NCBI GenBank assembly: GCA_903845055.1
Contig: CAIMWF010000058.1
Coordinates: 1-64,000 of the forward strand
From: an uncultured Bacteroidales bacterium
GTDB taxonomy: Bacteria > Bacteroidota > Bacteroidia > Bacteroidales > FEN-979
Direction: 5' to 3'
DNA length: 64,000 bases
A program made the position numbers and the translations under genes. The notes under the pieces are model-generated. The model searched no databases and was not told the DNA's origin. It saw only the letters and a list, made by a program, of their open reading frames with translations. Below, one piece after another: positions 1 to 64,000 of this stretch. Position 1 is the stretch's first letter. Each line of letters opens with the position of its first letter.

Positions 1-2216
1 AGGTCGAGCGGGATGCCCCCGAACTCATCAGCCCCCATGTCGGGTGCGGTGGGAGGATAGCTTGCGTTGACCGGGTAACCTGTATTGGGATAACGCGGAT
101 CGTTGTCATAATCGGTGTTAACGTTCGGGGTTGACACGACCAGTCCGGCGCTTTCAACCTGGGTTGCGATGGCCGGGTTGATGTGCAGGTTCATTGCACC
201 GGGCGTGGTGCTGATGAACGGCGGATTCTCGGTGACGGATTGCGATTCGCGGGGGGCGACCCTGGTCCTGAAAGCTGCGATGGTCTGATCGGTATTGGTC
301 CCGTCGTAATATATAACATTCGTGGCACCGGGTGTCCCGGCGTAGAAATCATTGTTGTTCGAACCAAGCGAATAGGTGTTGATCGTGGTGGAGGTAAACC
401 TGAAGGCACTGGTGAATCCCGTTCCGTTTGCAGTCGATGTATTGACGACTATGTTGTTTTTTAACTCGAAATTAGAAGGGCTGGTACTCACATAAAGCCC
501 GGCAGTACCGAAATTGACCCCGGTTGAGGAGGCATTCAGGTAGACTGTGTTATTAGCCACATATAAATTGGTTGAACCGGAGGCTCCCCCGTAAATCCCA
601 TAAATGGCGCCTGTGCTCGAAACCGCAGTACTCTTCAGGTCACCGACAAAATTGTTGTAACAGATCATGTCGCCCGTACTGACACTTGAAAGGTAAAGGC
701 CATAAACCCCGCTTCCCGCACCCCCCGCGTTGAAATTCTGCAATTTGTTTTTGTAAACAGTGGTGGTATATGCATTGCCGGAATAAATACCATAAATGGA
801 ACCAAACCCATTTAATATGTTGGTAATGGTATTTCCATAAATGTTCTTCGGTCCTGTCGGGTTATTCAGCACATACATGCAATAACATGTACCGTTTGAA
901 GCGATCGTGTTGTTGTCGATCGTATTGTTGTAAAAGTCAGCCTGTGTTCCACCGCCGTTGATATACAGGTAATAGGTGGTACCGGCGCCAAGCACCGACT
1001 GTACCCTGGTGTTGTTGGTCACCTGGTTGTTGTGGTATGAAACAACCCCGGTGGTGTTCTGGCAGCCGTTGAAATAGATCCCCTCGATGGTCCCGGTTGA
1101 CGTGGTGGTAGCCGAACCATAGGTGTTGGCTGTAACAATGTTGTTGTAGACGTTGCAGCTTTGTCCTCCGCCGTTCAGGTACATATAGTAGCAGGTTCCT
1201 GCAACTGCTGTCGTGTAGGTACAGTTTGTGACCGTATTGTTGTAGGCATTCATCACGGTCGCACCGGTATAGGTATTGCCGTGGGCATCCCAGATACCGT
1301 AGAAGGCACCGGTACCGGCATAGGCGATGGATATCGTGTTGTTATAATAATCGATGTTGGCATTGTTGGCTGTGCCGATCTGGATGCCCGAGCAGGTGCC
1401 CGATCCTGCCGACGGCCCGTTGACGATGTTGTTGGCGATCTTCTGGTTGTTCTGGTAGATGGTATAGATCCCATTGTTTGCAACCGATCCGCCGCCGAAG
1501 TTGCTGATGGTGTTGGCACCATCCTTACCAATTTCGTTGTTCTGGTCGTAATACACATAAGGGGTTGTGGCGTCGGCAAACCCGGCGATCCATATGCCGT
1601 TGTAGCAGTTCTGGATGGTGTTGCTGTAAATCTTGATGTTGGAATTGGCACCGCTGGTGGCGGTAACCGTAAGCTGTGCAACCGGGGATGATGGGGTGAC
1701 GTTGTTTGCATAGATCCCGATGGTCGCTGTGTTGGTCTTGTTGAGGGTGATGTTGCAGTTTTTAATGGTGACAAACTGGGCACCATCGGTGGCTGAATTT
1801 TTGAAAATGGCATATCCCCATTCCACCGTTGCCGAAGGATCCGTAACGTCGATCCCGTCGAAGGTGATATAGTCCGTTCCCTGGAGGCAGAAGATGTATT
1901 CAACCGGGGAGGCGGTACCGGCCGCAGCAGTGATTAAAGGATTGGCACCGGTCCCGCTCTTTTTAAAGACGATGGGATTTGAGGCGGTACCCGAAATCAT
2001 GATCAGCCCGGCTGTCAATGATGGGAATGTTTCGGTATAGCCGGCTGCCACATTGAAGGTTACACCGCCGGAACCGACACCGACAGCATTCAGGGCTGTG
2101 ATGGCGGCGGTGACCGTTGAATAATCACCCGGGATTGTTTTAATCCCGGAGATCTGGCCAAAGGAGGTAAAGCCGAAAACCAGGGCAACAAATAAAAGGA
2201 TAATACTCTTTTTCAT
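1..2216 (-). CDS. Exported right-handed beta-helix repeat protein, C-terminus beyond the window edge
   Basis: One frame stays open from an ATG at 2216 down to base 1, about 738 codons without a stop, so the gene runs off the left edge. Residues 1-20 (MKKSIILLFVALVFGFTSFG) are a signal peptide, followed by QISGIKTIPGDYSTV. The body is rich in short Asn/Tyr/Gly repeats of the NNTI/NNIV kind (IANNIVNGPS, YYNNTISIAY, IYGNTITNIL) typical of parallel beta-helix rungs. Near the edge lies PDMGADEFGG, a motif common at the end of such helices in Bacteroidota surface proteins; a sorting domain may follow outside the window. Likely secreted or cell-surface and possibly polysaccharide-binding; no catalytic site was recognised. 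The family is fairly sure, the function unknown. Confidence 0.85.
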   Translation of the reverse strand, partial: MKKSIILLFVALVFGFTSFGQISGIKTIPGDYSTVTAAITALNAVGVGSGGVTFNVAAGYTETFPSLTAGLIMISGTASNPIVFKKSGTGANPLITAAAGTASPVEYIFCLQGTDYITFDGIDVTDPSATVEWGYAIFKNSATDGAQFVTIKNCNITLNKTNTATIGIYANNVTPSSPVAQLTVTATSGANSNIKIYSNTIQNCYNGIWIAGFADATTPYVYYDQNNEIGKDGANTISNFGGGSVANNGIYTIYQNNQKIANNIVNGPSAGSGTCSGIQIGTANNANIDYYNNTISIAYAGTGAFYGIWDAHGNTYTGATVMNAYNNTVTNCTYTTAVAGTCYYMYLNGGGQSCNVYNNIVTANTYGSATTTSTGTIEGIYFNGCQNTTGVVSYHNNQVTNNTRVQSVLGAGTTYYLYINGGGTQADFYNNTIDNNTIASNGTCYCMYVLNNPTGPKNIYGNTITNILNGFGSIYGIYSGNAYTTTVYKNKLQNFNAGGAGSGVYGLYLSSVSTGDMICYNNFVGDLKSTAVSSTGAIYGIYGGASGSTNLYVANNTVYLNASSTGVNFGTAGLYVSTSPSNFELKNNIVVNTSTANGTGFTSAFRFTSTTINTYSLGSNNNDFYAGTPGATNVIYYDGTNTDQTIAAFRTRVAPRESQSVTENPPFISTTPGAMNLHINPAIATQVESAGLVVSTPNVNTDYDNDPRYPNTGYPVNASYPPTAPDMGADEFGGIPLD

Positions 2217-2231
2217 GGTTGGTGTTTTTGG

Positions 2232-2369
2232 TTAGTGTTGGTTGTTCTCAATAATTTTCTTTAAAATATCAATCTGGACTTTTTTCTTCTTCAACTCTTT
2301 CCTGACTTTGTCCAAAGTCGTATCGGGAGGCAGATCAGACAGCTCTTTTTTTATCTCAGGCTTTTTCAT
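2232..2369 (-). CDS. Small lysine-rich hypothetical protein (45 aa)
   Basis: A short frame starting MKKPEIKKELSDLPPDTTLD and ending in a Lys/Ile-rich stretch (VQIDILKKIIENNQH) that could form an amphipathic or coiled helix. It lies 15 bases upstream of the beta-helix gene on the same strand and just downstream of a TATATTTG promoter-like box, so the two may be co-transcribed. The frame stays open further upstream to 2459, but those residues look like translated leader. No family was recognised; the charged composition and the position support a real small gene only moderately. Confidence 0.4.
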   Translation of the reverse strand: MKKPEIKKELSDLPPDTTLDKVRKELKKKKVQIDILKKIIENNQH

Positions 2370-2410
2370 GTGAAACCAATTCCGTTTTCGTATCAAAAAT
2401 AAATGCACGG

Positions 2411-2418
2411 CAAATATA
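2411..2418 (-). promoter_or_regulatory. Bacteroidota -7 box TATATTTG
   Basis: The minus strand reads TATATTTG, matching the TAnnTTTG -7 consensus of Bacteroidota. It lies about 40 bases upstream of the 45-residue gene that precedes the beta-helix gene. No clear -33 TTTG was found at the usual distance. Confidence 0.4.
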
Positions 2419-2551
2419 GGGTCGGGATCAGGATTTGGTACCTGAAAGCAGCTTAACAAAATCTAATGTTGGCCGGTTTGGGGTCTTAACAAATTCTAAC
2501 ACAATTGTCATTAAATTGACAATCATTCGTTTAGAAAAAAAGACAAATGGA

Positions 2552-4282
2552 TCAGATCTGCGACAGGAAGGAGACCAGGTTGGTCTGGGAAGTGAGGATC
2601 CCCAGTTTTTTCCTCAGGCGGGAGCGGGCGACATCGAGCGAAGCCGGGCGTTGCCCGGTCAATTCACAAATTTCCTTGGTGGAGAGGTTTAACTTAAGCA
2701 ATGCACACAATTTCAATTCATTGGGCGACAAATCTGGAAATTTTACCAGGAGCCGGTCGTAAAACCCGCTGTGCACCTGTTTAAAACGGAGTTCGAATTC
2801 ATCCCATATGTCATCGCCCGAACTGCGCTGGAGGCTTTTGATCAGTTGCAGGATATCGGACTGGATGCCCGCCTCCGATGCCTTCTGCTGGATCTCGATG
2901 AGGCGGTTGGTGTGTTCCACCAGGAATTCATTCTTTTTCAGGAGGTTCATTACATTTAGCGTAAGCTCTTTGTTCTTAAATTCCACCTCGTCGGAAAGCC
3001 GCTGTTTTTCAAGCCGGATATTCTTTGTTTTCACAATCTGGCGGGAGAGGAAAAGCGTTACGGTGATCAACCCTGATATTACCAGGATGATGAGGATGAT
3101 GGTGATAAAGTCTTTTCGTTGCTGCTTCAGGGTATCTTCCCTGAGTTTTTTATCATAGGTATATTCCATTTCGAGCAGGGTCAACCTTGCCGTGGAATGT
3201 TCGATGTCGATGCTGTCCTTTGCTGCATTGCGCAGCATCGCGTATTTGTATGCGCTGTCGATTTTGCCTGTTGCCAGGTAATGGTCGTGCAGTACCGTAG
3301 CCGCCTGCAAAACAACCTCCCTCATTTTATAGACCTGCCCGTCGTTCAGTGCCAGCATGGCATATTTCACTTTGTTTGCCGGATCCCTGATCTCCACGTA
3401 ATAATCGGACAGACCGAGGTTGCACATGGCCAGGTTGAACCTGGAATTGACGGAGGCTGAAATGCTGATCGCCTTGTTAAAGTTGGCCAGGAAATCATCA
3501 TATTTTTTCTCATTCATGTACGCCACTCCAAGGTTCATGTAATTGGTAGCCAGCCGGATCTTCAGCCCAAGCCGCGTGTGAATTTCAATGGCCTCCCGGT
3601 AGCAGGCGATGGCGCTGTCGGTTTGTCCCCTGGCTACCATCACCAGCCCCACATTGTTCACCACGTTGGCAATCTGGACAGTATCGTGGGTCTCCCGGGC
3701 AATACGGAGCGCCTTAACGTAGTATATGCAGGCCTTGTTGATATTCTGCTGGTAGTAGCAGATATTCCCGATCCCGTTCAGGGCCTTGATGATCCCTTCC
3801 TGGTCCCCGATCCCTTCGAACAACCGCAGGGCAGTAAAATAGGATTCGTAGCTGTCGGTATAATCTCCCTGGAAAATCCTGATCATCCCGATGATCAGGT
3901 AAGCTTCTCCCAGTTCCTTCTTGTTTTCAAGGCGGCCGGCAAGCTCCTTCGCCTTCAGCACCATGGCCATCCCGGCGGTGAACTGGGTTTTCAGAATCTG
4001 GATTTTGCCGACTTCGATCATGGCCTGCAACCTGAGCACTGCATAATCAGTCCCCGACGATGCCGACAGCGCCCTTGTCGCAAATATCAGCGCCTTATCG
4101 GGATCGGTGGAGCTCAGCTGCCTGGTTGCTGCAAGCATCATTTCAACCTGCTGCTTTTTCCCGGTTGTTTTTCTCAGGACCATGTCTATGCTGTCGGCAT
4201 ACCTCGCTGGTTCAACTCCCCCGGTTGCCCCGAAAGAAACCAGGAAAAAGAGAAAACAGAAAATGGAATGCATGCGGAACAT
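2552..4282 (-). CDS. TPR repeat, membrane-anchored HTH transcriptional regulator
   Basis: About 576 residues from the ATG at 4282 (a second ATG is at 4273; a TTG lies at 4291). A signal peptide (MHSIFCFLFFLVSFGATGG) is followed by several TPR units over roughly residues 40-350 (for example ALNGIGNICYYQQNINKACI and ATNYMNLGVAYMNEKKYDDF). One membrane helix (ITIILIILVISGLITVTLFL) comes next, then a coiled coil and a C-terminal LuxR-like helix-turn-helix (LSPNELKLCALLKLNLSTKE ... VARSRLRKKLG). This is a common Bacteroidota design in which periplasmic TPRs sense a signal and the cytoplasmic HTH acts on DNA. The target is unknown; the divergent T9SS gene at 4600 is one candidate. Confidence 0.85.
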   Translation of the reverse strand: MFRMHSIFCFLFFLVSFGATGGVEPARYADSIDMVLRKTTGKKQQVEMMLAATRQLSSTDPDKALIFATRALSASSGTDYAVLRLQAMIEVGKIQILKTQFTAGMAMVLKAKELAGRLENKKELGEAYLIIGMIRIFQGDYTDSYESYFTALRLFEGIGDQEGIIKALNGIGNICYYQQNINKACIYYVKALRIARETHDTVQIANVVNNVGLVMVARGQTDSAIACYREAIEIHTRLGLKIRLATNYMNLGVAYMNEKKYDDFLANFNKAISISASVNSRFNLAMCNLGLSDYYVEIRDPANKVKYAMLALNDGQVYKMREVVLQAATVLHDHYLATGKIDSAYKYAMLRNAAKDSIDIEHSTARLTLLEMEYTYDKKLREDTLKQQRKDFITIILIILVISGLITVTLFLSRQIVKTKNIRLEKQRLSDEVEFKNKELTLNVMNLLKKNEFLVEHTNRLIEIQQKASEAGIQSDILQLIKSLQRSSGDDIWDEFELRFKQVHSGFYDRLLVKFPDLSPNELKLCALLKLNLSTKEICELTGQRPASLDVARSRLRKKLGILTSQTNLVSFLSQI

Positions 4283-4599
4283 ACGAAGCAAATGGAAAAA
4301 ACAAAATTAACATTTCCTTCGGAAAACCGGAAAAAAGTACACATTAAGCTGTAAATATAAGGTTTCCGGTTCACCTGTAAGGAATTGTAAGACGTCTGTA
4401 CCGATTTTGTAACCCCCGTTTCGTATGAATCAACACTTTCTGTTTGTATTTTTGTGCCGCCTTTCAGCCCTTTCCCTGAGATGGAACAAGGCCGATGGTA
4501 TCGCCATCCATCCGGAAAAGCTTCCGTGTAAAACCAGGTACAATGCAATCATAACGAATACAACATCATTTGACAAACAACCAAAAAACAAGCTTCAAC
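4283..4599. other. Divergent intergenic region
   Basis: This 317-base spacer separates the TPR-HTH regulator (minus) from the BNR/PKD exported protein (plus). It holds a TATTTTTG box at 4447-4454 on the plus strand that fits the Bacteroidota -7 element and could serve the downstream gene, about 145 bases from its ATG. Nothing else stands out; open frames across it look like chance. Confidence 0.4.
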
Positions 4600-6318
4600 A
4601 TGAAAACTATCTCCATAATCCTATCCCTTCTGCTTTCCACCGCACTTTCGGTCAATCACCTCCGGGCCCAGTCAGGTCCACCATGGGTCAAGACCAATGT
4701 CGGCTATAATTATATCCTCAGGGGTGTTGATTTTCCGTCAAATCAGGACAACATCGGCTATATTTCGGGGGAATCCCTTACATACCAGGGGAATGGAATC
4801 GTTCTGAAAACAACCGACGGTGGCTCCACCTGGACCCCGGTATGGACCGGGGCCGGCGAAGGAGCGGAAGGGTCCTGCTTCGTTGACACCGACAACGGGT
4901 TCGTGGCAGGATGGCCGAAACTGTCGGCAGGGTGGAGCGGCTTTGGCAAAACCACCGACGGCGGGGCCACCTGGACGTCACCACCGGTAACTCCCGACGT
5001 CTACTATTACACGGATGTTGTTTTCAAAGATGCCTCCAACGGCATCCTGCTGGGTTCAACCAACACCCTCCCGGGAGTCTGGGTAACCAGCAACGGGGGG
5101 ACCTCATGGACCATTGCGACAGGACTGGCAAGTGTACCGAATCATGCCTGCCATGTTTCCGGGAATACCTATTTCCTGGTGGACAACGCCGGCCATATTC
5201 AGAAATCGGTCAACAACGGCGCCTCCTGGTCCACAGTGTATTCGGTTCCGGGGGGTCTGCTGACGGGGATCAAATTTTACAACAACCTTACCGGGATGGC
5301 TTGCGGCGACAATGGTGTGATCGTGAAGACCTACGACGGAGGGACCACCTGGACTGTTCAGACCGTAGGGACCGACATCTGGCACGATTTCGGCTGGGAT
5401 ACGCCGACGCACGTTTACGTTTGCGGGACCCCCGAACTGGTTTATGAAAGCACCAACAATGGTGCAACCTGGACCAACGCCTTCCCCGGGTCGGCCTACC
5501 AGGCGGCATTGTACGAATGCATCTTCACGGCCGGAGGATGGGGCTATATCTGCGGATCGCAGGGCACGCTGCTGAAACGGGTTCCATCCTGTTCCGCTAA
5601 CTTCAGTGCATCGGCCACTTCGGCCTGCACCGGCAAACCGGTCACCTTCACCAGCCTCGCGACAGGCAGCAACCTTTCATACCGGTGGACCTTTACCGGC
5701 GGCACCCCTCCCGCCTCAGTTTCCCCCAACCCCGTCGTTGTGTACAATACTCCCGGGAGTTATAATGTAAAGCTTGTGGTGAACAACGGTTATTGGGCCG
5801 ACAGCCTGCTCCAGGTAAATTACATCACGGCGTCCCAATCGCCTCCAAGTCCCGTAATTTCAGCTGCGGGATTCACCCTGACCAGCAGCATCCCCAACGG
5901 CAACCAGTGGTACCTGAACGGCATCATGATCGCGGGGGCCACCGGGCCGTCGCATACAGCCGTGCATTCGGGATGGTACTGGGATGTGGTGACAGCCAAT
6001 GGCTGCAGTTCCGACACCAGCAACAACATTGACCTTGTGATGACCGGGGTTGATGAAAACCACGGGCCGGTCGTCCACGTCGCTCCCGTCCCCTGCGACG
6101 GGTTGTTCACCGTTGATTTCGACTGGGCCGGAGGGACCGTTTGTTCCATGACCGTCTGCAATAGCATGGGCGTTGCAATTTACAGGGATTCCTTCACCAT
6201 GCACAATGGGAGGGCCGTCAGGAAAATCGATCTTCGCTCCTCCCCGGCCGGACTGTATATCCTGGAAATGATTTATGAATCGGGCCGGACCGTGCGAAAG
6301 GTATTGATCAGGAAATAG
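4600..6318 (+). CDS. T9SS-exported protein with BNR/Ycf48-like propeller repeats and a PKD domain
   Basis: 572 residues from the ATG at 4600, chosen because it begins a clean signal peptide (MKTISIILSLLLSTALSV ... RAQ); a TTG at 4570 is also in frame. Roughly residues 30-320 hold repeated sialidase/Ycf48-type blades with the signature KTTDGGSTWT, KTTDGGATWT, TSNGGTSWT, KTYDGGTTWT, STNNGATWT. A PKD domain follows (PVTFTSLATGSNLSYRWTFT ... YNTPGSYNVKLVVNN), and the last 80 residues form a type A T9SS sorting domain (VAPVPCDGLFTVDFDW ... LYILEMIYESGRTVRKVLI). It is expected on the cell surface or secreted, as a binding or adhesive protein. A rho-independent terminator follows. Confidence 0.9.
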   Translation: MKTISIILSLLLSTALSVNHLRAQSGPPWVKTNVGYNYILRGVDFPSNQDNIGYISGESLTYQGNGIVLKTTDGGSTWTPVWTGAGEGAEGSCFVDTDNGFVAGWPKLSAGWSGFGKTTDGGATWTSPPVTPDVYYYTDVVFKDASNGILLGSTNTLPGVWVTSNGGTSWTIATGLASVPNHACHVSGNTYFLVDNAGHIQKSVNNGASWSTVYSVPGGLLTGIKFYNNLTGMACGDNGVIVKTYDGGTTWTVQTVGTDIWHDFGWDTPTHVYVCGTPELVYESTNNGATWTNAFPGSAYQAALYECIFTAGGWGYICGSQGTLLKRVPSCSANFSASATSACTGKPVTFTSLATGSNLSYRWTFTGGTPPASVSPNPVVVYNTPGSYNVKLVVNNGYWADSLLQVNYITASQSPPSPVISAAGFTLTSSIPNGNQWYLNGIMIAGATGPSHTAVHSGWYWDVVTANGCSSDTSNNIDLVMTGVDENHGPVVHVAPVPCDGLFTVDFDWAGGTVCSMTVCNSMGVAIYRDSFTMHNGRAVRKIDLRSSPAGLYILEMIYESGRTVRKVLIRK

Positions 6319-6376
6319 ACCCCGGTCAACTTTTACCACTTTTACAACCTTTCCTGGAAAATTTTTCTGTGTGTCC

Positions 6377-6409
6377 GCCTGTCGGGGCTGACAGGCTTTC
6401 ATTTTTCAT
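6377..6409 (+). terminator. Rho-independent terminator after the BNR/PKD gene
   Basis: The perfect 7-bp stem GCCTGTC/GACAGGC with a 6-base loop (ggggct) is followed by TTTCATTTTT. It lies about 60 bases after the stop at 6318 and its T-tract overlaps the 3' end of the convergent VF530 gene. Confidence 0.7.
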
Positions 6410-6686
6410 CAGGATTTTGGGGAGGGAGGTTTTGTCCGGGTTTGAGTAAGGCAGCGGCACTCCCGGCCAGGGTGGAAAGGTAAAGTTTTTCGACCTTTTC
6501 GCGCGCCCAGGGGGTTTTCCGTAAGAAAGTAAGGCTTGACTTTATGCCGGGGTTCTCCAGGAAACAGTTGATCCGTATCAATTTGTAAAGGTCCTCCCAG
6601 CGGTAAAGGGTCAGCAGGTGCCGCAGGATCATTTCCAGCGTTACGCCGTGAAGGGGATTGTTGGGCTGTTCAGGCATACCAGGCAT
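6399..6686 (-). CDS. VF530 family (DUF2132) DNA-binding protein
   Basis: 95 residues, nearly all of the small VF530/DUF2132 family. The hallmark segments are all present: NNPLHGVTLEMILRHLL near the start, then YRWEDLYKLIRINCFLENPG, and IKSSLTFLRKTPWAREKVEK followed by LYL. VF530 folds as a small alpha/beta DNA-binding protein; its physiological role is not well defined. It lies 46 bases downstream of the acyl-activating enzyme gene on the same strand, so the two may share a transcript. A second in-frame ATG (codon 4) could also serve as the start. Confidence 0.9.
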   Translation of the reverse strand: MPGMPEQPNNPLHGVTLEMILRHLLTLYRWEDLYKLIRINCFLENPGIKSSLTFLRKTPWAREKVEKLYLSTLAGSAAALLKPGQNLPPQNPDEK

Positions 6687-6732
6687 TTAACATGCAATTT
6701 TTACCGGGAAGATCTTTGAATCTCCTTGGATT

Positions 6733-7710
6733 TTATATCATCAGGCTGCAACCCCTCGCATCGGAGGCATCGTAACGGCCAAGGACTTCAAACTGCCCGT
6801 CGGGGTGGAGCCTGCCAAGATCCTCGGTGGCAATGAAACTGCATGAATCGCGGTTTGCGAGGTCGATGATGCTGATGCCGCCTGTCTTTCCGGTGCCAAC
6901 ATAGGTCAGCGGATCGTTTACATCCGTGATCATGATCTTCATCCAGGGCGGGGTGCTGAACCTGCCGTCGCCCATGGACCATGCCTGCGACAGGAGTTCC
7001 GTCATCCCGTATTCCGAATGGATCTGCTCTACGCCAAAGGCCGGGCAAAGCAAACCGTGCAGTTCCTCGCGCGTGATCTCCTTGCGTTTTCCCTTCATTC
7101 CGCCGGTTTCAATAACGATCACCGGCACATAATCGCCCGGGTAGTTGGTTGCAAAATCAAGCAGGGCGTATGTAAGCCCGATCATAATCACCTTTTTCCC
7201 TCTTGCCCTCTGCTGGCGGAGACGGGCATGCAACCCTGAATGGTTTGCAAGGAAAAAGCCGTTCTCGGGACTGCTGCTGAGGTCCATCAGCTGCTGGATC
7301 ATGTAAACGAGCGAGGAATCGGGCGCCTGCTCGGGGGTAGGTGTCAGCGCAAGGAACTGGACCTCCTCGGGATTGCCGTATAATCTTGTGAACCCCTTGA
7401 TGAAGGAATGGCGATAGAGGGCCAGATCGGTTACCAGGTGACGGCTTCGCACCATACCGGTGGTTCCGCTGCTGCGGAAAACAGCCTGGGGCGGTTTGTT
7501 GCCGCAGACGACATCCCTGGTCTTGAAGAAGCTGATGGGCAGGAACGGAATATCCTCCACCCTGGCAACACTCCGGTGACTGATCCTCCGTGCGTCGACA
7601 AATTCACGGTACACGTCATTTGATTCATACTGGTAACGGAACAGCTCCAGGGCGGCAAGGTTGAATTCCTCAGGGGTGGATATCCCGAAAATATTTTCTG
7701 TCAATTTCAT
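6733..7710 (-). CDS. LuxE/acyl-protein synthetase-like acyl-activating enzyme
   Basis: 325 residues from the ATG at 7710 (an in-frame TTG lies 18 bases upstream). The sequence resembles the LuxE acyl-protein synthetase group within the adenylate-forming superfamily: a Ser/Thr/Gly-rich nucleotide loop FRSSGTTGMVRSRH near residue 85 and an A5-like motif SEYGMTELLSQAW near residue 240. Near the end come EDLGRLHPDGQFEVLGRYD, matching the A7/A8 region. Members are often called acyl transferase in Bacteroidota and are thought to activate a fatty acid or an O-antigen-type acyl group. The substrate cannot be read. The gene is followed by VF530 on the same strand. Confidence 0.75.
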   Translation of the reverse strand: MKLTENIFGISTPEEFNLAALELFRYQYESNDVYREFVDARRISHRSVARVEDIPFLPISFFKTRDVVCGNKPPQAVFRSSGTTGMVRSRHLVTDLALYRHSFIKGFTRLYGNPEEVQFLALTPTPEQAPDSSLVYMIQQLMDLSSSPENGFFLANHSGLHARLRQQRARGKKVIMIGLTYALLDFATNYPGDYVPVIVIETGGMKGKRKEITREELHGLLCPAFGVEQIHSEYGMTELLSQAWSMGDGRFSTPPWMKIMITDVNDPLTYVGTGKTGGISIIDLANRDSCSFIATEDLGRLHPDGQFEVLGRYDASDARGCSLMI

Positions 7711-7813
7711 TACTGGAATTTTAAACAAGGTTAAAAGGTGATATCACCGTACAACATCACTGTCAGCCCATTCGTTAATTATTTCCCCGTCCCGCTGTTT
7801 CACCAATTTTTTG

Positions 7814-7821
7814 TACCTTTA
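7814..7821 (+). promoter_or_regulatory. Bacteroidota -7 box (TACCTTTA)
   Basis: TACCTTTA within TTTTTTGTACCTTTACG is one mismatch from TAnnTTTG and lies about 40 bases upstream of the lipoprotein gene. It would drive the lipoprotein-mrdA-rodA run. Confidence 0.45.
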
Positions 7822-7859
7822 CGACCTGCAAAGATATTGAATTAACGTTGATAAGAACC

Positions 7860-8387
7860 ATGATGTTTATGCGCAATTACCGCGGTTTTCAACTTTTCCT
7901 GCTTGCAGTCGCCACAGGTTGCCTGTTCCTGGTTTCATCCTGCATGAAGAAAGAGGTTTATCCGGATGTCCCTGTGATCGCTTTTCAGAGTTTTGTTGAG
8001 GAATTCGACACCGGGAAATATGCAACAAGGGGCTACCTGACCATCACCTTCAAGGACGGCAACGGCGACATCGGTTTACTGCCGGGCCAGACCCAGCCTC
8101 CATTCGATTCGGGAAGCCCTTATTATTACAACTATATCATCGATTATTACGAAAAACAGAACGGGAGCTTCGTGAAACTGGTCACCACCGTTCCCTTCAG
8201 CGCACGAATCCCTTACCTAACCCCCGACGATCCGAACAAGGCGATCAAGGGTTACATTGTCGACACGATCCTGCTGAACCCCAAACCGGCCCACGACACG
8301 GTCAAGTTCAAGTTTTTCATATACGACCGCGCCTTGCATAAAAGCAATGTTGATTCCACGCCACCAATCATCCTCAGGAGACGGTAA
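7860..8387 (+). CDS. Lipoprotein of unknown function upstream of mrdA
   Basis: About 175 residues from the ATG at 7860 (ATGs also at 7863 and 7869; a TTG at 7848). The N-terminus is a lipoprotein signal with the lipobox VSSC (FLVSSCMKKEVYPDVPV). The rest is a small beta-rich domain with LTITFKDGNGDIGLL, a pattern seen in Bacteroidota lipoproteins of unknown function. Its stop lies 6 bases before mrdA, so it is probably co-transcribed with the elongation genes. Whether it helps them is unknown. Confidence 0.75.
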   Translation: MMFMRNYRGFQLFLLAVATGCLFLVSSCMKKEVYPDVPVIAFQSFVEEFDTGKYATRGYLTITFKDGNGDIGLLPGQTQPPFDSGSPYYYNYIIDYYEKQNGSFVKLVTTVPFSARIPYLTPDDPNKAIKGYIVDTILLNPKPAHDTVKFKFFIYDRALHKSNVDSTPPIILRRR

Positions 8388-8393
8388 CAGCGG

Positions 8394-10259
8394 ATGGACA
8401 GAATTTACGCGGACCGCAGGTATTTAATCATCGGGTTTTTCCTGTTAATCGGGCTGTTCTTTCTTGCACGGCTTTTCTATGTGCAGATCATGGTCGACAA
8501 GTACATCCTGTCGGCCAACAACAACGTACTCCGTTATGTCACACAATACCCGGCCCGGGGGCTGGTTTTCGACCGCAACGGGAAATTGCTGGTCTACAAC
8601 GAAGCTGCCTACGACCTGATGGTGATCCCCCGGCAGGTCAAAAACGCCGACACCATGGCGCTGTGCCACCTGATCGGCATTGACAAGGAAGAGTTCATCA
8701 ACCGCCTGCAGAAGGCCAGGAACTTTTCACCTTACCGGCCGTCTATCTTTGAAGCGCAGATCACCCGCGAAAATTACGGCTTCCTTGAAGAGCAGCTTTT
8801 CCTCTTCCCCGGGTTTTTTGTCCAGTCGCGCACCCTGAGGAAATACACCTATCCTGTTGCTGCGCACACCTTCGGGTACATCGGCGAGGCCGGGCCCGAA
8901 GTGATCGAGAAGAACCCCTATTACCGGTCGGGCGACTATATCGGCATCAGCGGCATCGAGAAATCGTATGAGGATATCCTCCGCGGGAAAAAGGGGATGA
9001 AGATCCGCGTTTATGATGTGCTGAACCGCGACAAGGGGAGCTTCAGGGAAGGAAAGTACGATACTGCTTCAATGGCAGGGACCGATCTCTACTCCTCCAT
9101 GGATGTGGAACTGCAGCAATACGGCGAACTGTTGATGACCAACAAGAAGGGCAGCATCGTCGCGATTGAACCGCAGACAGGCGAAATCCTTTGTGTGGTT
9201 TCAAGTCCCTCATACGACCCCAACCTGCTGGCGGGAAACATACGGAAGAAAAACTACACCCTTCTGTTGCAGGATACCATTTTCATTCCCCTGTTCAACC
9301 GCGCCCTGATGGCAATGTACCCGCCCGGATCGACCTTCAAGCTGGTGGATGCGCTCATCGGCCAGCAGGAGGGCGTGCTCACCCCCGATACCCGCTATGG
9401 CTGCCCGGGAGGGTTCCCGCTCGGGAACGGGAAAAAGGTGGCGTGTCACCCCCATCCCTCGCCCCTCGACCTTGTCGGGGCCATCCAGATTTCGTGCAAC
9501 TCATACTTCTGCCGGGTATTTAAATCGATCATCGATAAAAAATCGTTCGCGAGCACACGCCAGTCTTACGAGAACTGGCGGAAAGAGGTGATGAGCTTCG
9601 GTTTCGGCAAGCGGATCGGCATCGACATCCCCGGCGAACTCAACGGGAATATCCCGACCCCCACCTATTACGATAAATACCACGGGGTTGACCGGTGGCG
9701 GTCGATGACCATCATTTCGCTCGGGATCGGCCAGGGCGAGATCGGCATCACCCCGATCCAGCTGGCCAACCTTGCCGCACTTATTTCGAACCGGGGATGG
9801 TATTATCCCCCGCACATCATTCATGGCATCGGCAGAAAAGACAGCCTGAACCTGGCTTACAACACCAAACGGAACACCCTGGTCGACCCGCGGTATTTCG
9901 ACATCGTCATCGAAGGGATGGGCGACGTGGTCACCGGCGGAACCGGACGGATCGCGCAGATCGACAGCGTAAACGTATGCGGCAAGACTGGCACGGCGCA
10001 AAACCCGCATGGCAAGAACCATTCGATTTTCATCGCCTTTGCCCCGAGGGAAAATCCTAAAATCGCAATCTCGGTGGTGTGCGAGAATGCCGGCATGGGG
10101 GCAGCGTGGGCGGCCCCGATCGCCAGCCTTATGATTGAAAAATACCTGAAGCGCCAGGTGAAACGCAAAGACCTGGAAGAGCGCATGATCAACGGAAACC
10201 TGATAAACGGAAAATTACCTGAAAGTGAGAGAGGACAAGGGAATCTTTTACCGGATTGA
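8394..10259 (+). CDS. mrdA: Penicillin-binding protein 2 (elongation transpeptidase)
   Basis: 621 residues, the usual PBP2 length. An N-terminal membrane anchor (YLIIGFFLLIGLFFLARLFY, residues 10-29) is followed by a dimerisation domain with the class B marker ARGLVFDRNGKLL. The transpeptidase domain carries all three penicilloyl-serine motifs: S313-T-F-K316 (in YPPGSTFK), S367-C-N369 and K531-T-G-T534. It crosslinks peptidoglycan during lateral wall growth in complex with RodA. It sits 6 bases after a lipoprotein gene and overlaps rodA by 35 bases, so the two are surely co-translated. mreBCD, often upstream in this phylum, is not in this window. Confidence 0.96.
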   Translation: MDRIYADRRYLIIGFFLLIGLFFLARLFYVQIMVDKYILSANNNVLRYVTQYPARGLVFDRNGKLLVYNEAAYDLMVIPRQVKNADTMALCHLIGIDKEEFINRLQKARNFSPYRPSIFEAQITRENYGFLEEQLFLFPGFFVQSRTLRKYTYPVAAHTFGYIGEAGPEVIEKNPYYRSGDYIGISGIEKSYEDILRGKKGMKIRVYDVLNRDKGSFREGKYDTASMAGTDLYSSMDVELQQYGELLMTNKKGSIVAIEPQTGEILCVVSSPSYDPNLLAGNIRKKNYTLLLQDTIFIPLFNRALMAMYPPGSTFKLVDALIGQQEGVLTPDTRYGCPGGFPLGNGKKVACHPHPSPLDLVGAIQISCNSYFCRVFKSIIDKKSFASTRQSYENWRKEVMSFGFGKRIGIDIPGELNGNIPTPTYYDKYHGVDRWRSMTIISLGIGQGEIGITPIQLANLAALISNRGWYYPPHIIHGIGRKDSLNLAYNTKRNTLVDPRYFDIVIEGMGDVVTGGTGRIAQIDSVNVCGKTGTAQNPHGKNHSIFIAFAPRENPKIAISVVCENAGMGAAWAAPIASLMIEKYLKRQVKRKDLEERMINGNLINGKLPESERGQGNLLPD

Positions 10260-11484
10260 CTGGGTGGTGGTGCTGCTGTACCTCCTGTTGGTGTTCATCG
10301 GCTGGCTGAACATCTATGCCGCCGTGTATAACGACATCCATAACAACATCGTTGATCTTACCCAGAAGTACGGCAAACAGATGGTATTCATCCTTGCGGC
10401 CATCTTCCTGGCCTTGGGGATCCTCATCATCGACCCAAAATTTTTCTCCCAGTTTGCCTGGTTCATCTATGGATTTTTCCTTTTCATGCTGGTCGTCGTG
10501 ATCTTTTCGGGTCGCGTGGTGGCAGGATCAAAAGGGTGGTTCGCCTTCGGGGGATTCGGCATCCAGCCTGCCGAATTCGCGAAAATGGCGACCGTGCTGG
10601 CCCTGGCAAAATACCTTGGAACCCTTGACGTAAGCCTGGCACGGTTCAGAAGCATGATGATCGCTGCGGCCATCATCCTGGCACCTGCCGTCATCGTATT
10701 GTTGCAGCACGACACGGGCTCGGCCATTGTTTTCCTGGCCCTGGTGATCGTGCTGTACCGGGCCGGCCTGACAGGGTTCGTCCCCCTTGCATTCATCGTG
10801 CTTCCGGTCCTGGGGATCCTGGCGCTGCTGGTCTCCAAGGTCATCCTGGTTGCGGTGCTGTTGCTTGTAGCCGGGATCTTTTACTTTTACAGCAATAAAA
10901 AACTTCGTACCATCGTCCTGATCACAGGAATCTTCCTCGGTTCCGTCGGTTTTGTCTTCTCGGTCGACTTCAGCGTGAACCACATCCTTGAACAGCACCA
11001 GCGGAACAGGATTCATGTACTGCTTGGTCAGGTGATCGACCTGAAGGGGGCCGGGTACAATGTAAACCAGTCGCTGATCGCCATCGGTTCGGGGAGGGTT
11101 TTCGGGAAGGGATACCTGCAGGGGACACAGACAAAATACAATTTCGTTCCTGAGCAGAGCACCGATTTCATATTCTGCACCGTTGGCGAAGAGTGGGGCT
11201 TTGCGGGTTCCTCGGCGCTCGTGCTGATCTATCTTGGCCTTTTCACCAGGATCATTTTCCTTGCCGAGCGGCAACGATCGAGATTCAGCAGGTTTTATGG
11301 TTACGGCGTCGCCTCCATCCTTTTCTTCCATTTTGCCATCAACATCGGGATGACGCTCGGGCTGGTCCCGGTGATCGGCATCCCACTGCCGTTCATAAGC
11401 TACGGAGGGTCCTCGATGTGGGCCTTCACCATCATGCTGTTCATTTTCGTCAGGCAGGACTCCTACAGGTATGATCTCGTGTGA
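10225..11484 (+). CDS. rodA: RodA, SEDS peptidoglycan polymerase
   Basis: 419 residues with about ten hydrophobic helices, beginning at a GTG inside the 3' end of mrdA. SEDS signatures are present: FGGFGIQPAEFAKM near residue 110, the polymerase loop LLQHDTGSAIVFLAL near 155, LKGAGYNVNQSLIAIGSG before the late loop, then FGKGYLQGTQTKYNFVPEQS, TDFIFCTVGEEWGF and the terminal VIGIPLPFISYGGSSM. RodA polymerises lipid II glycan strands and works with PBP2. A long insertion of hydrophobic segments in the middle (around residues 190-250) gives it a somewhat longer core than the E. coli protein. Confidence 0.95.
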   Translation: MREDKGIFYRIDWVVVLLYLLLVFIGWLNIYAAVYNDIHNNIVDLTQKYGKQMVFILAAIFLALGILIIDPKFFSQFAWFIYGFFLFMLVVVIFSGRVVAGSKGWFAFGGFGIQPAEFAKMATVLALAKYLGTLDVSLARFRSMMIAAAIILAPAVIVLLQHDTGSAIVFLALVIVLYRAGLTGFVPLAFIVLPVLGILALLVSKVILVAVLLLVAGIFYFYSNKKLRTIVLITGIFLGSVGFVFSVDFSVNHILEQHQRNRIHVLLGQVIDLKGAGYNVNQSLIAIGSGRVFGKGYLQGTQTKYNFVPEQSTDFIFCTVGEEWGFAGSSALVLIYLGLFTRIIFLAERQRSRFSRFYGYGVASILFFHFAINIGMTLGLVPVIGIPLPFISYGGSSMWAFTIMLFIFVRQDSYRYDLV

Positions 11485-11493
11485 CCGGCGCCC

Positions 11494-12084
11494 ATGAAAA
11501 AAAAACCGAAATTACCGGCCAGGACCATCCATGTGAAAAACATGACCTGCAGCTGTTGCATTCACCTGCTGCGCCGGGAACTGACGCTCGACGGGGTTGA
11601 AATACAGGAGATACAGCTGGGAACCCTGCGCCTTGCCCTCGACACGGCAAAGATCACCTGGAGAAAAATCGAATCGATCCTGGATGGTTACGGGTTTGAG
11701 ATCATCCGCGACAAGGAGAAGATGATCGTGGAGCAGATCAGGCATGCAGTGATCGACCTGGTGCACAACTCCACCTACAATGCCATGGTGCGGAATTCGG
11801 ATTACCTGGTCGAACGTTTCGGCATGTCGTACCCCTACATTTCGACGCTTTTTTCAAAACATGAAGGGATTACCCTCGAAAAGTTCACCATCCTCCACAA
11901 GATTGAAAAGGTAAAGGAACTTATCGAATACGGCGAACTCACCCTGAGCGAAATTGCATATATGATGGGATACAGCAGCGTACAGTATCTTTCGACCCAG
12001 TTCAAATCGGTTACCGGGATTTCGGTTACGGAATACAGGGGTACCCCGGGCGCGGGCCGCAAAGGCATTGACAAAATCACGTAA
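11494..12084 (+). CDS. AraC-type HTH regulator with an N-terminal HMA-like metal-binding domain
   Basis: 196 residues. Residues 10-75 form a ferredoxin-like HMA domain with the metal motif M17-T-C19-S-C21-C22 (MxCxxC), as in copper chaperones. Residues 100-190 form an AraC/XylS double helix-turn-helix (YISTLFSKHEGITLEKF ... LSEIAYMMGYSSVQYLSTQF). This pairing is known from Bacteroidota, where such genes may sense copper or a related metal through the HMA part. It starts 9 bases after rodA, which is an odd partner, and may simply ride on that transcript. No metal transporter gene lies nearby, so the inducer is inferred only from the motif. Confidence 0.85.
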   Translation: MKKKPKLPARTIHVKNMTCSCCIHLLRRELTLDGVEIQEIQLGTLRLALDTAKITWRKIESILDGYGFEIIRDKEKMIVEQIRHAVIDLVHNSTYNAMVRNSDYLVERFGMSYPYISTLFSKHEGITLEKFTILHKIEKVKELIEYGELTLSEIAYMMGYSSVQYLSTQFKSVTGISVTEYRGTPGAGRKGIDKIT

Positions 12085-12096
12085 AACCCTTTATTC

Positions 12097-12123
12097 ACGG
12101 GGATCGCAGGTCATCAACCCCGT
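12097..12123 (+). terminator. Weak hairpin after the HMA-AraC gene
   Basis: ACGGGG and CCCCGT pair across a 15-base loop and are followed by TTCTTCCTT. It is a poor but plausible terminator separating the rodA run from the PqqD operon. Confidence 0.3.
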
Positions 12124-12200
12124 TTCTTCCTTAAAATCTTGTACAAATTTTCCCGAATTTTATAACATGCAGCCCGGCACCGGGTTGTAATATTGTGCCG

Positions 12201-12208
12201 TAATTTTG
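12201..12208 (+). promoter_or_regulatory. Bacteroidota -7 box TAATTTTG upstream of the PqqD-like gene
   Basis: TAATTTTG fits TAnnTTTG and lies 80 bases before the PqqD-like start. No good -33 TTTG is seen 19-20 bases upstream. If used, it would begin a six-gene transcript. Confidence 0.4.
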
Positions 12209-12287
12209 CCCCGGCAGATCCTTTGAAACATTTTCCGGGTCAATCCGGGTTTATCTCCGGCAGGAACGTACAATCAAAAATCATCCT

Positions 12288-12548
12288 ATGAAACTTCGAA
12301 AAAATGTTGCCGTAAGTGAGGCCGGGCTTCTGTTCAACCCGGTGACGGGCGAATCATTTTCCGTCAACCCCATCGGGGTCGAGATCCTGAACATGGTCAG
12401 GGAAGATAAAAGCCCCGACCAGATCAGCAAAGCCATCCTCAGCAAATATTCGACCGACCGGGATACCTTTGAGAAAGACTACCACGACTTCATCGGTATC
12501 CTGGAACATCACAACCTGATCGAAAGCCATGAAGAAACGAAAGCTTAA
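12288..12548 (+). CDS. PqqD-family peptide-binding (RRE-like) protein
   Basis: 86 residues, the typical length for free-standing PqqD. The sequence shows the three-strand winged-helix pattern of PqqD and RiPP recognition elements: GLLFNPVTGESFSVNPIGVE followed by ILNMV, a spacer, then DYHDFIGILEHHNLI. PqqD proteins bind leader peptides and present them to modifying enzymes. The gene overlaps the ATP-grasp gene by 20 bases, so the two proteins are probably made in fixed ratio. No radical-SAM PqqE partner is nearby. The next-but-one gene has a leader-like N-terminus that could be its ligand (inference). Confidence 0.85.
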   Translation: MKLRKNVAVSEAGLLFNPVTGESFSVNPIGVEILNMVREDKSPDQISKAILSKYSTDRDTFEKDYHDFIGILEHHNLIESHEETKA

Positions 12549-13575
12549 CATCGCTGTCACCGGCCTGAACGCCATCGACTCGCCGGGTCCCGGGGTGTCG
12601 GTAATCAGGGCGCTGCGGGAGGCAGCTTCGTTTGATGTCCGCATCATCGGGCTTTCTTACGAGTCGCTCGAGCCCGGCATCTACATGCACGACCTGGTCG
12701 ACCGTACCTATTCAATACCCTACCCGGGCGCAGGCACCGATACCCTGCTTGCCAGGATGGAATACATCCATGAAAAGGAGAACCTCGACGTGATCATCCC
12801 GAACTTTGATGCGGAACTTTATCCCTTTATCAAGCTGGAAGCGAAATTAAAGGAGATGGGTATCCACATGTTCCTGCCCACCCTGCGCCAGTTTGAAGAA
12901 CGCCACAAGGTGAACCTTAACGATTTCGGGCGGAAATACAACATCAGCGTACCGAAAAGCAAGGTGATCTTCGACCTGAACACGGTGCACAGCCTGCCTT
13001 CCGAATTTTCGTTCCCGATGATCGTCAAGGGAAAGTTTTACGACGCTTCGATCGCCTACAGCATCGAACAGGTGAAGAGCTACTTCAACAAGATCAGCGC
13101 CAAATGGGGACTTCCGATCATCATCCAGGAGTTTGTACATGGTACTGAATTCAATGTTACCGGACTGGGCGACGGCAAAGGGAATACCATCGCGGCGGTT
13201 CCCATGCGCAAGCAGTACATCACCGACAAGGGCAAAGCCTGGGGAGGGATCTCCATATCGGACGAAAAGATGCTCGACATGACGAGGAAATTCCTGAAAA
13301 ACACCAAATGGAGGGGAGGTTTCGAACTCGAACTGATGAAAAACAAGGACGGTGAACTCTTCCTCCTGGAGATCAACCCGCGGCTCCCGGCATGGATCTA
13401 CCTGGCAGTGGGCGTGGGGCAAAACATCCCCGAAGCGCTGGTGAACCTTGCCATGGGGGTGAAGGTTACCCCCTTCAGTTCTTATGCCATTGGAAAAATG
13501 TTCGTGAGGTATTCATGGGATATGATCGTTGACCGGGAAGAATTTGAGCAGATCTCGGTTTACGGGGAACTTTGA
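12529..13575 (+). CDS. ATP-grasp ligase (PylC/carbamoyl-phosphate synthase-like)
   Basis: 348 residues. The N-terminal third is a Rossmann-like pre-ATP-grasp domain (IAVTGLNAIDSPGPGVSVIR). The ATP-grasp fold follows: a lysine in FPMIVKGKFYDASIAYS, the adenine-side motif IIIQEFVHGTEFNVTGLG and the metal-binding end FELELMKNKDGELFLLEINP RLPAW. Such enzymes join a carboxylate, via an acylphosphate, to an amine or similar nucleophile. Its close overlap with PqqD and the decarboxylase downstream suggest work on an amino acid or a peptide-bound residue, but the substrate is not readable. PylC-like is only a resemblance; no pyl genes are present. Confidence 0.85.
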   Translation: MKKRKLNIAVTGLNAIDSPGPGVSVIRALREAASFDVRIIGLSYESLEPGIYMHDLVDRTYSIPYPGAGTDTLLARMEYIHEKENLDVIIPNFDAELYPFIKLEAKLKEMGIHMFLPTLRQFEERHKVNLNDFGRKYNISVPKSKVIFDLNTVHSLPSEFSFPMIVKGKFYDASIAYSIEQVKSYFNKISAKWGLPIIIQEFVHGTEFNVTGLGDGKGNTIAAVPMRKQYITDKGKAWGGISISDEKMLDMTRKFLKNTKWRGGFELELMKNKDGELFLLEINPRLPAWIYLAVGVGQNIPEALVNLAMGVKVTPFSSYAIGKMFVRYSWDMIVDREEFEQISVYGEL

Positions 13576-13697
13576 AATGAATGCAGGAATAAAGTAATGC
13601 AGGAAAACCGGGAATAAGGCATCTAATGGTTTGGGGCTAAATTCCGGCATTGAGATTTGGATTTTATGTGTGGAATTAATTCAGAAAAAATAACAAA

Positions 13698-15056
13698 ATG
13701 AGCAAAATTCGATATGAACGCCCGGTGATTAAAAAGCTTGAAACCGGGATGCCGAACAAATTCGGAACCAGGACTGAATATGAACCCATGACCAGCATCG
13801 ACGGGGTGTCGGTGAACGAACTCATCCGTACCTATGGTTCTCCCCTCTTCGTCATTTCCGAAAAGACGGTGAGGTCGACCATCAGGAAGGCAAAAAAGGC
13901 GTTCGAAACACGGTATCCGAAGGTGCAGTTTGCCTGGTCGTACAAAACAAACTACCTGAACGCTGTTTGCAGCATTTTCCACCAGGAGGGCTCGTGGGCC
14001 GAGGTGGTTTCGGGGTTTGAATACGAAAAGGCGATCAGCCTCGGGGTGGATGGAAAGAAAATAATCTTCAACGGTCCGGACAAAAGCGAAACCGACCTCA
14101 CCAGGGCCATCTTGAACGATTCGCTGATCCACATCGATCACCTTGACGAACTCTATTCAATCACCGAACTGGCTGAAAAGCTGGACAGGCGTCCAAGGGT
14201 TGCCATCAGGGTAAATATGGATACAGGTGTATATCCCATTTGGGATCGCTTTGGTTTTAATTATGAAAACGGCCAGGCCTGGGATGCCATCAACAAAATC
14301 ATGCATTCGGAAAAAATGCAACTTGTCGGACTGCACTGCCACATCGGGACATTCATGCTCTCACCGTCTGCTTATGGCATTGCCGCGGCCAAGCTGGCTG
14401 AACTTGCGCTTGCACTCGAAAGCAAATTCAAACATACGATCCGCTACATCGACATGGGAGGCGGGTTCGCCTCCAGGAACACGCTCAAGGGATCGTACCT
14501 TCCGGGAAACGATATCAATCCCTCCTTCGACGACTTTGCAGAAGCCATCTCCACCGCCCTGATCAACAGCAATTTTCAGAAAGACAAATTGCCCCTGCTC
14601 ATCCTTGAAACCGGGCGTGCCCTGGTTGATGAGGCCGGATTCCTGCTCGGATCGGTGATCTCGAACAAGCGGTCGAGCACCGGACGGCGCAATACGATCA
14701 TCGATGTGGGGGTGAACATCCTGTTCACCTCGTTCTGGTACGATCACAAGATCACGCCGGCGCAGTCGTTCACCCATTATTCGGAGGATACCTGCCTGTA
14801 CGGACCGCTGTGCATGAACATAGACGTGATCCGCGAAAGCACAAACCTGCCGCTGCTCAATAAGGGCGAACACATTGTCATTCACAACGTAGGAGCTTAC
14901 AACATGACACAATGGATGCAATTTATTACCTTGCGGCCCAATGTTGTGCTGATCGACATGGACGAAAAGCCTCACCTGATCCGCAGCAGGGAATCGCTTG
15001 AAAACATGAACAGCATGGAAGAGGTGCCCGCGCACCTGGCGAAGTTCAATGTTTAA
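13698..15056 (+). CDS. Fold-type III PLP decarboxylase with an N-terminal leader-like extension
   Basis: 452 residues. The alanine racemase/DAP-ornithine decarboxylase fold is clear: PLP-lysine in WSYKTNYLNAV (near residue 78), GLHCHIGTF, IRYIDMGGGFAS, LETGRALVDEAGF, the cysteine-aspartate pair in YGPLCMNIDVI and the closing VGAYNMTQWMQF. Ahead of the catalytic core (which starts near SIDGVSVNELIRTYG) are about 35 extra residues, MSKIRYERPVIKKLETGMPN then KFG. These contain YxxPxI, very like the YxxPxL motif by which lasso-type leaders bind PqqD-like proteins. The canonical lysA at 33778 lacks this extension. It probably decarboxylates an amino acid or a derivative; the substrate is unknown. 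Confidence 0.85.
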   Translation: MSKIRYERPVIKKLETGMPNKFGTRTEYEPMTSIDGVSVNELIRTYGSPLFVISEKTVRSTIRKAKKAFETRYPKVQFAWSYKTNYLNAVCSIFHQEGSWAEVVSGFEYEKAISLGVDGKKIIFNGPDKSETDLTRAILNDSLIHIDHLDELYSITELAEKLDRRPRVAIRVNMDTGVYPIWDRFGFNYENGQAWDAINKIMHSEKMQLVGLHCHIGTFMLSPSAYGIAAAKLAELALALESKFKHTIRYIDMGGGFASRNTLKGSYLPGNDINPSFDDFAEAISTALINSNFQKDKLPLLILETGRALVDEAGFLLGSVISNKRSSTGRRNTIIDVGVNILFTSFWYDHKITPAQSFTHYSEDTCLYGPLCMNIDVIRESTNLPLLNKGEHIVIHNVGAYNMTQWMQFITLRPNVVLIDMDEKPHLIRSRESLENMNSMEEVPAHLAKFNV

Positions 15057-15060
15057 ATGA

Positions 15061-15152
15061 TTTGGAGATTTGGAGTGTGAAAATTTGGGGATGTGGGGAT
15101 TTGGGGATTTGGGGATGTGGAGATTTGGGGATGTGGAGATTTGGGGATGTCA
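15061..15152. repeat. Tandem word-like repeat of GATTTGGGGATGTGGA type
   Basis: The spacer after the decarboxylase is an imperfect array of 8-base words GATTTGGG and GATGTGGA in alternation. It is followed by AT-rich AATTTTTAATTTTTAATT. It is not coding. Similar short-word arrays with other words lie in several spacers of this window. Confidence 0.75.
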
Positions 15153-15200
15153 GGATGAATTCTCCGTAATTTTAATTTTTAATTTTTAATTATTTTTGCT

Positions 15201-17411
15201 TTGGCTATCAAACGACTGACGACCACTTTTCCCTCGTTTCTTTCGAGTTTGCTGAACAGCTATACCCAGATCTTTTTTTCCGACAGCTGGATTTTTTCGG
15301 TGATCCTGGTGATCGTGTCGTTTTTTGATTTCTGGGCGGGTTTAAGCGGGGTGATCGCGGTAATGGCTTCTAACACGCTTGCCTATCTCATCGGTCTTAA
15401 CAGGCAGAAGATCAAACGGGGCTATTACGGGTTCAACAGCCTGCTGGTGGGACTTGGGCTCGGGGTATTTTACCAGCCCGGACCAGAGTTCTTCATCATC
15501 CTGGGTTTTGCCTCCCTGCTGACCCTGTTCCTGACGGTATGGATGGAAGGGGTGATCGGGAAATACGGGCTGCCTTTCCTGAGTGTTTCATTTTTACTCG
15601 GCACCTGGCTGGTCAGCCTTGCCACCCGCCAGTTTACGGCGCTTCATGTGAGTGAACGCGGGATTTACATGACCAACGAGATGTTCAGGCTCGGGGGACA
15701 GAAAATGGTTACCTCTTACAACCTGCTGGCCGACATGGGGATCCCTGAGTCGGTCAGGCTCTATTTTACCTCGCTGGGGGCCATCTTTTTTCAGTACCAC
15801 CTGATGGCAGGGGTGCTGATTGCCATCGGTTTGCTGATCTACTCCCGTATTGCCTTCATCCTGTCGCTGGTGGGCTTTTTCTCAGCCTATGCCTATTACC
15901 ATTTCATCGGCGCCGATATTCATGAACTCAGCTACAGCTTCATCGGGTTCAATTTCATCCTGACATCAATCGCCGTCGGCGGATTTTTCATCATCCCCTC
16001 GCGGTGGTCTTTCCTGTGGGTGATCCTGCTCACCCCGCTGATATCCATCATCCTGACCAGCACCCAGGCAATTTTCTCCATGTTCCAGCTTTCCGTCTAT
16101 TCCCTGCCGTTCAATGTTGTCGTGCTCATTTTCCTTTATGTCCTGAAGTTCCGTGAACGGTTTTTCGACAAACCCGAACTGGTCTCGTTCCAGCAAAATT
16201 CTCCCGAGAAAAACCTGTACGCACATTCCAATTACAAGACGCGCTTCGGCAAATCACTCTATTTCCCGTTCATGCTGCCCTTCTGGGGCGAATGGAAAGT
16301 GACACAGGGCCACGACGGGGAAGTTACGCACCAGGGCGACTGGCGCCATGCCTGGGATTTCGAGGTGACGGATGACGAAGGGCATACCTGGTCGGGCGAG
16401 GGGAACAACCGTGAAGATTATTACGCGTTCGGCAAACCGGTCGTCGCCCCGGCGGACGGGCACGTTGAGGAGGTCATCGACGATGTTGACGATAATGAGA
16501 TCGGCCGGGTGGACCTGGAACACAATTGGGGTAACACCATTATTCTCAGGCATGCCGACCAACTCTATTCAAAATTATCACACCTGAAAAAGGGCAGCAT
16601 CAGGGTCAGCGCGGGCGATGCCGTGAAAAAAGGCCAGGTTCTCGCCTCCTGCGGCAACTCGGGGCGATCGCCGGTGCCCCACCTTCATTTCCAGCTGCAG
16701 GCAACTCCCTGGATCGGCTCCCCGACCCTTGATTACCCGCTGAGCCACTTCATCCGGCATAAAAACGGCGGTTACGAAATGATCTCCTACGAATCGCCTG
16801 AAAATAGCGTACCTGTTTCAAATATTGTTAAAAACTCCTCCCTGGAGCGGGCATTTCATTTTATCCCCGGCCAGCAGTTCCGGTTCAAGGTTATCCCCGC
16901 CTCCGGGAGGGAATACCAGGTTGCATGGGAGGTGAAGGTGGATGCCATCAACCAGGTCTTTCTTTTTTGCGAGGAAACCGGATCACGCGCATGGTTCAGG
17001 AACGACGGCGATATCCACTACTTCACCTATTTTGAAGGCGACCGGTCGTCGGTCCTGTACAAATTCTTTCTAGGAGCCTACAAAGTGATGACGGGTTATT
17101 ACCGCGACCTCCTTGTGAAGGACCAGTTTCCCGTCAACATTTTCAACAACCGGGTTGCCGGTCTGGTCCAGGATTGCGTGGCCCCGTTCTTCTTTTTCAC
17201 GCGGTCGGAATACCGCCTGCATTACCTTGACATGGGCGATGACCTGATGCAGACCGACATCAGTCTGCATGCGGAGGTGAAGGCCAGGCTCGGCACTTTT
17301 GAACTCAGGAACATGAGTTGTGACATTTTTGTCGGCATTCACGGGCTTGAACGTTTCATCATCAGGGAAAAGGGTAATGAGACCATTGTCCACTTAATCA
17401 GCAGCCGATGA
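15201..17411 (+). CDS. Urea transporter family protein fused to an M23 peptidase domain
   Basis: 736 residues from a TTG at 15201; no in-frame ATG occurs until about codon 55 and an in-frame stop lies at 15080-15082 upstream, so TTG is the best start. Residues 20-330 are hydrophobic and show the two-fold repeat of urea transporters: GYYGFNSLLVG at about 75 and YSFIGFNFILTSIAVGG at about 245 (GFN at 77-79 and 249-251), with LPFLSVSFLLGTWLV. Residues about 355-520 are an M23/LytM peptidase: H383-A-W-D386, a HADQ-type strand, and H494-L-H496. A beta-rich tail of about 220 residues follows. The peptidase presumably faces the periplasm. It starts 145 bases after the decarboxylase and overlaps the next gene by 4. 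Confidence 0.85.
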   Translation: MAIKRLTTTFPSFLSSLLNSYTQIFFSDSWIFSVILVIVSFFDFWAGLSGVIAVMASNTLAYLIGLNRQKIKRGYYGFNSLLVGLGLGVFYQPGPEFFIILGFASLLTLFLTVWMEGVIGKYGLPFLSVSFLLGTWLVSLATRQFTALHVSERGIYMTNEMFRLGGQKMVTSYNLLADMGIPESVRLYFTSLGAIFFQYHLMAGVLIAIGLLIYSRIAFILSLVGFFSAYAYYHFIGADIHELSYSFIGFNFILTSIAVGGFFIIPSRWSFLWVILLTPLISIILTSTQAIFSMFQLSVYSLPFNVVVLIFLYVLKFRERFFDKPELVSFQQNSPEKNLYAHSNYKTRFGKSLYFPFMLPFWGEWKVTQGHDGEVTHQGDWRHAWDFEVTDDEGHTWSGEGNNREDYYAFGKPVVAPADGHVEEVIDDVDDNEIGRVDLEHNWGNTIILRHADQLYSKLSHLKKGSIRVSAGDAVKKGQVLASCGNSGRSPVPHLHFQLQATPWIGSPTLDYPLSHFIRHKNGGYEMISYESPENSVPVSNIVKNSSLERAFHFIPGQQFRFKVIPASGREYQVAWEVKVDAINQVFLFCEETGSRAWFRNDGDIHYFTYFEGDRSSVLYKFFLGAYKVMTGYYRDLLVKDQFPVNIFNNRVAGLVQDCVAPFFFFTRSEYRLHYLDMGDDLMQTDISLHAEVKARLGTFELRNMSCDIFVGIHGLERFIIREKGNETIVHLISSR

Positions 17412-18904
17412 GAAAAAAACTCGTTCTTTTCCTTCTCCCGCTGGTTTCGCTCATGCCGGTTTTTTCCATGGCTTCGGCAAAACTCGATTTTGCGACAGTC
17501 GACATGCTCACCTACCGGTGTTACCAGGAACAGAAATGGGACAGCGTGATCGCCGTCGGGAAGCAGGCTTTAAGGCAGGATATTGATTATTACTACCTCC
17601 GGGTGAGAATGGGTATCTCCTATTACCGGAAATCGGAATACCTGCCGGCAATTGCCCACCTTGAAAAGGCACGGCAGTTCAACTCCGGCGACCCGGTTGC
17701 CGGAAATTACCTTTACCGGGCCTACTGCCTTACCAACCGGAATGAGGAGGCACTGCTTCTCCGGGCCTCCATGCCTGCAGGGGATCGTGATACCACTGGG
17801 TCAGAGACCGGGATCGTTGAACAGGTGCATTTCGAAAGCGGCTATACCCTCAGCAGCGACCGGAATCCGAAAGACATCCCGACCCTGGCAGGGAAAGACA
17901 GCATATATGGCGGGCGCGACCTCTACGGGAACAGCTTTTACGCAAGCCTCGGGCTCAGGCTGAGGGTGTCGGACAGGATCGGCCTGAGCCTGTCGTACAA
18001 CTACCTGGATTTCACCAAGACCCGTTACATCCAGTACGGCCGGGCCGAAGCACACCGCGATTCGGTCAGCCGCCAGTTTTTCAGCAACGATTATTTCTAT
18101 TCCTATCCCTGGACCATGCACGACACCTCCTTCAGGTACCATGTAACCCAGCATGAAGCCTATGCCGGGGTCACAATCGTCCTCCCCTGGGGGCTCAGGG
18201 TGATGCCGGCCGTTCACTGGATCAACGACCGCTACAAAGTGATCACCACCACTTACCGCACCGACAGCATCACCGACACGGCCTATTACCTGAAACGCGA
18301 CAGTACCTACCACCTGTTCCGCTACCCGTTGCTCGTATACAATTATACCGAAAAGGATACCTCCTTCAACAACTGGGTGGTCTCGCTCCGGGTTTCAAAG
18401 GAACTGGGCAGGGTAAACCTGTCACTATCGGGCAGCTGGTCAAACCTGAACGGTAAAACCCAGAAACAGGCCGGCGCATCGGTAACCTATTATCCTTTCG
18501 GAAATTTCAATTTCTACGGCACCACCAGCGCCACCGGCTTTTTCCAGGGAAAAACCAGCCGTTTGCTGCTCAGCCAGGTGATCGGCGGCAGGATCACACA
18601 CTGGATGTGGGGCGAGGCGAATTTTTACAATGGCGACTACACCAATGCCAATATTTTCAATGGTTCGGTCGTTTACAACAACAGTGACATCATCGATTAC
18701 CGCGGCGGGGCCACCCTTGTGTTCATGGCCGGGAAACACCTTCAGCTGTCGCTGATCTGGCAGTATTTCAAAAAGGAGAGCCAGCAGTATTATTATATCA
18801 AAACCGTGAACCCCGACACCCATGCCGTCAAGGAGGTTCTGCAAACTAAAAACAACCCATATACCACTAACACAATCATCGGAGGAATTACATGGAAACT
18901 GTAA
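17408..18904 (+). CDS. TPR protein with a C-terminal outer-membrane beta-barrel
   Basis: 498 residues beginning with a signal peptide (MRKKLVLFLLPLVSLMPVFS). Residues 30-130 carry two or three TPR-like helices (YYYLRVRMGISYYRKSEYLP, YLPAIAHLEKARQFNSGDPV). From about residue 135 the protein becomes a run of alternating aromatic beta strands (LYGNSFYASLGLRLRVSDRI, LSLSYNYLDFTKTRYIQYG, and so on) ending at ITWKL, which suits a beta-barrel with an aromatic C-terminal strand. TPR-plus-barrel proteins occur in envelope export and polysaccharide systems. ATGA overlap with the urea transporter-M23 gene shows shared translation. Substrate unknown. Confidence 0.75.
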   Translation: MRKKLVLFLLPLVSLMPVFSMASAKLDFATVDMLTYRCYQEQKWDSVIAVGKQALRQDIDYYYLRVRMGISYYRKSEYLPAIAHLEKARQFNSGDPVAGNYLYRAYCLTNRNEEALLLRASMPAGDRDTTGSETGIVEQVHFESGYTLSSDRNPKDIPTLAGKDSIYGGRDLYGNSFYASLGLRLRVSDRIGLSLSYNYLDFTKTRYIQYGRAEAHRDSVSRQFFSNDYFYSYPWTMHDTSFRYHVTQHEAYAGVTIVLPWGLRVMPAVHWINDRYKVITTTYRTDSITDTAYYLKRDSTYHLFRYPLLVYNYTEKDTSFNNWVVSLRVSKELGRVNLSLSGSWSNLNGKTQKQAGASVTYYPFGNFNFYGTTSATGFFQGKTSRLLLSQVIGGRITHWMWGEANFYNGDYTNANIFNGSVVYNNSDIIDYRGGATLVFMAGKHLQLSLIWQYFKKESQQYYYIKTVNPDTHAVKEVLQTKNNPYTTNTIIGGITWKL

Positions 18905-19575
18905 GAAAAATTCAAAACTCAAAACTCAAAACTCAAAACCGGAAGAAATCAGCATGCTCGATTACGCGCTGTTTCGTTACATTGCTTTTCCTGTCATGTT
19001 CCCTTTCCCTTTTCAGCCAGGCAAATTACACGACGATGCAGGAGGCTTTTGCAAAGAGCCAGGAATATGAAGGGCGGGGCAATTTTGCCGATGCGATCGC
19101 CTCCCTGAAGACCATTTACCAGGAAGATTCTTATGAAATAAACCTGCGCCTCGGGTGGGTCACATATCTCAACGGTTCCTTTACCGAATCGACAGCCTAT
19201 TACCAGAAGGCCATCAAGCTGAAGCCTTATGCCCTCGAACCCAAATTCGGGTATGTTTACCCTGCCTCCGCACTCGGCAACTGGGACCAGGTGGTGAGCC
19301 AGTATACCGACATCCTTGCAGTCGATCCGCAGAATACCCTTGCCAACTACCGCATGGGTTCGATATTTTACGGCAGGAAGGATTATACGAAGGCCGAAAA
19401 ATTTCTGGAGAAGGTGATCAACCTGTATCCCTTCGACTACGACAGCATGATCCTTTATGCCTGGACAAATTACAAACTGGGCAAACTGCGTGAAGCCCAG
19501 GTGCTGTTCAACAAAGTATTACTGCACAAGCCGAAGGATGTTTCGGCACTCGAGGGGCTGTCGCTGATCAAATAG
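18892..19575 (+). CDS. Exported TPR repeat protein
   Basis: 227 residues starting at an ATG inside the last codons of the upstream gene, preceded by GGAGG. The first 20 codons translate the repeat TTCAAAACTCAAAACTC, an intergenic-type word array, so the original N-terminus may have been displaced; no other good start lies downstream before the signal helix (CFVTLLFLSCSLSLFSQ). Then come five TPR units, for example EINLRLGWVTYLNGSFTEST, ANYRMGSIFYGRKDYTKAEK and MILYAWTNYKLGKLREAQVL. It is probably periplasmic or outer-membrane associated and partner to the TPR-barrel protein. Confidence 0.8.
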   Translation: METVRKIQNSKLKTQNRKKSACSITRCFVTLLFLSCSLSLFSQANYTTMQEAFAKSQEYEGRGNFADAIASLKTIYQEDSYEINLRLGWVTYLNGSFTESTAYYQKAIKLKPYALEPKFGYVYPASALGNWDQVVSQYTDILAVDPQNTLANYRMGSIFYGRKDYTKAEKFLEKVINLYPFDYDSMILYAWTNYKLGKLREAQVLFNKVLLHKPKDVSALEGLSLIK

Positions 19576-19669
19576 CAAAATAGTAAAATGGCAGGATGGT
19601 AAAATTGTTAAATGGACAGGGTCCCCGGCGGATCGTCCTTTTCTTCGGCGAACGGTACGATAGATGCGC

Positions 19670-19677
19670 TATCTTTG
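19670..19677 (+). promoter_or_regulatory. Bacteroidota -7 box TATCTTTG
   Basis: An exact TAnnTTTG match 22 bases before the M16C peptidase start, in GCGCTATCTTTGCAGTTC. No TTTG lies at the expected -33 spacing, but the -7 element is strong and the position is typical. Confidence 0.6.
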
Positions 19678-19698
19678 CAGTTCAATTGAATTATCATC

Positions 19699-22629
19699 AT
19701 GACCATCTCGTATATAAAGGATAATATCTATCACGGCTTCAGGCTGGAGGAGGAACGGTTTGTCAAGGAGCTGAACGCCAACTGCCTCTATTTCAAACAT
19801 GTGAAAAGCGGGGCAAGGCTGTTGAAGATTGCCGCCTCCGACATCAACAAGACCTTCTGCATCGGGTTTAAAACCTTCCCCGAATCGGACAACGGTGCCC
19901 CCCACATCATGGAACATTCCGTGCTGAACGGGTCAAAGTCCTTCCCTGTGAAAAGCCCGTTCGACGTACTGCTGAAAGGATCGCTGAGCACTTTCCTGAA
20001 TGCCTACACCTCCAAGGATTACACCATGTACCCGGTCGCCAGCATGAACGACAAGGATTACTTCAACCTCATGCACGTTTACCTCGATGCGGTGTTCAAT
20101 CCCCTCATCTACGATGATCCCCGCATCCTCAAACAGGAGGGCTGGCATTACGAGCTGAAGGGCAGGGACGAGGCGCTGACATATACCGGTGTCGTTTACA
20201 ATGAGATGAAGGGCTCCTTTTCGAATCCCCAGCGCGAACTCTGGTACCAGGTTTTTAAACATCTATTCCCCGGCAACGCCTATGGCTTTGAGTCAGGCGG
20301 AACCCCCGAGGCGATCCCGACCCTCACCCGGGAGGAATTCCTGGAGTTTCACCGGAAAAACTACCATCCCGAAAACAGCTATATCTTTCTTTACGGCAAT
20401 GCCGATCCCGACCGGGAGATGGCCTTCATCGACTCCCATTACCTGTCGGGGTATGAGAAAACGGGAAATGTCATCACCATTGAAGATCAGCCACCCTTCG
20501 GCAAGATGAAGGATGTAACCGCGTTGTACCCGCTGATGGAGGAGTCGAGTACCGAAAACCAGACCTTCCTTACCTATAATTTTGTCGCCGGGCCGAATAC
20601 CGACCTTGCGCTGACCATGGCGCTTGATATTTTGTGTGAAATCCTCGTAAACCAGGAATCAGCACCCATCCGCCTCGCGCTGCAGGAGGCGGGCATCGGT
20701 CAGGATGTTTCGGCTTCCTCCTCCAACTTCAGGCAGCATGCGGTGCAGATCGCCGCCATCAATGCAAACCCCGGGGACAAACAAAAATTCATGGAAATTG
20801 TAACCGCCACACTTAAGAAAGTGGTGGAAGAGGGGTTGAACAAAGAGGAGGTGGAGGGGGTGATCAACCGGATCGAATTCAGGCTGCGCGAAGGCGATGA
20901 CGCCCAGAAAGGGCTTACCTACCTCAACATGACCCTTCCCGCGTGGTTCTTTGCCGACGACCCGTTTGCAGGTCTCCAGTATGAAGATCACCTGGCCGAG
21001 GTCAAAAAAGCACTCACCGGCGATTACCTCGAAACAATCATCCGCACCTATTTCCTCGACAACCCGTTGTCGCTCCTGCTCAGCCTTGAACCAGGGACCG
21101 GGCTTGAAAAGGAACGCCAGCTGCGGCTTGAAAACGAGCTCCTCGCCTACCGGTCGACCCTAGGCGAAACCGACATCGAAACCCTGATCGGTGAAACCGA
21201 AGCGCTCATCAGCTACCAGCAGCGTGAAGATCCGCCCGAGGCGCTGGCATCCATCCCGATGCTGGAGATCGGCGACATCGATCCGAAGGCGGTTTTTTAT
21301 GGTGTCGAGCAGCTCAACATTACAGGCATCCCGGTCCTGGCGCATGAACAGTTCACCAACGATGTGGTGTATGTCAACCTCTTCTTCGACCTGAAGGTCC
21401 TTCCGCAGGAGATGATCCCCTACGCAGCCCTGCTGTCGAACGTGATCGGGAGCCTTGACACAAAGAACTATTCGTTCGGGGAGCTGAACAAAGCACTGAA
21501 CATCCATACCGGGGGATTCTACACCTCGCTGCGCAATTTCCTGGTAAAATCGGATGACAACAAGATGTTGCCAAAATTCGTAGTCACCTCAAAGGCGATC
21601 AATTACAAGGTTGGAAAACTTTTTGAACTGGTCGAGGAGATCCTCGACAACACCCTGTACGACGATATCGACCGGCTGAAGGCCGTGCTGATGCGTCACC
21701 AGTCGCAACTCGATTCCCAGGTCAAGGGGAACGGTTATCATGTGGCCAGCCGGAGGATGTCATCATACATCAGCAACAACGGGATGTTCAGCGAACAAAC
21801 TGGGGGGCTTTCCTATTACTGGTTTGTGTCCGACCTTGTCCGGAACATTGAAAAATCGGCTCCGGAAATCTGTGCCACCCTGAAACAGGTTGCCTCCATA
21901 CTTTTCACCTGGAACAACATGGTCACCTCGGTCACCGGGGAAAAACGCGACCAGGTGGCCTTCGGGAACGGGCTGAACTTCCTTGCACGGCAGCTGCCAA
22001 ACGGTAACTCCGGGCCCAAAACCTGGGCTTTCAGCCTCGTCAAAGGCAACGAAGGATTGCAGGCAGCCTCGAATGTACAGTACGTGATCATGGGATCCAA
22101 TTTCAAACATCTCGGTTACGCATGGAATGCCAGGCTGCGCGTACTGAACCAGGTGCTTTCGACCGACTGGCTGCAAACGCGGATCCGCGTCATCGGCGGG
22201 GCTTACGGAGGATTCAGCTCCATTTCTCCTTCGGGGAATTTCACCTTCAATTCATACCGCGATCCGAACCTCGGCAATACCCTCGAAAATTACATGAACA
22301 CGGTCGCCTACCTGGATTCTTTCGATGCCGGCCGCGAACTCATGAACCGCTATATTATCGGGACCATCTCGGAGATCGACTCACCCCTGACACCTTCCCA
22401 GAAGGGCGACCAGGCGGTGAGCCTGTTTTTTACCCGGCGAACCATCGAGGAGGTCCAGCACGACCGCGACGATGTCCTGTCGACAACCCCTGCCGACATC
22501 ATCGGATTCAGGCAACTGGTTGCCGATGTCCTTGCACAGGACACCCTTTGCGTTTATGGAAACGCCGACCGGCTTGCCGCAGACCAGGTACTGTTTAAAT
22601 CACTCGTCAAAATCGACCAGCCCGTATGA
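19699..22629 (+). CDS. M16C zinc peptidase (presequence protease/PreP-like)
   Basis: 976 residues, the size of single-chain M16C enzymes. The inverted zinc motif HxxEH is at H69-I-M-E72-H73 (PHIMEHSVLNGSK), with the distal glutamate in the GVVYNEMKGSFSNP stretch near residue 175. The N-terminal YHGFRLEEERFVKELNANC segment and SPFDVLLKGSLSTFLNAYT are typical of the PreP/Cym1 clade. Such enzymes degrade unfolded peptides inside a closed chamber. No signal peptide is seen, so it is probably cytosolic. It overlaps the next gene by 4 bases (ATGA). Confidence 0.92.
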   Translation: MTISYIKDNIYHGFRLEEERFVKELNANCLYFKHVKSGARLLKIAASDINKTFCIGFKTFPESDNGAPHIMEHSVLNGSKSFPVKSPFDVLLKGSLSTFLNAYTSKDYTMYPVASMNDKDYFNLMHVYLDAVFNPLIYDDPRILKQEGWHYELKGRDEALTYTGVVYNEMKGSFSNPQRELWYQVFKHLFPGNAYGFESGGTPEAIPTLTREEFLEFHRKNYHPENSYIFLYGNADPDREMAFIDSHYLSGYEKTGNVITIEDQPPFGKMKDVTALYPLMEESSTENQTFLTYNFVAGPNTDLALTMALDILCEILVNQESAPIRLALQEAGIGQDVSASSSNFRQHAVQIAAINANPGDKQKFMEIVTATLKKVVEEGLNKEEVEGVINRIEFRLREGDDAQKGLTYLNMTLPAWFFADDPFAGLQYEDHLAEVKKALTGDYLETIIRTYFLDNPLSLLLSLEPGTGLEKERQLRLENELLAYRSTLGETDIETLIGETEALISYQQREDPPEALASIPMLEIGDIDPKAVFYGVEQLNITGIPVLAHEQFTNDVVYVNLFFDLKVLPQEMIPYAALLSNVIGSLDTKNYSFGELNKALNIHTGGFYTSLRNFLVKSDDNKMLPKFVVTSKAINYKVGKLFELVEEILDNTLYDDIDRLKAVLMRHQSQLDSQVKGNGYHVASRRMSSYISNNGMFSEQTGGLSYYWFVSDLVRNIEKSAPEICATLKQVASILFTWNNMVTSVTGEKRDQVAFGNGLNFLARQLPNGNSGPKTWAFSLVKGNEGLQAASNVQYVIMGSNFKHLGYAWNARLRVLNQVLSTDWLQTRIRVIGGAYGGFSSISPSGNFTFNSYRDPNLGNTLENYMNTVAYLDSFDAGRELMNRYIIGTISEIDSPLTPSQKGDQAVSLFFTRRTIEEVQHDRDDVLSTTPADIIGFRQLVADVLAQDTLCVYGNADRLAADQVLFKSLVKIDQPV

Positions 22630-23009
22630 ACCTTTATTCCCTAACCGGCATCATCACCGTTCAGGCTGCCCTTGTTTCGTACAGCATTGCCATTATTTCC
22701 GAACAGCGTAAACGGCTGGTGACCCGTAAGGTTCTCACATTCCTCACCCTTGGCGTTTTGCTCGATATCACCGCCACCGCCTTTATGATCCTCGGGTCAA
22801 GCCGGGGTGCTTTCACCCTGCATGGCATCCTCGGCTATTCATCCCTCGCCGGGATGCTCACCGATGCGATCCTGATATGGAGGTTTCACAGGAAGCACCC
22901 TTCACCGGAAAGGGTCTCAGGCGGAACGCACTGGTACTCCCTGGGGGCATACCTGTGGTGGATCGCGGCTTATATCACCGGGGCAATGCTGGTAGCTCTC
23001 CGTCACTGA
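22626..23009 (+). CDS. Small four-helix membrane protein of unknown function
   Basis: 127 residues with four hydrophobic segments (roughly 5-25, 35-60, 65-90 and 100-122). Recognisable features are a histidine in FTLHGILGYSSLAGMLTDA and a final WWIAAYITGAMLVALRH. The histidines hint at a cytochrome-like or quinone-like membrane fold, but this is not strong. It overlaps the M16C gene by an ATGA, so it is co-translated with it. I do not recognise the family. Confidence 0.7.
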   Translation: MNLYSLTGIITVQAALVSYSIAIISEQRKRLVTRKVLTFLTLGVLLDITATAFMILGSSRGAFTLHGILGYSSLAGMLTDAILIWRFHRKHPSPERVSGGTHWYSLGAYLWWIAAYITGAMLVALRH

Positions 23010-23100
23010 CCTTTTAATGCCGGATATCGTGCATTTCGCGGCATACGTCGAATTTATTTCCGGGTTTAATGTTTTTAGGATAATTTTATCAAAAAATCAC

Positions 23101-25152
23101 ATGAACCATCGTTCCTGCCAACTGCTGCTGATCGCCTTGCTGACGACCATCGTATCCTGTAATCTCCGTACCGCGGTCAACAACGGCCCATCGGCCGACC
23201 CGCTCGTTTCCCATATCGATTCGGCCGTGAAACCCGGCAGCGATTTCTTCCTTTTTGCCAACGGCAAATGGTTCAGGGAGCACGCGATCCCCGCGAGTGA
23301 GCAGAGCAACGGACTGTGGCAGTTGATCCAGGACACGATCAACAGCCAGGTAAGGCAGATCTGCGAAACGGCCGCCGGCGCTACCCGTGCCGAAACCGGC
23401 AGTAACAAACAAAAGATCGGCGATTTTTTCCATACCGGGATGGACAGCATTTCGATCAACAAACAGGGATTGTCGGAACTGACGGCCGACTTCGGCCGGA
23501 TCGACGGCATCAGGAACCTGGAAGATCTTGCCGCGGTAGCAGCCTGGATCCACTCGGTATCAGGTGCTCCATTGTGCAGTTTTGATGTTCACCAGGACGA
23601 CCGGATCAGCAGCAAAAATGCTGTATTCATATACCAGGGAGGGCTGAGCCTTCCCAACCGCGACTTTTATTTTGACAAGGAGCCCCGCGCGGTCATGATC
23701 CGCACTAAATTCGTGGAACACCTTGCGCACATGTTCATGATCATGGGGCATAACGAAGGTGATTCAAAGAAGATTGCCGGCCAGGTCATGGATCTTGAAA
23801 CCTCCCTGGCAGCCGGGTCCAGGAAACTGGCCGATACGCGCGACCCGCTGAAAAACTACAATAAGATCCCCATTGCAAAACTGAAACAGCTTACACCCGA
23901 TTTCAACTGGACCCTGTTCATGAAGAATGCCGGGCTCCCGGCGGTGGACACCGTCATCGTGGGACAACCTGAATTTTTAACGGTCCTCAATGCCCGGCTA
24001 AAATCGGTTCCGCTCGATGTATGGAAAAACTACCTGAAATTCCACCTGATCCGCGACCTGTCCCCATACCTGGACGATCGTACCTTCAGGGAATCCTTCA
24101 GCTTTTATTCAACCACCCTCCGGGGTGTTCCCGAACCCAAACCCCGGTGGAAAAGAGTTGTTCAGAAAACCGATGGCTCGCTTGGAGAACTGGTCGGGCA
24201 GGTTTATGTGACCGATTACCTGCCAAAAGGGACCAAGGAAAAACTGAAAGAGATCGGATATGCCATCAAGGCGGTTTACGCCGAGCGGATCAGGGCCCTC
24301 GACTGGATGACCGAAACCACCAAGGTTAAGGCACTGAAGAAACTCGACGCCATCATGATCAAGGTGGGTTACCCCGACAAATGGAAGGATATGAGCGCCA
24401 TGCAGATCGACCGCTCTTCGTATGTCCGCAACGTTATGAGCGCCAACAAGTGGTGGTTCGGCTACATGACCTCAAAATACGGCAAACCGGTCGACCGTAC
24501 CGAATGGGATATGGAGCCCCAGACCTACAACGCCTATTACAACCCGTCCAACAACGAGATTGTTGTTCCCGGCTGCAACATCATTGTCCCGGGGTTTGAA
24601 CACCAGCTTGCCGACGATGCGATCCTCTATTCGGTCATCGGCGGGTCGACCTTCGGGCACGAGATCACCCACGGGTTTGATGACCAGGGAAGCAAATACG
24701 ACGAATACGGGAATCTTTTCAACTGGTGGACCGTTTCCGACAGCACGAAATTTTATGCCAAAACCAAAATGATCGTCCGCCAGTTCAATGCCTTTGTCGC
24801 CGTCGACAGCCTGCATGTAAACGGGGATCAGACCCAGGGGGAGAACATCGCCGACCTCGCCGGAACCGTGATGGGCTATGAAGCCTTCAAAAAAACAGCA
24901 CAGTATAAGAACCATGAAATTGTCGCGGGACTGAATCCCGACCAGCGCTATTTCCTGGGATACGCCATGGCATGGATGATCAACGAACGCCCGGAAGCCA
25001 TTGCCAGCCAGGTAAAAAGCGATGTTCATTCGCCAGCAAAGTTCAGGGTACTCGGTCCGCTGGCAAACATCCCCGAATTTTATGCCGCCTTCGGAATCAA
25101 ACAGGGCGATGCCATGTGGAAGCCCGACAGCCTGCGGGTGAAGATCTGGTAG
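23101..25152 (+). CDS. M13 (neprilysin/PepO-like) zinc peptidase lipoprotein
   Basis: 683 residues from the ATG at 23101, which begins a lipoprotein signal (MNHRSCQLLLIALLTTIVSC, lipobox IVSC). The frame is open upstream to 23017 but those residues look like leader. An M13 peptidase body follows, with the zinc motif H520-E-I-T-H524 (STFGHEITHGFDDQG), the third ligand in GENIADLAGTVMGYEAF near 580, and the substrate-binding NAYYNPSNNEIVVPG. Ends in the family-typical CNIIVPGF-to-MWKPDSLRVKIW order. It is a membrane-anchored periplasmic oligopeptidase. The spacing after the membrane protein is about 90 bases. Confidence 0.93.
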   Translation: MNHRSCQLLLIALLTTIVSCNLRTAVNNGPSADPLVSHIDSAVKPGSDFFLFANGKWFREHAIPASEQSNGLWQLIQDTINSQVRQICETAAGATRAETGSNKQKIGDFFHTGMDSISINKQGLSELTADFGRIDGIRNLEDLAAVAAWIHSVSGAPLCSFDVHQDDRISSKNAVFIYQGGLSLPNRDFYFDKEPRAVMIRTKFVEHLAHMFMIMGHNEGDSKKIAGQVMDLETSLAAGSRKLADTRDPLKNYNKIPIAKLKQLTPDFNWTLFMKNAGLPAVDTVIVGQPEFLTVLNARLKSVPLDVWKNYLKFHLIRDLSPYLDDRTFRESFSFYSTTLRGVPEPKPRWKRVVQKTDGSLGELVGQVYVTDYLPKGTKEKLKEIGYAIKAVYAERIRALDWMTETTKVKALKKLDAIMIKVGYPDKWKDMSAMQIDRSSYVRNVMSANKWWFGYMTSKYGKPVDRTEWDMEPQTYNAYYNPSNNEIVVPGCNIIVPGFEHQLADDAILYSVIGGSTFGHEITHGFDDQGSKYDEYGNLFNWWTVSDSTKFYAKTKMIVRQFNAFVAVDSLHVNGDQTQGENIADLAGTVMGYEAFKKTAQYKNHEIVAGLNPDQRYFLGYAMAWMINERPEAIASQVKSDVHSPAKFRVLGPLANIPEFYAAFGIKQGDAMWKPDSLRVKIW

Positions 25153-25177
25153 TCCTCCAATTAAAACCCGGCGTTGC

Positions 25178-25220
25178 CAGGGTTATGCCCTTTCGCCTAC
25201 GGCTTCAGGGCATAACCCTG
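25178..25220. repeat. Perfect 14-bp inverted repeat after the M13 gene
   Basis: CAGGGTTATGCCCT and AGGGCATAACCCTG pair perfectly across 15 bases (ttcgcctacggcttc), whose middle GCCTACGGC can pair again. There is no T-tract, so it is REP-like or a transcript stabiliser more than a classical terminator. Confidence 0.7.
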
Positions 25221-25270
25221 CAAAAGCCCCCCTGAAACACTTTTCTTAACACTCCCTGTCTAAGTGTTGT

Positions 25271-25350
25271 TCGTACCACCTTTTGACTGCCTTCGGACCA
25301 TCTTCGGACCACCTTCGTACTGCCTTTGGACGACCTTCGGACCACCTTTG
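25271..25350. repeat. Degenerate tandem array of CTTCGGACCAC-type units
   Basis: About seven imperfect 10-12-base units built on CCTTCGGACCA with variants TTCGTACC and TTTGGACG. The stretch is non-coding and of the same style as the other word arrays in the window. Confidence 0.6.
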
Positions 25351-25803
25351 TATTTTGTTTTTAGAACAGGATTCGCGACGCTCCAATACCGGAAGGACTA
25401 ACAGGGCCTGCCTGACTCAGGTACCTATGGGTCCGCATCTTTATAAAATCTTTATATCCAAGGGCTAATTGCTACAAAACCCTTATAATTTCAAGCCGAT
25501 CTTTGCATTGGTTTGAAAATGACCTGTTATGATCCAGATAATTTTGGTGGTGCCACCTTGTATCCCTGAGATAAACACAACCACCGGGAAAGAGGTCGGG
25601 GCAGTTTTGGCAGCTTTTATCCTTGGGTACCTTTTCTTTTCCCTTGTTAAACATGACAAATCTAACTGACAAGCACCCGGATGGTTCTTCAAACCAGGAA
25701 GGCAATAGTATGTAAATATATATGCGGGTTTACGCCTATATCTGTTTAAGGATAAACCTGTTATAAAGCAGCAACGCAGGGACGAACTAAAATACAAATT
25801 ATA

Positions 25804-25968
25804 ATGAAGAACAATGTTGTCAGATCGATGGCCCTGCTCGTGGCCGCACCGGCTCCATCAGGCCCAGTTGTCGCCAACGGCCCCGTAAGTTACCTGGTTG
25901 GAGGCATTATTGCCTTGCTGATCTTGGGCTACCTGGTTTATACGTTATTACGGCCCGATAAATTCTAA
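25804..25968 (+). CDS. kdpF: KdpF, small subunit of the potassium-transporting ATPase
   Basis: A 54-residue frame, just 39 bases before kdpA. The last 28 residues, from SYLVGGIIALLILGYLVYTL to LRPDKF, are a single membrane helix matching KdpF. KdpF stabilises the KdpABC complex. The first 26 residues (with LLVAAPAPSGPVVANGPV) are longer than usual KdpF, which is often about 30 residues; a start at the internal ATG (codon 9) is possible but still leaves an extension. It is easily missed because of its size. Confidence 0.88.
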   Translation: MKNNVVRSMALLVAAPAPSGPVVANGPVSYLVGGIIALLILGYLVYTLLRPDKF

Positions 25969-26007
25969 CCGGAAACTTATTTGCAAACATTTTAAGGCAG
26001 GAATGAT

Positions 26008-27693
26008 ATGAATGAAATGATCCAAATTGTGTTTTTCATGGTTGCGTTTGTTGCCCTGTCACCTTTGCTTGGCAAATTTATGGCAAAGGTCTTCATGGGT
26101 GAAAACCATTTCATGAAACCGGTTCTTGGCTGGCTTGAAAGATCAGTTTACAGGGTATCCGGCATCAAAAGTGAGGAAGAGATGAACTGGAAGACTTATA
26201 CTTATGGCATCCTTCTTTTCAACTTTTCCGGCATGGTATTCTTATTTCTGTTACAAATGTTCCACGCCTATTTGCCCCTGAATACCGAAAAACTGCCCAA
26301 TGTGTCATGGCATCTCTCGTTTAACACGGCTGTCAGTTTCGTTACCAACACCAACTGGCAGTCCTACAGCGGAGAAAATACGCTGAGTTACCTGGTTCAG
26401 ATGATCGGGCTGACCGTTCAGAATTTCGTCAGTGCGGGCACCGGGGTTGCCGTGCTCCTGGCTTTGGTGCGGGGCTTGACCAGGAAGACCACCGAAAATC
26501 TCGGCAATTTCTGGGCCGACATGACGCGGATTGTGATCTATGTCCTGCTGCCACTCTCCATTGTTCTTACGATGCTCTTTGTTGGCCAGGGAGCCGTACA
26601 GACTTTTTCTCATTATGCCAGGGCGACCACCCTGCAAGGCACTGAGCAGGTTATCCCGCTGGGCCCGGCTGCATCACAAAGTGCGATCAAACAGCTTGGA
26701 ACAAACGGGGGAGGTTTTTTTAATGCCAACGCCGCCCACCCGTTCGAAAGTCCCACTCCTTTCACCAACTTCCTGGGAATGCTGGCCCTTCTTCTTATCT
26801 CCGGCGGATTGGTTTTTACATATGGTCATTATACAAATTCCAGGCGCCAGGCATGGACGATCTTTATCACCATGTTTATTCTTTTTGCGGCGGGTCTTGC
26901 CCTTTCGCTCTGGGCGGAATATGGTCACAACAATGTTTTGAACATTGCAGGGAATATGGAAGGTAAAGAGACCCGGTTCGGGGTTGCCAACAGTGTGCTG
27001 TATTCTGTTATTACCACGGATGCTTCCTGCGGTGCTGTAAACTGCATGCATGACAGTTTATCGCCGTTGTCGGGACTGGTTTCGATGTTCAACGTTATGC
27101 TGGGCGAAATAATATTTGGCGGGGTCGGCGCAGGGTTGTACGGGATGGTCATCTTTGTCCTGCTGACGGTATTTATTGCAGGGTTGATGGTTGGCCGGAC
27201 ACCGGAATACCTGGGCAAGAAAGTCGAAGCATTTGAGGTCAAGATGGCCATTTTTGCCGTACTGGCACCCAGTATCGTCATTAAATTGTTTTCGGCGATT
27301 GCCTGCACGGTACCCGCAGGACTGGCGGGCCTCAATAATTCGGGGCCCCATGGTCTTTCAGAGATACTGTATGCCTTCAGTTCCGCTGCAGGCAACAATG
27401 GCAGCGCGTTTGCCGGCCTGAACACCAACACCGTTTTTTACAACCTGATGCTCGGGTTTGGTATGATCATCGGCCGGTTCGGTGTGATCGTGCCGGTTAT
27501 GGCCATAGCAGGAAGCATGGGGAGGAAAAAGATCACCCCGGTTTCATCCGGCACATTCAAAACAGACAACTGGCTTTTTGTGCTCCTGCTGTTAAGCGTG
27601 ATCATCATCGTGGGAGGCCTGACCTTTTTCCCTCCCCTGGCATTGGGTCCCGTTGTTGAACATTTCTTAATGAACCTGGGTGTCACCTATTAA
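26008..27693 (+). CDS. kdpA: KdpA, potassium-binding and translocating subunit
   Basis: 561 residues, typical length, with about ten membrane helices. The four SKT-type selectivity loops are visible: SFVTNTNWQSYSGE, QLGTNGGGFFNANAAHPFES, VITTDASCGAVNCMHDS and SSAAGNNGSAFAGLN. KdpA selects and passes K+ through the membrane, driven by KdpB. The start ATG at 26008 sits 39 bases after kdpF; kdpB follows by 20 bases. All four conserved loops are intact. Confidence 0.97.
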   Translation: MNEMIQIVFFMVAFVALSPLLGKFMAKVFMGENHFMKPVLGWLERSVYRVSGIKSEEEMNWKTYTYGILLFNFSGMVFLFLLQMFHAYLPLNTEKLPNVSWHLSFNTAVSFVTNTNWQSYSGENTLSYLVQMIGLTVQNFVSAGTGVAVLLALVRGLTRKTTENLGNFWADMTRIVIYVLLPLSIVLTMLFVGQGAVQTFSHYARATTLQGTEQVIPLGPAASQSAIKQLGTNGGGFFNANAAHPFESPTPFTNFLGMLALLLISGGLVFTYGHYTNSRRQAWTIFITMFILFAAGLALSLWAEYGHNNVLNIAGNMEGKETRFGVANSVLYSVITTDASCGAVNCMHDSLSPLSGLVSMFNVMLGEIIFGGVGAGLYGMVIFVLLTVFIAGLMVGRTPEYLGKKVEAFEVKMAIFAVLAPSIVIKLFSAIACTVPAGLAGLNNSGPHGLSEILYAFSSAAGNNGSAFAGLNTNTVFYNLMLGFGMIIGRFGVIVPVMAIAGSMGRKKITPVSSGTFKTDNWLFVLLLLSVIIIVGGLTFFPPLALGPVVEHFLMNLGVTY

Positions 27694-27713
27694 TTTTTTC
27701 AAGGATTTAAATT

Positions 27714-29804
27714 ATGGAAAATCGAAATACAACCCGCTTGTTTACCGGTGAAATTGTGGTAAGGGCCATCAAGGATTCTTTTTTTAAACTGAATCCGGCC
27801 ATCCTGGTAAAAAATCCCGTTATTTTCATTGTGGGAATAGGGGCCCTGATGACCTCCGTTGTTGTCCTGTCCGACATTTTTGCCGGACATTTTTCCGCTT
27901 TTAATTTTCAGATAACCCTGTGGTTATGGTTTACTGTTTTGTTTGCCAACTTTGCCGAGGCCATTGCCGAAGGCCGGGGGAAGGCCCAGGCCGACAGCCT
28001 GCGGAAAAGCCGGACGGAAACAAAGGCACGCAGGCTGGTGCATAATAAGGAAGAACTGGTCGTTGCCACTGACCTGAAAAAGGGGGATTTAGTCCTGTGT
28101 GCTGCCGGTGATGTGATCCCGGCTGACGGTGATGTGATCGAAGGGATTGCGAGTGTTGATGAATCAGCCATAACAGGAGAATCAGCCCCTGTCATCCGCG
28201 AAAGCGGGGGCGACCGCTGTGCCGTGACTGGTGGCACAAAGGTGATCAGCGACCAGGTCACGATAAAAGTAACTTCGGAACCGGGCAATACCTTCCTTGA
28301 CCGTATGATCGCCCTGGTGGAAAGTGCCAAGCGTCAGAAAACACCCAATGAAATAGCCCTGATCATCCTTTTGTCGGGTCTTACCATCATTTTCCTGCTG
28401 GTGGTCGTCTGCATGCCGGCCTATTTCAGTTACAGTTTGAAAGCCTCCGGCATATCCGCCGATCATAACCTCACGCTTCCAGTACTGATAGCACTGCTTG
28501 TATGCCTCATCCCGACAACCATCGGGGGACTCCTGAGTGCGATAGGGATCAGCGGAATGGACAGGCTTCTTCGCAAGAATGTCATTGCGACCAGCGGTAA
28601 AGCCATCGAGGCTGCCGGCGACACGGATGTGCTGCTGCTGGATAAAACCGGCACCATCACCCTTGGAAACCGGATGGCAACCGATTTCATCCCCGCCGAG
28701 GGTGTGACGGTTGAGGAACTGGCGGATGCCGCCCAGCTCTCATCCCTGTCAGACGAAACACCCGAAGGCCGCTCCATCGTGGTGCTTGCCAAAGAGAAAT
28801 TCAACATCCGCGGTAGGGAAGTACACCAGCTGCAGGCATCCTTTATCCCTTTTTCAGCGCAAACCAGGATGAGCGGGGTTGATTTCAAAACTCCCGACGG
28901 CAAAACACACCAGATCCGCAAAGGGGCAACGGATTCCATCCGGTCTTTTGTTCAAAACAACAATGGTTTTTTCCCGCAGACCATTCTCGAAGTAGTGTCC
29001 GGGCTGGCCAGGCTGGGAGCCACCCCGCTGGTCGTCGCCGAAGACAACAAGGTGCTCGGCGTCATCCATCTCAAGGATATTGTAAAAGGAGGAATTAAAC
29101 AACGCTTTGCCGAACTGAGGAAAATGGGCATTAAAACGGTGATGATCACCGGCGACAACGCTTTGACCGCAGCAGCCATTGCAGCCGAAGCGGGTGTGGA
29201 TGATTTCATGGCCGAAGCCACACCCGAGGACAAACTCCGCCGTATCCGCGAGGAACAGGCAAGCGGGCACCTGGTCGGAATGATCGGCGATGGCACCAAC
29301 GATGCACCGGCACTGGCCCAGGCCGATGTGGGACTGGCCATGAACACCGGTACCCAGGCAGCCCGTGAGGCAGGGAATATGGTCGACCTCGACAGCAACC
29401 CGACCAAACTGATCGAAGTGGTTGAAACCGGGAAGCAATTGCTGATGACCCGGGGAGCCCTAACAACCTTCAGCATTGCCAACGATGTAGCCAAATATTT
29501 CGCCATCATCCCGGCCATTGCCACCTTGTTGTATGTAACATCCTCGGGAATCGCACCGCTGAGCGTCCTCAACATTATGAAACTGGCTACGCCCGAAAGC
29601 GCCATTTTAAGCGCGGTCATATTCAATGCACTGATCATCATCGCCCTGATCCCACTGGCCCTTAAAGGAGTGAAATACCGGCCCATCTCTGCCAACCGGG
29701 TACTCGCCCTCAACATCCTGATTTACGGGATCGGGGGGGTCATCATTCCATTTATCGGGATCAAGCTGATCGACATGTTTGTCGTGTTCACGCACATGGT
29801 TTAA
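27714..29804 (+). CDS. kdpB: KdpB, P-type ATPase catalytic subunit
   Basis: 696 residues. The P-type ATPase marks are present: the actuator TGES ([15 protein letters not shown]), the phosphorylation site DKTGT ([14 protein letters not shown]), the TGDN motif ([19 protein letters not shown]) and the hinge [16 protein letters not shown]. About seven membrane helices surround them. The protein hydrolyses ATP to drive K+ uptake. It lies in order kdpF-A-B-C with 20- and 11-base gaps to its neighbours. Confidence 0.97.
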
Positions 29805-29815
29805 AAGCCAGCTTA

Positions 29816-30415
29816 ATGAATGAAGAAAAAGAGAATATCATGAAAACACAATTATTGATTGCATTAAAATTTTTCCTGGTCATGACCGTTTTGACGGGAA
29901 TTGCATACCCGCTGATGATGACAGGACTGGCGCAACTCTGCTTCCCCTCGAAAGCAAACGGGAGCCTGATCATGAAAAACGGTAAGATTGCAGGCTATGA
30001 ACTGATTGGTCAGAAATTTGACAGCAGCATTTATTTCTGGTCAAGGCCCTCAGCAGTCGATTATAATCCCGTCCCGTCAGGTGCGTCCAATTTCGGGCCA
30101 ACAAGTTCGAAACTGCAGAAGCAGGTTTCCGAACGGCGGATGTTATTTGCAGCAAGGAATTCCATAACCGACCTGGCATCCATCCCAAAAGAGATGATTT
30201 TTGCTTCAGCCAGCGGCCTTGATCCGCACATTTCACCCGAAGCGGCCTTGTGCCAGCTGAACCGGGTCGCGACAGCCAGAAATTTCAATGCTGTACAAAA
30301 ACAAAAAATCCATCAACTCATCAAAGGCATGACGGAAGGGCCCCAGTATTTTATTTTCGGAGAACCAAGGATCAACGTATTTAAGTTAAATTTGGCAGTA
30401 GATAATATCAGGTGA
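29816..30415 (+). CDS. kdpC: KdpC, accessory subunit of the potassium ATPase
   Basis: 199 residues from ATG 29816, or 191 from the ATG at 29840 that starts the membrane helix (MKTQLLIALKFFLVMTVLTG). Family marks are SIYFWSRPSAVDYNPVPSGA and, near the middle, MIFASASGLDPHISPEAAL. KdpC has one membrane helix and a periplasmic part that stabilises the KdpA-KdpB contact. The stop TGA overlaps the kdpD start by 4 bases, joining pump and sensor genes. Confidence 0.95.
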   Translation: MNEEKENIMKTQLLIALKFFLVMTVLTGIAYPLMMTGLAQLCFPSKANGSLIMKNGKIAGYELIGQKFDSSIYFWSRPSAVDYNPVPSGASNFGPTSSKLQKQVSERRMLFAARNSITDLASIPKEMIFASASGLDPHISPEAALCQLNRVATARNFNAVQKQKIHQLIKGMTEGPQYFIFGEPRINVFKLNLAVDNIR

Positions 30416-31899
30416 TGAATTACGATGAAAACAGGCCCGATCCCGATGCAATTTTAGCTTCTCTGAAAAATGACGAAGAAAAAAACAAAAAGGGGAGACT
30501 GAACATTTTTTTCGGAATGTGCGCAGGTGTTGGCAAAACATACACCATGCTGCAGGTGGCGCAAGCCGAAAAGCTGAAAGGCATCGACATCATCATCGGG
30601 TACGTTGAAACCCATAACCGGCAGGAAACGGTCCAACTTACGGAGGGACTTGAGATAATACCCCGGAAAACCTACCAGTACAAATCAACTGCCGTCCGGG
30701 AAATGGACCTGGATGCCATCATTGCCCGTAAACCCCAGATTGTACTGGTCGATGAACTGGCTCACTCGAATGCCCCCGGGAGCCGTCATTCCAAAAGATA
30801 CCAGGATATCCTGGAAATCCTGGAAAATGGCATCAGTGTCTATACAACATTGAATGTTCAACACCTGGAAAGCCGCTCTGAAACCGTTGCGCAGATCACA
30901 GGCATCATGGTTCGAGAAACAGTGCCGGATGAGATTTTTGAAAATGCAGATGAGGTTGAGGTGATCGATCTGCCCCCCAACGAATTGCTGCAACGACTAT
31001 CCGACGGGAAGGTTTATACACCCGAACGCTCGAAAGAGGCGATTGGAAATTTTTTCCGCAAAGGGAACATCACCGCTTTGAGGGAAATGGCGCTCCGGAT
31101 CGTTGCCGATCGGGTTGACAGGCAATTGCACGATTACATGCAGAACAAACGCATCCGCGGACCATGGAAATCGGGAATGCATCTCCTGGTTGCAGTCGGA
31201 CCCAGCCCCTACTCGGGGAAATTGCTGAGGTGGGCAAAAACCCTTTCATACTCCATGGGGGCGAACATCCAGGCGCTTTATGTCGAAACACTGCATAAAC
31301 TTACACAGAAGGAGCAGGAACAACTTGATAAAAACATCAACCTGGCGAAACAACTGGGCATTAAAGTACGGATCATCACCAACAATGACATTGTAAAGGC
31401 CATTGTCGATTTTGCCCAGAAAGAAAACGTCACCCATATAATTGTCGGGAAACCCAGGGTCCGCAGCCTGTTTTCCATGCTCCGGCTTGGCAGGTTTGTA
31501 AACAGGCTCATCCGGTTCAGCGGAAATATCGATGTCTACATTCTTGGTTCCGACAGCCTGGCAAAGGATAAATTCAGGGAAAAAGTTTCCATCCCGCCTT
31601 TCACCTCGAATATCAGGCAATACCTGGTCATCCCCCTCTTTGTCATCCTGTTTTCGGTTATCAGCTACCTTGTTAAAGATTATATCGGTTACCAGGTTGT
31701 CTCCTTCATTTTATTGTTCCTGGTATCAATTCTCGCCCTTTTTTACGGGACGGGACCCATCCTGCTTGCCGCCACCCTGAGCGCCTTTATCTGGGATTTT
31801 TTTTTATACCCCCGCAATTTACCATGTATGTTGGCAAACCCGAAGACATGCTCATGCTCATCATGTTTTTCATCATTGCACTGCTCAATGGGATCCTGA
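30412..31899 (+). CDS. kdpD: KdpD sensor kinase, N-terminal part (interrupted by a frameshift)
   Basis: 495 codons in this frame; the true KdpD sequence runs to about residue 464. Residues 20-230 are the KdpD sensor domain with Walker A MCAGVGKTYTML and Walker B VLVDELAHSNAPGSRHSKRY; 250-370 form a USP-like domain (RWAKTLSYSMGANIQALYVE); then membrane helices of the DUF4118 region begin. At the T9 run 31797-31805 the reading changes: the expected WDFFFIPPQFTMYVGKPED occurs only if the frame slips by -1. The last about 31 codons of this frame (NLPCMLANPKTCSCSS) are out-of-frame translation. Confidence 0.9.
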   Translation: MMNYDENRPDPDAILASLKNDEEKNKKGRLNIFFGMCAGVGKTYTMLQVAQAEKLKGIDIIIGYVETHNRQETVQLTEGLEIIPRKTYQYKSTAVREMDLDAIIARKPQIVLVDELAHSNAPGSRHSKRYQDILEILENGISVYTTLNVQHLESRSETVAQITGIMVRETVPDEIFENADEVEVIDLPPNELLQRLSDGKVYTPERSKEAIGNFFRKGNITALREMALRIVADRVDRQLHDYMQNKRIRGPWKSGMHLLVAVGPSPYSGKLLRWAKTLSYSMGANIQALYVETLHKLTQKEQEQLDKNINLAKQLGIKVRIITNNDIVKAIVDFAQKENVTHIIVGKPRVRSLFSMLRLGRFVNRLIRFSGNIDVYILGSDSLAKDKFREKVSIPPFTSNIRQYLVIPLFVILFSVISYLVKDYIGYQVVSFILLFLVSILALFYGTGPILLAATLSAFIWDFFLYPRNLPCMLANPKTCSCSSCFSSLHCSMGS

Positions 31900-33098
31900 C
31901 CTCCAGGGTGCGGCGACAGGAGGAAAAAATAAGGATACGCGAGGAGCGTACCCATGCCCTTTATCAACTGACAAGGGACCTGGCAATGGCATCGGCGATT
32001 GATGAAGTTTCGAACATTGCGGTCAGGTATATTCAAAAATATTTCAACCTGGATTGTGCCATATTCCTGAAAAACGATCAGAATCAACTCGATATCGGGA
32101 TTCAGAACCAAACGAAATTAGCATTCTCAGAAAACGAAGTAAGCATCGCCGCGTGGGTTTTCCGTCATTCGGCCAAAGCAGGAAAACATACGGATACTTT
32201 GCCCTCCACCAACTTTACATTTTATCCCCTGGCAGGGACCCATGACAACATGGGAGTCATTGCGGTTGAACAAACCGGCGTCTTTACACAGGGGGAAGAA
32301 CAATTCTGGGATGCTTTTCTCTCCCAGATATCCGGGAGATACGAGCGTGAATTTTTAAGGGTTGCCGCAAAAAATTCCTTTATCCTGAACGAATCAGACA
32401 AACTCTATAAAACACTTTTCAATTCCATCTCGCATGAATTGCGGATTCCAGTGGCGACCATCATGGGAGCTTCGGATACTTTGATTGCCCAAAGTTATTC
32501 TGAAGAAACGAGGCATAAACTGTACGATGAGATCAGTACAGCTTCCGTCAGGCTCAACCGGCTCATCGAAAACCTGCTGAACATGTCTCGCCTTGAATCA
32601 GGCCGGATAACGCCACATCCCGACTGGTGCGATGTCCATGACCTGGCTCATAAGATTTCCGTAAACCTTGAACATGAGTTGCTGCCCTTTAAACTGGCAA
32701 CGGTGATCCCAAAGGAGATGCCATTGGTCTTCATTGATTTCGGGCTGATCGAGCAGGTAATCCACAACCTTGTACTGAATGCGACACAGTACGCCCCAGA
32801 AGGGACCCAGATCAGGCTTAAATTCTATTACGACAACGAGTTGCTCACCATCCAGGTGATGGACCGGGGCAATGGATTTCCTGCAGACGAATTGTCATCG
32901 GTGTTTAACAAGTTTTACCGCGGCAAGGATGCCAGGGCAGGGGGCACCGGGTTGGGTTTGTCAATTGTCAAGGGATTCATAGAGGCCCATCATGGAACCG
33001 TTGTTGCCGAAAACCGCAGAAACGGGGGAGCGATATTCACCATTAAAATCCCGGTGAAAATTTCAGAGATGGACCAGTTCAGTAAACAGAATATGTAA
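31824..33098 (+). CDS. kdpD: KdpD sensor kinase, C-terminal part
   Basis: 424 codons from an ATG that is an internal Met in KdpD (MYVGKPEDMLMLIMFFIIAL). It holds the last membrane helices, a GAF-like domain (about 60-190), the HisKA box with phospho-accepting His (FNSISHELRIPVATIMGASD) and the HATPase boxes N (HNLVLNATQYAPE), G1 (VMDRGNGFP) and G2 (GGTGLGLSIVKGF). In-frame translation upstream joins seamlessly to the 30412 frame through a -1 slip on T9. It could be made only by frameshifting, or as a separate kinase fragment from this ATG. It overlaps kdpE by one base. Confidence 0.9.
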   Translation: MYVGKPEDMLMLIMFFIIALLNGILTSRVRRQEEKIRIREERTHALYQLTRDLAMASAIDEVSNIAVRYIQKYFNLDCAIFLKNDQNQLDIGIQNQTKLAFSENEVSIAAWVFRHSAKAGKHTDTLPSTNFTFYPLAGTHDNMGVIAVEQTGVFTQGEEQFWDAFLSQISGRYEREFLRVAAKNSFILNESDKLYKTLFNSISHELRIPVATIMGASDTLIAQSYSEETRHKLYDEISTASVRLNRLIENLLNMSRLESGRITPHPDWCDVHDLAHKISVNLEHELLPFKLATVIPKEMPLVFIDFGLIEQVIHNLVLNATQYAPEGTQIRLKFYYDNELLTIQVMDRGNGFPADELSSVFNKFYRGKDARAGGTGLGLSIVKGFIEAHHGTVVAENRRNGGAIFTIKIPVKISEMDQFSKQNM

Positions 33099-33781
33099 TG
33101 GTAAGCCCTGACAATATATTGATTATTGACGACGAACTGCAAATCCGCAGGTTACTTGAAATAACACTCTCGGCGAACGGCTATAAAATTTCCGGGGCTG
33201 CAACCGGAAAAGAGGGACTGTCGATGGCAGCCACCAGCCAGCCTGTGCTGATCATCCTTGACCTGGGATTGCCTGACATGGATGGGCTTGATGTCCTTGA
33301 AAAGTTGCGTGAATGGTACCTGAAGCCCATCATCATTCTTTCGGTGCGCAATTCAGAGGTCGATATTGTAAAGGCCCTTGACCATGGGGCCAACGATTAC
33401 CTCGCCAAACCGTTTCGTACCGGCGAATTGCTTGCCCGCATCCGGGTCGCCAAACGGCAGGGCCAGGGAAATGCCGAAACTCCCGTTCTCAGCTTCGGAT
33501 CGCTGACGATCGATCTCCCGAACCACACCGCGCGGAAAAACAATGAATTGATAAAACTCACATCAACCGAGTTTTCCCTGTTGGCATTGCTGGCAAAAAA
33601 TGAAGGCAGGGTATTGACCCACCATTACATCCTGAAGGAGGTGTGGGGCATGGGCTATGTTGAGCAAACCCAGTACCTGCGGGTCTTCATCGCCCAGCTC
33701 CGCAAAAAGATAGAGGATGATCCTGCAAAACCCAAACTCTTCAATACCGAGTCGGGTATCGGTTACCGGTTTGGAAGCTAA
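33098..33781 (+). CDS. kdpE: KdpE response regulator
   Basis: 227 residues. Receiver domain 1-120 with the acidic pair in ILIIDDELQ, the phospho-acceptor Asp in LIILDLGLPDMDGLDVL, and the switch lysine in ANDYLAKPFRTGELLAR. An OmpR/PhoB winged helix fills 130-227 (LTSTEFSLLALLAKNEGRVL ... LRVFIAQLRKKIEDDP). Paired with KdpD it activates kdpFABC at low K+ or high osmolarity. It starts inside the kdpD stop (TAATG) and its own stop overlaps the convergent lysA stop by 4 bases. Confidence 0.96.
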   Translation: MVSPDNILIIDDELQIRRLLEITLSANGYKISGAATGKEGLSMAATSQPVLIILDLGLPDMDGLDVLEKLREWYLKPIIILSVRNSEVDIVKALDHGANDYLAKPFRTGELLARIRVAKRQGQGNAETPVLSFGSLTIDLPNHTARKNNELIKLTSTEFSLLALLAKNEGRVLTHHYILKEVWGMGYVEQTQYLRVFIAQLRKKIEDDPAKPKLFNTESGIGYRFGS

Positions 33782-34962
33782 ATGTCACGGATGATATTGC
33801 GGAAGGCTATTCCCCGGTCGGAATAAAATGCGGCCGCCAGGTCGCGCAGGTTGTACCGCGACGACATGGTTTGCCCGTAGGCTCCCGCCGACCTGATCGC
33901 AAGGAGGTCGTTCCGCCTGGTTTTCGGCAAAGAGACGGCCTTCCCGAAACAATCGGAAGACTCACATATGGGTCCAACCACATCATATTTTTCCGGCGGG
34001 TCCACCGATGTCAGGTTCTCCATCCGGTGATAACTCTGGTAAAGCGCCGGGCGGATCAGGTCGTTCATCCCGGCGTCGACAATCGCGAAGCGGGTGTTGA
34101 CGCCCTTTTTTACAAACAACACCTTCGTGATCAGGCTGCCGCACTGGCCGACAAGGGCCCGCCCGGGTTCAAAATGAAGTTCCTGGTCCGGCTGCAACCG
34201 TATAAAATCCTTAAAAACCCTGAAATACTCCCCAAAATCAGGGACCGGGTTCCTGTCGGGATCCTGGTAATCGATCCCCAGCCCGCCCCCGACATTGATG
34301 ATCTCCGCCCTGACCTGGTTGGAAATAAACCATTCATTGATGTCGTTGATCCGGTGGCAGAGACTCTTGAAAACGCCCAGATCGGTAATCTGTGACCCGA
34401 TATGAAAGTGCAACCCTTTCAACCGGAGGTTCCCGAGTTGTTTAAGCGTTTCCAGCACCCGGTCGAATTCCCACGGGAGGATGCCGAACTTATTCTCCTC
34501 CAGCCCGGTGGTGATGTACCGGTGGGTGCGGGCATCCACGTTGGGGATGATGCGGAGTGAAATACCCGCCTTCAGCCCGATGGCGCCGGCCAGTTCATCG
34601 ATGATCTCCATCTCCTGCCGCGATTCAACGTTCAGGCTCTGGATGCCCAGTTGCAGGGCCAGCCTGATCTCGGCGTCCGATTTCCCTACGCCCGAAAACA
34701 TGATCTGTTTCGGGTTGAAGCCGTTTTCCACGGCAGCCCTGATCTCGTTTCCGCTCACGCAGTCGGCGCCATACCCCGCCCCGCTGATGACCGACAGGAC
34801 CTCAGGGTTGGAATTGGCCTTCAGTGCATAATGGAGTTTGTATCCAAACCGCCCGGCGACGCCGGCGCAAGTTGATAAGGTTTTCCGCAGCAATTCCATG
34901 TCATAGTAATAGAATGGTGTCTGGATCGTGCGGAACTTTGCGATGGTGTCTTCCCGGAACAT
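33778..34962 (-). CDS. lysA: Diaminopimelate decarboxylase
   Basis: 394 residues. Motifs of the PLP decarboxylase: LHYALKANSNPEVLSV (PLP-lysine), GADCVSGNEIRAAVENGF, GLHFHIGSQITDLGVF, NVGGGLGIDYQDPDR, EPGRALVGQCGSLI and the CESxD motif in GPICESSDCFGKA. It makes L-lysine from meso-DAP, the last step. The start is 18 bases after lysC, so the pair form one operon. Standard enzyme without the leader-like N-terminus of the 13698 homologue. Confidence 0.96.
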   Translation of the reverse strand: MFREDTIAKFRTIQTPFYYYDMELLRKTLSTCAGVAGRFGYKLHYALKANSNPEVLSVISGAGYGADCVSGNEIRAAVENGFNPKQIMFSGVGKSDAEIRLALQLGIQSLNVESRQEMEIIDELAGAIGLKAGISLRIIPNVDARTHRYITTGLEENKFGILPWEFDRVLETLKQLGNLRLKGLHFHIGSQITDLGVFKSLCHRINDINEWFISNQVRAEIINVGGGLGIDYQDPDRNPVPDFGEYFRVFKDFIRLQPDQELHFEPGRALVGQCGSLITKVLFVKKGVNTRFAIVDAGMNDLIRPALYQSYHRMENLTSVDPPEKYDVVGPICESSDCFGKAVSLPKTRRNDLLAIRSAGAYGQTMSSRYNLRDLAAAFYSDRGIAFRNIIRDI

Positions 34963-34980
34963 CTGGCTGAATGGGTTCGG

Positions 34981-36300
34981 TCAATGGTTGAAAAGATGCG
35001 AACTGAGCGCGTTGAGGGCCTTCTTTTTAAAGTCCGACCCGATCAGGATCGAGATGTTGTTCTGGCTCCCCCCGTATGAGATCATCCTTACCGGGATGTC
35101 CTCCATTGCATTGAAAAGGCTCGCCGCGGCATTGCTTGCCGAGGCGATCCCTTCGCCCACGGCACAGATGATGGTCTGGCCGTGATCCACCTCCACGGTG
35201 CCGTAATGCCTGAGGTCCTCGACGATCTGGTCGAGGTGGCTCCGGTCATCGATGGTGAGTGAAACACTGATTTCCGAAGTCGTGATCATGTCGATGGGAG
35301 TCCTGTAAAGTTCAAAGATCTCAAAAACCTTCCGCATAAAGCCGTAGGCAAGCAGCATCCTGCCCGATTTGACCCTGACCGCCGTGATGTTGTCCTTGGC
35401 CGCGATGGCCTTGACCCCCATGCCCGTAGGCTTGTCCGAGATCAGTGTTCCCCTCGCTGCAGGATCCATGGTGTTTTTGATGATCACCGGGATGCCGGCA
35501 ACCTTGGCAGGCAGGATGGTCGACGGGTGCAATATCTTGGCCCCGAAATAGGCCAGTTCGGCCGCTTCGTCGAAAGAGAGTTCGGCGATGGGATGGGTAT
35601 TTTCAACATAACGCGGATCGTTGTCGTGGAACCCGTCAATGTCGGTCCAGATGATCACCTCCGAAGCATCCAGCGCAACGCCGATGAGTGAAGCGGTATA
35701 ATCGCTCCCGCCCCTGCCGAGGTTGTCAATCTCGCCGTAGGCGTTCCGGCAGATGAATCCCTGGGTGACAAACAAACTGTTCCCCGGGTGTTTCTCCATC
35801 TCACGGAGGAGGTTTTCACGGATATAATACTGGTCGGGCTCTTGTTCACGGTCGATGCGCATGAAATTGAGCGCAGGAAGAAGCACCGGGGCGATTCCCT
35901 GCTCCTCCAGGTATAACTGGAACAGGGCCGATGAAATCAGCTCCCCCTGGGCCAAAACGCACTTTACTTCGTTGGAGGTGAACAGGTCGTGGGTAAAGGA
36001 GCGCAGGTAGGCGAAATGGTCGCGCACCATCTCAAGTCCCTTTTGCCTGCAGGCTTCCGTTGCAAACAACTCTTCAACAACCCGCTCATAATGTTTTGCA
36101 AGAGCATTGATCTTCTCATAGGCCCCGTCAGGGTTCTTTTTTCCCAGGTAATCCGAAATTTCCACCAGGATGTTGGTGGTTCCCGACATGGCCGACAGCA
36201 CGACCACCAGGGGTTCGTTGCTTCCGGTGACCAGTTTCGCCACTGACCGGATCCGCTCCGGGGTTCCTACGGAGGTTCCCCCAAATTTCATGACTTTCAT
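34981..36300 (-). CDS. lysC: Aspartate kinase (monofunctional)
   Basis: 439 residues. It starts with the kinase motif MKVMKFGGTSVGTPERI and contains NLGRGGSDYTASLIG, the substrate loop, and WTDIDGFHDNDPR. C-terminal ACT domains (from about residue 300, NITAVRVKSGRMLLAYGF) suggest allosteric control, probably by lysine given the adjacent lysA. It phosphorylates aspartate, opening the lysine/threonine/methionine branch. A TACCTTTG promoter-like box lies 34 bases upstream of the start. Confidence 0.96.
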   Translation of the reverse strand: MKVMKFGGTSVGTPERIRSVAKLVTGSNEPLVVVLSAMSGTTNILVEISDYLGKKNPDGAYEKINALAKHYERVVEELFATEACRQKGLEMVRDHFAYLRSFTHDLFTSNEVKCVLAQGELISSALFQLYLEEQGIAPVLLPALNFMRIDREQEPDQYYIRENLLREMEKHPGNSLFVTQGFICRNAYGEIDNLGRGGSDYTASLIGVALDASEVIIWTDIDGFHDNDPRYVENTHPIAELSFDEAAELAYFGAKILHPSTILPAKVAGIPVIIKNTMDPAARGTLISDKPTGMGVKAIAAKDNITAVRVKSGRMLLAYGFMRKVFEIFELYRTPIDMITTSEISVSLTIDDRSHLDQIVEDLRHYGTVEVDHGQTIICAVGEGIASASNAAASLFNAMEDIPVRMISYGGSQNNISILIGSDFKKKALNALSSHLFNH

Positions 36301-36333
36301 CGCAGGATGAATTTAAACTGAATAAACATTGTG

Positions 36334-36341
36334 CAAAGGTA
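36334..36341 (-). promoter_or_regulatory. Bacteroidota -7 box TACCTTTG for lysC-lysA
   Basis: The minus strand reads TTTGTACCTTTGCACAATG, an exact TAnnTTTG, 34 bases before the lysC start. No clear TTTG at -33. Confidence 0.6.
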
Positions 36342-36527
36342 CAAATCGAACCCATACATCGACCGGGACCCGTTGAAATTAGTTGCTGTTTTTGCCTGTG
36401 CACTCTTCCTGTATTCAGTTTCTGTGTCTCTGTGTTGAACTAAAAATAACCATATCGGCACAACAGGGCACAACAGGAAACAAATAGAAATGGATTGTCA
36501 CAGGGTTTTCCTGTTGTGATTTGGAAG

Positions 36528-36965
36528 CTATTGGATGATGACCTGGTATACATCCTGCTCATTCCGCTGTATTCCCTTTACTTCGAACCTGTCGGGAAAG
36601 GGGATGTCTTCGAAGAGGTCGAAAGATTCGCAGGCTTTCGGCAGTGCGGCGAAAATCAGGGTAAACCTGGCGGTGGATCCACCAGCGACCTCCGTCCATT
36701 CGGGGGCGATGGAGATGTTGAGGGCATGCAGCAGCCTGCTGCGGCTGCCCGACACCTGGTCGATGAGCACCGCGGAGTTCCATATCCGGATACTGCTCAC
36801 GAACCGCGTCGTATAGGAACAATGAACGATCACAATCCCCTCTTCTTCTATCCGGGTGAGCAATTCTTCCTTCAGCCCCGGTTCAAGTTTCACCGCGGGG
36901 AGAACGGCAGGAGTAATCACCGGCTCTTCATGAACAGATACTGTCATTAAAGTTAATAGACCCAT
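36528..36965 (-). CDS. Conserved hypothetical protein
   Basis: 145 residues from the ATG at 36965 (another ATG at codon 7). No signal peptide. The sequence is beta-rich: IVIVHCSYTTRFVSSIRIWN, AVLIDQVSGSRSRLLHALNI, and GGSTARFTLIFAALPKACES, ending VKGIQRNEQDVYQVIIQ. It resembles immunoglobulin-like domains that Bacteroidota keep in short standalone proteins, but I do not recognise a named family. The gene stands alone, 227 bases upstream of lysC on the same strand, with an intergenic stretch containing ACAGGGCACAACAGG repeats. Confidence 0.6.
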   Translation of the reverse strand: MGLLTLMTVSVHEEPVITPAVLPAVKLEPGLKEELLTRIEEEGIVIVHCSYTTRFVSSIRIWNSAVLIDQVSGSRSRLLHALNISIAPEWTEVAGGSTARFTLIFAALPKACESFDLFEDIPFPDRFEVKGIQRNEQDVYQVIIQ

Positions 36966-37132
36966 GGGGCAAACTTAATAAATTTCCCGTTGCCGGCAGC
37001 CGACTGGACCCCATATTACCGGTTTGCCTGCTCCCGCGTTCGCCATTCCCCGTTCATCACCTTCCAATCCCCGTTCGTCGGGGGTAAATCCGCATCAACC
37101 GATTCGGGATGTACACAACCTGCTTTGCGCGT

Positions 37133-37140
37133 TATCTTTG
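37133..37140 (+). promoter_or_regulatory. Bacteroidota -7 box TATCTTTG
   Basis: An exact TAnnTTTG match 27 bases before the ATG of the small exported protein gene, in CGTTATCTTTGTATC. Confidence 0.6.
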
Positions 37141-37167
37141 TATCATCAATTTTAAAACTAAATCAAT

Positions 37168-37479
37168 ATGAAAACATCTACTATAATTGCAGCAGCCATC
37201 TTCACCCTCCAGTCCGGTTTTCTATTTGCAGGAAATGACCATGTTTCCACCCCTGTAACCAATGAAACCTCCATGGTCTCCACGATAATTTTAGCCCCTG
37301 TCACACCCGCAGAAGCCACTTTTGAGGATTTCGTCCCCATCAATGCGGAAACGCCTTCCCTTAACACGCTTGCACCTTCGGTGCCACAGGTTGCCGATTT
37401 TGAGGATGCATCAGGCACCCCTGACATTGCCAACAGGTTGCTGAACCCGTTAACACCCGCCGAAGCCGAATTCGAGTAA
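37168..37479 (+). CDS. Small exported protein with PxxPxxAxFED repeats
   Basis: 103 residues with a signal peptide (MKTSTIIAAAIFTLQSGFLF, cut near AG). The mature part has three related blocks: LAPVTPAEATFEDFVPI, LAPSVPQVADFEDASGT and LNPLTPAEAEFE, i.e. an acidic PxxPxxAxFED core. It is short, secreted and of unknown function; similar proteins with the same signal-peptide sequence are, from memory, widespread in Bacteroidota. A strong promoter box precedes it and a terminator follows, so it is a single-gene unit probably expressed well. Confidence 0.75.
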   Translation: MKTSTIIAAAIFTLQSGFLFAGNDHVSTPVTNETSMVSTIILAPVTPAEATFEDFVPINAETPSLNTLAPSVPQVADFEDASGTPDIANRLLNPLTPAEAEFE

Positions 37480-37504
37480 CCCGCTATATTTCCCGTTTTT
37501 CAGG

Positions 37505-37531
37505 AAAGCCATCGTGCAGGTGGCTTTTTTT
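37505..37531 (+). terminator. Rho-independent terminator of the small exported protein gene
   Basis: AAAGCCA and TGGCTTT pair across 9 bases (tcgtgcagg), followed by a T-tract. Confidence 0.85.
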
Positions 37532-37933
37532 GTTCCCTCCAGGGAGCAGTTTCTTTGCTGCGTGAACCTTTCGTATTCCTGGCCGGTTTTGCAATTAAAA
37601 GCGGTCGTGACCCCCCCGGGTCAGATAATTGAAAATAAATATGGATAATGCCGAAATTAAACCATACCTTTAACTTTTATAACGACATCCTTCAATGCGG
37701 ATCGCACCCTGCAAACTGCTCTTCCAGGGTCTTGCTACAGCATGATCTGACTTTCGTTCCCGGGAAAGACCCTCATACGCTGTTTTCAGCCTTCCCACGG
37801 CTTTTCAAAATTCATGCACCCGGCATGCTTACCGGTGCCGTTCCCTCATCCTGGCCGAGGCTGTTGTCCATATCATAAAAAAGAACAAAACGGTTTATAA
37901 TCAACTAACGATCACCACAACAAAGGAGAGAAA
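37532..37933. other. Intergenic region before the propeller protein
   Basis: 400 bases with no convincing gene; an open frame 37648-37878 (76 codons) has no signal or family character. TACCTTTA at 37665-37672 is promoter-like. Close to the next gene an AAGGAG at 37923-37928 is a rare good Shine-Dalgarno for the ATG at 37934. Confidence 0.4.
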
Positions 37934-39445
37934 ATGAAAAGAAAATTGTACCTGCCTCTATTTTTAGCCATCATGTTGTTCCCGCATCTGCTCCTGGGCC
38001 AGTTCGCCCAGCAAGGTTTAAAAATTGTCGGTTCAGGGGGTGATGCAAATTCATTCCAGGGCGGCTCGGTAGCCATATCGTCTGACGGCAATACTGCTGT
38101 TACCGGCGGAATTTATGACAACAGCCAGCAGGGAGCCATCTGGATCTTTACGCGCAGCGGGGGCGTGTGGTCCCAGCAAGGCACCAAACTTTCCGGTACC
38201 GGCGGAGCCGGTGATTTTGTTTACCAGGGGTATTCCGTTGCCATTTCTTCCGACGGGAACACCGTTATCGAGGGAGGATGGAGAGACAATACCGATACCG
38301 GGGCGGTATGGATATTTACCAGAAACGCCGGTGCCTGGACCCAGCAGGGTTCAAAACTTGTCGGCTCGGGTGCAACCGGGGGGCAGATACTGCAGGGCAC
38401 CTCCGTTGCAATCTCTGCCGATGGCAATATTGCATTGGTGGGCGGTTCCGGGGATAATGGGACAGGGGCCGTCTGGGTATTTACCCGTACCGGAGATGTC
38501 TGGACACAGCAGGGATCAAAACTGACAGGAACCGGCGGGGTTGGACAGACCAACCAGGGAACATCCCTTGCCATTTCGGCCGACGGAAATACTTTTGTGA
38601 CGGGCGGTATGATGGATCATGGCGGTTTGGGGGCCGTGTGGGTGTTTACCCGAAGCGGCAACAACTGGGTACAGCAGGGAACGAAGCTTGTCGGTGACGA
38701 AAGCATTGACGCCTCCGCACAGGGTTCGTCGGTTGCCATATCTGCTGACGGCAATACCATCATCACCGGCGGGCCCGGCGACTTCCTCAATGAAGGTGCA
38801 GCCTGGGTGTTTGAAAGAAGTGGAGGAATCTGGGCCCAGCAGGGCTTAAAACTTTACGCCGAAGGTTCCACATCGCCCATCCTTGTCGGCAAGTCTGTCG
38901 CCATCACGCCCGATGGCAATACGGCCCTGGTGAGCAGCCCGGGGGCCAATGGCTCGGTCGGAAAAGTATGGGTATTCAACAGGAGCCTTGGCCTCTGGAC
39001 AAAACAAGAGACTGCACTTGTTGGAACAGGAGCGACGGGGGCGGCCCGTCAGGGATGGTCGGTCGCAATCTCATCGGAGGGTACGGCTATTGAAGGCGGC
39101 CCCTGGGATACGGAAGGGCTTGGAACCTTCTGGGCCTTCCGCAGTCCGAACATCGGGATTGAACAGCTTCCCGGGATGGCGTCAAAAGCGCTCCTCGGTC
39201 AGAATTACCCGAACCCGTTCAGCATATCAACAAAGATCCGTTTCAGTACAGTGAAATCCTCCCGGACGAAGGTAACCGTGTATGACCTTGCGGGAAGGGA
39301 AGTTACGGCCCTTCTTGACGGGCAACTGGCCCCGGGCAGCCACGAGGTGGATTTCGACGGCAGCAACCTTGCCGCTGGAAGTTATTTTTGCAAACTGGAG
39401 TCGGACGGGACCGTTGAAACGAGGAAGATGATGCTGCTCAAATAG
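37934..39445 (+). CDS. T9SS-exported repetitive beta-propeller protein
   Basis: 503 residues with a signal peptide (MKRKLYLPLFLAIMLFPHLL). Seven repeats of about 60 residues follow, each with the pattern QGxSVAISxDGNTxxxGG, then xxGAVWVFTRxxxxWxQQGxKLxGxG. Examples are QGGSVAISSDGNTAVTGG, QGYSVAISSDGNTVIEGG and QGTSVAISADGNIALVGG. This is an FG-GAP/WD-like propeller. The last 80 residues are a T9SS type A sorting domain (LLGQNYPNPFSISTKIRFST ... GSYFCKLESDGTVETRKMML). It is surface-exposed and likely a binding protein. Repeat-to-repeat DNA similarity suggests tandem duplication. Confidence 0.9.
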   Translation: MKRKLYLPLFLAIMLFPHLLLGQFAQQGLKIVGSGGDANSFQGGSVAISSDGNTAVTGGIYDNSQQGAIWIFTRSGGVWSQQGTKLSGTGGAGDFVYQGYSVAISSDGNTVIEGGWRDNTDTGAVWIFTRNAGAWTQQGSKLVGSGATGGQILQGTSVAISADGNIALVGGSGDNGTGAVWVFTRTGDVWTQQGSKLTGTGGVGQTNQGTSLAISADGNTFVTGGMMDHGGLGAVWVFTRSGNNWVQQGTKLVGDESIDASAQGSSVAISADGNTIITGGPGDFLNEGAAWVFERSGGIWAQQGLKLYAEGSTSPILVGKSVAITPDGNTALVSSPGANGSVGKVWVFNRSLGLWTKQETALVGTGATGAARQGWSVAISSEGTAIEGGPWDTEGLGTFWAFRSPNIGIEQLPGMASKALLGQNYPNPFSISTKIRFSTVKSSRTKVTVYDLAGREVTALLDGQLAPGSHEVDFDGSNLAAGSYFCKLESDGTVETRKMMLLK

Positions 39446-39472
39446 ATGTTTGAGTGGACAAAATGGATCATC

Positions 39473-39563
39473 TGACCACGTTCCGCCAGTTTTGGTTGAC
39501 CACCTTAATTTACCGACTATCTGTAAACTGAGCTGGTCAGATTATTCCGACGAGGACTGGTCA
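39473..39563. mobile_element. Possible IS21-like end remnant with four TGACCA/TGGTCA boxes
   Basis: In about 90 bases four boxes occur: TGACCA at 39473 and 39497, TGGTCA at 39534 and 39558, each pair 24 bases apart. Ends of IS21-family elements often carry multiple repeats of this sort (recalled family feature). No transposase gene is nearby, so this would be a relic. The region is otherwise non-coding. Confidence 0.35.
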
Positions 39564-39580
39564 ATGCAAGCGTTTTTCCA

Positions 39581-39612
39581 GTTTTAATTGATTTTTCCGT
39601 GACATCGACGGG
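39581..39612. repeat. Imperfect direct repeat of the tRNA-Phe 3' end (att-like)
   Basis: GTTTTAATTGATTTTTCCGT then GACATCGACGG matches 40522-40553 at about 28 of 32 positions with one gap. The matching partner is the tRNA-Phe 3' end plus the 20 bases beyond it. Such a copy is what integration at a tRNA gene leaves behind. Confidence 0.6.
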
Positions 39613-39746
39613 CCTCCTGCCATCCTGAATACAAACCAAATCCGAAAGGACTTTTTCAATCATTCAACGATGTGTGGGATTTGAGTTCATTAAACATTAC
39701 CTTTACCCTGCCATAAAGGGAAGATGTTTTTTCCTAAATTTGCCGA

Positions 39747-40058
39747 ATGGAATTGATTGATAAATATAAAACTGATATTTCAAATCTTTGTGAAAATCAT
39801 AAGGTTAAACAATTATTTCTGTTCGGCTCGATCCTTTCTGACAGGTTCAATAATTCCAGTGATATCGATATGCTGGTACAATTCTCGAAGATTGAATTAC
39901 TTGAATATTTTGACAATTACATGGACCTCAAGGAAAAATTTGAGAACTTGTTAAAAAGGCCTGTTGATCTTGTGGAGGACCAATCCATAAAAAATCCAGT
40001 TTTTCGAAAACTCGTCGATCGCGATAAATTTTTAATCTATGAACGAAAAAGTACTTAA
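39747..40058 (+). CDS. mntA: MntA-like nucleotidyltransferase antitoxin
   Basis: 103 residues. The minimal nucleotidyltransferase signature GSx10DxD is present: LFGSILSDRFNNSSDIDMLV. This family pairs with HepT and neutralises it, in known systems by AMPylation of the toxin tyrosine. Codon use and base composition are clearly AT-richer than the neighbours, which suggests transfer. It is followed at once by hepT. The ATG at 39747 follows a TAAATTTG box at 39735-39742, which would give a very short leader. Confidence 0.85.
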   Translation: MELIDKYKTDISNLCENHKVKQLFLFGSILSDRFNNSSDIDMLVQFSKIELLEYFDNYMDLKEKFENLLKRPVDLVEDQSIKNPVFRKLVDRDKFLIYERKST

Positions 40059-40063
40059 AATGT

Positions 40064-40378
40064 TTGTATGACATTAAGTTTGCCATTGAAGAAATTGATT
40101 CATTCTTTGATCAGGGAAACAAATCGTTCGAAAATTATCAGGCCAATACTCTTATAAAACGAGCTGTTGAAAGAGATTTGGAAGTTATTGGTGAAGCAAC
40201 AAACAGAATTCTTAAAGAAGATCCCGAATTTGAAATTGAAAACACTCACCGGATTGTTGGGTTGCGGAACCAAATAATTCATGGCTATGATACAGTTTCA
40301 GATGAAAATATCTGGGGTGTTTTGATAAATTACCTGCCGAGGCTAAAGGAGGAAATCAAGAAATTAACTGGTCCCTGA
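40064..40378 (+). CDS. hepT: HepT-like (DUF86) RNase toxin, N-terminus possibly frameshifted
   Basis: 104 residues in this frame, starting at a weak TTG (40064). The HepT active-site motif Rx4HxY is intact: GLRNQIIHGYDTVS. An ATG at 40039 reads MNEKVLK then runs into TGTTTGTATGAC one base out of frame; removing one A from the AAAA at 40057-40060 would give MNEKVLKCLYDIKFAIEEI, which looks like a standard HepT N-terminus. The frame may therefore carry a one-base insertion, or the protein may start at TTG and lack about eight residues. Overlap with mntA is usual for the pair. Confidence 0.8.
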   Translation: MYDIKFAIEEIDSFFDQGNKSFENYQANTLIKRAVERDLEVIGEATNRILKEDPEFEIENTHRIVGLRNQIIHGYDTVSDENIWGVLINYLPRLKEEIKKLTGP

Positions 40379-40493
40379 AGATCAATCGTTCAGCGTAGTC
40401 CTGAATCTGCCTTTCTGAATACGGGATGTGTTTCGAGTAGTTTCGTGCCGTTCCGTAGTAAAACTTGCCCAAAACTTGCCCAATTCCCAAAAG

Positions 40494-40526
40494 AAAAACC
40501 CCGAACGTATTAAGGTTCAGGGTTTT
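40494..40526 (-). terminator. Rho-independent terminator of tRNA-Phe
   Basis: On the minus strand, AAAACCCTGAAC pairs with GTTCGGGGTTTTT (about 10 bp, one mismatch) around ctTAATAC, followed by TTTTTCTTTT. It lies 15 bases past the tRNA 3' end. Confidence 0.8.
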
Positions 40527-40541
40527 AACTTGATTTTTCTG

Positions 40542-40553
<12 letters not shown>
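40522..40553. repeat. att-like repeat partner at the tRNA-Phe 3' end
   Basis: GTTTTAACTTGATTTTTCTG then TGGCATCGACTGG, matching the copy at 39581-39612. It covers the last 12 bases of the tRNA gene and its downstream flank. The two copies bracket about 910 bases holding mntA and hepT. Confidence 0.6.
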
Positions 40554-40614
<61 letters not shown>

Positions 40615-40689
40615 AGACCCACCCGTGTTAAATGGGACTGCAAATGTAACTATAATTTTGAAAAAACCAATACCTTTGGAGCAATTTAC

Positions 40690-40773
40690 GATTTACGATT
40701 TTGGATTTACGATTTTGATACTTCCAACGTCATGCATTAAAAATCGTACCTCGTAAATCCAAAATCGTAAATC
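40690..40773. repeat. Perfect 23-bp inverted repeat with tandem words, upstream of coaX
   Basis: The arms at 40690-40712 and 40751-40773 are exact reverse complements (23 bp), each made of the word GATTTACGATTTTG repeated. The loop is 38 bases. It ends 6 bases before the coaX ATG. The transcript could form a very stable hairpin near the start codon. Confidence 0.85.
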
Positions 40774-40779
40774 CTTTTT

Positions 40780-41514
40780 ATGGATCTGGTAATCGACCTG
40801 GGCAACACCAATAAAAAGTTTGCATTGTTTAACGGCGGCGAGATCGTTGAACTGGAACAATTCCCTTTGCTCACCCTCAAAAACATCCGGGATTTCATCC
40901 ATCAGAATGCCGGCATTGAAAACTGCATCCTCTCATCGGTCATCCCGCACCGCTCAAGCCTCAACCGGTTCCTGTCGGAAAAGCTGAAGTTTATTGAACT
41001 GGATGAAAAGACCCCTGTACCCGTCATCAATAAATACCGCACCCCGAAAACACTCGGCAAGGACCGCCTGGCAGCTGCCGTTGCAGGAAGCAACCTGTTT
41101 CCCGGAAACGATGTGCTGGTGATCAACACGGGGACCTGCATCACCTATGATTTTGTCAACAAAAACAAGGAATACCTTGGCGGATCCATTTCGCCAGGGA
41201 TTCTCATGCGTTTCCATGCATTGCATACTTTTACCGGGAAATTACCGTTAATTTCATTCCACGACCAGGAAATCCTTACCGGAAGAGATACGCGCGAATC
41301 CATCCTCTCGGGGGTGCTTACAGGGACAATTGCTGAAATTGAAGGGATTACTGCCCGTTACGTGCAGGAATACCCGGATTTGAAGGTACTTCTAAGCGGC
41401 GGGGATCAAAAATATTTTGATAAGCGGCTAAAAATTAGCATCTTTGCACAACCAAATATCGTCCTACACGGTTTACAACAAATTCTGTCGTTTAATGTCA
41501 ATCACACCAAATAA
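40780..41514 (+). CDS. coaX: Type III pantothenate kinase
   Basis: 244 residues. ASKHA-fold phosphate motif LVIDLGNTNKKFALF at the start, the pantothenate-site motif GKDRLAAAVAG near 88, then LVINTGTCITYDFV, and GGSISPGILMRFHALHTFTG. CoaX makes 4'-phosphopantothenate, the first step of coenzyme A synthesis, and uses a monovalent cation. It overlaps the next gene by 20 bases, so both are probably co-transcribed. A long hairpin lies immediately upstream. Confidence 0.95.
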   Translation: MDLVIDLGNTNKKFALFNGGEIVELEQFPLLTLKNIRDFIHQNAGIENCILSSVIPHRSSLNRFLSEKLKFIELDEKTPVPVINKYRTPKTLGKDRLAAAVAGSNLFPGNDVLVINTGTCITYDFVNKNKEYLGGSISPGILMRFHALHTFTGKLPLISFHDQEILTGRDTRESILSGVLTGTIAEIEGITARYVQEYPDLKVLLSGGDQKYFDKRLKISIFAQPNIVLHGLQQILSFNVNHTK

Positions 41515-42781
41515 ACTGCGATTCCCGGTTCTTATCTGCTCCCTGTTTCTCAGCCTGGCCCTCTATTCACAAATCAGGATTGCTTCACCCTATTCACGTT
41601 TCGGCATCGGGGATCTTTCCGACAACAACAACGCATGGAATCTGACGACGGGGCAGCTTGGCATCGGCCTCCGGAGCCCCTATCATGTTAATTACACCAA
41701 TCCCGCCTCATACATTGCTTTTGACTCCCTGTCCTTCGTTTTCGAAGGCGGGTTCAACGGAGAATTTGTCTCCCTTACCTCCAGTGTGCAATCCGTCAAC
41801 CGCAATTATGCCTCCCTGGGCTACCTGCTGTTCGGAATGCCGATCAACAAATGGTGGAAAACGAGTCTCGGGCTGGTTCCCTTCAGCGATGTAGGGTATA
41901 ATGTGCAGAACAACGACAATTATTCCAACACGGGTAAAATAGAACGCATCTATGCTGGTTCGGGCGGAATAAACCGTTTATACTGGGGCAATGCTTTTCA
42001 GCCGGTCAGGAACTTTTCCATTGGCATGAACATCTCCTATCTTTTCGGGAGCATGAAACGTGAGGCTATCGTCCTTTTTCCCGATTCCGCCTATGCGATG
42101 AATTTCAGGGAGGCCTTCTTTGTAACGATGAATGACCTCTATTTCGATTTTGGCGCTCAGTACAAAGTAAAGTTGAAGAATGACCTCTTCCTGAACCTCG
42201 GTGTGGTCTATGCACCTACCCTGAGCATGGCCTCCAAAACCGATATCCTCGCCTATAATTTCCTTCAGACCAGTACGGGAACCGAATCCCCGCGCGACAC
42301 CCTGATCAGGCAGTCGGGTTACAACGGCAGGATCATCATCCCCACGATGCTCGGCGGAGGTTTTTCGCTCGAAAAGACAGATAAGTGGATGATCGGCGTT
42401 GATTATAAATGGCAGAACTGGGAAAAATTCAGGGCCTTCAACATGAGCGATTCGCTGGTGAACAGCTGGCAGGTGTCGGTTGGCGGGGAGATCATCCCGA
42501 AGGCCGACAATTATACCAATTTCCTTGCCCGGATGCATTACAGGATGGGCTTTATGTATAACAAAAGCTACCTCAGGCTCCTGGGCCAGGATATCAACGA
42601 GTACAGCATATCGCTTGGCGTCGGGATCCCGCTGCGGGGGATGAAGACCATGCTCAACCTGGGCGCCGCATATGGTTCGAGGGGCAATACCACCAACAAC
42701 CTGATCAAGGAAAGCTATTTTAAGATCGTTGTCGGGTTTTCCATCTATGAACGATGGTTCATCAAACGCAAGTACTTCTGA
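41495..42781 (+). CDS. Outer-membrane beta-barrel protein (FadL/OmpP1-like)
   Basis: 428 residues from ATG 41495, chosen because it gives a signal peptide (FPVLICSLFLSLALYS then Q); an upstream frame to 41444 lies inside coaX. The mature part begins IRIASPYSRFGIGDLSDNN and continues with alternating strands, as in Bacteroidota proteins of the OmpP1/FadL-like porin family that precede lptC. FadL-type barrels carry hydrophobic substrates. The gene lies between coaX and lptC, an order I recall as common in this phylum. Confidence 0.8.
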   Translation: MSITPNKLRFPVLICSLFLSLALYSQIRIASPYSRFGIGDLSDNNNAWNLTTGQLGIGLRSPYHVNYTNPASYIAFDSLSFVFEGGFNGEFVSLTSSVQSVNRNYASLGYLLFGMPINKWWKTSLGLVPFSDVGYNVQNNDNYSNTGKIERIYAGSGGINRLYWGNAFQPVRNFSIGMNISYLFGSMKREAIVLFPDSAYAMNFREAFFVTMNDLYFDFGAQYKVKLKNDLFLNLGVVYAPTLSMASKTDILAYNFLQTSTGTESPRDTLIRQSGYNGRIIIPTMLGGGFSLEKTDKWMIGVDYKWQNWEKFRAFNMSDSLVNSWQVSVGGEIIPKADNYTNFLARMHYRMGFMYNKSYLRLLGQDINEYSISLGVGIPLRGMKTMLNLGAAYGSRGNTTNNLIKESYFKIVVGFSIYERWFIKRKYF

Positions 42782-42783
42782 TA

Positions 42784-43347
42784 TTGAAAGCAGGCAGTTT
42801 TCGTTTATTTTTCCCGGCCGGAGCCGCAATATGCTTCCTGCTTCTGGCATGCGGCAAGGAACCGGCAGCCACGGCCGATGTTAAAGCCAATGAAAACGAT
42901 CCTGTCATGGCGGCCCACAACATCGAGGTCCTCTTCAGCGATTCGGGAAAGGTTGAGGCGCGCCTCACCAGTCCGCTGATGAACCGGTATGCAGGCGAAA
43001 GCCCCTTCCTTGAATTTCCTGACGGGTTCAAGGTCACCATGTTCGATTCCCTGCAGCAAACTGCCACCACCATCACCGCCAACCGGGGCGTACGCAGGGA
43101 ATTTGCCCGCACCATGGAGGCATGGGGAAACGTGATCGTACGCAATGAACAGAAAAACGAGCAGCTCAACACCGAACATCTCGTGTGGGACGAAGGGAAA
43201 CATACGATCTGGACAGATGTGAAGGTGAAAATCACGAAGCCCGACCAGGTGCTTAACGGCCTCAGGATGGAGTCGAACGAAACCTTTACAAACTACACCA
43301 TCCAGCAACCCACCGGGCTGATGAATGTCAAAAAGGATTCCTTATAG
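42784..43347 (+). CDS. lptC: LptC-family LPS export lipoprotein
   Basis: 187 residues if translated from TTG 42784, which gives a lipoprotein signal (ICFLLLACGKEPAATAD, lipobox LLAC); an ATG at 42754 is also in frame and overlaps the barrel gene. The body matches LptC: NIEVLFSDSGKVEARLTSPL, FLEFPDGFKVTMFDSLQQTA, TANRGVRREFARTMEAWGNV and LNTEHLVWDEGKHTIWTDVK. LptC takes lipopolysaccharide from the LptBFG transporter to LptA in the periplasm. In Bacteroidota it is often a lipoprotein as here. Confidence 0.85.
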   Translation: MKAGSFRLFFPAGAAICFLLLACGKEPAATADVKANENDPVMAAHNIEVLFSDSGKVEARLTSPLMNRYAGESPFLEFPDGFKVTMFDSLQQTATTITANRGVRREFARTMEAWGNVIVRNEQKNEQLNTEHLVWDEGKHTIWTDVKVKITKPDQVLNGLRMESNETFTNYTIQQPTGLMNVKKDSL

Positions 43348-43431
43348 GAACCCTTCCCTCCTGATTCCGCCGCTTTTATTCAGAATTAGATCAGTAAATG
43401 GTGAAATACCGCTGATTAAGGCAATCATTGC

Positions 43432-43462
43432 TTTGTTGTTTCGCTAAATTTCTATACTTTTG
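43432..43462 (+). promoter_or_regulatory. Complete Bacteroidota promoter (TTTG-N19-TACTTTTG)
   Basis: TTTG at 43432-43435, 19 bases, and TACTTTTG at 43455-43462. The start codon is about 32 bases downstream. One of the best matches to the consensus in the window. Confidence 0.85.
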
Positions 43463-43493
43463 CACACTATTTTTAATTAAAATACATTGTAGC

Positions 43494-45611
43494 ATGGCGA
43501 TTATTGGAAAAATCAGAAAGCACTCCGGATTGGCGGTCGTTATCGTGGGCGTTGCAATCGCGGCCTTCGTGATCGGCGACTTTGGAAAGAAACGTGTCAA
43601 GGGAACCGACGATATCGGGGTGGTTAACGGAGAGAATATTCCATATGTGGAATTCAATCAGAAGGTTGAAAAAAATCTTGACGCCCAGAAAGAGACTGCC
43701 GGCAAGGAGAAGATCACCGACGCCGAAACATACCAGATCCGGCAGAGTACATGGACCTCTACTGTCAAGGAGATCATCATGGACAACGAATACAAGGAAC
43801 TGGGGCTTACCGTTTCTCCTGAAGAATTGTTTGACCAGGTTCAGGGAAAGCAGCCGCACCGGTTCATCCTCCAGTATTTCAAGGACCCTGCAACCGGGCA
43901 ATACAATTCGGGAATGGTGCTGAATTACCTGAAGAACCTCGACAAGATGGAACCAAAGGCCCGCAACCAGTGGCTTTCATTTGAAAAAGCAATCAAGGAT
44001 GACCGCCAGGAAACGAAGTTCAACAACCTGATCGTCAAGGGATTCTACACACCGAAAGCCTTTTTGAAGAAGCAATACCAGTACCAGGCCAAAACCCTGA
44101 AAGTTTTATCTGTTTCGGGTGATGTGGCCTCGATCGCCGACAATACCGTTAAGCTTACCGATGCCGACTTTCAAAAGTTTTACGACAAGAACAAGGCCTA
44201 TTTTGTGATGGATGAAGCCTATCGCGATCTTGAATACGTTCTTTTCGAAGTAAAACCTTCGGATATCGACCGGAAAAAAACCGCTGCCGATGTGGTGCAG
44301 CTTTTCAGGGATTTCCAGACAAGTTCGGATGTACTGACCTTCACCAACGCCAATTCCGATTCCAAACTTGACACCGCCTATACTAAAAAAGGCAAATTCC
44401 CGACGCAACTCGACACCCTGCTGTTCTCTGCAAAGCCGGGTGCTATTTTCCCGCCCTTCGAACTGAACAACGCCTGGTACATGGCCAAACTGATCGACCT
44501 CCAGGAACGCCCCGACTCCATGAAGGGCTCGCAGATTCTCCTGGCCTTCGCCGGAACAGGCAACGACAATATCAAGCGCACCAAAGCGGAAGCCAAGTCA
44601 AAAATCGACAGCCTCCTCAATGTACTCAAAAAGAATTCTGCCATGTTCGCAGAGGCAGCAAAAAAATATTCCGACTATCCATCCGCCAAGGATGACGGCG
44701 GCGACCTGAAATGGTTCCCCGACGGAAATCCAAACTTTGATCCTTTCTTCAAGGCCGGCATGGAACTGAAGCCAGGCGAAATGAAGGTGGTGGAGACCCG
44801 CATCGGGTACTCGCTCTTCTTGCTGAAGGAAAAATCAAAACCGGTTTTAAAGGTAAAGGCTGCCGTTCTCACCCGCGCCATCGAACCCAGCAACCAGACC
44901 TTCCAGGACACGTATATGAAGGCAAGTGCCTTTGCCGGGCAGAACAAAACCCCCGAGGCTTTCGACAAGGCCGCAGTTGACAAGGGCCTGCCGAAACGCG
45001 CTGCCCAGAACGTCCGTGAAATGGACAGCTATGTAAGCGGACTTCCCTCCGCCCGTGAAATGGTCCGCTGGTCGTTTGCCGAAAATACCAAGGTGGGTGA
45101 AGTGAGTCCTGTATTCGACCTGAGCGGCAAATATGCCATCGCGGTGCTGAAGGGGATCACCAAAAAAGGCGCACAGCCGCTGGAAGCCATCAAGTCGCGC
45201 ATTGAACCTTCGGTCAGGAATATGAAGAAGATCGACATGGCTGCCGAAAAACTGAAACAGGCCATGTCGGGCACCAATGACATTGCCGGAGTTGCCGCCA
45301 GGCTGAATGCAAAGATCGACACCTCGATGATCAGCATGTCGGGATACAGCCAGTCAAATGTCGGCCGCGAGATGGAGGTTGTCGGCAAACTCTTCACCAT
45401 GAAAAAGAACGAACTCCAGGGACCGCTGGTCGGCAATTTCGGCGCCTATTGCGTATATATCACAGACGTGATGGAAGCCCCGGCCAAGGATAACTTCACG
45501 ATGGAAAAGATGCAGCAGGAGCAAAGCTTCGGCCAGCGCGCCATCGGCGGGATTTACCCGGCGCTCGAAAAAACATCCAAGATCAGCGATAACAGGCTCC
45601 GTTTCTATTAG
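43494..45611 (+). CDS. PpiD/SurA-like peptidyl-prolyl isomerase
   Basis: 705 residues from ATG 43494, which starts the anchor MAIIGKIRKHSGLAVVIVGV; earlier codons overlap the promoter. A SurA-N/PpiD-like helical domain (about 40-220, with IGVVNGENIPYVEFNQKVEK) is followed by a parvulin domain at about 340-460 (SQILLAFAGTGNDNIKRTKA, FAEAAKKYSDYPSAKDDGGD, LKWFPDG). A second parvulin-like segment is weaker. Such membrane-anchored foldases help outer-membrane and secreted proteins to fold. It has its own promoter and terminator. Confidence 0.9.
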   Translation: MAIIGKIRKHSGLAVVIVGVAIAAFVIGDFGKKRVKGTDDIGVVNGENIPYVEFNQKVEKNLDAQKETAGKEKITDAETYQIRQSTWTSTVKEIIMDNEYKELGLTVSPEELFDQVQGKQPHRFILQYFKDPATGQYNSGMVLNYLKNLDKMEPKARNQWLSFEKAIKDDRQETKFNNLIVKGFYTPKAFLKKQYQYQAKTLKVLSVSGDVASIADNTVKLTDADFQKFYDKNKAYFVMDEAYRDLEYVLFEVKPSDIDRKKTAADVVQLFRDFQTSSDVLTFTNANSDSKLDTAYTKKGKFPTQLDTLLFSAKPGAIFPPFELNNAWYMAKLIDLQERPDSMKGSQILLAFAGTGNDNIKRTKAEAKSKIDSLLNVLKKNSAMFAEAAKKYSDYPSAKDDGGDLKWFPDGNPNFDPFFKAGMELKPGEMKVVETRIGYSLFLLKEKSKPVLKVKAAVLTRAIEPSNQTFQDTYMKASAFAGQNKTPEAFDKAAVDKGLPKRAAQNVREMDSYVSGLPSAREMVRWSFAENTKVGEVSPVFDLSGKYAIAVLKGITKKGAQPLEAIKSRIEPSVRNMKKIDMAAEKLKQAMSGTNDIAGVAARLNAKIDTSMISMSGYSQSNVGREMEVVGKLFTMKKNELQGPLVGNFGAYCVYITDVMEAPAKDNFTMEKMQQEQSFGQRAIGGIYPALEKTSKISDNRLRFY

Positions 45612-45634
45612 GAGACCATTTTAGCAGGCTCAAA

Positions 45635-45671
45635 AAGAGCGATCGTTTCATACGGTCGCTCTTTTTTTTTC
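45635..45671 (+). terminator. Strong terminator after the PpiD gene
   Basis: AAGAGCGATCG and CGGTCGCTCTT pair (one T-G) around TTTCATA, followed by eight T. It lies 24 bases past the stop. Confidence 0.9.
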
Positions 45672-45773
45672 GGTAGATCAAGGGAAACGAGGGAAGTGAC
45701 TAGTGACGAGTGACGATTAGGTAGCAAACCTGCACCTAATTGCCTACTGCCATTTCCCTATTGTCTGATACGA

Positions 45774-46130
45774 TTACTTTACCGTGTCTGCTATCGTGAT
45801 GGTCTGGATCCTTGTGGCCCACTCCTTACGGCTTTCGGTATAAGCACGGAGCGTGACAGTAAATGTCCCGGGCTTCGTATAGGTATATGACGGATCCTTT
45901 AAAACGGAACCCGGCACGTTGACCGTAGTAACGGAGGAATCGGCGCCGAACCACCAGTTGTAAGAATAGGCTTGTTGGGACTGGTTCGTAAAATGGATGG
46001 TGCAGGGAACTTTGAAACCGTTCGAACCGGCATAGGCAAAGCCAGCAACCGGAAGAGGCTCATTTTTCGCACAGCCCAGGAGGGCCATAAGGATTAAAAC
46101 AGATCCTGCTGTGAAGTATCTTGTTTTCAT
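45774..46130 (-). CDS. PKD-domain lipoprotein
   Basis: 118 residues with a lipoprotein signal (MKTRYFTAGSVLILMALLGC, lipobox ALLGC), then one PKD domain: PVAGFAYAGSNGFKVPCTIH through FTNQSQQAYSYNWWFGADSS and PSYTYTKPGTFTVTLRAYTE. It lies 20 bases after atpC, so it may be read with the ATP synthase genes, though a functional link is unlikely. PKD domains bind carbohydrate or protein at the surface. Confidence 0.85.
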   Translation of the reverse strand: MKTRYFTAGSVLILMALLGCAKNEPLPVAGFAYAGSNGFKVPCTIHFTNQSQQAYSYNWWFGADSSVTTVNVPGSVLKDPSYTYTKPGTFTVTLRAYTESRKEWATRIQTITIADTVK

Positions 46131-46150
46131 AAAAGCATGACCGGCCGGTA

Positions 46151-46393
46151 TTATTCAGCCAGAACGAGTACCTTGTTGTTCAATACCTCGATAACGCCAC
46201 CCTTGATCTCAAAGAAGTGCTCTTCCTTTTCTCCCTTGTTGATCAGTTTTATTCTTCCCTTCTGCAGGACCGAGATCAGGGGGGCATGGTTATTCAATAC
46301 CTCAAACGACCCGTCGATGCCGGGAAGCTGGATCAGCCCGACATTTTCGCCGGTAAAAATGGTAGAATCGGGTGTTACAATTTCAACTTTCAC
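46151..46393 (-). CDS. atpC: F1 ATP synthase epsilon subunit
   Basis: 80 residues, matching the beta-sandwich half of epsilon: MKVEIVTPDSTIFTGENVGL, IQLPGIDGSFEVLNNHAPLI and FFEIKGGVIEVLNNKVLVLA. The C-terminal helical hairpin of the E. coli protein is absent; short epsilon is normal in Bacteroidota. Lies 23 bases after atpD. The rest of the ATP synthase genes are not in this window. Confidence 0.93.
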   Translation of the reverse strand: MKVEIVTPDSTIFTGENVGLIQLPGIDGSFEVLNNHAPLISVLQKGRIKLINKGEKEEHFFEIKGGVIEVLNNKVLVLAE

Positions 46394-46416
46394 AGTTCAG
46401 AATTCTGGTTCAGATT

Positions 46417-48904
<2,488 letters not shown>

Positions 48905-48929
48905 CCAATTAAAAATTAAGAATTAAAAA

Positions 48930-49607
48930 TTACGGTTGGGTGATTGACTCCTCCTTCGGGGTAGCCGCATGCGTGGTTAACGGAGAGAAGGCTTTTTTCT
49001 GGAAGAGGATCAGCAGGAGGACGCCGGAGGTGATGGCCGAATCGGCAATGTTGAAGATCGGGCTGAAAAAGAGCAGTTCACTCCCGCCGGCAAAGGGCAC
49101 CCACGCCGGGTAATGCGAATTGATGACGGGGAAATAAAGCATGTCGACCACTTTCCCGTGAAGCAGGGCCCCGTACCCACCTCCCGGGGGAAAAAGGGTG
49201 GCCACCTGCGTAAACGAACTTTCACTGAAGATCAGCCCGTAAAAAACGCTGTCGATGATATTGCCGAGCGCACCGGCCAGGATCAGCGAGATGCTGGTAA
49301 TCAGCAGGGTGCCGGCTCCCTTGCGTGAGACCCTTACGAGCCACCATCCGATGACCACAACGGCCACAATCCTGAAAAGCGTGAGCAGAACCTTGCCGTA
49401 ATTGCCTCCAAGTCTCATCCCGAAAGCCATTCCTTCATTCTCTGTAAAATGGAGATAAAACCAATGACCGAGCATGGCATGACTTTCGCCCATGCAATAG
49501 GTGGTTTTAATCCAGAATTTCAGTAGCTGGTCAAAGATCAGTACTGACAGGATAATCAGGGTAGCTTTTTTCAATTCCGGAGCAGGTTGCAGAAAAGGCT
49601 TATTCAA
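48930..49607 (-). CDS. lspA: Lipoprotein signal peptidase (signal peptidase II)
   Basis: About 225 residues from TTG 49607, which overlaps the upstream stop (CTTGAATAAG); a TTG at 49574 (LKKATLIILSVLIFDQLLKF) is also possible and fits the usual family start. Membrane helices and the two catalytic aspartates are visible: LAGALGNIIDSVFYG and SPIFNIADSAITSGV. It cuts lipoprotein signal peptides in the inner membrane, consistent with the many lipobox proteins in the window. The order ileS-TraR-lspA is typical of Bacteroidota. Confidence 0.93.
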   Translation of the reverse strand: MNKPFLQPAPELKKATLIILSVLIFDQLLKFWIKTTYCMGESHAMLGHWFYLHFTENEGMAFGMRLGGNYGKVLLTLFRIVAVVVIGWWLVRVSRKGAGTLLITSISLILAGALGNIIDSVFYGLIFSESSFTQVATLFPPGGGYGALLHGKVVDMLYFPVINSHYPAWVPFAGGSELLFFSPIFNIADSAITSGVLLLILFQKKAFSPLTTHAATPKEESITQP

Positions 49608-50046
49608 GATCGGGGTCAATCGGGCGTGCCGCTGCCGTTGTTGCGACAACCTGCACCCTTTTGGCTTCAATGCTCAGGGTAGCGTGAGGAACGCTCCGAA
49701 GGCGATCCCTGGGAATGAGTTTACCTGTAACCCGGCAAATGCCGTAGGTTTTATTTTCAATGCGGATAAGGGCATTTTCAAGGGATTTTATGAACTTTTC
49801 CTGGCGGGCTGCGAACTTGCTGTTCTCTTCCTTTGAAAAGACCTGGTACCCCTCTTCCAGCACTTTGAAAGTAGGGGAGGTATCATTGGTATCATGCTCA
49901 TTACCGGTCGTGTATGATTCTGTCAGCAGCTTCAGGTCGTTGTGCGCTTTTTCCAGTTTCTTCAGGATGATCTGTTTGAATTCATCGAGTTCCTCATCCG
50001 AATACCGGTTCTTTTCCTGCTGTGGAATTGCTGGTGCTTTTTTCAT
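49600..50046 (-). CDS. TraR/DksA-family protein with a degenerate zinc finger
   Basis: 148 residues. A helical N-terminal part (EELDEFKQIILKKLEKAHND) is followed by the DksA-type C-terminal segment TYGICRVTGKLIPRDRLRSV then PHATLSIEAK. Canonical DksA has four zinc cysteines; here only one remains (CRVTG, with PH in place of the second pair), a form seen in this phylum. The DxxDxA tip is not clear. It may still bind RNA polymerase or be a regulator. Located 12 bases after ileS. Confidence 0.88.
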   Translation of the reverse strand: MKKAPAIPQQEKNRYSDEELDEFKQIILKKLEKAHNDLKLLTESYTTGNEHDTNDTSPTFKVLEEGYQVFSKEENSKFAARQEKFIKSLENALIRIENKTYGICRVTGKLIPRDRLRSVPHATLSIEAKRVQVVATTAAARPIDPDLE

Positions 50047-50058
50047 AAATCAAAGTTA

Positions 50059-53000
50059 TTAATCAACCCTAGTTATTTCAATATATGTAGAAATCGTGTC
50101 AGTCAGTTCGATGAGGACCTTATCCGTCACTCCGCTCAAGTCAACAAAATCAAACGTTTGAGCCAATGTTTCCGAGCAAATATAGTTAATATTATGATTC
50201 ACCGCTTCGTCGATATCCGGGTGCGGCTGGAATTTAATGATTATTTTATCCGTAACCTCATAGCCTTTGTCCTTCCTGAGATTCTGAATGCGGTTGATCA
50301 CTTCGCGGGCGATCCCTTCCTGCCATAACTCAGGGGTAAGGGTTACATCGAGGGCCACGGTGAGGTTGCCCATGGAGGCTACCTGCCAGCCGGGGATATC
50401 TTCGGAGAGAATCTCCACATCACCGGGCAGCAGTTCAACGGACTGTCCGTCGATGTCAAGTGTGAATTTTCCCTCTTTCTCAAGCTGCGCGATCTCCTGC
50501 TGCGTGATGGCGTTGACGGCTACAGCCAGTTGTTTCATCAGTTTGCCGTAACGGGGACCCAGTTTCTTGAAATCGGGTTTGACCTTTTTCACCAGGATCC
50601 CTGCCGTGTCGGTGATGTATTCGAGTTCCTTCACGTTGACTTCCGACAGGATAAGGTTTTTCACCGCGTCGATCTGGAGCCGGAGGTGTTCATTCATCAG
50701 GGGGATCAGGATCCTGTTCAGGGGCTGGCGTACGCGGAGGTTTGTCTTCTTCCTGATCGAAAGCACCATGGAGGAGATCATCTGGGCCAGTTCCATGCGT
50801 TCTTCCAGTGATTTGTCGATAAGCGAAAGATCAGCTTCGGGGAAGGTGGTGAGGTGGACCGAATCGGCATCCACCCGGCCGGTGACTGAGTTCAGGTCGA
50901 CGAACAGCCGCTCGGCGAAGAAAGGAGCAATGGGAGATGCAAGCTGGGCGATCACCTCCAGACAACGGTAGAGGGTCTGGTAGGCTGAAATTTTATCATG
51001 CGAATAATCCCCGCGCCAGAAACGGCGGCGGCAAAGGCGCACATACCAGTTGCTGAGGTGTTCGTCCACGAAATCGGAGATGGCGCGCCCGGCCCTGGTA
51101 GGTTCGTAATCGTCGTAGCATTCGTCGGCAAGCCTGATCAGGGAATTCAGTTCGGAGAGAATCCACCGGTCGATCTCTGGCCGTTCGCTGACGGGGATCT
51201 CCGCCTCCATGAAGCAGAAACCGTCGATATTGGCGTAGAGCGAGAAAAATGCATAGGTATTGTAAAGCGTACCGAAGAATTTGCGGCGGATCTCCTCAAT
51301 TCCCTCGACATCGAATTTCAGGTTGTCCCAGGGCTGCGAGTTGGTGATCATGTACCAGCGGGTGGCATCGGGACCGTACTTATTGATGGTTTCGAACGGA
51401 TCGACCGCGTTACCCAGCCGTTTCGACATTTTATTGCCGTTTTTGTCCAGGACCAGGCCGTTGGAGACGCAGGTTTTGAAGGCGACACCGCCAAACAGCA
51501 TCACGGCAATGGCGTGCAGGGTGAAAAACCAGCCGCGGGTCTGGTCAACGCCTTCGGCGATGAAATCGGCCGGGAAATAACTTTCCAGATCGCGCCCTTT
51601 TTCAAAGGGGAAGTGATATTGTGCGTAGGGCATGGCCCCCGAATCGAACCACACATCGATGAGGTCGGGTTCGCGGTACATGGGCGTGCCGTCTTCGGTC
51701 ACCAGGATGATATCGTCGACAAAGGGTCGGTGAAGGTCGAACGAATGGTAGTTGCTGTCGGTCGTATCCTCCGGCCTGAACTTTTCGAGGGGGTTTGTCT
51801 TCATGACGCCTGCCGCCATGGCCCTGGAGATCTCTTCCTTCAGCTGCGCGACGGAACCAACGCATATCTCGCGGCTGTTGTCTTCGGTTCTCCAGATCGG
51901 CAGCGGGGTTCCCCAGAAACGCGAACGGGAGAGGTTCCAGTCGACCAGGTTTTCAAGCCAGTTGCCGAAGCGACCGGTGCCGGTTGATTCCGGCTTCCAG
52001 TTGATGGTCCGATTGAGGGCAATCATCTCGTCCTTGAAAGCGGTGGTGCGGATGAACCACGAATCGAGCGGGTAATATAAGATGGGTTTGTCGGTCCTCC
52101 AGCAATGCGGGTAGGAGTGCTCGTATTTTTCCGATTTGAAAGCCTTGTTCTCGTGTTTCAGCCTCACGATGATGTCGATATCCACCGGGGGGCAGTTGCC
52201 GGCAACGCAATCGGCGTCGTATTCGGGTTTCACATACCGGCCTGCAAACTCGCCCATCTGTTCGGTGAACCTGCCCTGCTTGTCAACGAGGGTCAGGGAA
52301 CCTAAGCCGTATTGCCTGCCAACCCTGAAGTCGTCGGCCCCGAAGCTGGGTGCGATGTGCACAATACCAGTACCATCCTCGGTGGTGACAAAATCACCGA
52401 GCACGATGCGGAAGGGGTCACCGTCGGCGGGCTGCGCGTAAGGCAGCAGCTGCTCGAAACGAATGCCATCAAAATCTCTGCCTTTGAATTCGGCCATCAC
52501 CTGGAAAGGGATGTGCTTATCCCCTTCGTGGTACGATTCCAGTTCAAACTGGCTGTTTTTTTCAGGGAAATAATTATGGAGCAGTTCTTTGGCGAGAACC
52601 ACCGTCTGTTCGGTAAAGGTGTAAGGGTTGAAGGTTCTGACGACAACATAGGTGATCTCTTTTCCCATGGCCAGCCCCGTATTGGAGGGGAGGGTCCAGG
52701 GGGTGGTCGTCCAAGCAAGGATGTAAAGTTCGCCGAAAAGATCATTGAAGAGGAATTCCGACTTTTCGTTGCGGATCACCTTGAATTGAGCCACAACCGT
52801 GTTGTCCTTCACCATTTTATAGGTTCCGGGCTGATTCAGTTCATGGGTGCTGAGACCGGTACCGGCGGCAGGTGAATAGGGCTGGATGGTGTATCCTTTA
52901 TAGAGCAATCCCTTTTCATATAGTTTTCCCAAAAGGTACCAGACACTTTCGATGTACTTGTTTTCGTAGGTGATGTATGGATCGTCGAGGTTGAGCCAGT

Positions 53001-53424
53001 AGCCCATGCGGATGGTCAGGTCGTTCCAGAGGTCCTTGTATTTCATTACCTCGGTGCGGCATTCCCTGTTGTAATCTTCGATGGATATGGATTTGCCGAT
53101 ATCCTCCTTGGTGATGCCCAGCTTCTTCTCGACCCCGATTTCGATGGGCAGACCGTGGGTATCCCAGCCCGCTTTGCGGCTGACATAAAAACCTTTCATG
53201 GTCTTATACCTGCAAAAGATGTCCTTGATGGCGCGCGCCATGACATGGTGAATCCCGGGAAGCCCGTTTGCAGAGGGAGGTCCCTCGTAAAAGACATACG
53301 GGGGCATTCTTTCGGTCAGTTTAAGGCTCTTTTCAAAGGTGCCCTGCTGCTTCCAGTATTCCTGGATTTCATCCCCGATGCGGGGCAGGTCAAGGTTTCT
53401 ATATTCAGTATATTTCTTGGTCAT
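50059..53424 (-). CDS. ileS: Isoleucyl-tRNA synthetase
   Basis: 1121 residues, standard for the Bacteroidota/eukaryotic-type enzyme. HIGH-like motif in GLPGIHHVMARAIKD (residues 57-60), and KMSKR in GNKMSKRLGNAVDP (about 664-668). The editing domain lies between (WTTTPWTLPSNTGLAMG, EDGTGIVHIAPSFGADD) and an anticodon-binding domain follows. A C-terminal extension after residue about 950 is the DUF5915-like tail. It charges tRNA-Ile. TAATTTTG promoter about 63 bases upstream. First gene of ileS-TraR-lspA. Confidence 0.97.
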   Translation of the reverse strand: MTKKYTEYRNLDLPRIGDEIQEYWKQQGTFEKSLKLTERMPPYVFYEGPPSANGLPGIHHVMARAIKDIFCRYKTMKGFYVSRKAGWDTHGLPIEIGVEKKLGITKEDIGKSISIEDYNRECRTEVMKYKDLWNDLTIRMGYWLNLDDPYITYENKYIESVWYLLGKLYEKGLLYKGYTIQPYSPAAGTGLSTHELNQPGTYKMVKDNTVVAQFKVIRNEKSEFLFNDLFGELYILAWTTTPWTLPSNTGLAMGKEITYVVVRTFNPYTFTEQTVVLAKELLHNYFPEKNSQFELESYHEGDKHIPFQVMAEFKGRDFDGIRFEQLLPYAQPADGDPFRIVLGDFVTTEDGTGIVHIAPSFGADDFRVGRQYGLGSLTLVDKQGRFTEQMGEFAGRYVKPEYDADCVAGNCPPVDIDIIVRLKHENKAFKSEKYEHSYPHCWRTDKPILYYPLDSWFIRTTAFKDEMIALNRTINWKPESTGTGRFGNWLENLVDWNLSRSRFWGTPLPIWRTEDNSREICVGSVAQLKEEISRAMAAGVMKTNPLEKFRPEDTTDSNYHSFDLHRPFVDDIILVTEDGTPMYREPDLIDVWFDSGAMPYAQYHFPFEKGRDLESYFPADFIAEGVDQTRGWFFTLHAIAVMLFGGVAFKTCVSNGLVLDKNGNKMSKRLGNAVDPFETINKYGPDATRWYMITNSQPWDNLKFDVEGIEEIRRKFFGTLYNTYAFFSLYANIDGFCFMEAEIPVSERPEIDRWILSELNSLIRLADECYDDYEPTRAGRAISDFVDEHLSNWYVRLCRRRFWRGDYSHDKISAYQTLYRCLEVIAQLASPIAPFFAERLFVDLNSVTGRVDADSVHLTTFPEADLSLIDKSLEERMELAQMISSMVLSIRKKTNLRVRQPLNRILIPLMNEHLRLQIDAVKNLILSEVNVKELEYITDTAGILVKKVKPDFKKLGPRYGKLMKQLAVAVNAITQQEIAQLEKEGKFTLDIDGQSVELLPGDVEILSEDIPGWQVASMGNLTVALDVTLTPELWQEGIAREVINRIQNLRKDKGYEVTDKIIIKFQPHPDIDEAVNHNINYICSETLAQTFDFVDLSGVTDKVLIELTDTISTYIEITRVD

Positions 53425-53486
53425 CGCTTTTGGTCAACCCCGGGGGAAATCCCCGTTCGTTCGTGCCTGTGCTGTAAAAAGGCGTG

Positions 53487-53494
53487 CAAAATTA
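53487..53494 (-). promoter_or_regulatory. Bacteroidota -7 box TAATTTTG for ileS
   Basis: The minus strand reads CGTAATTTTGCACGCC, an exact TAnnTTTG match about 63 bases upstream of the ileS start. Confidence 0.55.
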
Positions 53495-53583
53495 CGAAAA
53501 TTTCTTTAATCCAGTGATATAGGGAGCCTGAGAAATGATTTTTATGCCGGGATAATGATTAATTTTACAGAAACCAAAGATGT

Positions 53584-54120
53584 ATGATCCCCGATAAATC
53601 CACCATTGTTCTCGACAACATCCTTTCCCGTAAAAGCGTGCGTAATTTCACCGGCGAACCCGTCACCAAAGCCTGCCTGCTTGCCATCCTCAGGGCAGGG
53701 ATGGCAGCTCCTTCGGCCCGCAACCGCCAGCCCCTGGGCTTTGTGGTGGTGACGGAGCGGAAACTGCTGGATGCCCTGGGCGAAGGGCTGCCTTTTACCA
53801 AGATGCTTTTCAGGGCCGGTGCCGCCATTGTGGTATGCGGTGACTCCGGCACCGCCCTCCAGGAGGGAGCCAGCGACCTGTGGGAGCAGGATGCGGCGGC
53901 GGCCACCGAGAACATCCTCCTGGCCGCGGAGGCCATGGGACTGGGAGCGGTGTGGTCGGCGCTCCACCCCTATCCCGAAAGGTCGGGCCTTGCCGGGAAA
54001 CTGCTGAACCTGCCCGCTTCCGTGTTCCCGTTCAGCATCGTCCCAGTAGGGCATCCAACCGGTGAAGAGCAGCCGAAAGACAAGTTCAAACCCGAAAAGA
54101 TCCACTGGGAGCGGTGGTGA
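53584..54120 (+). CDS. Nitroreductase family flavoprotein
   Basis: 178 residues. The FMN-binding start ILSRKSVRNFTGEPVTKACL, followed by MAAPSARNRQPLGFVVV, and AAATENILLAAEAMGLGAVW, are classic for NfsA/NfsB-like nitroreductases. The final GHPTGEEQPKDKFKPEKIHW is typical of the short subfamily in this phylum. The real substrate cannot be told. It stands alone, with a spacer to the secreted endonuclease gene. Confidence 0.92.
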   Translation: MIPDKSTIVLDNILSRKSVRNFTGEPVTKACLLAILRAGMAAPSARNRQPLGFVVVTERKLLDALGEGLPFTKMLFRAGAAIVVCGDSGTALQEGASDLWEQDAAAATENILLAAEAMGLGAVWSALHPYPERSGLAGKLLNLPASVFPFSIVPVGHPTGEEQPKDKFKPEKIHWERW

Positions 54121-54153
54121 TCGTTCAGCATTGGGGGCAACCTGTTCTTTTTG

Positions 54154-54161
54154 TACTTTTG
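54154..54161 (+). promoter_or_regulatory. Bacteroidota -7 box TACTTTTG for the endonuclease gene
   Basis: TACTTTTG within CTTTTTGTACTTTTGCAAA; TTGG lies near -33 (54131-54134). The transcript would start about 8 bases before the TTG start codon. Confidence 0.65.
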
Positions 54162-54175
54162 CAAAAAAAACGATA

Positions 54176-55279
54176 TTGAAAACATATTTCGCCTCATGGT
54201 TCCGTGCACCTGAAACACTCTTCCTCCTCTTTCTTTTTCTTGTCTCCGACCTGTCTGCCCAGATCCCCCCGGGATATTACGATGCGGCGAACGGCAAGAC
54301 CGGCGTAGCCCTTCAGGCGGCACTCCACAATATCATCAAGGGTCATACGGTAATCTCCTATGCCGGTTTGTGGACCGCATTTTACACCACCGACGACAAA
54401 CCCAACGGGAAGGTGTGGGATATGTATTCCGACATCCCCGACGGCACCCCCAACGGCAACCCTCCCTATACCTATACCTTTGGCACCGACCAGTGCGGAA
54501 ATTACAGCGTGGAGGGCGATTGTTACAACCGTGAACATTCATGGCCCAAGAGCTGGTTTAACGATACCCCTCCCATGAATTCAGACCTGTTCCACATCTA
54601 TCCTACCGATGGAAAGGTGAATGGCATGCGTGACAATTATCCTTACGGCACCGTCTCCTCCCCTTCCTGGACCTCGGAGAACGGCAGCAAACTGGGAACC
54701 TGCACCTGGCCCGGCTACACTGGAACGGTTTTTGAACCTATCAATGGATATAAGGGAGATCTTGCGCGCGGTTATTTTTACATGTCGACGCGTTATTACA
54801 CCGAAGACGCCGGATGGGCCGGGAGTCCCGCAACCACTGGTTCGCAGCTGAAGCCGTGGGAACTGCAGCTGATGCTGCACTGGAGCGACACCGATCCCGT
54901 TTCGCAGAAGGAAACCGACCGGAACAATACCATTTACGGGATGCAGCACAACCGCAATCCCTTCATCGACCATCCCGAGTATGCCTCGCTCATCTGGGGA
55001 AGTCAGACCGGTACCGGCGATGCAAACACAGGCGACCACCAGCTGTTGGTTTATCCAAATCCCGCAACCGATCGTTGCACGGTCTATTTACCTGCCACTG
55101 TCACTTGGAACAGTCTTCACCCGGTGCTGGTTTCCATGACCGGGATCAGGCAAACGCCCTCCTTTACCATCAGGGAAACCGGCATCGAGCTGAATTTAGA
55201 GTCGTTGCGGAAAGGAATTTATTTCATGGCCGTGACCGGCGAATCGGCCGTTTACCAGGCAAAGATAGTTAAGGAATAG
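54176..55279 (+). CDS. Secreted endonuclease I with a T9SS sorting domain
   Basis: 367 residues from TTG 54176, which starts a signal peptide (LKTYFASWFRAPETLFLLFL ... SDLSAQ); upstream codons lie before the promoter box. Endonuclease I core with GDCYNREHSWPKSWF (the NREHSWP motif with catalytic His), then SDLFHIYPTDGKVNGMRDNY and RGYFYMSTRYYTED. The last 80 residues are a T9SS type A sorting domain (LLVYPNPATDRCTVYLPA ... YQAKIVKE). It probably degrades extracellular DNA or RNA for nutrients. A short leader of about 8 bases would precede the TTG. Confidence 0.88.
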   Translation: MKTYFASWFRAPETLFLLFLFLVSDLSAQIPPGYYDAANGKTGVALQAALHNIIKGHTVISYAGLWTAFYTTDDKPNGKVWDMYSDIPDGTPNGNPPYTYTFGTDQCGNYSVEGDCYNREHSWPKSWFNDTPPMNSDLFHIYPTDGKVNGMRDNYPYGTVSSPSWTSENGSKLGTCTWPGYTGTVFEPINGYKGDLARGYFYMSTRYYTEDAGWAGSPATTGSQLKPWELQLMLHWSDTDPVSQKETDRNNTIYGMQHNRNPFIDHPEYASLIWGSQTGTGDANTGDHQLLVYPNPATDRCTVYLPATVTWNSLHPVLVSMTGIRQTPSFTIRETGIELNLESLRKGIYFMAVTGESAVYQAKIVKE

Positions 55280-55282
55280 GGA

Positions 55283-56272
55283 TCAGTAAGCCCATTTTAC
55301 CCAGATGCTTCCCCAGGTAAATCCACCGCCGAAAGCGGCAAGGATGACATTATCGCCCTTCTTCAGCTTATTTTCCCATTCCCACAGGCAGAGGGGGATG
55401 GTCGCGTCGGTGGTGTTGCCGTAACGGTCGATGTTGATCATCACCTTTTCCTTGCCGACACCCATCCTGCGGGCGGTGGCGTCGATGATCCTCAGGTTGG
55501 CCTGGTGGGGAACGAGGTATGAAATGTCGTCGGCGGTAAGATGGTTGCGTTCCATGATTTCGACTGATACATCAGCCATGCGGGTAACGGCAAATTTAAA
55601 AACCGGCTGACCCTCCTGGTAAATAAAATGTTCCTTTGCGTCGATGGTATCATGTGATGGCGGCTTGACCGACCCGCCGGCCTTCATGTGCAGGTAGCCC
55701 CGGCCCGAACCGTCGGTTCCGGTGATGGAATCCATGATCCCGACATTTTCGGTAGTGGGTTCAAGCAGCACTGCGCCTGCGGCATCGCCGAAAAGCACAC
55801 AGGTTTCGCGGGAAGAATAATCAGTAATGCCCGACATCTTGTCGGCACCCACCACGATGACCTTTTTGTACTGGCCGGTTTCAACATATTTCGATGCGGT
55901 GATCAGGGCAAACAGGAACCCTGAGCAGGCGGCATTCAGATCGAAACTAAAAGCATTCTTCAATCCCGTTTTGTCGCTGATGATGTTTGCGGTGGCCGGG
56001 AACATCATGTCGGGAGTGACAGTGGCACAAATCAGCAGTTCGATATCTTCGGGGTTGGTCCCGGTTTTTTCAAGCAATCCCTTCACAGCTTCGGCACCCA
56101 TATCGGAGGTTCCCAGCCCCTCCCCCTTCAGGATATGACGTTCACGGATACCGGTCCGGGTCATGATCCATTCGTCGGAGGTGTCCACCATGGTTTCCAG
56201 TTCCTTGTTCGTGAGAATATAAGGAGGGGCCCATGCGTGAATTCCAGAAATTTTTGCCCTGAGTTTTGACAT
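55283..56272 (-). CDS. fabH: Beta-ketoacyl-ACP synthase III
   Basis: 329 residues. Catalytic C116 in [13 protein letters not shown], the histidine in [11 protein letters not shown] near 255, and asparagine in [11 protein letters not shown] near 285 make the Cys-His-Asn triad. Also [20 protein letters not shown] and [11 protein letters not shown]. It starts fatty acid chains from acetyl-CoA or a branched-chain acyl-CoA and malonyl-ACP. It is the last gene of DUF177-rpmF-plsX-fabH, 36 bases after plsX, and ends 3 bases from the convergent endonuclease stop. Confidence 0.97.
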
Positions 56273-56308
56273 GAAGAAGAAGTAATGTTAGAAAAAAACA
56301 AAAACCGG

Positions 56309-57259
56309 CTATTTGGGGAATGATTCAAGCGCCTGCTTGATCTTTTCCGACAGCCGCGCATTGTAAACCTCCTTGGTAAGAAGGATCATGTTGTAGACGG
56401 CGATATCATTTGATATTCCATGGCCCACCACAACGGTTGAATTGATTCCGAGGACCGGAGATCCGCCGTAATTCTCAAAGTTGAACCGTTCAAAGTAGGG
56501 GTCGAGCATCCCTTTTTTCCTTAGAACCTCGTAGAAGGCTTCACCCTGTTTCAGAACGACGTTGCCCACGAAACCGTCGCACACCACCACATCGGCGGCA
56601 TCGGTATAAAGATCCCTGCCTTCGATGTTGCCGATAAAGCAGAAATCCTTCGTATCCTTCATCAGCTGGTAAACGATCTGGGAGGTAAGGTTGCCCTTTT
56701 TCTCCTCCGTGCCGATGTTTAACAGCGCGACGCGCGGCTGGGCGATGTTGAACACATGCCTGGCATAGAGGGACCCCAGGATGCCAAACTGGTACATGAC
56801 ATCGGGTTTGGGGTCGGGGTTGGTGCCGACATCGATCAGCAGGGTTGTTCCTCCCGATTCTTTGGGCAGGTAGGCCGGCAAACTCGGCCGGATGATCCCC
56901 TGCACGAGGTTGACCGAGGAGATGGAACCTACGACGATGGCACCGGTACTTCCGGCACTGCAGAACCCGTCGATCTCATTGTTCTTAAGCAGCCTGAAGC
57001 CAACGGAGATGCTTGAATTCGGTTTATTCTGGAAGGCCTTGGTGGGCTGTTCATCCATCTCGATCATCTCGGGTGCATGCACGATTTCAAAGGCACCGGG
57101 ATCAACCTGTGCCTTTTTCAGAAATGAGATAATCCCCTCACGGTCGCCTATCAACACGATTTGGTCGGAAGCAGGAAGCTCCCGATGGGCCATGATAGCC
57201 CCGAGTATTGTAGCATCCGGAGCAAAATCGCCCCCCAGAACATCCAGACCGATTTTCAT
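56309..57259 (-). CDS. plsX: Phosphate acyltransferase PlsX
   Basis: 316 residues. Family motifs: MKIGLDVLGGDFAPDATILG, GSTGAIVVGSISSVNLV and ALLNIGTEEKKGNLTSQIVY, with VVCDGFVGNVVLKQGEAFYE. PlsX makes acyl phosphate from acyl-ACP for phosphatidic acid synthesis. The order rpmF-plsX-fabH is conserved widely in bacteria. 24 bases separate it from rpmF. Confidence 0.96.
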   Translation of the reverse strand: MKIGLDVLGGDFAPDATILGAIMAHRELPASDQIVLIGDREGIISFLKKAQVDPGAFEIVHAPEMIEMDEQPTKAFQNKPNSSISVGFRLLKNNEIDGFCSAGSTGAIVVGSISSVNLVQGIIRPSLPAYLPKESGGTTLLIDVGTNPDPKPDVMYQFGILGSLYARHVFNIAQPRVALLNIGTEEKKGNLTSQIVYQLMKDTKDFCFIGNIEGRDLYTDAADVVVCDGFVGNVVLKQGEAFYEVLRKKGMLDPYFERFNFENYGGSPVLGINSTVVVGHGISNDIAVYNMILLTKEVYNARLSEKIKQALESFPK

Positions 57260-57283
57260 TGGTTGCAGATTATGTAACAGGAA

Positions 57284-57469
57284 CTATTCGGCAGAAGCCT
57301 TTACAATAGCTTGTTTTCCACGATAATAACCGCATTCACCGCATACCCGGTGATAAAGAACGGGGGCACCGCAATTGGAACAAACCACCGTTGTACGGGC
57401 AACAGCTTTGTCATGAGTTCTTCTTTTATCCCTGCGGGTGGTTGAAATTTTATGTTTCGGATGTGGCAT
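57284..57469 (-). CDS. rpmF: 50S ribosomal protein L32
   Basis: 61 residues, usual length. Begins MPHPKHKISTTRRDKRRTHD and has the zinc ribbon VCSNCGAPVLYHRVCGECGY (CxxC...CxxC). It is part of the large ribosomal subunit. Lies between the DUF177 gene (28 bases upstream) and plsX. Confidence 0.97.
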   Translation of the reverse strand: MPHPKHKISTTRRDKRRTHDKAVARTTVVCSNCGAPVLYHRVCGECGYYRGKQAIVKASAE

Positions 57470-57497
57470 AATACTTGATATTTACGATTTATATTTA

Positions 57498-58022
57498 CTA
57501 TTTTCCCTTTTTCCTGAATTGATTGAGCGCATCCCAACGGGGATCCGTTTTTTCCCGGCTGTTCAGTTCGTTCAGTTTATGAAGCATATCCGGGTCGCAT
57601 TGACTGTTTCCCTCCGCATCATCCGGGTGAACCCTCCGGATTGGTAAAAGTAGGTGGACATACTCATAAATGAAGGAACTTAGATCAAACTGGTGCGCCG
57701 TTTCTGGTATGATCTGTATATCCTCGCTCACCTCTTCGTAATGATCGCCTAACTTGACGATCAGCCGCTCGGTTCCGTTTACCGCGATTTCCATCAGTTC
57801 ATTGCAACGGTCGCAAGCCACCTTCACCGTTCCGGCGATTGAAAAATGAAGGTCCATCATTCGTTCTTCCCTTGCCATGGCAACCGATACGGAAACCGCT
57901 CCATCCCTTATCTCCGCGTCGTCAACCAGTTCAAAGAATTCCTTTCCGACCTTAAAATCGAATGCGTACGTACCTGGTTTCAATCCGCTGAATGCAATCT
58001 GATATTGTTCCGGGTGCTTCAA
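57498..58022 (-). CDS. DUF177 (YceD-like) protein upstream of rpmF
   Basis: 174 residues from TTG 58022 (LKHPEQYQIAFSGLKPGTYA), chosen because a promoter box lies only 22 bases upstream; the open frame continues to 58163. The DUF177 core has ACDRCNELMEIAVNGTERLI with the CxxC, and DLSSFIYEYVHLLLPIRRVH with a final cysteine in NSQCDP. YceD/DUF177 is a 23S rRNA accumulation factor in plants and bacteria and is regularly coupled to rpmF. First gene of the rpmF-plsX-fabH run. Confidence 0.85.
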   Translation of the reverse strand: MKHPEQYQIAFSGLKPGTYAFDFKVGKEFFELVDDAEIRDGAVSVSVAMAREERMMDLHFSIAGTVKVACDRCNELMEIAVNGTERLIVKLGDHYEEVSEDIQIIPETAHQFDLSSFIYEYVHLLLPIRRVHPDDAEGNSQCDPDMLHKLNELNSREKTDPRWDALNQFRKKGK

Positions 58023-58044
58023 TTTTTTCGTCTCAAAAAGTCTG

Positions 58045-58076
58045 CAAAAGTAAAAATTAATTTGATGAATACCAAA
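58045..58076 (-). promoter_or_regulatory. Complete Bacteroidota promoter (TTTG-N20-TACTTTTG)
   Basis: On the minus strand: TTTG at 58076-58073 and TACTTTTG at 58052-58045, 20 bases apart. It fits the DUF177-rpmF-plsX-fabH transcript, starting 16 or so bases before the TTG. Confidence 0.8.
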
Positions 58077-58300
58077 TACCTGATGATAACGGCGTTTCGC
58101 ACAGGCAGAAATTACAGCCGCCGTGCCGGCCGGGTATGGCTGAACCGACCCGTCATCAGGCAATCACAGCCCTGGGGAGAGCCCCCCCCCGGTGAAAAAA
58201 AAGAAATTTTGCCGGGTGGATCTTTGCACATCCCTAACCCGGAAACCGGATTATTCAGTATGTTTGTCGAACCGTTATTTCATTTAACACCCGCAGAAAC

Positions 58301-59212
58301 ATGATCAACCAATTGATAACCAAACTCCTCCCATTTATGCCTAAAAGGCTGGTGTGGATCTTTTCAAAAAAATACATTGCCGGTGAAACCATCGACGACG
58401 CCGTAAAGGTTTGTCATGCCCTGAACCGCCAGAAAATCAGGATCACCATCGACCTGCTTGGAGAGTTTATCACCCGCCTGGAGGAGGCCACCGAAAATAA
58501 AAAGGCCTACATGGAGATCATCGACCGGATCGAACTGGAAAAGATCGACGGGAACTATTCGCTGAAACCCACCAGCTTCGGGTTGCTGATTGATGCGGAG
58601 GCCTGCTACCGGAACATCAGGGAGATCGTTGCGAAGGCGGCTTCACACGGAAATTTCGTCCGCATCGATATGGAAGATTCCCAGTGCACCGACCTGGAAT
58701 TAACGCTCTTCAGGAGGCTTCACGAGGAATTCCCGCGAAACGTTGGACTCGTGTTGCAGGCTTATATGCGCAGGACAATGTCCGATGTCAGGAACCTGGA
58801 ACCGTCGCAAACGGCCGGAGTCCCGCTGAATTTCAGGATTTGCAAGGGCATCTATGTCGAACCCGAAGCCATCGCCTATAAAAAGTACCAGGAGATCAAC
58901 GACCACTATCTCGAAGACCTTGAATACATGCTCAGCCGGGGAATGTATCCCGGTATTGCAACCCACGACAGGCCCCTGGTGGAAGGCGCATTGAAACTCA
59001 TCGAAAAGTACAAGGTTCCCGGGGAGAAATACGAATTCCAGATGCTCTACGGGGTAACCCCCGACCTGAGGCAGTCGATCGTTGACAAAGGCCACGCGAT
59101 GCGCGTCTATGTCCCCTTCGGGAAGGAGTGGTTCGGATATTCAACGCGCCGGTTGAAGGAAAATCCAAAAATGGCAACGCATATTATAAAGGCACTGTTT
59201 ATCAGGGGATAA
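58301..59212 (+). CDS. Proline dehydrogenase (PutA-like PRODH domain)
   Basis: 303 residues, the single-domain form. The FAD-binding beta/alpha-barrel motifs are visible: FRICKGIYVEPEAIAYKK (LRxVKGAY-like), GIATHDRPLV, YEFQMLYGVTPDLRQ, and the substrate loop VYVPFGKEWFGYSTRRLKEN with its paired arginines. It oxidises proline to pyrroline-5-carboxylate with FAD. No P5C dehydrogenase is attached or nearby. The neighbouring oppositely oriented gene encodes a fused iron-sulfur/FAD oxidoreductase of the proline/hydroxyproline dehydrogenase type, so the pair may act on related substrates. Confidence 0.93.
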   Translation: MINQLITKLLPFMPKRLVWIFSKKYIAGETIDDAVKVCHALNRQKIRITIDLLGEFITRLEEATENKKAYMEIIDRIELEKIDGNYSLKPTSFGLLIDAEACYRNIREIVAKAASHGNFVRIDMEDSQCTDLELTLFRRLHEEFPRNVGLVLQAYMRRTMSDVRNLEPSQTAGVPLNFRICKGIYVEPEAIAYKKYQEINDHYLEDLEYMLSRGMYPGIATHDRPLVEGALKLIEKYKVPGEKYEFQMLYGVTPDLRQSIVDKGHAMRVYVPFGKEWFGYSTRRLKENPKMATHIIKALFIRG

Positions 59213-59217
59213 AACAG

Positions 59218-59258
59218 GTAGCGAGGTAGCGAGGTAGCGAAATGATGAAATGACGAAA
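59218..59258. repeat. Short-word tandem repeat GTAGCGAG
   Basis: Three copies of GTAGCGA(G/A), then AAATGATGAAATGACGAAA. Lies between the two convergent proline-related genes. Confidence 0.65.
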
Positions 59259-59259
59259 G

Positions 59260-62200
59260 TTATTTGAAGGCCTTTTCGAGCATGCCGTCGCCGCCCAGCT
59301 TAAGCCGGTCGAAATAGGCAGGGGTGGGTTTGCCGAGGAGTTTGTCCACGTAAATCTTGGCGATGTACTGTCCCAGCATGAATCCCTGTCCGCGCATCCC
59401 CAGGAAAAGTCCGAGTTCAGGATCGACGATCATCCGGGGTTCCACATAATATCCCGCCCAAACGGCCTGGAACCCCACCGAAGAGAGTTCGGGAATCCAG
59501 TTTGAGAAAATCTCGGAGGAAATTTCAAGGAAATCTCCCGAATTCACCTTGATGTTTTTGCCCGCCTCCATGGGTTCGACGGCCGGCGATGCACAACCGA
59601 TGATCTGCCCGGTTTCGGCCAGCTGCTGCCCGTAAACTGCGGTGAATCCCTTGTAGCGCCGCCTGTCGATCAGCATGGGCAGGGGGGCACCGTCGATCCC
59701 GAGCATCGGGAGGCGCCGGGTGATGAAGGCCTGGTGCTTCACCGGGTATAGCCCGGTTTCAATGTCGAGTTGCCTGGCAAATTTTTCCCCTTCAGGTCCC
59801 AGAGCGTTGATGAATATTTCTGTTTCGTATTCCACATACCGGTGTTCGTGGTCCTGGACCAGTATGGTGTAGAGGCTGCCTGTTTTACTTACGTTGATAA
59901 GTTTGCAATCCTCTTCAACCTTTCCCCCCTTGTCGATCCCCATCCTGCGGATCAGGTCGATCACCCTTCCCGGGGTGGCCTGCCAGCAATCGCGGGTAAT
60001 GAGGGCCGCCAGGTAATTACCCAGGTTCGGGTTGATGGCAGGGGAGATCTCCTTCCTGAAACCGGGGGGATCTACCATGTAAGCATCTGACCACGACATC
60101 GATTCGACCAGCGCATTGTACATGGCTTCGTCGTGGGCGAAGGTTACATAAAGGCCTTTGCGGTAATCGATGTTGTGGATATCCTGGAGCGCCTTGAATA
60201 TTTCGTGGTTATGGGTGGCGATATCCGAAAGTTCAGGCAGGGAGAAATTGGGACGGCCGCCCGCGATGTTGCGCCACGAGGCTCCGCGTCCGTAATTGAG
60301 CAGCACCGGTTCCATCCCGGCTTCGCCCAGGTATCTGAAAAGAGCACTGCCCCCGATGCCGCCGCCGGCGACGACCGACCTGGCCTTTATTTTCACGGGC
60401 TTGCTCCCGTTCAGGCTGGTGATGACATTTTCATGGACCGACCGGGGGTAGAGTTCTCCCATAGCGACCTGGTTCGACAGCGGTCCGCGTGGAGTGGGCT
60501 CGCCGACGATGGAGATTCCCGAACCGCGGAGGGTCGATTTAAGCCGTTTGATGCAGCGTTTGCCGCGGCAGGCTCCCATCCCGAGCCGGGTGGTGTGCTT
60601 AACCTCGTCAACAGAGATAAACCTGCGGTCGCCAATCGTCTCCTCAATTTCACCGAGGGTTACATCATCGCAATGGCAGACGTAAGTAACCTCCTGCTTC
60701 TCCATGGTGTAAGGTTTGAAGGTGATGGCGGCCGGATACGATTGTTTCACGATGAATCCCCTCACCTTGCCAAGGTCCTCACCGTGCAGGCCGAGCGACC
60801 TGATGCGGGCGATGTTTGTCTTGTTCGGTTTTCGCAACACCTTTTCCACCACTCCTTCGCCAAGTATCTTCCCGTAATTGTCGACCAGGAAACATTCAGC
60901 CTTCTCCTCCACTTCATATTCGATGGGCAGGAAAAGCCAGTCCTTTTTCAGGTTATAACCGAAAATGGCCAGGCCGGGACACTGGAAAACACAGTCCATG
61001 CAGCCGATGCATTTCGCGAAATCAATCTCGGGAACGGTGCTGGTCGAGGTTTTGGTGATGGCCCCGTGGGGGCATGCGAATGCACAAGGGTTGCAGGCAA
61101 AACCATACAGGCAGTCGATGAGCACGAAGCCCTTTTCCTTCATGCGTTCTCCGGTCGGGAGGGCTGCCTCCGGGATGACCCTGACGGGGTGCTGCTGCGA
61201 ATCGATATATTCTTTCGACAGGGAGAGGAATTCGTCGTAATCGTATGGTTCGCCGATCTCCTGGAGAACGTCAAACGCCGCCTGGCGACCCCGCAGAACG
61301 GCGCTGGTACCTTCACCTATCCGGATGGCGTCGCCGGCGCCGAAACACCGTCGGCCGAAGATCTCGTTGCCTTTGATGAGCAGCTGGTCATCCTGCACCA
61401 GGCCGGTGCAGATGTTGATGGCATCAATGCCGTCGATGATCTTTTCGGTACCGGGGACCGGCTTGAAATCGCGGCACTCGGCTACGACGGCCCCGGTGAT
61501 CCCGTCGTGATGTTCGTTCGGGATGGCCTTCAGCAGGATGTGCGAGGTGAGGATGGGGATCCCCAGCCGCCTGACGCGGTTGGCCTGCACTGGGAAACCG
61601 CCTTCATGGGGCATCGCCTCGAGGATGGCCTTCACCCTGGCTCCTGCCTGCATGAGCTGGTACGAAGTGAGGTACCCGATGTTTCCGGCGCCCACGGTGA
61701 GAATGTTTTTTCCGAGGAGGGTAAGTTCCTGGTTCATCATCTTTTGCACGACCGCTGCAGTAAATACCCCCGGCAGGTCGTCATTTTCAAATGCCGGCAT
61801 AAAGGGCACGGCGCCGGTCGCCACGATCAGGAAGGTGGCATCGACATAATAAATCTCCCCGGTTTTGATGTTCTTCACGGCAATCCGCCCTCCTTCGAGG
61901 ATGTCCCATACCGTTGAATTGAGGAAAATACCCTCATGGTTTTCTCCCGCAAGGGTCTTCGCAATGTCGAAACCCCTCATCCCGCCAAACTTCCGGGCTT
62001 TTTCAAAAAAGAAGAACTGGTGGGTCTGCATGAGGAACTGCCCGCCGATCTTGTCGTTGTTGTCAATGACAATATTGGCGACCTTGTGGTTGTTCAGTTC
62101 CTCACGGGCCGCCAGCCCGGCAGGTCCGGCCCCGATGATGGCCACGGTGGTTTTATAAACATTGAGGGGAATATCTTTTTTAACTGCAACCCGGTAGGGT

Positions 62201-62493
62201 GCGTGATCGTGGGGCACCTCGCGCACGTCGTGCACACCGTCGATCAGCGTAATACAGATCCTTTTCACCTGGCCGTCGACCAGCATTTCGCAGGCACCGC
62301 ATTTTCCGATCCCGCATTCGAGGCTCCGTTCGCGGTTCGTCAGGCTGTGGCTGTGCACAGGGTGCCCCGCCTGGTGAAGGGCGGCCGCAATGGTAAAACC
62401 CTTTTCCCCGGTGATCTTCTCTCCCTGGAAATCAAAGGTTGACGGTTCGTTTTCGTGTATCTCCAGAATTGGATGTTTCGTGATCTTGAACAT
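59260..62493 (-). CDS. Fused [2Fe-2S]/FAD/4Fe-4S/BFD/DAO oxidoreductase (hydrogen cyanide synthase or amino acid dehydrogenase type)
   Basis: 1077 residues that fuse what are usually three subunits. Order: [2Fe-2S] domain with C60, C65, C68, C80; a NAD/FAD oxidoreductase starting at IIGAGPAGLAARE (121-126 the Gly loop) up to about 440; two 4Fe-4S clusters (FACNPCAFACPHGA, FAKCIGCMDCVFQCPGLAI); a BFD-like [2Fe-2S] domain (VCHCDDVTLGEIEE ... MGACRGKRC) near 605-650; and a D-amino-acid-oxidase-like domain from ARSVVAGGGIGGSALFRY to the end. The set matches dye-linked proline/D-hydroxyproline dehydrogenase, opine oxidase or sarcosine oxidase relatives (HcnABC). All cysteine sets look intact. Convergent with PRODH. 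Confidence 0.9.
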   Translation of the reverse strand: MFKITKHPILEIHENEPSTFDFQGEKITGEKGFTIAAALHQAGHPVHSHSLTNRERSLECGIGKCGACEMLVDGQVKRICITLIDGVHDVREVPHDHAPYRVAVKKDIPLNVYKTTVAIIGAGPAGLAAREELNNHKVANIVIDNNDKIGGQFLMQTHQFFFFEKARKFGGMRGFDIAKTLAGENHEGIFLNSTVWDILEGGRIAVKNIKTGEIYYVDATFLIVATGAVPFMPAFENDDLPGVFTAAVVQKMMNQELTLLGKNILTVGAGNIGYLTSYQLMQAGARVKAILEAMPHEGGFPVQANRVRRLGIPILTSHILLKAIPNEHHDGITGAVVAECRDFKPVPGTEKIIDGIDAINICTGLVQDDQLLIKGNEIFGRRCFGAGDAIRIGEGTSAVLRGRQAAFDVLQEIGEPYDYDEFLSLSKEYIDSQQHPVRVIPEAALPTGERMKEKGFVLIDCLYGFACNPCAFACPHGAITKTSTSTVPEIDFAKCIGCMDCVFQCPGLAIFGYNLKKDWLFLPIEYEVEEKAECFLVDNYGKILGEGVVEKVLRKPNKTNIARIRSLGLHGEDLGKVRGFIVKQSYPAAITFKPYTMEKQEVTYVCHCDDVTLGEIEETIGDRRFISVDEVKHTTRLGMGACRGKRCIKRLKSTLRGSGISIVGEPTPRGPLSNQVAMGELYPRSVHENVITSLNGSKPVKIKARSVVAGGGIGGSALFRYLGEAGMEPVLLNYGRGASWRNIAGGRPNFSLPELSDIATHNHEIFKALQDIHNIDYRKGLYVTFAHDEAMYNALVESMSWSDAYMVDPPGFRKEISPAINPNLGNYLAALITRDCWQATPGRVIDLIRRMGIDKGGKVEEDCKLINVSKTGSLYTILVQDHEHRYVEYETEIFINALGPEGEKFARQLDIETGLYPVKHQAFITRRLPMLGIDGAPLPMLIDRRRYKGFTAVYGQQLAETGQIIGCASPAVEPMEAGKNIKVNSGDFLEISSEIFSNWIPELSSVGFQAVWAGYYVEPRMIVDPELGLFLGMRGQGFMLGQYIAKIYVDKLLGKPTPAYFDRLKLGGDGMLEKAFK

Positions 62494-62515
62494 AGCGCGT
62501 TGAGATTTTGAACGG

Positions 62516-62523
62516 CAAAATTA
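62516..62523 (-). promoter_or_regulatory. Bacteroidota -7 box TAATTTTG for the fused oxidoreductase
   Basis: Minus strand AAGTAATTTTGCCGTTC, exact TAnnTTTG, 22 bases before the ATG. Confidence 0.6.
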
Positions 62524-62571
62524 CTTATTTTACAAACACAAAAATGCAGATGTTGTTAACTTATTCACAGG

Positions 62572-63510
62572 TCACAATGAAAAGCAGAACCCTGCGGAGA
62601 TCATGTTATCCATCTGCAGTTTCCTGCTGAGATCCGTATCATACGAGAGATGGGTCCGCAGATTTGCCTTCAGGAACCTGTTGAACCTGATCCCGACCAG
62701 GCTGGTCATGACCAGGTCAACGGGCTTCTGATAATTTTTAAACAATAAAAGGTCGCAGTTCCAGTGAATCACGCCCGTAAAGTCGTGGTCGACCACCAGG
62801 TGCATGCTCACTCCATATTCAAAAATATGGCTTTTTGTTTTCGGCACCCCGCAGAAAACCGGTACCTGGAGCTGGTCATAGACGGCACGGTTCCTGACGT
62901 AGGTGAGTTTGGCCGAAGAGAGTCCGAGCCCGAGGGTAAGATACCGCGGGAGGGTCCAGCCAAGTCCGGCGGAAAAGGTCCAGGTCAGGGGAGTAAGGAA
63001 GGAAGTGCTGAGCACTTTGCAGCGGGTGCCCGATACGCTGGCCTGGTAAACGTAGTCGTTGGAAAGCCGGGTCGACAACCTCGAAAAGAGGGTAACATTC
63101 CATTTCCCGGAGAGGCATATTTCGATGCGCGATTCGAGGGAGTTTTCATCAGGACGGAACCTGGAGATGCTATCGAAAAAATATTCAACCCCAAGGTCGC
63201 TGACATAGCAATGGACGATCTTCAGGTTTCTGACCAGGTCGAATTGCGACTGGAACCGGGCATGCTGTAAAAGCGAGAGTTCCACCGCATTCCTATCGTG
63301 TTGCCTGTTCACCCATACCATGCCCGAACCGGTAAGCGAATAGTCCATCTCCTGCACCAGGCGGCAGGCCACAGGCAGAGCCCCCGAACCTGCAAGCCGG
63401 CTGACCGGCACCAGGAATATGGAATCCAGCCGGTGAAAGTTCTGGCTGAAACCGGCAGCCGACCATAGGCAGGTCAAGATAATCATGACACCCCTTCCCC
63501 TTGCTCCCAT
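62572..63510 (-). CDS. Probable outer-membrane beta-barrel protein
   Basis: 312 residues with a signal peptide (ATG 63510 MGARGRGVMIILTCLWSAAG; an internal ATG at 63486 is equally possible). The mature part alternates polar and aromatic residues in about ten or more strands (WVNRQHDRNAVELSLLQHAR, SKWNV-like stretches, CKVLSTSFLTPLTWTFSAGL, KLTYVRNRAVYDQLQVPVF) and ends SAGFCFSL, with a hydrophobic terminal strand. I recall similar DUF3078-like proteins but do not claim the family. The gene precedes the fused oxidoreductase on the same strand, 78 bases apart. Confidence 0.7.
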   Translation of the reverse strand: MGARGRGVMIILTCLWSAAGFSQNFHRLDSIFLVPVSRLAGSGALPVACRLVQEMDYSLTGSGMVWVNRQHDRNAVELSLLQHARFQSQFDLVRNLKIVHCYVSDLGVEYFFDSISRFRPDENSLESRIEICLSGKWNVTLFSRLSTRLSNDYVYQASVSGTRCKVLSTSFLTPLTWTFSAGLGWTLPRYLTLGLGLSSAKLTYVRNRAVYDQLQVPVFCGVPKTKSHIFEYGVSMHLVVDHDFTGVIHWNCDLLLFKNYQKPVDLVMTSLVGIRFNRFLKANLRTHLSYDTDLSRKLQMDNMISAGFCFSL

Positions 63511-63583
63511 TTTTTCCGGATGTTATGATCTCTCCATTCATTACAGGTTGGTTTTATATGACCGGGTTACCGGCATCCCCCGG

Positions 63584-63997
63584 TCACCGGAGGGTCACCC
63601 GCTGCCGGGGCGTTACGTGCCAGCTTTTCTGCAGGTCGAGATTGAGCCAGATCATCCTGATCCTGGACTTTTTGTTTGCCCTGGCCGCATCCGACAGGTT
63701 GAACAGCCGGTAGTTGTAACCACCGATGAATTTCGCCCAGGTGACCACGACGGTGAAGTCGGGTCCGGGCTTCAGGCTATCCGCCCCCGCACTTGCCCCC
63801 ATCGGCAGGATATGAGGCAGGATATCGGAGAGGGTCAGACCTGGCCATACCACAAAGGATGAATCGGGACACAGGGTTGTCAGGGCCTCGCCTCCCGACC
63901 ACTGGCATTGACCGGTGTCGCGTACCAGCAGCAACCCCTTCCGGTCGAAGTACATATGGCTCAGCAGGTTCTTCCTGAAAACGCGGTTTCGTAACAT
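63584..63997 (-). CDS. C-terminal part of a hypothetical, possibly thioredoxin-like, protein (partial at right edge)
   Basis: 137 codons from an ATG at 63997, only four bases from the edge, and the frame remains open, so the real start probably lies beyond the window. Segment FTVVVTWAKFIGGYNYRLFN followed by DLQKSW resembles short Bacteroidota thioredoxin-fold proteins that lack the CxxC pair (from memory, weak). Followed at 73 bases by the barrel protein gene on the same strand. Function unknown. Confidence 0.55.
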   Translation of the reverse strand: MLRNRVFRKNLLSHMYFDRKGLLLVRDTGQCQWSGGEALTTLCPDSSFVVWPGLTLSDILPHILPMGASAGADSLKPGPDFTVVVTWAKFIGGYNYRLFNLSDAARANKKSRIRMIWLNLDLQKSWHVTPRQRVTLR

Positions 63998-64000
63998 CGC

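Follow-up and report, generated by a model that had tools for sequence, protein, structure and literature searches.

A lasso-type leader on a PLP decarboxylase encoded beside a PqqD-family protein in Bacteroidota

Described leader and ligase systems and the present locus

RREs serve as markers of peptide natural products. In the lasso leader/B1 pairs (TbiA/TbiB1, TfuA/TfuB1 and LppA/LppB), a PqqD-family RRE is combined with a [Y/W]xxPx[L/V/I] motif, and the leader follows the spacing Tyr(−17), Pro(−14), Leu(−12), Thr(−2) and Gly(+1) (PMC10368454, available portion). A 2025 RRE survey (PMC12710340) charts YxxP-type motifs across precursor peptides and also covers RRE fusions; in its available portion we found no leader-bearing enzyme client. 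In Bacteroidota graspetides an ATP-grasp ligase is also found in a RiPP-like setting (PMC8939145, available portion). The client of the lasso RREs is a precursor peptide.

Borosins combine RiPP logic and an enzyme in one chain, the enzyme being fused to its own core peptide. In the butirosin system, BtrJ is an ATP-grasp ligase paired with the decarboxylase BtrK. The latter has the alanine-racemase fold and acts on glutamate bound to a carrier protein, BtrI, a separate protein of 87 residues (PMC7857480, cited here and below for its available portion). The decarboxylase FslC/FigC (PDB entry 7KH2) likewise works with a ligase, FslA/FigA, on a conjugated amino acid; FigC acts on N-citrylornithine, and SbnH and AcsE act on citryl amino acids (PMC7857480).

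We analysed a stretch of 64,000 nucleotides (the window) from a 3.9 Mb genome in 175 contigs. A gene for a PqqD-family protein is followed by an overlapping gene for an ATP-grasp ligase and then by a gene for a PLP decarboxylase (DC) with a leader-like N-terminus. The preliminary description of the window had pointed out both this N-terminus and the PqqD gene two genes upstream, and both stand, with the ATP-grasp gene lying between PqqD and the DC. The features are as follows.

12288–12548, + strand: PqqD-family RRE protein, 86 residues (Pfam PF05402)
12366–12368, + strand: Asn27 of PqqD, conserved in 189/189 sequences; probable counterpart, by the register applied here, of the LppB Asn that fixes the kinked Pro of the leader
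12477–12479, + strand: Asp64 of PqqD, which covaries with leader residue 6 and aligns with TbiB1 D70
12529–13575, + strand: ATP-grasp ligase, 348 residues, PRK12767-like, with an ExNPR motif (E281, N283, P284, R285)
13698–15056, + strand: leader-bearing PLP decarboxylase, 452 residues, alanine-racemase fold; nearest to N-citrylornithine and diaminopimelate decarboxylases, also to BtrK
13713–13730, + strand: putative docking motif Y6-E7-R8-P9-V10-I11 of the DC (lasso leader positions −17 to −12)
13755–13766, + strand: second conserved block N20-K21-F22-G23 of the DC (lasso positions −3 to +1)
13767–13796, + strand: variable linker, DC residues 24–33, ahead of the enzyme domain
15201–17411, + strand: fusion of a urea-transporter domain with an M23 peptidase domain, downstream of the DC
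17408–18904, + strand: 498-residue protein, probably an outer-membrane/TPR protein, downstream of the DC
18892–19575, + strand: TPR protein, 227 residues, downstream of the DC

Compared with the lasso pairs, the spacing to positions −2 and +1 is the same and the pocket residues are conserved. The client, however, is a 452-residue metabolic enzyme instead of a precursor peptide, the residue at −2 is Lys instead of Thr, and the short precursor of the lasso type, with a core peptide behind the leader, is not seen in the DC system. No asparagine-synthetase-like cyclase occurs among the eight window proteins scanned for domains. Compared with FslA/FigA, which is a NIS synthetase, the ligase here is an ATP-grasp enzyme, and the DC system has both a leader and an RRE, neither of which is mentioned for FslC/FigC in the available portion of PMC7857480. 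BtrK is more distant from the DC than FigC is. Graspetide ligases act on a precursor peptide, in which they form lactams or lactones, and no such peptide with a DC-type leader was found here; the borosin enzyme carries its substrate peptide, whereas the DC carries a leader. We found no description of a leader–decarboxylase/PqqD system in the open-access literature. The contact between an RRE and a leader is already known, and it is for its use on an enzyme that we found no prior account.

The decarboxylase and its leader

The best NCBIfam model for the DC is FslC (NF041039) with 245.8 bits, followed by the LysA model TIGR01048 with 221.5 bits, and neither score reaches the curated cut-off of its model (500 and 297.9, respectively). 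Among solved structures the closest relative is the N-citrylornithine decarboxylase 7KH2 (E 2.5e-63), behind which diaminopimelate decarboxylases and BtrK (E 2.3e-21) are ranked. The enzyme domain begins at residue 31–38 in the NCBIfam alignments and at residue 34 in the PDB alignment. The catalytic set is kept: the PLP lysine K83, the loop G254–256, E304 and R307 of the ETGR motif and C372, whose positions were matched on the 7KH2 alignment and whose roles are taken from PMC7857480, are invariant in 35 aligned DCs. In the same alignment, Arg387 of FigC, the proposed citrate-binding residue, faces Gln405 of the DC. Judged from these comparisons, the DC is a separate clade and not a lysA enzyme with an added extension, and the preliminary description is to be corrected on this point. 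Its statement that the ordinary lysA of the window has no such extension holds for the lysA-like gene at 33778–34962 (minus strand), which adjoins an aspartate kinase gene and is named from its matches and context. At the other end of the DC, behind a variable stretch, there is a nearly invariant C-terminal ExxPxxL motif (residues 441–447, 15018–15038), with E441 in 52, P444 in 53 and L447 in 52 of 54 representatives.

The DC N-terminus reads MSKIRYERPVIKKLETGMPNKFG, with YERPVI at residues 6–11. The general pattern is [YF]E[RK]Px[ILV], followed by an invariant Lys in NKFG. Among 54 representatives sharing less than 80% identity, P9, K21 and Y/F6 are present in all, E7 and G23 in 53 each, and position 11 is I, L or V throughout, while residues 24–33 drift. 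A larger set was built from 241 loci, of which 239 contain a DC; after merging of duplicates, which arose because many of the genomes entered the set twice, 204 distinct sequences remained. In these, P9, Y/F6 and I/L/V11 are each found in 203 of 203 readable sequences, K21 in 204/204 and G23 in 202/204, and position 20 varies directly beside the invariant K21. The mean frequency of the top residue is 0.73 for residues 5–23 and 0.52 for residues 24–34, and the conserved sites use several synonymous codons. Poor conservation, which the preliminary description had named as a weak point of its proposal, is therefore not what the extension shows. The last 60 loci, taken from 148 matching genomes, were found by a query of the Phe type, and Phe leaders are by design over-represented in the set. 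All of the 204 leaders counted sit on the PLP enzyme; the sequences had been picked as relatives of that enzyme.

Y6, P9, I11, K21 and G23 fall exactly on the lasso positions −17, −14, −12, −2 and +1. The residue at −2 is Lys in 204/204 DCs, which departs from the lasso rule of Thr, rarely Ile or Val. Matches of the leader profile in the PDB were chance matches only, and PHROGs and plasmids (E ≤ 1e-60) gave no match.

We then compared the distribution of the DC, its leader and its neighbours across 247 Bacteroidota genomes (DC clade, E < 1e-140; ATP-grasp, E ≤ 1e-30; leader profile, E ≤ 0.01). A DC search at E ≤ 1e-30 is bimodal, with 23 genomes below 1e-140 and the remainder no better than 1.7e-40. 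The weaker matches start at query residue 25 or later, that is, behind the leader. The ATP-grasp ligase is found in exactly the 23 genomes of the DC clade and in 0/224 of the others. The leader is present in 23/23, in 22 by the profile and in the last by eye (PYTKPVL...TNKFA). In all 23, the window's genome included, PqqD and the ATP-grasp ligase are encoded just upstream of the DC. In this sample the extension does not occur apart from the system; its presence in genomes lacking PqqD would, by the preliminary description, have spoken against the proposal. In a further scan of named genomes, one of whose six patterns falls inside the leader, the leader is present in 79/80 loci (the best 80 of 582 relatives), and L053, the exception, ends at a contig edge.

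Across the 239 loci with a DC, PqqD is present in 221 and the ATP-grasp ligase in 229. Ten of the 18 loci without PqqD also lack a full ATP-grasp gene, and 13 of the 18 are explained by a contig edge. At L230 and L275, about 300–420 bases of contig precede the ligase, and PqqD is not seen on them. L098/L211 (one contig) and L223 are genuine separations of the DC from its partners; in two genomes (G068 and G099) the DC stands apart, and the ATP-grasp and PqqD genes lie together on another contig.

The leader profile (E ≤ 0.01) matches in 24 of the 247 genomes, and no other convincing bearer, such as a short peptide client, is among the matches. Two weak matches occur in genomes without a DC, and both were rejected as peptide clients: the match in G167 lies on the strand opposite a sensor-kinase-like gene, and that in G324 covers only profile positions 9–25, with no gene of the system within 16 kb. 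In the genome that carries the window no peptide client with a DC-type leader was found, since its single leader-profile match is the DC.

PqqD and its covariation with the leader

The window PqqD matches PF05402 with E 2.4e-11. Among solved structures, the lasso RRE TbiB1 is the closest to it in sequence (E 7.5e-10), and the two align without gaps at an offset of 6. The predicted structure of PqqD superposes on TbiB1 chains from leader-peptide complexes with deviations of 1.3–1.8 Å over 82–83 columns and TM-scores of 0.84–0.89 by target length. In the related RRE LppB, the leader contacts include N33, Y60, D70 and F74, and D70 bonds the leader Tyr, as in an actinobacterial lasso RRE (PMC13381572, available portion). 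With the TbiB1 offset applied to LppB, these residues would correspond to N27, Y54, D64 and F68 in PqqD. N27 is conserved in 189/189 sequences and F68 in 185/189; among 110 pairs, Y54 and D64 are kept in 102 each, L72 in 97 and L77 in 98.

A search with the PqqD sequence itself gave one match in the genome, as if it were the only one; the Pfam family search found a second PqqD-family gene (125 residues, E 3e-6, above the Pfam cut-off; G000:C6:7802–7978, L342:1324–1701). This gene stands between oligopeptide-transporter-like and dipeptidase-like genes, which were named by eye, and PqqD proteins are therefore not confined to the DC system. A third, sub-threshold PqqD-like stretch lies within a 1140-residue frame. 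Neither of the two has a leader-profile match beside it in this genome.

To compare the leader with its putative reader, we paired 189 of the 204 DCs with their PqqD; the other 15 have no PqqD in their stretch. Leader residue 6 and PqqD residue 64 occur as Y-D in 135 pairs, Y-N in 15, Y-H in one, F-Y in 23, F-S in 12, F-A in two and F-H in one. Tyr6 therefore goes with Asp, Asn or His in 151/151 pairs and Phe6 with Tyr, Ser, Ala or His in 38/38; Phe6 with Asp64 (0/38) and Tyr6 with Tyr, Ser or Ala64 (0/151) do not occur. In APC-corrected mutual information, this pair ranks first of 452 × 80 = 36,160 pairs (z 17.8). The second rank is again held by a leader–PqqD pair, DC4 and PqqD53 (z 11.4), in which Lys/Arg4 goes with Asp/Glu53 in 26/48 cases and never with Lys/Arg53, and a hydrophobic residue 4 goes with Lys/Arg53 in 90/102.

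The covariation was also analysed on a tree of the DC core and the ATP-grasp ligase (109 rows, trait columns excluded, two basal rows long-branched), on which leader residue 6 changes at least seven times. With Asp and Asn grouped, a dependent model of evolution beats the independent one (LR 68.3, 4 d.f., p 5e-14); the p value is rough, as some rates hit their limits, and the grouping of Asn with Asp was picked after the data had been seen. Under the plain Asp/not-Asp coding the values are LR 30.1 and p 5e-6, and 16/109 rows disagree. When the grouped PqqD64 state alone was simulated, each of 769 kept runs gave at least 12 mismatches, compared with 0/107 observed. The Tyr/Phe switches all lie within one subclade. 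Well-supported branches yield three independent pairs, 2.9 of which change the same way and 0 the opposite way, a number at which the sign test cannot reach 0.05. An earlier, smaller tree with the Asp/not-Asp coding yielded one such pair; PqqD went along with the leader in 0.4 of the draws and showed no difference in 0.6. Lineage accounts for part of the signal, because PqqD64 also correlates with positions of the DC core (z up to 9.9) and with ATP-grasp residue 46 (z 10.0). Taken as a whole, these comparisons indicate that the tag and the tag reader changed in step during evolution.

We further compared AlphaFold2 models of the DC alone and of the leader in a chain with PqqD. For the DC alone (35 sequences) the mean pLDDT is 79.0, and residues 1–19 lie below 50 with scarcely any structure, residues 1–10 averaging 37. 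The complex was modelled as one chain in which an out-of-frame read-through spacer joins PqqD to DC residues 1–45, from 25 sequences (24 of the 27 same-frame loci entered the alignment). Here the pLDDT of the leader rises to 78 for residues 1–10 and is 61 for residues 11–20. The leader forms strands at residues 4–5 and 11–14, and short ones occur at PqqD 22–26 and 54–55. The blocks of PqqD reach 64–88 and the spacer is mostly at about 25; owing to this spacer, the overall confidence is low (mean pLDDT 38.6, pTM 0.27). The NKFG stretch has low or middling confidence in both models. The strand pattern is that expected from known leader complexes and serves as supporting evidence. The preliminary description had looked to such a prediction for placement of the leader in the groove of PqqD: the model gives an ordered leader with strands, and the pairing of the strands and the placement in the groove are what we infer from it.

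Proposed enzyme docking, its alternatives and the neighbouring genes

From the covariation, the conserved pocket and the model, PqqD very probably binds the DC leader. Since tag and reader have changed in step, it appears that in many Bacteroidota a system for docking peptides was converted to the docking of an enzyme. The reading we prefer, with a probability of roughly 0.6, is that PqqD docks the DC as its client and brings it together with the ligase for conjugation and then decarboxylation. PqqD would be a stand-alone RRE whose client is the decarboxylase instead of a peptide, and it would grip the DC N-terminus in the lasso manner, with Tyr/Phe6, Pro9 and Ile11 in the pocket and the leader adding a strand to the sheet; covariation, residue conservation and the model are the grounds for this step. 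Held by PqqD, the leader would bring the DC to the ligase and may place the NKFG block there. As the enzyme families suggest, the ligase would conjugate an amino acid through an amide bond, and the DC would then strip the carboxylate from the conjugated amino acid. This order parallels the FigA/FigC and BtrJ/BtrK pairs, and it fits since the relatives of the DC act on conjugated amino acids. The preliminary description had offered two readings, a docking of the decarboxylase onto the ATP-grasp enzyme by PqqD and a modification of the decarboxylase itself; the binding of the leader is well supported, and the remainder we infer.

The ligase scores best with PRK12767/carbamoyl-phosphate-synthase-like models and has ATP-grasp Pfam matches, and E281, N283, P284 and R285 are invariant in 28 aligned sequences. 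Between PqqD and the ATP-grasp ligase, covariation revealed no convincing contact. The conservation of NKFG is explained neither by PqqD nor by the enzyme core, because confidence there is low or middling in both models, and the ligase is the best candidate for a partner of this block. The top pair between leader residues 1–30 and the ligase is leader 19 with ligase 286, in E-x-N-P-R-x-P (z 11.4).

The same observations bear on another use of the block, in which Lys21 is an attachment site. PqqD would offer the ε-amine of this residue to the ligase, which would join an amino acid to it; the protein's own PLP domain would then decarboxylate the tethered group. The enzyme would in this way be its own carrier, and the arrangement a fused version of the butirosin set of BtrI (carrier), BtrJ (ligase) and BtrK (decarboxylase). 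K21 is kept in 204/204 sequences although position 20 varies, it stands at lasso position −2 with G23 at +1, where lasso leaders meet the processing enzymes, and neither model explains the conservation of the stretch. PylC is a precedent for an ATP-grasp enzyme that ligates onto a lysine amine; the PylC-like N-domain match of the window ligase is weak (E 0.023, below the cut-off). BtrK works on carrier-bound glutamate (PMC7857480), and the leader 19–ligase 286 pair points in the same direction. This pair, however, reflects mostly one deep split (LR 10.7, p 0.03), pairs between the DC core and the ligase equal or exceed it (z up to 14.0), and an invariant Lys could equally serve recognition. 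We hold the loading of Lys21 to be possible and rather doubtful, and the same grade applies to the wider picture of a self-carrying decarboxylase, in which leader and RRE present Lys21 and the loaded swinging lysine feeds the PLP site of its own protein. If true, carrier-protein biosynthesis would here have a counterpart that is ribosomal and guided by a leader.

That the leader regulates or sorts the DC, with PqqD masking or exposing the active site or setting stability apart from ligase catalysis, is improbable: the leader is free in the model of the DC alone, and hence available, but the DC clade and the ligase share one set of 23 genomes out of 247 and usually lie side by side, which argues for a joint task, and regulation would leave the conservation of NKFG unexplained. 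Still less probable is a vestigial or active lasso-like maturation, with a cut near residue 22 that would free the mature enzyme from its leader. K21-F22-G23 do correspond to lasso −2, −1 and +1; on the other hand, −2 is an invariant Lys and not Thr, and the M23 peptidase domain encoded downstream belongs to a membrane protein. A search of the genome that carries the window for PF13471 (Transglut_core3), which we take to be the lasso B2 leader peptidase family, gave no match with E ≤ 0.1. Finally, PqqD might serve an unrelated peptide and the DC leader resemble a lasso leader by chance or lineage inheritance. A bare Y..P.[ILV] match is taken as not rare, yet the 204/204 conservation of K21, the complementary covariation and the single leader match in the genome speak against chance, and no short open reading frame with the same leader was found by the profile in the 247 genomes; we give this explanation hardly any weight. 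Against enzyme docking, in turn, stand the small number of independent switches on well-supported branches (three, in one subclade), the two genomes in which the DC lies apart from its partners, the lineage share of the covariation, the low overall confidence of the complex model, the modest LR of the leader 19–ligase 286 pair and the second PqqD-family gene in another context.

If docking is true, the RRE–leader pair is also an enzyme-docking module, in a widespread Bacteroidota pathway; an RRE alone would not imply a RiPP, and searches for short precursors would miss enzyme clients. The change of the contact from Tyr/Asp to Phe/Tyr(Ser) would give ready swaps of specificity, and the leader would be a handle on an uncharacterised ligase/decarboxylase pathway tied to envelope proteins.

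This tie comes from the genes downstream, whose domain names are taken from the window's own copies. Long flanks are available for 81 loci. The urea-transporter/M23 fusion has a relative in 80 of them (with the M23 part covered in 79), the 498-residue protein in 60 and the 227-residue TPR protein in 71. By clustering, the three families sit downstream of the DC in 78, 55 and 68 loci, respectively. From this make-up of the operon the product may serve the envelope, and it would probably be handed to the envelope proteins encoded there. A membrane channel with a peptidase domain (15201–17411) is an odd companion for a ligase/decarboxylase pair, and the genes at 17408–18904 and 18892–19575 seem to form the end of the operon.

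Upstream of PqqD lies a gene for an AraC-type regulator (11494–12084) whose N-terminal domain is heavy-metal-associated-like, below the Pfam cut-off, with a CxCC stretch; tblastn finds a relative in 30/81 long loci. Directly before the DC and overlapping its start codon is a tiny open reading frame, MCGINSEKITK (13666–13701), which is probably due to chance; its MCGI start resembles that of glutaminase-type asparagine synthetases. At two loci (L194:6930–7748 and L198:9451–10233) a gene for a probably secreted protein of 260–272 residues separates the ligase from the decarboxylase. One genome (G109, loci L206 and L227) carries the decarboxylase and the ligase in two copies, and its decarboxylases are 75% and 65% identical to that of the window.
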